The position numbers were made by a program, and so were the translations under genes. The notes under the pieces were generated by a model that was not told the origin of the DNA, did no database searches, and saw only the letters and a program-made list of their open reading frames with translations. This document shows positions 1 through 21,385 of a stretch of DNA of 21,385 bases, one piece after another. Every line of letters starts with the position of its first letter. The first letter of the stretch is position 1. This DNA is from a virus, in the IMG/VR virus record IMGVR_UViG_3300025132_000370, positions 1 to 21,385 of that record. One strand, given 5' to 3'.

Positions 1-1125
1 GGCCTTTATTCTCTCTTTATCCCAATGGAATGGAACTATGAAGGATTTATTGACGAGTACGGACTTCCAGTCTTTGATAATCCATGTGATGGAGAACGAT
101 TGGGACCAGACGGTGAATTAATAGACGTAGGTGTAATAACAAACTGGGAGAATGAAGCTGAAGGATTACGTGACGACCAAGACGCCTTAAACGAGTTTTA
201 CAGACAATTCCCTCGCACTGAAGAGCACGCGTTCAGAGATGAAACTAAAAATAGTATATTTAACTTAATTAAAATATACGAACAAATAGATTATAATGAA
301 GGTAGTAGACATGCAGCGCATACTACTACTGGAAGCTTTGGTTGGGTAAACGGTATTAAGGATTCACAAGTAGTGTTTCATCCAGATCCAACAGGTAGGT
401 TTAAAGTAAGTTGGGTACCACCAACTCATTTACAAAACAAGCAAATAATAAAAAATGGAATTAAATACCCTGCCAACGAGCACGTTGGAGCATTTGGCTG
501 TGATAGCTATGACATTAGTGGTACTGTTGACGGTCGTGGTTCGAAAGGTGCATTACACGGATTAACAAAATTCTCTATGGAAGACGCACCTTCAAGTACG
601 TTCTTCCTAGAATATATAGCAAGACCACAAACCGCGGAGATGTTTTTTGAAGATGTATTAATGGCATTAGTGTTTTATGGTATGCCACTATTAGCAGAGA
701 ACAATAAACCGAGACTACTGTATTATTTACGACGTAGAGGTTACAGAGGATACAGTATGAATAGACCAGATAGAATTTGGAAGAAAATGTCTACTGCTGA
801 AAAAGAAATAGGTGGTATACCAAACTCAAGTGAAGATATTAAACAAGCTCACGCTGCGGCGATTGAAATGTACATACAAAACCACGTAGGCCACCTTGGT
901 GATGGCAATTATGGCACAGTATATTTTAACGAGCTGCTTAATGATTGGTCTAAGTTTGATATAAACCGAAGAACTAAACACGACGCGTCTATCAGCTCTG
1001 GACTAGCTATTATGGCTTGCAACAGGCATTTATATGCGCCAAATGTAAAAGTAGAAAAAACACCTTTAAATATAAATATAGCAAAATACGATAATAAGGG
1101 ATTAAATTCCCAAATAATTAAATAA
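1..1125 (+). CDS. terL: Terminase large subunit, C-terminal nuclease part (5' truncated)
   Basis: This is the DNA-packaging motor subunit that cuts concatemeric phage DNA and drives it into the procapsid. The frame is open from base 1, so the gene begins upstream. The ATG at 25 is internal, since the codons before it read GLYSLFIP in the same frame. The ATPase domain is off-window. The RNase H-like nuclease is visible through its acidic residues: Asp at 502-504 and 511-513 in GCDSYDISG, Glu at 697-699 in LLAENNKP, and Asp at 982-984 in KHDASISSGLAIMA. The stretch AFRDETKNSIFNLIKIYEQI links ATPase and nuclease and is, from memory, typical of crAss-like and marine Bacteroidota phage terminases. 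The stop lies two bases before the portal ATG, which supports one packaging operon. The family call is firm; the lineage is inference. Confidence 0.9.
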   Translation, partial: GLYSLFIPMEWNYEGFIDEYGLPVFDNPCDGERLGPDGELIDVGVITNWENEAEGLRDDQDALNEFYRQFPRTEEHAFRDETKNSIFNLIKIYEQIDYNEGSRHAAHTTTGSFGWVNGIKDSQVVFHPDPTGRFKVSWVPPTHLQNKQIIKNGIKYPANEHVGAFGCDSYDISGTVDGRGSKGALHGLTKFSMEDAPSSTFFLEYIARPQTAEMFFEDVLMALVFYGMPLLAENNKPRLLYYLRRRGYRGYSMNRPDRIWKKMSTAEKEIGGIPNSSEDIKQAHAAAIEMYIQNHVGHLGDGNYGTVYFNELLNDWSKFDINRRTKHDASISSGLAIMACNRHLYAPNVKVEKTPLNINIAKYDNKGLNSQIIK

Positions 1126-1127
1126 GT

Positions 1128-3503
1128 ATGGCGGAAAATATATACGTAAACTTTCCTTCTCAAGCAGTTCCTGATCTAGAGAAAATGAGCTCAGAGTATG
1201 GGCTTAAAGTAGCTAGGGCTATCGAGCAGGAGTGGTTCAAAGATTCCCATAGTAATAGATACCGCAACTCTCAAGTTAAGTTTCACAACTTAAGATTATA
1301 CGCAAGAGGAGAGCAGAGTATTCAAAAATACAAAGATGAGTTATCTATTAACGGTGATTTGTCATATCTTAATTTAGATTGGAAACCAGTACCAATTATA
1401 CCAAAGTTCGTTGATATTCTAGTTAATGGAATGTCTGAAAGAATGTTTAAAATTAAAGCTTACTCTCAAGATCAATATGGAGTAAGCAAGCGTACTGAGT
1501 ATATAGAATCAATACAAAGGGATATTGATCAATCAGCGTACAACGATCAAGCCGCGAAACACTTTAATGTAGATTTATACGAAAACAAGAAAGAAGAACT
1601 TCCTGACACACAGGAAGAGTTAGATCTTCATATGCAGCTTAATTACAAGCAAGCTGTAGAGATAGCAGAAGAACAAGCTATTAACTCATTACTTGAGGGT
1701 AGTAATTATGATTTAATTAGAAGAAGGGTGCTATATGACTTAGCTGTTTTAGGTATGGGTTGTGTAAAAACTAGTTTTAACTGGAGTGATGGAGCTACTG
1801 TAGAGTATGTTGATCCTGCTAATATAGTTTATTCTTACACGGAGTCTCCATATTTTGATGATATATACTATATAGGTGAAGTAAAAACCATACCTATTAA
1901 CGAGTTAGCTAGAGAGTTCGATAATTTAAGTGAAAGTGATTTAGAAGAAATAAGTAAGAGATCTTCTAAAAGGCACTTAGGTAATAGACGAACGCATGAG
2001 GTGGATAACAATAAAGTTCAAGTTTTATATTTTAATTACAGAACGTATACAAACAACGTATATAAGCTTAAAGAAACTTCTAGCGGAGGTTACAAAGCAA
2101 TAGAAAAAGATGATACGTTTGATCCTCCTGAAGACAAGCAAGTAGGTTACGCAAGAATGCAACGCTCTGTAGAATGTGTATTTGAAGGCGCTATGATTCT
2201 TGGTACTGATAAATTGCTTAAGTGGAATAAAGCGGAGAACATGATGCGTAGTAAATCTGACTTTAATAAAGTTAAGATGAATTACTCTCTAGTAGCTCCA
2301 CGTATGTACGAAGGACGTATTGAGTCTTTAGTTAGTAGGATTACTGGTTTTGCTGATATGATTCAGCTTACGCATTTGAAGTTACAGCAAGTTATGTCTA
2401 AGATGGTACCAGATGGTGTGTACCTCGACGCGGACGGACTTGCTGAAATAGATTTAGGTAATGGCACTAATTATAATCCACAGGAAGCTCTTAACATGTT
2501 CTTCCAAACTGGTAGTGTAATTGGCAGAAGTTTCACGGGCGATGGTGATCAAAATCCTGGAGCTATACCAATTAGGGAGATATCTAACGGTGCTGGCGCT
2601 GGTAATAAGATTCAAGCTCTTATAGGTAATTACAATTATTACCTGCAAATGATAAGAGACGTAACAGGTCTTAATGAAGCTAGAGATGCTAGCGTACCAG
2701 ATCCTAAATCACTAGTTGGAGTGCAAAAGCTAGCTGCGGCTAATTCAAATGTAGCTACACGTCATATTCTACTTAGCTCTATGTTCTTAACTGCTGAGGT
2801 TGCAGAGGCTTTATCTTTACGCATATCTGACATACTAGAGTATTCACCAACAGCTGATGCTTTTGTTCAAGCAATAGGAGCTCATAATGTAGCTACATTA
2901 AAGGAGATGTCTGAGCTTCACTTATATGATTTTGGTATATTCATTGAACTAGAGCCAGATGAAGAAGAGAAGCAAATGCTTGAGAACAATATTCAAACAG
3001 CTTTATCGCAAGGATTAATTGATTTAGATGATGCTATAGACATTAGAGAAGTTAGAAACGCAAAGCTAGCTAATCAACTTTTAAAAATTAAACGCAAGAA
3101 AAAACAAGAGCGAGATCAGGAAATCGAACAAGAAAACGCGAAAGCCCAGGCAGACGCGAATGCACAGGCTCAACAAGCCATTGCTCAAACTGAGATGCAA
3201 AAAAATAAGGAAAAAGCTGAAGCGGACACGAGAATAGAAGAGTTGAGAGCCGCGACTAAGTTAAAGCATCTACAAGAAGAGGTTAAGCTAAAGAAAGAGC
3301 TTATGCAGTTTGAGTTTGATTTAAATCAACAGTTAAGAGAACAAGAGCGCGAGTCTACTGAAAAGATGGAGACTATGAAAGAGCAGGGTAAAGATAGGCG
3401 AGAAAAAGTTAAACAAGCACCTAAAAAGTTTGAGTCTTCAGGTAATGATATACTAGGAGGCGGAATGGGTTTGGATAAGTTCACCCCACAAATTGGAACT
3501 TAA
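1128..3503 (+). CDS. Portal protein with long C-terminal coiled coil
   Basis: The portal forms the dodecameric ring at one capsid vertex through which DNA enters and leaves. It is 791 residues long, at the large end for portals and in the size range of crAss-like phages. The N-terminal third holds a block I associate with this family, including SINGDLSYLNLDWKPVPIIP and the following KFVDILVNGMSER. A middle part (about residues 430-560) would form the stem and DNA-facing core. From about residue 650 to 770 (roughly 3084-3440) the chain is almost entirely Lys, Glu, Gln, Ala and Arg in heptad-like order, predicting a long coiled coil or helical barrel reaching into the capsid. The gene starts immediately after the terminase and precedes the scaffold candidate, the usual packaging-module order. 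Ile codons are often ATA, unlike the capsid gene downstream. Confidence 0.88.
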   Translation: MAENIYVNFPSQAVPDLEKMSSEYGLKVARAIEQEWFKDSHSNRYRNSQVKFHNLRLYARGEQSIQKYKDELSINGDLSYLNLDWKPVPIIPKFVDILVNGMSERMFKIKAYSQDQYGVSKRTEYIESIQRDIDQSAYNDQAAKHFNVDLYENKKEELPDTQEELDLHMQLNYKQAVEIAEEQAINSLLEGSNYDLIRRRVLYDLAVLGMGCVKTSFNWSDGATVEYVDPANIVYSYTESPYFDDIYYIGEVKTIPINELAREFDNLSESDLEEISKRSSKRHLGNRRTHEVDNNKVQVLYFNYRTYTNNVYKLKETSSGGYKAIEKDDTFDPPEDKQVGYARMQRSVECVFEGAMILGTDKLLKWNKAENMMRSKSDFNKVKMNYSLVAPRMYEGRIESLVSRITGFADMIQLTHLKLQQVMSKMVPDGVYLDADGLAEIDLGNGTNYNPQEALNMFFQTGSVIGRSFTGDGDQNPGAIPIREISNGAGAGNKIQALIGNYNYYLQMIRDVTGLNEARDASVPDPKSLVGVQKLAAANSNVATRHILLSSMFLTAEVAEALSLRISDILEYSPTADAFVQAIGAHNVATLKEMSELHLYDFGIFIELEPDEEEKQMLENNIQTALSQGLIDLDDAIDIREVRNAKLANQLLKIKRKKKQERDQEIEQENAKAQADANAQAQQAIAQTEMQKNKEKAEADTRIEELRAATKLKHLQEEVKLKKELMQFEFDLNQQLREQERESTEKMETMKEQGKDRREKVKQAPKKFESSGNDILGGGMGLDKFTPQIGT

Positions 3504-3521
3504 TTAATTATATAATATTTT

Positions 3522-4724
3522 ATGATGCAAGATGATAACCAAACAGATCTTGAGGAGGTAATCCAAGAGGTTGAAAATGAAGAACAGCCTGTAGAAGAGG
3601 TTGTTGAAGAAAAACCAGAATTAGATTTAAGTAAATTTGAAACCGCTGACGATCCAACTGTAGTTAAAGTGGATCTAAGTCAACCACCAACCAATGAAAC
3701 TAAAGAAGATAACTCTAACGACACAGGAGTGGCTGGAGGCGATGAAAACGCCGAGCCCTCACAAAGTGAAAACAAAGTACAACCGCAAGGAGAAGTACAA
3801 GAGGAAGTACCAGTACTAGAGGAGGTTTCTGAAGAAGTAGGAGAACTAGCCGAAGAAGCTATTGAAGCTATAGAAGAAGCTGAAGCCACGGGTGAGGCTC
3901 TTCCAGAAAACATTCAGAAGCTAGTTGATTTTATGGATGAAACTGGTGGCGATCTCGAAGATTATGTAAAACTAAATAGAGACGTATCTAACATAGATGA
4001 TCAAGACGCTTTATTAGAGTACTACAGAACTACTAAACCGCATTTATCTTTAGAAGAAGTAAATTTTTTGATGGAAGATCAATTTGCTTATGACGAAGAT
4101 GAAGATAGCGAAAGAGATATTAAACGTAAAAAATTGGCCCGAAAAGAGCAAGTTGCTGAGGCCAAGACCTACTTAGACGGGCAAAAGTCTAAATACTACG
4201 AAGAAATCAAAGCTGGAAGCAAACTCACGGGAGAACAGCAGAAAGCAATTGATTTTTTCAATCGATACAATAAAGAAGAGAAGCAAAGGCAAGAGCGAGT
4301 TAAACAACAAACATCTAACTTTAGCAAGAAGACCGAGCAGGTTTTCAATGACAAGTTCAAAGGTTTTGAATATAATGTCGGAGACAAAAGGTATAGATAC
4401 AATGTTAATAACGCTGATCAAGTAAAGGAATCACAGCTTGACATTAATAATTTCGTAGGAAAGTTTCTTAACGAAAATAATGTAATAGAAGATGCTAAAG
4501 GTTACCACAAAAGCTTGTACACGGCTATGCATGCTGATGCTGTCGCTCAACACTTTTACGAACAAGGTAAGGCAGACGCTATAAAAGATGGCATAGCAAA
4601 AGCTAAGAACATTAATACTAGCGCTAGATCGTCTCACGGAGGCGAACAAACTGGCGGTCCTAAATTTAAGGTGTTAGGTGATGATACAGCTTCTTTTAAA
4701 TTTAAAATTAAAAACAAAAAGTAA
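3522..4724 (+). CDS. Acidic, coiled-coil-rich protein; candidate scaffold
   Basis: No specific family was recognised. The 400-residue protein lies between portal and major capsid genes, the standard position of a scaffold or assembly chaperone. Residues 1 to about 130 are low-complexity and strongly acidic (Glu, Val, Pro, Ala, Gln) and probably disordered. About residues 200-290 are charged and helical (Lys, Glu, Gln, Arg) and likely coiled coil. The C-terminus turns basic, ending in FKFKIKNKK, and a basic C-terminal tail is a known capsid-binding feature of phage scaffolds. Two ATG codons stand in tandem at 3522 and 3525; either could be the start. The leader is AT-only for about 18 bases with no Shine-Dalgarno. 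The scaffold role is inferred from position and composition. An internal cargo protein is the main alternative. No separate prohead protease is seen nearby. Confidence 0.6.
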   Translation: MMQDDNQTDLEEVIQEVENEEQPVEEVVEEKPELDLSKFETADDPTVVKVDLSQPPTNETKEDNSNDTGVAGGDENAEPSQSENKVQPQGEVQEEVPVLEEVSEEVGELAEEAIEAIEEAEATGEALPENIQKLVDFMDETGGDLEDYVKLNRDVSNIDDQDALLEYYRTTKPHLSLEEVNFLMEDQFAYDEDEDSERDIKRKKLARKEQVAEAKTYLDGQKSKYYEEIKAGSKLTGEQQKAIDFFNRYNKEEKQRQERVKQQTSNFSKKTEQVFNDKFKGFEYNVGDKRYRYNVNNADQVKESQLDINNFVGKFLNENNVIEDAKGYHKSLYTAMHADAVAQHFYEQGKADAIKDGIAKAKNINTSARSSHGGEQTGGPKFKVLGDDTASFKFKIKNKK

Positions 4725-4736
4725 AATTAAGAAATA

Positions 4737-6197
4737 ATGGCAATTACTTCAAACGTGACGCCAGCAGCAGCACCAACTAGACAGACGTTAGCTTCGGCTT
4801 ACATCGACTTTACTGGTGGTACTAATGACTGGGCACAACAATATTTACCAGACCTTATGGAGAAAGAGGCTGAGATTTTCGGTAACAGAACTATCTCAGG
4901 TTTCCTTTCACAAGTAGGGGCTGAAGAATCTATGACATCTGACCAAGTTGTTTGGTCTGAGCAGTCAAGATTACACCTTTCTTACGAAGCTACACTAGCT
5001 GGTACTAATGGTTTAACTTTAGCTGTAACAAAAGATGCTGACGGACAAACTCCTGCTGCTTATACTGCTGCTGATGCTTCAAAAGCTCACGGTATGAGAG
5101 CTGGTGACATGCTATTAGTAGCTGACGCTAATACTACTGTTAAAGCTTATGTTTCTTCTGTAGAAACTACTGGTGTTGTTAACATTCAGCCATATAGCGC
5201 TGATCACATGACTAACGCTGGTGTCGCTAACGGTACAGTTAAGGTTTTAGTATTTGGTTCTGAGTACTCTAAAGGAGGTAAAGGCAGAAACGCTGCTAAC
5301 AAGCCAGAGTTCAAGTCTTACGACAATAAGCCAATTATCATTAAAGACAAGTATGAGATCTCTGGATCTGACGCTTCTCAGATTGGTTGGGTTGAAGTTT
5401 CTGGTGAAGACGGACAAAATGGTTACTTATGGTACTTAAAAGCGGAAGGCGATACTCGCTCTCGTTTCACTGATTACCTTGAGATGGCTATGATTGAATC
5501 AGAGAAAGCTACTGGTGCTGGTATTACTGACCTAGCTGCTTTATCTGCTGGTGATACTTCTGGCGCAGTAACTGGTACTGAAGGTTTATTCTCGGCTATC
5601 AGCGCTCGTGGTAACGAGTCAACTGGTATTACTGGTATTAACGCTGCTACTGACTTAGCTGAGTTTGACCTAATTCTAGCTGAGTTTGATGCTAACGGTG
5701 CTATCGAAGAAAACATGATGTTTGTTAACCGTGCGACAGCTCTTGCTATCGACGATATGCTTGCATCTATGAATTCTTACGGTTCTGGTGGTACTTCTTA
5801 CGGAGTATTCGACAACGAAGAAGATATGGCACTTAACTTAGGTTTCTCAGGATTCCGTCGTGGATCTTACGACTTCTACAAGTCTGACTGGAAATACCTA
5901 AACGATAAGTCTACTAGAGGTTTAATTAACGCTATGGATACAGTTAATGCTATCCGTGGAGTTGTTATTCCAGCTGGTGTATCTTCTGTATATGATCAAC
6001 AGCTAGGTAAGAACCTTAAGCGTCCTTTCCTACACGTTCGTTACAGAGCTTCTAATACTGACAATCGTAAGCTAAAGACTTGGACTACTGGTTCCGTTGG
6101 AGCTACTACTTCAGATCTTGACGCAATGGAGGTACACTACCTTTCTGAGCGTTGCTTAGTTGTTCAAGGAGCAAACAACTTCATGTTGTTAAACTAA
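4737..6197 (+). CDS. Major capsid protein (HK97-fold, inferred)
   Basis: This is the shell-forming subunit. It is 486 residues long, close to the roughly 490 residues of crAss-like capsid proteins. The N-terminus (TPTR-like start followed by ASAYIDFTGG and YLPDLMEKEAEIFGNRTISG) matches the helical N-arm I associate with capsid proteins of marine and crAss-like phages. An Ala, Gly and Thr-rich stretch around residues 85-160 could be an inserted surface domain. Codon use stands apart from its neighbours: all 21 Ile codons are ATT or ATC, none is ATA, and Asp, Phe, Tyr and Asn often end in C. That is the pattern of a very highly expressed gene. A strong hairpin with a T-tract follows at once, closing this expression unit. 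The HK97 fold is family knowledge, not visible as a motif. Confidence 0.85.
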   Translation: MAITSNVTPAAAPTRQTLASAYIDFTGGTNDWAQQYLPDLMEKEAEIFGNRTISGFLSQVGAEESMTSDQVVWSEQSRLHLSYEATLAGTNGLTLAVTKDADGQTPAAYTAADASKAHGMRAGDMLLVADANTTVKAYVSSVETTGVVNIQPYSADHMTNAGVANGTVKVLVFGSEYSKGGKGRNAANKPEFKSYDNKPIIIKDKYEISGSDASQIGWVEVSGEDGQNGYLWYLKAEGDTRSRFTDYLEMAMIESEKATGAGITDLAALSAGDTSGAVTGTEGLFSAISARGNESTGITGINAATDLAEFDLILAEFDANGAIEENMMFVNRATALAIDDMLASMNSYGSGGTSYGVFDNEEDMALNLGFSGFRRGSYDFYKSDWKYLNDKSTRGLINAMDTVNAIRGVVIPAGVSSVYDQQLGKNLKRPFLHVRYRASNTDNRKLKTWTTGSVGATTSDLDAMEVHYLSERCLVVQGANNFMLLN

Positions 6198-6211
6198 GAG
6201 TATATTTAGTG

Positions 6212-6257
6212 AAACTACCTCACCTTCGGGTGGGGTAGTTTTATATTAATTTTTTTT
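6212..6257 (+). terminator. Intrinsic terminator after the capsid gene
   Basis: The left arm 6212-6224 and right arm 6229-6241 form a 13-bp stem with a single G-U pair, capped by the very stable cUUCGg tetraloop (6225-6228). An AT-rich tail follows, with eight T in a row at 6250-6257. The structure starts 14 bases after the capsid stop codon. As no gene on the other strand ends here, it serves the + strand transcript. Because the tail genes lie downstream without a clear promoter, partial read-through is plausible. Confidence 0.85.
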
Positions 6258-6270
6258 ATTATATTTTATT

Positions 6271-7122
6271 ATGGCTAAAAAGCAAACAAAAAAAGTAGAG
6301 GTTGAAGAACCCTACGTAGAAGAAACTATGGTGGTTGAAGAACCACCTGTAGTTGAACACAAACCCAAAAGAGTAGAACCTACTAATAAAAAATCACAAG
6401 ACGGTTGGGAGATTAAAGACAGGTTTTATTATTTATCAAATAATAGAGCGCCGTTAAGTAAAAGCATTCGAGCGTCTAACATCCATTGGTTTGACGAAGA
6501 AAAAGGTTATGAAAGAGAAATTAAATATTGCTCTAACCAAAGAACCTGTTTTGTAGATGAAATGCAAGGTGATCAACGATTAGCACACATTGTTTTTAGA
6601 AACGGAGCGCTATTTGTTCCAAAAGAAAAAACGGTTTTACAAAAACTTTTATCTTTATATCACCCACATAGAGACTCTTTGTTCTTTGAGCACAAGCCTG
6701 TGAAACAAGCTGGTCAAGAGATTGATTGGTTAGAGATGGAGGTTGAAGCTCTAAACGCTGCAATGAATCTAGATATTGATATGGCAGAGGCTGTTATGAG
6801 AGTAGAGGTTGGTTCTAAGGTATCTAAGATGAGTTCTAAGGAGCTTAAGCGTGATTTATTACTATATGCTAAGAGAAACCCTGGTTTGTTCTTAGAATTA
6901 GTTAATGACGATAACGTTGCTCTTAGGAATTTTGGTATCAAAGCTACAGAGCTAGGTATTATAAAATTATCTTCTGATCAAAGAACTTTCTTATGGGGAA
7001 GTACTGAAAGAAAACTAATGACAGTTCCTTTCGACGAACATCCTTACAATGCCTTAGCCGCTTGGTTTAAGACAGATGAAGGAATGGAGATATACTCCAA
7101 TATAGAAAAACGATTAAATTAA
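6271..7122 (+). CDS. Conserved hypothetical virion protein downstream of capsid
   Basis: Function not recognised. The protein has 283 residues. Residues 1 to about 45 are low-complexity with Lys, Glu, Val and Pro and probably disordered. The rest looks globular: a mixed region rich in aromatic and basic residues (about 46-130), then helical segments (about 150-220) including ELKRDLLLYAKRNPGLF, and a compact C-terminal part with LMTVPFDEHPYNALAAWFKT. I associate this C-terminal pattern with unnamed proteins next to capsid genes in marine phages. The leader is almost pure A/T (TTTTATTATATTTTATT) with no Shine-Dalgarno. The gene is bracketed by two UUCG hairpins, so its messenger may be a separate unit. 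Capsid decoration, vertex or head-completion roles would fit the position; none is shown by the sequence. Confidence 0.7.
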   Translation: MAKKQTKKVEVEEPYVEETMVVEEPPVVEHKPKRVEPTNKKSQDGWEIKDRFYYLSNNRAPLSKSIRASNIHWFDEEKGYEREIKYCSNQRTCFVDEMQGDQRLAHIVFRNGALFVPKEKTVLQKLLSLYHPHRDSLFFEHKPVKQAGQEIDWLEMEVEALNAAMNLDIDMAEAVMRVEVGSKVSKMSSKELKRDLLLYAKRNPGLFLELVNDDNVALRNFGIKATELGIIKLSSDQRTFLWGSTERKLMTVPFDEHPYNALAAWFKTDEGMEIYSNIEKRLN

Positions 7123-7137
7123 TAATCACTTAGTTGG

Positions 7138-7162
7138 GTGGCCACCCTTCGGGGGTGGTCAC
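7138..7162 (+). terminator. UUCG-loop hairpin, weak terminator or RNA-processing element
   Basis: Arms 7138-7147 and 7153-7162 pair over 10 bp with one G-U, around the loop TTCGG. The stem is nearly all G-C in an AT-rich genome. The tail reads TAAACTTTAAAAAA, which is not a good T-tract, so termination may be inefficient. The hairpin could instead protect or define an RNA end. Bases 7136-7147 are also a perfect 12-bp palindrome (GGGTGGCCACCC) that could fold in competition. It sits between the 6271-7122 gene and the first ring-protein gene. Confidence 0.65.
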
Positions 7163-7182
7163 TAAACTTTAAAAAACGAATT

Positions 7183-7917
7183 ATGGCAGTAAGTGTAGAC
7201 ACGGTATATCAAAGAGTATTAGCTCTTGCTAACAAAGAGCAAAGAGGTTATATTACTCCACAGGAGTTTAACTTGCTTGCTAACCAGGCTCAAATGACGA
7301 TATTTGAGTCTTATTTTTATCAGAAAAATATTAGAGAAACAGCGGACGCTGAAAAGTCTAACGAGATTAATGAGTCAAATATAAGCGAATTACTTGATAG
7401 AAAGTTAGCTCCTTTCTCTATTTTTCAAGCAGTGACAAGTGGTACTACATTCCCCGCTAATGGTACTATTGATTCCGTAGCACGACCAGTATTTCAGTAC
7501 GGTATGGTATTATCAGGTAATGAACCATGTCAGAAAGTAAGTGTGTTTGAAGCTCAACGTTTAAAAAACTCTACTAGACACATGCTATCAACAGCAGGTT
7601 TGTCTCCAATATATTGTGATAGTAGAACAACGGGTGAGGATATACAAGTATATGATGGCGGTAACACTCCTGTTTCAAGCAGTGTTACTGTTGAATGTTT
7701 TTGCGTACCAAGAGATGTTGTTTGGGCTTATGTGGTTGTAAATGGTAAGGCGCTATATAATAGCTATGCTGCTACTGACTTTGAACTGCATAGATCAGAA
7801 GAAGATGCTTTAGTATATAAAATTTTAGAATTAGCTGGTATAGTAATGAATAAGCCTGGATTAACGGGTTCTATTACAGCAATTAATCAAGCGGATCAAC
7901 AAATTCAAAATCAATAA
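7183..7917 (+). CDS. Putative head-tail ring/adaptor protein
   Basis: The protein has 244 residues from the ATG at 7183. An in-frame GTG at 7138 would add 15 residues, but it lies in the stem of the preceding hairpin and encodes residues unlike any family N-terminus. The ATG at 7183 has an A/T-rich leader and gives MAVSVDTVYQRVLALANKEQ. I associate that N-terminal helix pair, followed by RGYITPQEFNLLANQAQ, with a connector/tail family widespread in marine short-tailed phages. The C-terminal part (from about residue 190, ELHRSEEDALVYKILELAG) is helical. The gene is four bases upstream of the next adaptor candidate and leads into the muzzle gene, so a dodecameric ring stacked under the portal is the likely role. 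That is inferred from context. Confidence 0.68.
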   Translation: MAVSVDTVYQRVLALANKEQRGYITPQEFNLLANQAQMTIFESYFYQKNIRETADAEKSNEINESNISELLDRKLAPFSIFQAVTSGTTFPANGTIDSVARPVFQYGMVLSGNEPCQKVSVFEAQRLKNSTRHMLSTAGLSPIYCDSRTTGEDIQVYDGGNTPVSSSVTVECFCVPRDVVWAYVVVNGKALYNSYAATDFELHRSEEDALVYKILELAGIVMNKPGLTGSITAINQADQQIQNQ

Positions 7918-7921
7918 TTAA

Positions 7922-8851
7922 ATGGCAATAGCAAGAGACGCGGCGCAAGCATATTATGCAACTGGTGGAGATCACGGTAGTTATAGGTATATTCCGCTAA
8001 ATGAAATAATAGACTCGTTTGCAGCAACATATGTTGGTAAAGGAAAAATATGTGAAAATGTCATTTTTCCTGATATTACTTTCCATGCAATCAGAGCTTT
8101 GCAAGAGCTAAGTTACGATACACTTAGATGCACGAAAGATTGGGAGGTTGTTGTACCGTCAACGTTGGTTTTAGTTATGCCGCTTGATTATGTCAACTAC
8201 GTTAAGTTGTCTTGGAGCGATGCCGATGGTATAGAAAGAATTATATATCCTACAAGCAAAACATCTAACCCTAATAACGTAGCTACAGTTGATGATCCAT
8301 TAGTTCAAGACTGGGGTGGTTGGGATACTGATGGTACTAATACAGATTTGGTTGATTCTGAATCATCAGACACGTGGGCTAACTATCAAGCTCAAACAGT
8401 TACCGATCTTGGCTCTGTCAACGCAGACGATATGGATGACGAGTACGGTGAATTAGTAGGTGGTAGGTATGGTATAGATCCACAACACGCGCAGGCTAAC
8501 GGAAGTTTCTTTATAGACGAAAGTGCGGGTAGATTTCACTTTAGCTCTAACATTGCTGGTAAAACTGTAATACTAAAATACATAAGCGATGGTTTAGCTG
8601 CGACAAGTAACACGGATCAATCAATAAGTCTAGCAAACAGTATGGTTCCAAAGTTAGCAGAAGAAGCAATATATAAGCATATTCTATATGGATTGTTGTC
8701 AGCTAGAAGCGACTCAGATCCAGGTATGCTTGCTCTTATTAAGAAAGAAAGATTTGCAGAAACTAGAAAAGCTAAACTTAGACTTTCTAATCTCAAGATA
8801 GAAGAGCTAACGCAGATACTTAGAGGACAATCTAAAATAATTAAACACTAG
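7922..8851 (+). CDS. Putative tail-tubular/ring adaptor protein
   Basis: The protein has 309 residues. After a short N-terminal arm there is a helical block, FHAIRALQELSYDTLR (about residues 57-72), then a beta segment with VVPSTLVLVMPLDYVNYVKL (about 82-101). This combination is what I associate with the adaptor or tail-tubular proteins that seal portals of short-tailed phages. Residues 110-190 are Asp, Ser and Thr-rich and probably a loop or surface insert. The C-terminus is helical (MVPKLAEEAIYKHILYGLLS and a Lys/Arg-rich end). It ends with TAG three bases before the start of the giant downstream gene and in the same frame. It could be the ring that contacts the muzzle protein. The fold is not proved by the sequence alone. 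Confidence 0.68.
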   Translation: MAIARDAAQAYYATGGDHGSYRYIPLNEIIDSFAATYVGKGKICENVIFPDITFHAIRALQELSYDTLRCTKDWEVVVPSTLVLVMPLDYVNYVKLSWSDADGIERIIYPTSKTSNPNNVATVDDPLVQDWGGWDTDGTNTDLVDSESSDTWANYQAQTVTDLGSVNADDMDDEYGELVGGRYGIDPQHAQANGSFFIDESAGRFHFSSNIAGKTVILKYISDGLAATSNTDQSISLANSMVPKLAEEAIYKHILYGLLSARSDSDPGMLALIKKERFAETRKAKLRLSNLKIEELTQILRGQSKIIKH

Positions 8852-8854
8852 AGA

Positions 8855-11800
8855 ATGCCAGAGTTGAAGAAAATGTTCTCAGCCGCTAGAATGAACAAGG
8901 ATCTCGATGAGAGACTTGTTCCCCAAGGCGAGTATAGAGACGCGACTAATATAGAAATATCTACTTCAGAAGGTTCTAATAGCGGGGTAGTTCAGACATT
9001 AAAAGGTAATGTTAGAAAAGCATCGATGGCTAACTTTCCAGGTGCAGATACTGGTGTTTATGATTTAGGCGTAAATTACCAAGGTACATGTGTGGGTTCT
9101 ATAGCCGCTCATGAAAAAGATAAAATATACTACTTTGTTCATAGTTCCTTAAATACTGTTACCGAGGCTGAGTTAACTCATGGTAAAGATTATATCTTAG
9201 AATTTGACACTATTACTGAAACTAATAAGTACGTTTTTGTAGATATATTTAGAGTAAATACGACTACTACTAGCACAGCAGTAACGGATAGCACTACGTT
9301 TCATATAGAACTTGGTAGTGGTACTAGCACAAATCAAACAGGTATACGAATTGGTATGAATTTAATCTACGGCTCTACGTATGATTTAACAAATACCATC
9401 GTTGAAGTTACGGATATATCTTATGATACGACTGTAAATAAGTGGAAAATAACAGTGGACACGGCTGTAACCATACCTGCTTCTACTAGCATACGCTTTA
9501 CAGCAGATAAAGTTTTAGAGTTTAATAGAAATAATTTAATAACCGCTATAAATATACTCGAAGATTTTATCTTCTGGACTGATAATATTAACGAACCCAA
9601 AAAGATACATATCAAACGATCTATGTTTGGCACTGGTGGTTCAGAGGCTTTGGGTGATATTTTTAATGGAAACAACGCTTATTTCCACACTCGCCTTGTT
9701 ATAGATAATACTGGAGTAGGTGATAACTACCATGTAGTTACTAACGCCGCGGGAACACAACCTGTTTTCACAGATATACATAACGTAACAGTTATTAAGA
9801 AAGCTCCGGTCACTCAACTAGAGCTAGATATGTATAGGACCTCTTCTAGTAGGGTAAATACGATAACAGGTATTGAGAACCCCGTATCAGCTTTAGCGAC
9901 AACATATGTTGAGGGTGAAACATGGAATAGCGCGTTACATGTTGCGGGTAATCCAGTTGAAGTAGGAACAGAGGTGGATGTAGATTTTCTTGAACCTGTA
10001 GATTTTAGATTAGGTGATGTCTTAATATTTGCTCTTGAAAGTAGTTTTTTAGATGAAGATAATTTCGAGGAATCAGTACAAGATGTTAGAGCTGTAGTTA
10101 CAGACGTGCCGGGTGATAATGACAATCCTAACATATTGTATCAAAGTGGTTTTAAAGTCGAAGTTTTATCTATACAAGAAGACGTTGCTAATGACTGGGG
10201 CGTAGAAGGTAATCCATGGAAAGTTAGACTTGAAGATAAAGATCCTTTATTTAACTTTAAGTTTCCAAGATTTTCTTATAGATATAAATATATAGATGGC
10301 GAATACTCTACATTTGCACCATGGTCTGAAATAGCTTTTTTACCAGGAAATTTTGATTATCAACCTAAAAGAGGTCACAACCTGGGTATGAAAAATCAAA
10401 TGAGGGGATTGAAGATTAAAAATTATCATCCATCAGAAAATACTTTTCCTCAAGATGTTGTAGAAATAGATATACTATATAAAGAAACAAACAACACCCG
10501 TGTTTACACTGTAAAAACTTTCAAAAAGTCTGATGGTTATCCTTTGTGGCCAGATACAAATAACTATCCTGATTCACGAGGAGAGTTTGATTTAACCACG
10601 GATATGATTCACGCCGTAGTTCCATCTAATCAATTGTTAAGGCCTTGGGATAATGTTCCAAGAAAAGCACTTTGCCAAGAGATTACCGCTAACAGATTAG
10701 TATACGCTAATTACTTACAGGGATATGATATAGCTAAAGAACCAATTATAAATACTAGCTTCATTCATGAGGATATAAATGACGATGGTAATACATACCC
10801 TTTGCCTTCTGTTAAAACCATGCGTGATTATCAGATAGGGGTTGTTTTTAGTGATAGGTTTGGGCGAGAAACACCTGTGCTAACAAACAAAGACTCATCT
10901 ATAAGATTAGATAAAAAGCATTCTAAGCATAGAAATAGAATAAAAGTAAGCTTAGATTCTAGTTCAGAAATACCTAGCTGGGCTGAATATTACTCTTTCT
11001 ATATAAAAGAAACTTCTGTAGAGTACTACACGTTATCTATGGATAGATGGTATAATGCATCTGACGGAAATATATGGTTGTCATTTCCCTCTTCAGAAAG
11101 AAATAAAATGAAGGAAGAGGATTTTTTAATCCTCAAGAAAGCTCATGGATCTGATCAGATTGTTAGTGAAAAAGCAAAGTATAAAATACTATCTATATCA
11201 AACGAGGCGCCAGACTTCATTAAAACAAGGAAGTTAACCCTAAGTAAAGTTACTAGCCAAGATGACATTGGAACTAGCGGAACTGGATTTCCTTTAGTAG
11301 GATTTAAATCAGTTAATATTAAGTCAAGTACTTTTACAGAAGAATTCGGAGACTCATTCGTGTCTGATCGTGATTATGAAAAACTATTTATAAGAGTTTG
11401 GGCTGGCAATGAGGCTTCGCTGCCGTATGAAATAACTAATATTGCTGATGCTGGCGACTTCTATACGTTGAATTTACTACATTCATTTGGTGAAGACGTA
11501 AGCATTACGTCCACTGATAACACTTATGAATCTAGAGTTGACGATATAGCTATAGAACTTTTAGATTATAAAGTACAAAACTTACCTGAATTTGATGGTA
11601 GATTTTTTGTTAAGATATACAAAGACGACGTACTAGAAAATTATGTTGCTAACGATCAAAGTACTGATTGGTATATAAAACAATCTTGGCAACTAGGTTA
11701 TATAAATAACAACGGTTACGTCAACGCTGGTACAAGGACGGGTGATACTAATTACGCTGGCGGTTTTGGAGGAGCTGTACCTGTGTATCCAGTATATCCA

Positions 11801-14800
11801 TACAATAAAGCTGAGTTAGATTGGAATTCAGTAAATAGTGAAAACGAAGGAAATCCCAACGAGTGGTTTAAACACTATTCTTCTTGGAACTACACCTACG
11901 GAAGATTTCACCCTACAGAGCATAATTGGTATGAGTTGTCGCAAGACGCTAATGAAGCTTTTACTGGAGCTACGTCACAAGAGTCTACGTATAGTAATGG
12001 CGGGCGTTATAAGTTCTTAACTGGTGTAAATAACAATACTTTAGGTGCCGTAAAAGAGAACATGGAGACATGCACGGTAAGAGCTATCAATGGTTGGGGA
12101 AAGTGGGATAATGGCCCCGACTTTATGAAGGCTAAGCATTTTTGGTGGTCTATACGTAGAAATAAGGTTTTTTGGATCGACGCTTGCACCGCTGCTGTTT
12201 ATGGCGGTAGGGGTAATGCTGGTAATAACTTTAGACCAGGTACTAAATACACGGCTTATAAATACTTAAATGGAGATCCAAGCGACACAGAGCATAATTA
12301 CCTTGGTATCACTGAAGCGGATGCTGATGGATTCCAACACTTAGGAACCTATGGACAAAATTTCTGGTTTAACAAAGATGAACTTGGCGCAACCCCATAT
12401 CTAGCTGGCGGTCAGTCGACTTTTCACCATTATGGTGTCACTGAGACTGCTGGATCTAGTGTGTCAGGAGGGTGGCATTGGACTAACGTTCTATTCCACG
12501 ACTATACTATAGACGAAGACGGTGTATTACAATCTGGTGAATACCACCATGGAGGTAACTCGGCGCCAAGTAGAGGAATATGGACAGACGGTACCAACTG
12601 TTTTATGGATATCTCATGGTCAAGCTTTAACAATCGCTCCAACGAATGGCACGTAGATTCCGATCAAAAAGGAATAGCATCCAATGTTCACGACGACGCG
12701 TTCGATCAGTGCCCACAAGGTAATCAAAACGTGAACTGTTCCCATGATATGCCAGCGTGGGAGGCTTGGGAATTTATAAAAGAGTTTGTCACACCTGGAA
12801 CTAAGTTTAGATTTAGGCGCTGTCCTGATCAACAAGTATACACAGTTAAAGATTTTGGCAGTGGTAGTAGCAACGTACCGCATGTTGGGAAATATAGCAC
12901 GTGGAGTTTCCATGGCTCAATTGACGATCTATTAGAAAAAGCCCAATACGGTGTATATGGTATAAGAAATGTTATTTCAGGAGGAAATATCATGGATAGC
13001 CAGGGGAAAATGAGTCGTCAGTACTTTACAAATTGGAATAATAGACAAAGATGGACGGTGAGAGTAGAGCCGTTTATAGGTGGCCCAGAAACAGAAAGTG
13101 GGTATAATCCAATACACGGTACTGATCCCAACTTAGTAACAGACTTTGATGACCCTAGATTTAGAAGAGCTCTACAGCACGATGGTTTTGATAACAAATC
13201 TGGTTATGACGCTATAGAGATATTAACACCGTTTAACACGGGTGAATCATCATACTCTGATAATCCTGCTATATGGGAGACAGAACCTAGAGAAGCCGCT
13301 GAAGTAGATATATACTATCAAGCTTCACATTTAATACCTATTAATATAAACTCTAAAAATATTGAAGAGTTTATACCTATAGGATCTAAGTTTAAGATTA
13401 GTGGTTATCTTCCTTTGCAACAAGGTGGCGCTACACCAGCAACGACTACTCACACGGTAACTGGTTTAGATGGTAATGTAGTCACGTTTACACCTGGCAT
13501 AAGTACATACGGCGCAGTCTCAGTTGATGGTGAAGTAAGTGTACCTGGTTTAGGAATTAATTCTTCTGTTGAATTTGAAACTCACGGAAATACTACTTCA
13601 ATACAAACCGCGACTAGCGCCTCTGGAATAGGTACTACTAGCATGACTATTAACACGGATTCGTGGAGAGCAAGGCATAAACTTGGATGGAGTAATTGCT
13701 GGAGTTTTGGTAACGGAGTTGAATCTGATAGAATTAGAGATGATTTCAACGCACCGCAATTAGATAACGGTGTAAAAGCATCTGCTACGCTAGCTAATAA
13801 GAGTATAAGAGAGGAGCATAGGAAGTACGGTTTGATATGGTCAGGCTTATATAATTCTAACTCTGGTATTAACGATACTAATCAGTTTATAATGGCTGAG
13901 AAGATAACTAAAGAAGTTAATCCATCTCACGGTAGTATACAGGCTATAAAAGCTAGAGATACTCAAATACACTTGTTCTGTGAAGATAAAGTTCTTAGGG
14001 CTGTAACTAATAAAGACGCGTTATATAATGCCGACGGTAAGCCTCAGTTAATATCTAGTAACGCTGTTATTGGAGATGTTCGAGGTTATCAAGGTGATTT
14101 TGGCATATCTAAAAATCCAGAATCTTTAGCGGTTACGCCTTATAACATGTATTTTACAGACGTAATGAGAGGTAAGGTGTTAGCGTTATCTACAGAGGGT
14201 GTTAGACCTATATCTGACAACGGTATGAAAGACTACTTTGCTGATACAATGAACTCGTACATTGATCAAGCTATAGGTACGTATGACGAAAGGAAAAATG
14301 AATATAATATTTCTCTAAACAAGAAATATAGTCATGATCAAAAACTACCTACGGAACAGATCACTGTTTCATATAGTGAAAAATCTAAGGGATGGACTAG
14401 TTTTAAAACATTCTATAAGACATACGACACGTCGCCCGCTGAAGTCCAAGGTTTAGAAAATGGCGTTAGTTTAAACAACAATTACTACACGTTCTTTGAC
14501 GGTCACATATGGAGGCATCACGACAACGAAACTAGGAACAACTTTTATAACACGCAGTTTACGTCTGATGTAACGGTTTTATTTAACGATCAACCAGAAG
14601 CTGTTAAGAGTTTTAATACAATAAACTACGAAGGATCTCAAGCTAAAATAACTAACTGGGATGATGCTGGTTTTGGTAGTTCATCTGGCGCTACTGATGG
14701 AATAGGTTTTTACAATAACGATTTGGCTACTGGTAGCGGAGCTACCGTAGGCACTACAATTGTTAATAACGTTAGCGATAGAGAATATTATAATATACCT

Positions 14801-15064
14801 GACACTGTTAAAGGTTGGTATGTAGATAATATTGCTACTAACTTACAAGAGTGTGAAACTCTAGAGTTTAAAGACAAAGAAGGCAAGTGGTTTGCTTACC
14901 CAACAGGTGCATCAACAAATATAAATAATCTTGACGAAAAAGAATTTTCTGTTCAAGGTTTAGGTATAGCAACGATGGATCACGACACTGATACGTATGG
15001 TGATACTATAACAATAACTACTAACGATAGCGCTACTAGTTCTAGTGGTGCAAATTGGGATTAA
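8855..15064 (+). CDS. Giant tail stabilisation/muzzle-type protein
   Basis: This 2069-residue protein very likely forms the short-tail tube end. Its N-terminus (RMNKDLDERLVPQGEYRDA, then STSEGSNSG) is the signature I know from P22 gp10-like and crAss-like muzzle or stabilisation proteins. Further conserved blocks are FSYRYKYIDGEYSTFAPWSE with DVVEIDILYKE, IWETEPREAAEVDIYYQAS (about residue 1475), GNGVESDRIRDDFNAPQLDN, and GISKNPESLAVTPYNMYFTD, the last two in a C-terminal part compatible with beta-propeller structure. Residues about 989-1369 are exceptional: 18 Trp, 17 His and 6 Cys, and the underlying DNA is richer in G+C (about 45% over 12421-12780, against 22-32% in lines I counted elsewhere in the gene). 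The family is usually large, but this protein is at the long end. Function is from family and position. Confidence 0.78.
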   Translation: MPELKKMFSAARMNKDLDERLVPQGEYRDATNIEISTSEGSNSGVVQTLKGNVRKASMANFPGADTGVYDLGVNYQGTCVGSIAAHEKDKIYYFVHSSLNTVTEAELTHGKDYILEFDTITETNKYVFVDIFRVNTTTTSTAVTDSTTFHIELGSGTSTNQTGIRIGMNLIYGSTYDLTNTIVEVTDISYDTTVNKWKITVDTAVTIPASTSIRFTADKVLEFNRNNLITAINILEDFIFWTDNINEPKKIHIKRSMFGTGGSEALGDIFNGNNAYFHTRLVIDNTGVGDNYHVVTNAAGTQPVFTDIHNVTVIKKAPVTQLELDMYRTSSSRVNTITGIENPVSALATTYVEGETWNSALHVAGNPVEVGTEVDVDFLEPVDFRLGDVLIFALESSFLDEDNFEESVQDVRAVVTDVPGDNDNPNILYQSGFKVEVLSIQEDVANDWGVEGNPWKVRLEDKDPLFNFKFPRFSYRYKYIDGEYSTFAPWSEIAFLPGNFDYQPKRGHNLGMKNQMRGLKIKNYHPSENTFPQDVVEIDILYKETNNTRVYTVKTFKKSDGYPLWPDTNNYPDSRGEFDLTTDMIHAVVPSNQLLRPWDNVPRKALCQEITANRLVYANYLQGYDIAKEPIINTSFIHEDINDDGNTYPLPSVKTMRDYQIGVVFSDRFGRETPVLTNKDSSIRLDKKHSKHRNRIKVSLDSSSEIPSWAEYYSFYIKETSVEYYTLSMDRWYNASDGNIWLSFPSSERNKMKEEDFLILKKAHGSDQIVSEKAKYKILSISNEAPDFIKTRKLTLSKVTSQDDIGTSGTGFPLVGFKSVNIKSSTFTEEFGDSFVSDRDYEKLFIRVWAGNEASLPYEITNIADAGDFYTLNLLHSFGEDVSITSTDNTYESRVDDIAIELLDYKVQNLPEFDGRFFVKIYKDDVLENYVANDQSTDWYIKQSWQLGYINNNGYVNAGTRTGDTNYAGGFGGAVPVYPVYPYNKAELDWNSVNSENEGNPNEWFKHYSSWNYTYGRFHPTEHNWYELSQDANEAFTGATSQESTYSNGGRYKFLTGVNNNTLGAVKENMETCTVRAINGWGKWDNGPDFMKAKHFWWSIRRNKVFWIDACTAAVYGGRGNAGNNFRPGTKYTAYKYLNGDPSDTEHNYLGITEADADGFQHLGTYGQNFWFNKDELGATPYLAGGQSTFHHYGVTETAGSSVSGGWHWTNVLFHDYTIDEDGVLQSGEYHHGGNSAPSRGIWTDGTNCFMDISWSSFNNRSNEWHVDSDQKGIASNVHDDAFDQCPQGNQNVNCSHDMPAWEAWEFIKEFVTPGTKFRFRRCPDQQVYTVKDFGSGSSNVPHVGKYSTWSFHGSIDDLLEKAQYGVYGIRNVISGGNIMDSQGKMSRQYFTNWNNRQRWTVRVEPFIGGPETESGYNPIHGTDPNLVTDFDDPRFRRALQHDGFDNKSGYDAIEILTPFNTGESSYSDNPAIWETEPREAAEVDIYYQASHLIPININSKNIEEFIPIGSKFKISGYLPLQQGGATPATTTHTVTGLDGNVVTFTPGISTYGAVSVDGEVSVPGLGINSSVEFETHGNTTSIQTATSASGIGTTSMTINTDSWRARHKLGWSNCWSFGNGVESDRIRDDFNAPQLDNGVKASATLANKSIREEHRKYGLIWSGLYNSNSGINDTNQFIMAEKITKEVNPSHGSIQAIKARDTQIHLFCEDKVLRAVTNKDALYNADGKPQLISSNAVIGDVRGYQGDFGISKNPESLAVTPYNMYFTDVMRGKVLALSTEGVRPISDNGMKDYFADTMNSYIDQAIGTYDERKNEYNISLNKKYSHDQKLPTEQITVSYSEKSKGWTSFKTFYKTYDTSPAEVQGLENGVSLNNNYYTFFDGHIWRHHDNETRNNFYNTQFTSDVTVLFNDQPEAVKSFNTINYEGSQAKITNWDDAGFGSSSGATDGIGFYNNDLATGSGATVGTTIVNNVSDREYYNIPDTVKGWYVDNIATNLQECETLEFKDKEGKWFAYPTGASTNINNLDEKEFSVQGLGIATMDHDTDTYGDTITITTNDSATSSSGANWD

Positions 15065-15067
15065 CAC

Positions 15068-17749
15068 ATGGCAGTATATTACACAATAGCAGGCACAAAA
15101 ACTATTCAGGTTGGAGACAACTTAACTGGTACGCATACAAATATAACTATTACACCTATAGATCCTGACACTGACGTACATAGCGGATATTATCTACAGG
15201 CTAGTAATTTTAAAGTCGGCGGTGGTACAGAAACAAATGGAAGTGGAGTAGCTACTTCGGGCACCAACATATATGAACCTACAGATGGGTCTTGGAATGC
15301 TGACACTGGTGTATCTAAAGTTACATTTACAAATAATAGTAACACGCCTGGAGATATAAACAATACAGTTAACGTAAAGGTTGATTTTGGATCAGTAACC
15401 CCAAGCGCAACAGGTAGTATAAATATAGACATTGACGAAAAAACAGATAACCCTATTGAATTAGCGCCTAGCAGAAAAGTTTGTTTTCAAGTTTGGTTAC
15501 CATATGATGCTAACGTAACATACGAGTTTTATCAACCATCTATTAATACACATGATTGGACAGTAGCGGCTAATCCTTACTTAGGCGTAACTAGAACACA
15601 AACTGATGATGGTACTACCGACGGTTGGATAAAATATAAGTTTGAAGGAACTATAAATAGTTATGTTGAAAGTCAAGTATATAAATTGATCAGAGTTGGT
15701 GTATTAAGAGCTAACTTAGGTTTAGCTATAGATACCCTGCCAACTGTTTCAGACGGTGTTACAGAGCCTGATTTTAGCACTCATGATTTTTATATTACCA
15801 ACGATAACGTGTCTTGGGCGGGTACGCCTCCTCAATATGTAAGCGCATATAATCACGAATTATTTCAAATTACTAACGCAAATAATCAAGCGTATATAGT
15901 AGGTGCAACACTATCGTATAATCCTTTAGACATAGATGGATTTTCAGAATTAGAAGATGGAGATTTTTGTGGATTAGGCCATACCTTTAAACTATCACAT
16001 AGAGTTTTTCAACCAGTTGATCCAGTTGACGCAGGTGATGAAATAACTAACGTAACCTTTCCGCCTACATTACCAAACACATCTAGCCACGAGACTATAA
16101 TAGTAAAAGGTACTGCTGGTGCTAAGTACTCATTAAATCTTCAGAAAATGGAAAGTACAACTAGTACAAAAGTTACCAATACAAGCGGTTATTATAGTTT
16201 TTCTGGAGGATTACGAGGATTTAAAGACGTGATATCTCGCGCTAAAAGCAATGAGTTTACTATAGATAGTTCTGGTAGAAAACATCATAATTTTATTTTA
16301 CCTAAAGCTACTAGCGATGAAAGGTATGAAGTGTTTGTAACTCCAATGGGAACGACAACAGCTAGAAGTGGCGTACCTACAAAAGCCGGAGAAGGTACTA
16401 TTTTAAGGGACGGTATAACAACTATTACTATTCAAGCTGAAGCAGACACTGAAGCAAACTGGCAATTTTCTACTACGGCCGCTAATGAATCTGGCGTTAC
16501 ACCGGTTAGAACAACGTCTTTTTCTCGTAGGAAAACTGCAAAATCCCATAGCAATCACTTCAGTGTATCTGCTAGAGCAGCGTCAGCCGTATCATCTTCA
16601 ACTAAACTAGTATTAGATAGAGAATACAGTAACATACGGCCTGGCATGTATGTTATAATACCTATGGCTGGCGATGGTGTGCCGTATAATACTAAAGTAA
16701 GTGCTGTAAGAAATAGAACCGTAATACTTAATGCTAATTGTACTATAGCTCAAAACGCTGATGTTTTATTCGAAAGTAACACTAGCGCAATATTTCCTTT
16801 TAATCTAACTATACCAGCTGGTTATACTTACGGCGCAGAACTTATAGCTTCTGACGCAACTAATAATAGAACGTTTGACGCGGGTGTTGGTAGCTGGGAT
16901 GAACTTGATGACACTGGTAGTGATGTTGCTGTTGCTAGATCTAGTGGGTCAAAATTGCAGGTAACCACTACAACTGATAGTGAAATAGAAGGAGCTCAAC
17001 TACCAATCATTCACGTTGGAGACGGTAGCACAACGTCTATCGTTGTTGGTAAAGCATATCGAGTTGCTATGAAATTAGCTTTAACTAGTGGGGCAACAAC
17101 TATGGCCACGAGATTCGCTATAGGCGGAACTGCTAGTGACGCGTTTACTATCACGACTTCAGAAACAACTGTTGAACAAATTATAGTTGCAGCTAATAAT
17201 ACTGATGCTTTAAAAGTATATAATACTTCTTCTACAAACTGTGTGTTCACGGTAGATGATGTCACGGTAACAGAAGTGACTTATAAAAACTTGACAGCCA
17301 CGAATACAGATCCATCTACTTCTTTAGGTGGTACTTCTCAAGGTTTAACAGCTGTAGTTGATGGAGATACTACTAATAGTGCCAATGTCACGGTTGTTTC
17401 ACCTGGTCAACGAAAAGTTCAAGTAGGTATGATAGTTAGAAGTAAAGAAATTGCTGAGCATACAGGCGTAAAGGGTGTTAATACTTCTACTAGAGTAATA
17501 ACTATGAATGATCCGCAGTCTCTAACTAGCGGTACTACCTTAACGTTTAATACTGATCCAGATTCAACTACGCCTATTACAACTGATGGTGTTACTTTAA
17601 TACATGCTCACGCGGCGATATCAGAAACTGGTAGCGTATCGAATCAAGAGGTTGCACAAGTATACGGATATCTCAGAGTAAATCGACCAACTAACACAGT
17701 TACACTACCTTTCTATCTAGACAGCATATTGACATCTGCTTCATTCTAA
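15068..17749 (+). CDS. Beta-rich tail fibre/spike-like protein with CBM-like module
   Basis: The protein has 893 residues, is rich in Thr, Ser, Val and Asn, and has almost no long helix, as in fibres, spikes or capsid decorations built from beta domains. Residues about 599-737 look like a jelly-roll carbohydrate-binding module of the CBM4/9 kind: an opening FDAGVGSWDE, a central GKAYRVAMKL strand pair, and the closing FTVDDVTVTEV. It is flanked by two related beta modules with the pattern GMxV followed by a Thr-Val turn and VI(L/T): one at about residues 515-560 (NIRPGMYVIIP), one at about 780-830 (VQVGMIVRSKE). The N-terminal 130 residues may be another Ig-like unit. The gene starts three bases after the muzzle stop, in the same frame. 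Surface binding of host glycans is inferred. A head fibre is an alternative. Confidence 0.6.
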   Translation: MAVYYTIAGTKTIQVGDNLTGTHTNITITPIDPDTDVHSGYYLQASNFKVGGGTETNGSGVATSGTNIYEPTDGSWNADTGVSKVTFTNNSNTPGDINNTVNVKVDFGSVTPSATGSINIDIDEKTDNPIELAPSRKVCFQVWLPYDANVTYEFYQPSINTHDWTVAANPYLGVTRTQTDDGTTDGWIKYKFEGTINSYVESQVYKLIRVGVLRANLGLAIDTLPTVSDGVTEPDFSTHDFYITNDNVSWAGTPPQYVSAYNHELFQITNANNQAYIVGATLSYNPLDIDGFSELEDGDFCGLGHTFKLSHRVFQPVDPVDAGDEITNVTFPPTLPNTSSHETIIVKGTAGAKYSLNLQKMESTTSTKVTNTSGYYSFSGGLRGFKDVISRAKSNEFTIDSSGRKHHNFILPKATSDERYEVFVTPMGTTTARSGVPTKAGEGTILRDGITTITIQAEADTEANWQFSTTAANESGVTPVRTTSFSRRKTAKSHSNHFSVSARAASAVSSSTKLVLDREYSNIRPGMYVIIPMAGDGVPYNTKVSAVRNRTVILNANCTIAQNADVLFESNTSAIFPFNLTIPAGYTYGAELIASDATNNRTFDAGVGSWDELDDTGSDVAVARSSGSKLQVTTTTDSEIEGAQLPIIHVGDGSTTSIVVGKAYRVAMKLALTSGATTMATRFAIGGTASDAFTITTSETTVEQIIVAANNTDALKVYNTSSTNCVFTVDDVTVTEVTYKNLTATNTDPSTSLGGTSQGLTAVVDGDTTNSANVTVVSPGQRKVQVGMIVRSKEIAEHTGVKGVNTSTRVITMNDPQSLTSGTTLTFNTDPDSTTPITTDGVTLIHAHAAISETGSVSNQEVAQVYGYLRVNRPTNTVTLPFYLDSILTSASF

Positions 17750-17760
17750 AATAAAATAAC

Positions 17761-18141
17761 ATGCCAATAGTAACATTAGAATTTACACAACCGTTAAATG
17801 CTTCATGCGAAGTAGGTGATACTGCTTATTACGTTAATACTAGTACTTCAGAAAAAGCTGGGCACGAAAACGACGGTTTTACTATTAATAGCACTGATCC
17901 TGTAGAAATAGGCACTATTGTCGAAATAGCTGACAGGCACGCTACACCAACCGTTAAAGTGTATAGCACTATAGCTGGGTGGAGTAGCACGCAAAGTAGA
18001 TTTATATTCTTTTCAAAAGATAATAAAGCAAATTTAAGCTCACCGTTAGGATATTATGCCAGTGTTAAACTAGTAAATGATTCTACAACAGAGGCTGAGC
18101 TACACGCCGTAGGCATGGATATATTCGCTAGTAGCGTATAG
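17761..18141 (+). CDS. Small conserved structural protein
   Basis: The protein has 126 residues and no predicted membrane segment. It begins MPIVTLEFTQPLNASCEVGD, followed by TAYYVN, and ends with a region reading FIFFSKDNKANLSSPLGYYA, then a Val/Asn-rich strand and AELHAVGMDIFASSV. I associate this pattern (beta N-terminus, FSKDN and GYYA motifs, VG-x-x-(I/V)F end) with small virion proteins found after tail genes in many marine phages. Its role is not known to me. Short length and beta composition would fit a fibre tip, a decoration or a chaperone for the preceding fibre-like protein, from which it is separated by only 11 bases. Confidence 0.62.
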   Translation: MPIVTLEFTQPLNASCEVGDTAYYVNTSTSEKAGHENDGFTINSTDPVEIGTIVEIADRHATPTVKVYSTIAGWSSTQSRFIFFSKDNKANLSSPLGYYASVKLVNDSTTEAELHAVGMDIFASSV

Positions 18142-18200
18142 TGTTAGTAAATAAGCGCTAAAAAGTGTAACTATATATCAGTATACTTTAATTAAATTAA
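18142..18200 (+). promoter_or_regulatory. AT-rich leader before the cupin gene, possible promoter
   Basis: This 59-base gap is one of the largest in the window. It holds the hexamer palindrome AGCGCT and an AT-rich tail with TATACTTTAA ending about 14 bases before the ATG, which partly resembles the Bacteroidota -7 element TAnnTTTG (6 of 8 positions at TACTTTAA). No hairpin terminator or ribosome-binding site is seen. A promoter here is only a suggestion. Confidence 0.25.
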
Positions 18201-18698
18201 ATGACTGATAACAAGTTACAAAAAAAACCTAAGTCTGAATTATCTAAAGACTTTAGAACTGCTGTAGTTTCTTTAGAAAATAATCTAAAAGAGCTAGCAG
18301 ATGGTGTTAATATTGTAGCTGGTACCAAAGAAAAGCCAATAGTAAACAATAGTAAATTAGTGCCTATCAGACATTTTTTTATGGATGGGGTTTACGTAAG
18401 GGAGATGACAATGTTTAAAGATACTATAGTTATTGGTGCTATACACAAACACTTGCACATGTGCTTTTTACTTAAAGGTAAAATCACTGTTAGTAATGAA
18501 GAAGAGACGGTAGATCATATAGCGCCATGTTTTATTGTGTCTACACCAGGTATTAAACGAGTATTGTATGCTCATGAAGATTCTGTGTGGTACAATACAC
18601 ACAAAAACCCAAGTAACACTGAAGACGTAGATCAATTAGAAAAGGATATTGTTGCTTTAACGTATGAAGAATATGAAGAATATATTAAAAATAAATAA
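18201..18698 (+). CDS. Cupin-fold protein inside the virion gene block
   Basis: The protein has 165 residues: an N-terminal helical arm (1-45), a cupin barrel (about 55-137) and an acidic C-terminal helix. Cupin motif 1 is seen as GAIHKHLHMCFLLKG with His82, His84 and His86; the usual Glu of that motif is missing. Motif 2 is represented by APCFIVSTPGIKRVLYAHED with His125, and His134 follows. The sequence pattern (FLLKG, STPG, KRV, Ala-x-Glu-Asp, Trp, His) recurs, from memory, in small phage cupins of unknown function. The His cluster could bind a metal, but without the Glu an enzymatic oxygenase-type role is uncertain. It lies between structural genes with no metabolic neighbours, so a virion or assembly role, or binding of a sugar or small ligand, is possible. 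The fold call is good; the function is unknown. Confidence 0.72.
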   Translation: MTDNKLQKKPKSELSKDFRTAVVSLENNLKELADGVNIVAGTKEKPIVNNSKLVPIRHFFMDGVYVREMTMFKDTIVIGAIHKHLHMCFLLKGKITVSNEEETVDHIAPCFIVSTPGIKRVLYAHEDSVWYNTHKNPSNTEDVDQLEKDIVALTYEEYEEYIKNK

Positions 18699-18701
18699 GT
18701 T

Positions 18702-19322
18702 ATGAGTTTTGTAGCAGTAGCAAGTGGCGTTATAAGCGCTGGATTAGGAGTAGCTAAAATGGTACAAGGTAGGAAAGCGGCTAAAGAAGCTAAGGACCAA
18801 GCTGATCTTTCTCGTATAGAGCTTGATAAGCAAAAAGAAGCTTTTCAGCAGCTCGACACAAGTAACCCATATCAAAACATGGAGAATACTATGGAGGATC
18901 TTACAGTAGACCAGAGAGCCGCTGAGTTTGCTCAGCAAGGGGCACTTCAGTCTCAAGCCAATGTTATGGATAAGATGCGTGGTGCGGCGGGTGCTTCTGG
19001 TATAGCAGCTCTTGCTCAAAGTATGGCTAACCAAGGCTCTATGGATGCGCAGAAAGCTGCAACATCAATCGCTGAGCAAGAAGCAGCTAATCAAAAGGCT
19101 GAACGTGCAGAAGCGTCGAAATTACAGAATTTAGAAAAACAAGGAGAAGCGGCTTCAAGACAGATGGAGTTTCAGAAACTCGATGCTCTTATGGGCATGT
19201 CGGCCGGCGACGTTTCATCAGCACAAGCTCTACAACAAGCTGGAATGGACGCTGCAAGCAAAGGTTTGTCAGATATAGCTGGTGGCTTGACCACTGCAGC
19301 AGGAGCTATCCCAACAGGTTGA
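18702..19322 (+). CDS. Internal virion/ejection protein candidate
   Basis: The protein has 206 residues and is rich in Ala, Gln, Met and Glu. It opens with a Gly/Ala/Val hydrophobic helix (about residues 2-20, VAVASGVISAGLGVAKM) suited to membrane insertion. A helical part follows with TSNPYQNMENTMEDLTVDQR and GAAGASGIAALAQSMANQGS, motifs I associate with a very common marine-phage internal virion protein comparable to T7 gp14-type ejection proteins. The end is again Gly/Ala-rich (GLSDIAGGLTTAAGAIPTG). It is expected to be packed in the particle and to enter the outer membrane or periplasm during DNA delivery. It starts three bases after the cupin stop, in the same frame, so the two may be translationally coupled. 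It ends with TGA. Confidence 0.72.
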   Translation: MSFVAVASGVISAGLGVAKMVQGRKAAKEAKDQADLSRIELDKQKEAFQQLDTSNPYQNMENTMEDLTVDQRAAEFAQQGALQSQANVMDKMRGAAGASGIAALAQSMANQGSMDAQKAATSIAEQEAANQKAERAEASKLQNLEKQGEAASRQMEFQKLDALMGMSAGDVSSAQALQQAGMDAASKGLSDIAGGLTTAAGAIPTG

Positions 19323-19344
19323 TAAAATAAAATAAAAAAAAATT

Positions 19345-20946
19345 ATGTCAGAAGGAATATTTATACCAGATTTTACTTTATCAGAATTTACCAAGAAATC
19401 AATTAAAGAGGCTGGAATAGGTGGTGATAAAGCCGCTGCAGCTAGACAGCACTTAGATAAAGCACAGACGCTTGGTAATGTAGCTGGCGCTTTTGATACC
19501 GTAGGTAAAGAGGCGGATAAAATTAATAAACAAATAAAAGCAAAAAACGCGGCGGAAGATGCAGCAAGAAAGAAAGCACTCCAAGATGCCGAAGCCGCGC
19601 GAGTGCTTGAGCAAAAAGCTTTAGATGAAGACGATAAGCAAGCGCGGAAAGAAGGGGATGAAAATATCAAAGAACAAGGACAAGATATTGAAGCGTATAT
19701 TAAAGCTGAAAAAGCATATTACGAAAGTTTGCCAGAAGATTGGAAGGAAAAGGGTTATGATACGTATGAAAAACATTTAGATAATCAAGAAAAGCTTGGT
19801 ACTAAAGAATATGACGAGTTTCCTCAAACAGAAACAGCTTCTCCTGTAGAATTCAAATCACCGGTTAAATTCTTAGAAGGTACTAGCGGCGAGCTACCGG
19901 CTTTTGACGAAGCTGATATAAACTGGAAAGCTGGTTTTGATAAGATGAATGATCGTCAAAGTTGGGCGTCTCCAGAGTTATATAGTCAGTTTCAGCAACT
20001 TGAAAAAGCGAAAGCAGCTGAGCACCTACAAGCTATTAGGAGTAAAGATAAAGCTGGCGCGGCTAAAATATTAGCAGAACAATCTCAGCGAGCTTCAAAT
20101 CTAAAGGATTGGCAGCAAACTATGACAACCGCGATGCAGATAAATAAAGATCATGGTTGGAATATAATACTAGAGGGTGATGACGAGGAAGCTAAAGCTA
20201 ATAGAAGAATTATAAGTGCGCTAGCTGCCAACGACGGCACAGCTAAAGTAGCTATAGATGATAGTGGTGAAATGGGTTTTACTCTTGGTCAAGTAGATCC
20301 AACAACAGGTCGTGTGTTACCAGATATTAGTCCAGTAACAGGTCAACCAATAGGTAATCCTAAAACATACTTACATAGAGAAATCGACGAGTTAATTAGC
20401 GTTGCTACATGGCCTGTGCATATGGAACAATCATTTCAAAACGGTGTGTTAGAAGCTCAAGCGCTAGGTAACGCTGGAGAAGAGTTTAACGCAGATGGTA
20501 GAAATAATGTAAACAAAAATAAAATCAAAGAAAAGGTTATGAAGAATCCAAAACACGCTAGATGGATTCTTCATGACGTTTGGGCTGGTGGTGAAACAAC
20601 ACTAGCAGAAGACATCATGCAAGGTCAGGTTGTTCAAAACATGGGTTTTAAAGTAAAGATGCCTAAGACTTTTGGTACATGGACAAGGCCTCTACCAGCT
20701 GGTCCCGCAGTTAACGACTTAGATGTAGATGGAGATGGGTATTTAACAGCAGCAGATTTAACAAATAATGATATAGCTAGAATACTACAGGAGTTAGAAA
20801 GACCTGAGCATTATAAATTGCTTACTGAAGTTGCGGGTGATTGGATGACTAGGAAAGAGCAAAACGTACACGCACCAGCTAAAGCAAATTACGATGCTGA
20901 GCAAGAGCGTCTTGCAAAAGCTCAAACAACCGGTATACTTGATTAA
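19345..20946 (+). CDS. Internal/cargo virion protein with EF-hand loop
   Basis: Family not firmly recognised. The protein has 533 residues. About residues 25-115 are Ala, Lys, Glu and Asp-rich and likely coiled coil. About 120-260 are helical and charged, and the remainder is mixed. A canonical EF-hand loop occurs at residues 460-471 (20722-20757, DVDGDGYLTAAD): acidic residues at positions 1, 3, 5 and 12, Gly at 6, hydrophobic at 8. It is followed by a short helix and resembles a single dockerin-like Ca-binding loop; no second EF-hand was seen. The gene lies between an ejection-protein candidate and the start of a repeat-bearing, probably large, protein, so an internal core or cargo role is likely. 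The leader is A-rich (AATAAAAAAAAATT) without Shine-Dalgarno. Confidence 0.6.
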   Translation: MSEGIFIPDFTLSEFTKKSIKEAGIGGDKAAAARQHLDKAQTLGNVAGAFDTVGKEADKINKQIKAKNAAEDAARKKALQDAEAARVLEQKALDEDDKQARKEGDENIKEQGQDIEAYIKAEKAYYESLPEDWKEKGYDTYEKHLDNQEKLGTKEYDEFPQTETASPVEFKSPVKFLEGTSGELPAFDEADINWKAGFDKMNDRQSWASPELYSQFQQLEKAKAAEHLQAIRSKDKAGAAKILAEQSQRASNLKDWQQTMTTAMQINKDHGWNIILEGDDEEAKANRRIISALAANDGTAKVAIDDSGEMGFTLGQVDPTTGRVLPDISPVTGQPIGNPKTYLHREIDELISVATWPVHMEQSFQNGVLEAQALGNAGEEFNADGRNNVNKNKIKEKVMKNPKHARWILHDVWAGGETTLAEDIMQGQVVQNMGFKVKMPKTFGTWTRPLPAGPAVNDLDVDGDGYLTAADLTNNDIARILQELERPEHYKLLTEVAGDWMTRKEQNVHAPAKANYDAEQERLAKAQTTGILD

Positions 20947-20967
20947 ACCTTTAAAGTAAAATCCTGA

Positions 20968-21385
20968 ATGGAACAATTATGGAATAAACTCACTGAGCAA
21001 GGTTTATATACTAAATCTTTTGGAGAGTTCCAACGTAAATACAATAATGTTGATGGTGTAGCTAACCTACACTCTAAGTTAGTAGAGATGGGTCTATATA
21101 CTAAGAGTGAAGACGAGCTTATTAATCAGTATGGTTTTGATATTCCAAAGCAAGTTGAAGGTAAAGTTCCTGACGGAACTGGTCCTACACGTAACGCTGA
21201 CTGGGAGGCTGTGAAGGCTTCTTATATGCCGTCACCACTAAAGCATGTTGACATGTCTCTTCCTGCTGACCACTCGCATGATGAAACTGTTGCTGATCCA
21301 AATTATCAGCAAGAGCAAGTGGAAGAAACAACATCAGTAGAAGACATGTTCACTGTTACTGATGAGGAAAAGGCTAATATAGCTA
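20968..21385 (+). CDS. Start of a repeat-bearing virion protein (3' truncated)
   Basis: The ATG at 20968 opens a frame that runs to the window end without a stop (139 codons seen). The N-terminus contains two copies of one unit with a 30-residue period: residues 4-25 (20977-21042) and 34-55 (21067-21132). They share a Leu-x-x-Lys-Leu-x-Glu core, GLYTKS, Glu and a final Tyr. Such short helical GLYTKS-type repeats occur, as I recall, at the N-termini of very large virion proteins of Bacteroidota phages, where they may act as docking or sorting modules. After the repeats comes a low-complexity Glu, Thr and Asp-rich linker. In crAss-like phages a giant virion RNA polymerase or cargo protein follows this part of the map, which makes that a reasonable guess for the missing remainder. 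Only the start is seen. Confidence 0.7.
   Translation, partial: MEQLWNKLTEQGLYTKSFGEFQRKYNNVDGVANLHSKLVEMGLYTKSEDELINQYGFDIPKQVEGKVPDGTGPTRNADWEAVKASYMPSPLKHVDMSLPADHSHDETVADPNYQQEQVEETTSVEDMFTVTDEEKANIA
20977..21132 (+). repeat. Two-copy 30-residue coding repeat
   Basis: Copies at 20977-21042 and 21067-21132 encode two 22-residue units offset by 90 bases. Identical residues include Lys and Leu of the first helix, Glu, the run GLYTKS, a later Glu and a closing Tyr. Third-codon bases differ in places, so the duplication is old and kept at protein level. Confidence 0.8.

Follow-up and report, generated by a model that had tools for sequence, protein, structure and literature searches.

The muzzle protein of the crAss-like phage analyzed here contains, between two conserved anchors, a segment of 345 residues whose richness in Trp and His recurs in many relatives and which probably acts as a variable host-contact surface at the tail tip. 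The window, that is, the whole stretch of DNA analyzed, is the 21,385-base virus record IMGVR_UViG_3300025132_000370, and the features of its muzzle gene are collected in Table 1.

Identity of the muzzle protein and delimitation of its variable segment

The encoded protein matches PHROG 14478 (E 1e-120), the Pfam family crAss_MUZ_C over residues 1893-2015 (28.0 bits, just above the cut-off of 27; E 3e-6) and, over residues 1685-1925, positions 1055-1277 of gp44 from phage PhicrAss001 (profile match, probability 95.8%), the other profile stretches shared with gp44 being three colinear ones with probabilities of 0.4-8.8% and two non-colinear ones with 0.1-0.3%. Located 5' of the muzzle gene are a terminase, a portal and three genes of 'virion structural protein' PHROGs, presumably encoding the capsid and ring proteins, and the order terminase, portal, structural genes and muzzle matches that of Cellulophaga phage phi38:1. 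The muzzle of the window phage probably forms the tail tip. Of the 87 phage records matched by tblastn, 68 carry the name of Flavobacterium, 15 of Cellulophaga, two of Tenacibaculum and one of Maribacter, with one Caudoviricetes record besides, and this suggests a flavobacterial host. Directly 3' of the muzzle, an 893-aa gene (15068-17749) found no counterpart among the phage records or in the Pfam and PHROG collections, and an 892-aa frame, alike in position and size, stands at the equivalent place in the nearest of the relatives listed (L001, IMGVR_UViG_3300009605_000082). Neither a tRNA nor an Rfam family at gathering score was found in the window.

Relatives were the 80 top-ranked loci out of at least 532, plus 77 drawn from the top 80 out of at least 281; both sets are biased towards the query, since they were drawn from best-ranked loci. 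The anchor search was entered by 73 muzzles (the window and 72 others, near copies such as L011 included) and yielded both anchors in 68, the right one being missing in five (L064, L046, L079, L003 and L004). For composition and adjusted G+C, L011, L012 and L081 were also removed as near copies, leaving 65 homologues, while a larger set comprised 110 muzzles once copies and those with incomplete cores had been removed. The interval equivalent to window residues 958-1302 spans 65-363 aa in the 68 muzzles and up to 430 aa among the 110.

Table 1. Position of the muzzle gene and its features in the window, with residue numbers of the muzzle protein.
Feature	Residues	Positions	Strand	Remarks
Muzzle protein gene	2069 aa	8855..15064	+	crAss_MUZ_C, PHROG 14478 and gp44 profile match
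Modelled region, matching IG2 and crass domain	590-1640	10622..13774	+	AF2; best VIA-align row 7qol_P
Left anchor	880-957	11492..11725	+	contains NLPEFDGRFFVKI; in 71/73 muzzles; G915 and F917 in 68/68 aligned rows
Variable segment	958-1302 (345 aa)	11726..12760	+	between conserved anchors
HPTE island	1019-1022	11909..11920	+	H1019 in 45/47
FW....FFIDxxTA island	1096-1118	12140..12208	+	holds W1097 (47/47) and C1111 (26/47)
Most variable loops	1119-1234	12209..12556	+	mostly pLDDT <50; low conservation
PSRGIW....MDISW island	1238-1256	12566..12622	+	W1243 in 45/47, W1255 in 43/47
Right anchor	1303-1340	12761..12874	+	contains TPGTKFRF..xPD; anchor search; P1324 in 65/68
Conserved block 3' of crass-domain region	1614-1759	13694..14131	+	core2 anchor in 73/73 muzzles

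Unusual muzzles were also observed among the relatives. Nine giant ones (L045, L053, L067, L069, L070, L059, L084, L072 and L048) reach 2847-3368 aa and contain 40-87 Cys, which for the most part lie in an extended C-terminus; that of L053 includes a GCTDPSAVNYCPTCTIDDGSCVY stretch, which we take to be a motif of secreted proteins in marine Bacteroidetes. The muzzle is interrupted in L031 (13961 onward) and L086 (14327 onward): near window residues ~1826-1836 it breaks into two frames, the second of which carries the C-terminal part.

Sequence searches with the segment or its parent protein were negative within the following scopes: (i) the 50,697 phage records, searched by tblastn with residues ~962-1448 at an E limit of 1; (ii) the whole muzzle against plasmids; (iii) the segment against genome contigs, with 23 candidate stretches, none confirmed; (iv) the PDB, both by a profile built from four whole-muzzle sequences (no chain at E<=0.1) and by sequence with just the last 456 aa (none at E 1); (v) Pfam on the segments of the window, L001 and L007 (none at E up to 10, where HMMER filters drop most matches above 0.1); and (vi) the PHROGs, with 47 segments as queries (none at 0.01). 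A match to iota-carbonic anhydrase was rejected because its total E of 1.6e-8 is the inflated sum of three near-identical repeats, each with an i-E of 0.08-0.9, so that no single domain was significant. The flavoprotein match 4ici was dropped as weak (E 0.28), and the repeats of the muzzle gene (16 direct families and 8 inverted pairs), being short and imperfect, were read as chance.

Composition, G+C and cysteines

The original prediction had singled out residues 989-1369 (11819-12961) as a Trp/His/Cys-rich center, and its counts proved exact, with 18 of the 45 Trp, 17 of the 48 His and 6 of the 11 Cys of the protein. When the muzzle residues were permuted 20,000 times and any 381-aa window reaching the observed count was scored, the 41 Trp, His and Cys taken together were reached in 0 permutations, the 35 Trp and His in 9, the 18 Trp in 402, the 17 His in 2,081 and the 6 Cys in 2,926. 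The joint cluster is real, while that of Cys by itself lies within chance. Content of these three residues is also higher in the segment than in the rest of the protein in 66/68 muzzles (window included), with enrichments across the 65 homologues of 2.75-fold for Trp, 2.42-fold for His, 1.69-fold for Gly and 1.29-fold for Cys, whereas Val, Ile and Leu drop to ~0.6-fold and Lys is also depleted. Similarly, segment G+C is above that of the rest in 67/68 muzzles, and G+C3 in 61/68. The Trp/His/G+C signature is not private to the window phage and is found in many relatives.

Regarding the window muzzle, G+C over 12421-12780 was measured at 45.3%, as anticipated (~45%), while the 22-32% ascribed to other parts of the gene was too low, the remainder of the gene having 36.2%. 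The expectation that amino-acid composition explains part of the rise also stood: using the amino-acid make-up of residues 989-1369 with the codon use of the remaining gene, 40.2% G+C is expected (simulated s.d. 0.7%) versus 43.0% observed, so that composition accounts for slightly over half of the rise, and the remaining part is synonymous. This synonymous share is greater in the window muzzle than family-wide. Across the 65 homologues the amino-acid-adjusted G+C3 difference shrinks to only 0.009, being positive in 39/65 (Wilcoxon p 0.04), which indicates a rise due mostly to composition with a small synonymous part; the Trp/Gly/His-rich make-up thus appears as its main source in the family.

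The original prediction also considered metal or disulfide stabilization of this region, which found no support and to which we assign hardly any probability. The nearest relative lacks two of the six window Cys and retains C1073, C1111, C1249 and C1323, and both C1111 and H1019 recur in the aligned sequences (26/47 and 45/47, window included). These two are, however, the only widely shared Cys or His apart from which most positions are unconserved, C1323 corresponds to Asp in 65/68 aligned rows, and Cys enrichment remains within chance both in the window muzzle and family-wide, the median percentile of segment Cys among same-length windows being 0.42 in the 65 homologues. Co-occurrence of Cys column groups was not convincing for any of the 36 pairs (smallest p 0.027). 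Since most window Cys are unconserved, a module held by metal or disulfides is not supported. As a separate observation, L026, L143, L134 and L161 have short segments with 6-11 Cys each, unlike most of the 110 muzzles, and may represent a Cys-rich variant.

Conserved islands, changing loops and origin of the segment

Alignment of 47 sequences (window included) showed four near-fixed positions within the segment, H1019, W1097, W1243 and W1255. Trp accounts for 11.4% of the residues where columns are conserved but for 1.6% where they are variable, while the corresponding values for His are 2.1% and 3.3%. In both alignments, Trp is in the majority at W1097, W1171, W1243 and W1255; at W1265 it reaches 25/39 in one and 16% in the other, and it is in the minority at the other Trp positions of the window. 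Loops 1119-1234 contain W1171, W1207, W1209, H1147, H1162, H1191, H1192, H1208, H1215, H1231 and H1232, of which W1171 is Trp in 33/38, the remaining ones being mostly unshared. Judging from these alignments, the conserved islands form a Trp/Gly scaffold, whereas the intervening loops change fast and gain or lose pieces. A clean case is provided by L024 and its near twin L033, a 37-residue stretch being present in the former and absent in the latter, the segments being otherwise 97% identical.

Comparison with the nearest relative points in the same direction. Its full-length muzzle is 80% identical to that of the window, but its segment, of 340 aa, is only 63% identical (0.634 versus 0.77-0.89 elsewhere), with a value of 0.49 at residues 1174-1242. 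In 21 pairs hand-picked from the closest of the 110 set, amino-acid identity of the segment is below that of both flanks in 17, with means of 0.711 versus 0.857 and 0.841. Of the outcomes that the original prediction had named as refuting it, the presence of the segment in homologues was observed, but with lowered and not with normal conservation. In 12 of the 21 pairs, hand-picked from the less diverged ones plus window/L001, segment dN/dS stays under 1 in 12/12 and is above the flanks only in 8/12 (median ratio 1.37), so that the segment as a whole shows no signature of positive selection. As a check for a diversity-generating retroelement, RVT_1 was found in 0/3 of the relatives' records G001-G003 (completeness not given), and no reverse transcriptase was among the PHROG matches of 13 window proteins.

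A recombinational origin of the segment had been suggested too, and several synonymous features are compatible with its gain from a source of higher G+C: the segment of the window muzzle exceeds all same-length stretches compared in amino-acid-adjusted use of G/C-ending codons (odds ratio 1.48 for residues 958-1302), 4-fold G+C family-wide is slightly greater in the segment (0.151 versus 0.134; greater in 38/65, p 0.012), and NG86 dS of the segment is above the flanks in 9/12 pairs (median ratio 1.56). The latter makes exchange of the segment among close relatives possible, and the sequences may point to it. Nonetheless, the adjusted G+C3 difference of the family is minute, the scaffold is common to the aligned relatives, and L001 carries the segment with a 4-fold-site difference to the window of 0.45, versus 0.32-0.42 outside it. 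NG86 dS for this pair is likewise higher in the segment (1.39 versus 1.04), both values being close to saturation, and mean 4-fold differences in the 21 pairs are 0.345 versus 0.310 and 0.317 in the flanks. Gain of the segment from a higher-G+C source is accordingly unsupported for the window and seems to us improbable, an old segment, not newly gained, being the best reading.

Position in the muzzle, probable host contact and relation to known muzzles

The AF2 model of residues 590-1640, built with 60 sequences, reached a mean pLDDT of 73.7 and a pTM of 0.54, with block means of 75-92 for the FW....FFIDxxTA island and low confidence for the loops. Its best VIA-align row was 7qol_P 317-1011, with 248 aligned residues, none of the 49 further rows listed exceeding 130, and a Z of 7.6, values below 8 being ones that may reflect a common arrangement. 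This range is near residues 318-1021 of gp44, described by Bayfield et al. (2023, PMC10172136) as an IG2 domain with an inserted crass domain. The segment would therefore lie in a part of the muzzle that moderately resembles the IG2-crass domain of gp44. Foldseek of the same model against the PDB gave 0 matches at E<=0.001, 7qol being absent from the 50 rows listed; against a viral library it gave seven at E<=0.001, two of them named stabilization protein, and the best, named for the muzzle C-terminal domain, covered 1030 columns at E 1e-32 with a TM of only 0.34. The model of the segment alone was too poor (mean pLDDT 53.7), and a second look with VIA across 12 chains found none with Z >=2.

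According to the same source, muzzles differ in length because of insertions in their IG2 and crass domains, and the crass domain has been proposed to probably contact the cell surface (Bayfield et al. 2023, PMC10172136). The crass-domain position of the segment, its fast change, and the gain and loss of loops make a tail-tip contact domain the best supported reading. The contact domain of the original prediction is retained in this sense; we consider it rather probable that the segment is a variable host-contact surface. Direct results are its location, scaffold, variability and residue composition and the absence of conserved Cys sites, whereas surface exposure, host contact and a role as trigger are what we infer. 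A small scaffold of conserved Trp, Gly and Phe would bear long His/Gly/Asn-rich loops, and six muzzle subunits, as deduced from PhicrAss001 gp44, would present them at the distal end of the tail, where a crass-like muzzle is expected to be a hexamer with a gated seven-bladed propeller. For this reason the loops most likely touch the host surface, either an outer-membrane protein or a glycan, and contribute to triggering the opening of the muzzle gate. The loops themselves change via substitution plus gain or loss of whole pieces.

A loosely constrained surface, with loops that bind nothing and perhaps act as a spacer or shield between muzzle subunits, might also show a dN/dS below 1 yet modestly raised in the segment, a 37-aa loop cleanly lost or gained, and low pLDDT in the loops. 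On the contrary, joint Trp/His/Cys enrichment is retained throughout nearly all of the 68 muzzles, and W1097 and W1243 are nearly invariant, beyond the needs of a spacer, although these Trp may be needed only for folding; such a surface is thus the less likely of the two, and we regard it as rather unlikely.

Against a host-contact role of the segment stand, besides the dN/dS values, the moderate structural match and the low-confidence loops, other proteins put forward as receptor binders. A tail spike has been proposed for this function in such phages (PMC10569736). In the window, the product of a 165-aa adhesin-like gene (18201-18698) is related through PHROG 12032 (E 6e-33) to families of tail fibre adhesins and short tail fibres and is another candidate host-contact protein. 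That the muzzle itself, in addition to the fibres, is a main host-range determinant, its six subunits surrounding the tail exit with Trp/Gly scaffolds that each display up to ~430 aa of variable loops rich in His, Gly and Asn, is a tentative and somewhat doubtful proposal. To our knowledge, host recognition by crass-like phages is poorly known. If the loops bind the host, one delimited gene stretch could serve both to read and to test the host range of a large group of uncultivated phages.

Among known systems, gp97 of phi38:1 (Pervagoviridae; 1324 aa) and its homologue in Flavobacterium phage elemoF_6-3D (1493 aa) occupy the same gene position as the window muzzle and share 31-33% identity with it across 38-42% of the chain, whereas the segment anchors were not found in either by the anchor search. 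The muzzle gp44 of Bacteroides phage PhicrAss001 (PDB 7QOL) is shorter, with 1371 aa versus 2069 aa, and the variable segment has no sequence match to it among those listed; the two proteins are alike in their C-terminal profile match and in the structural match across the IG2-crass range. Trp/His-rich variable loops in such muzzles were the subject of no paper found in searches of an open-access library, which is weak evidence of absence. In general, the segment, which no phage record matched, is a large and well-delimited case of the crass/IG2 insertions already described, to which the present analysis adds a family-wide signature of a Trp/Gly scaffold with His/Asn/Gly loops.
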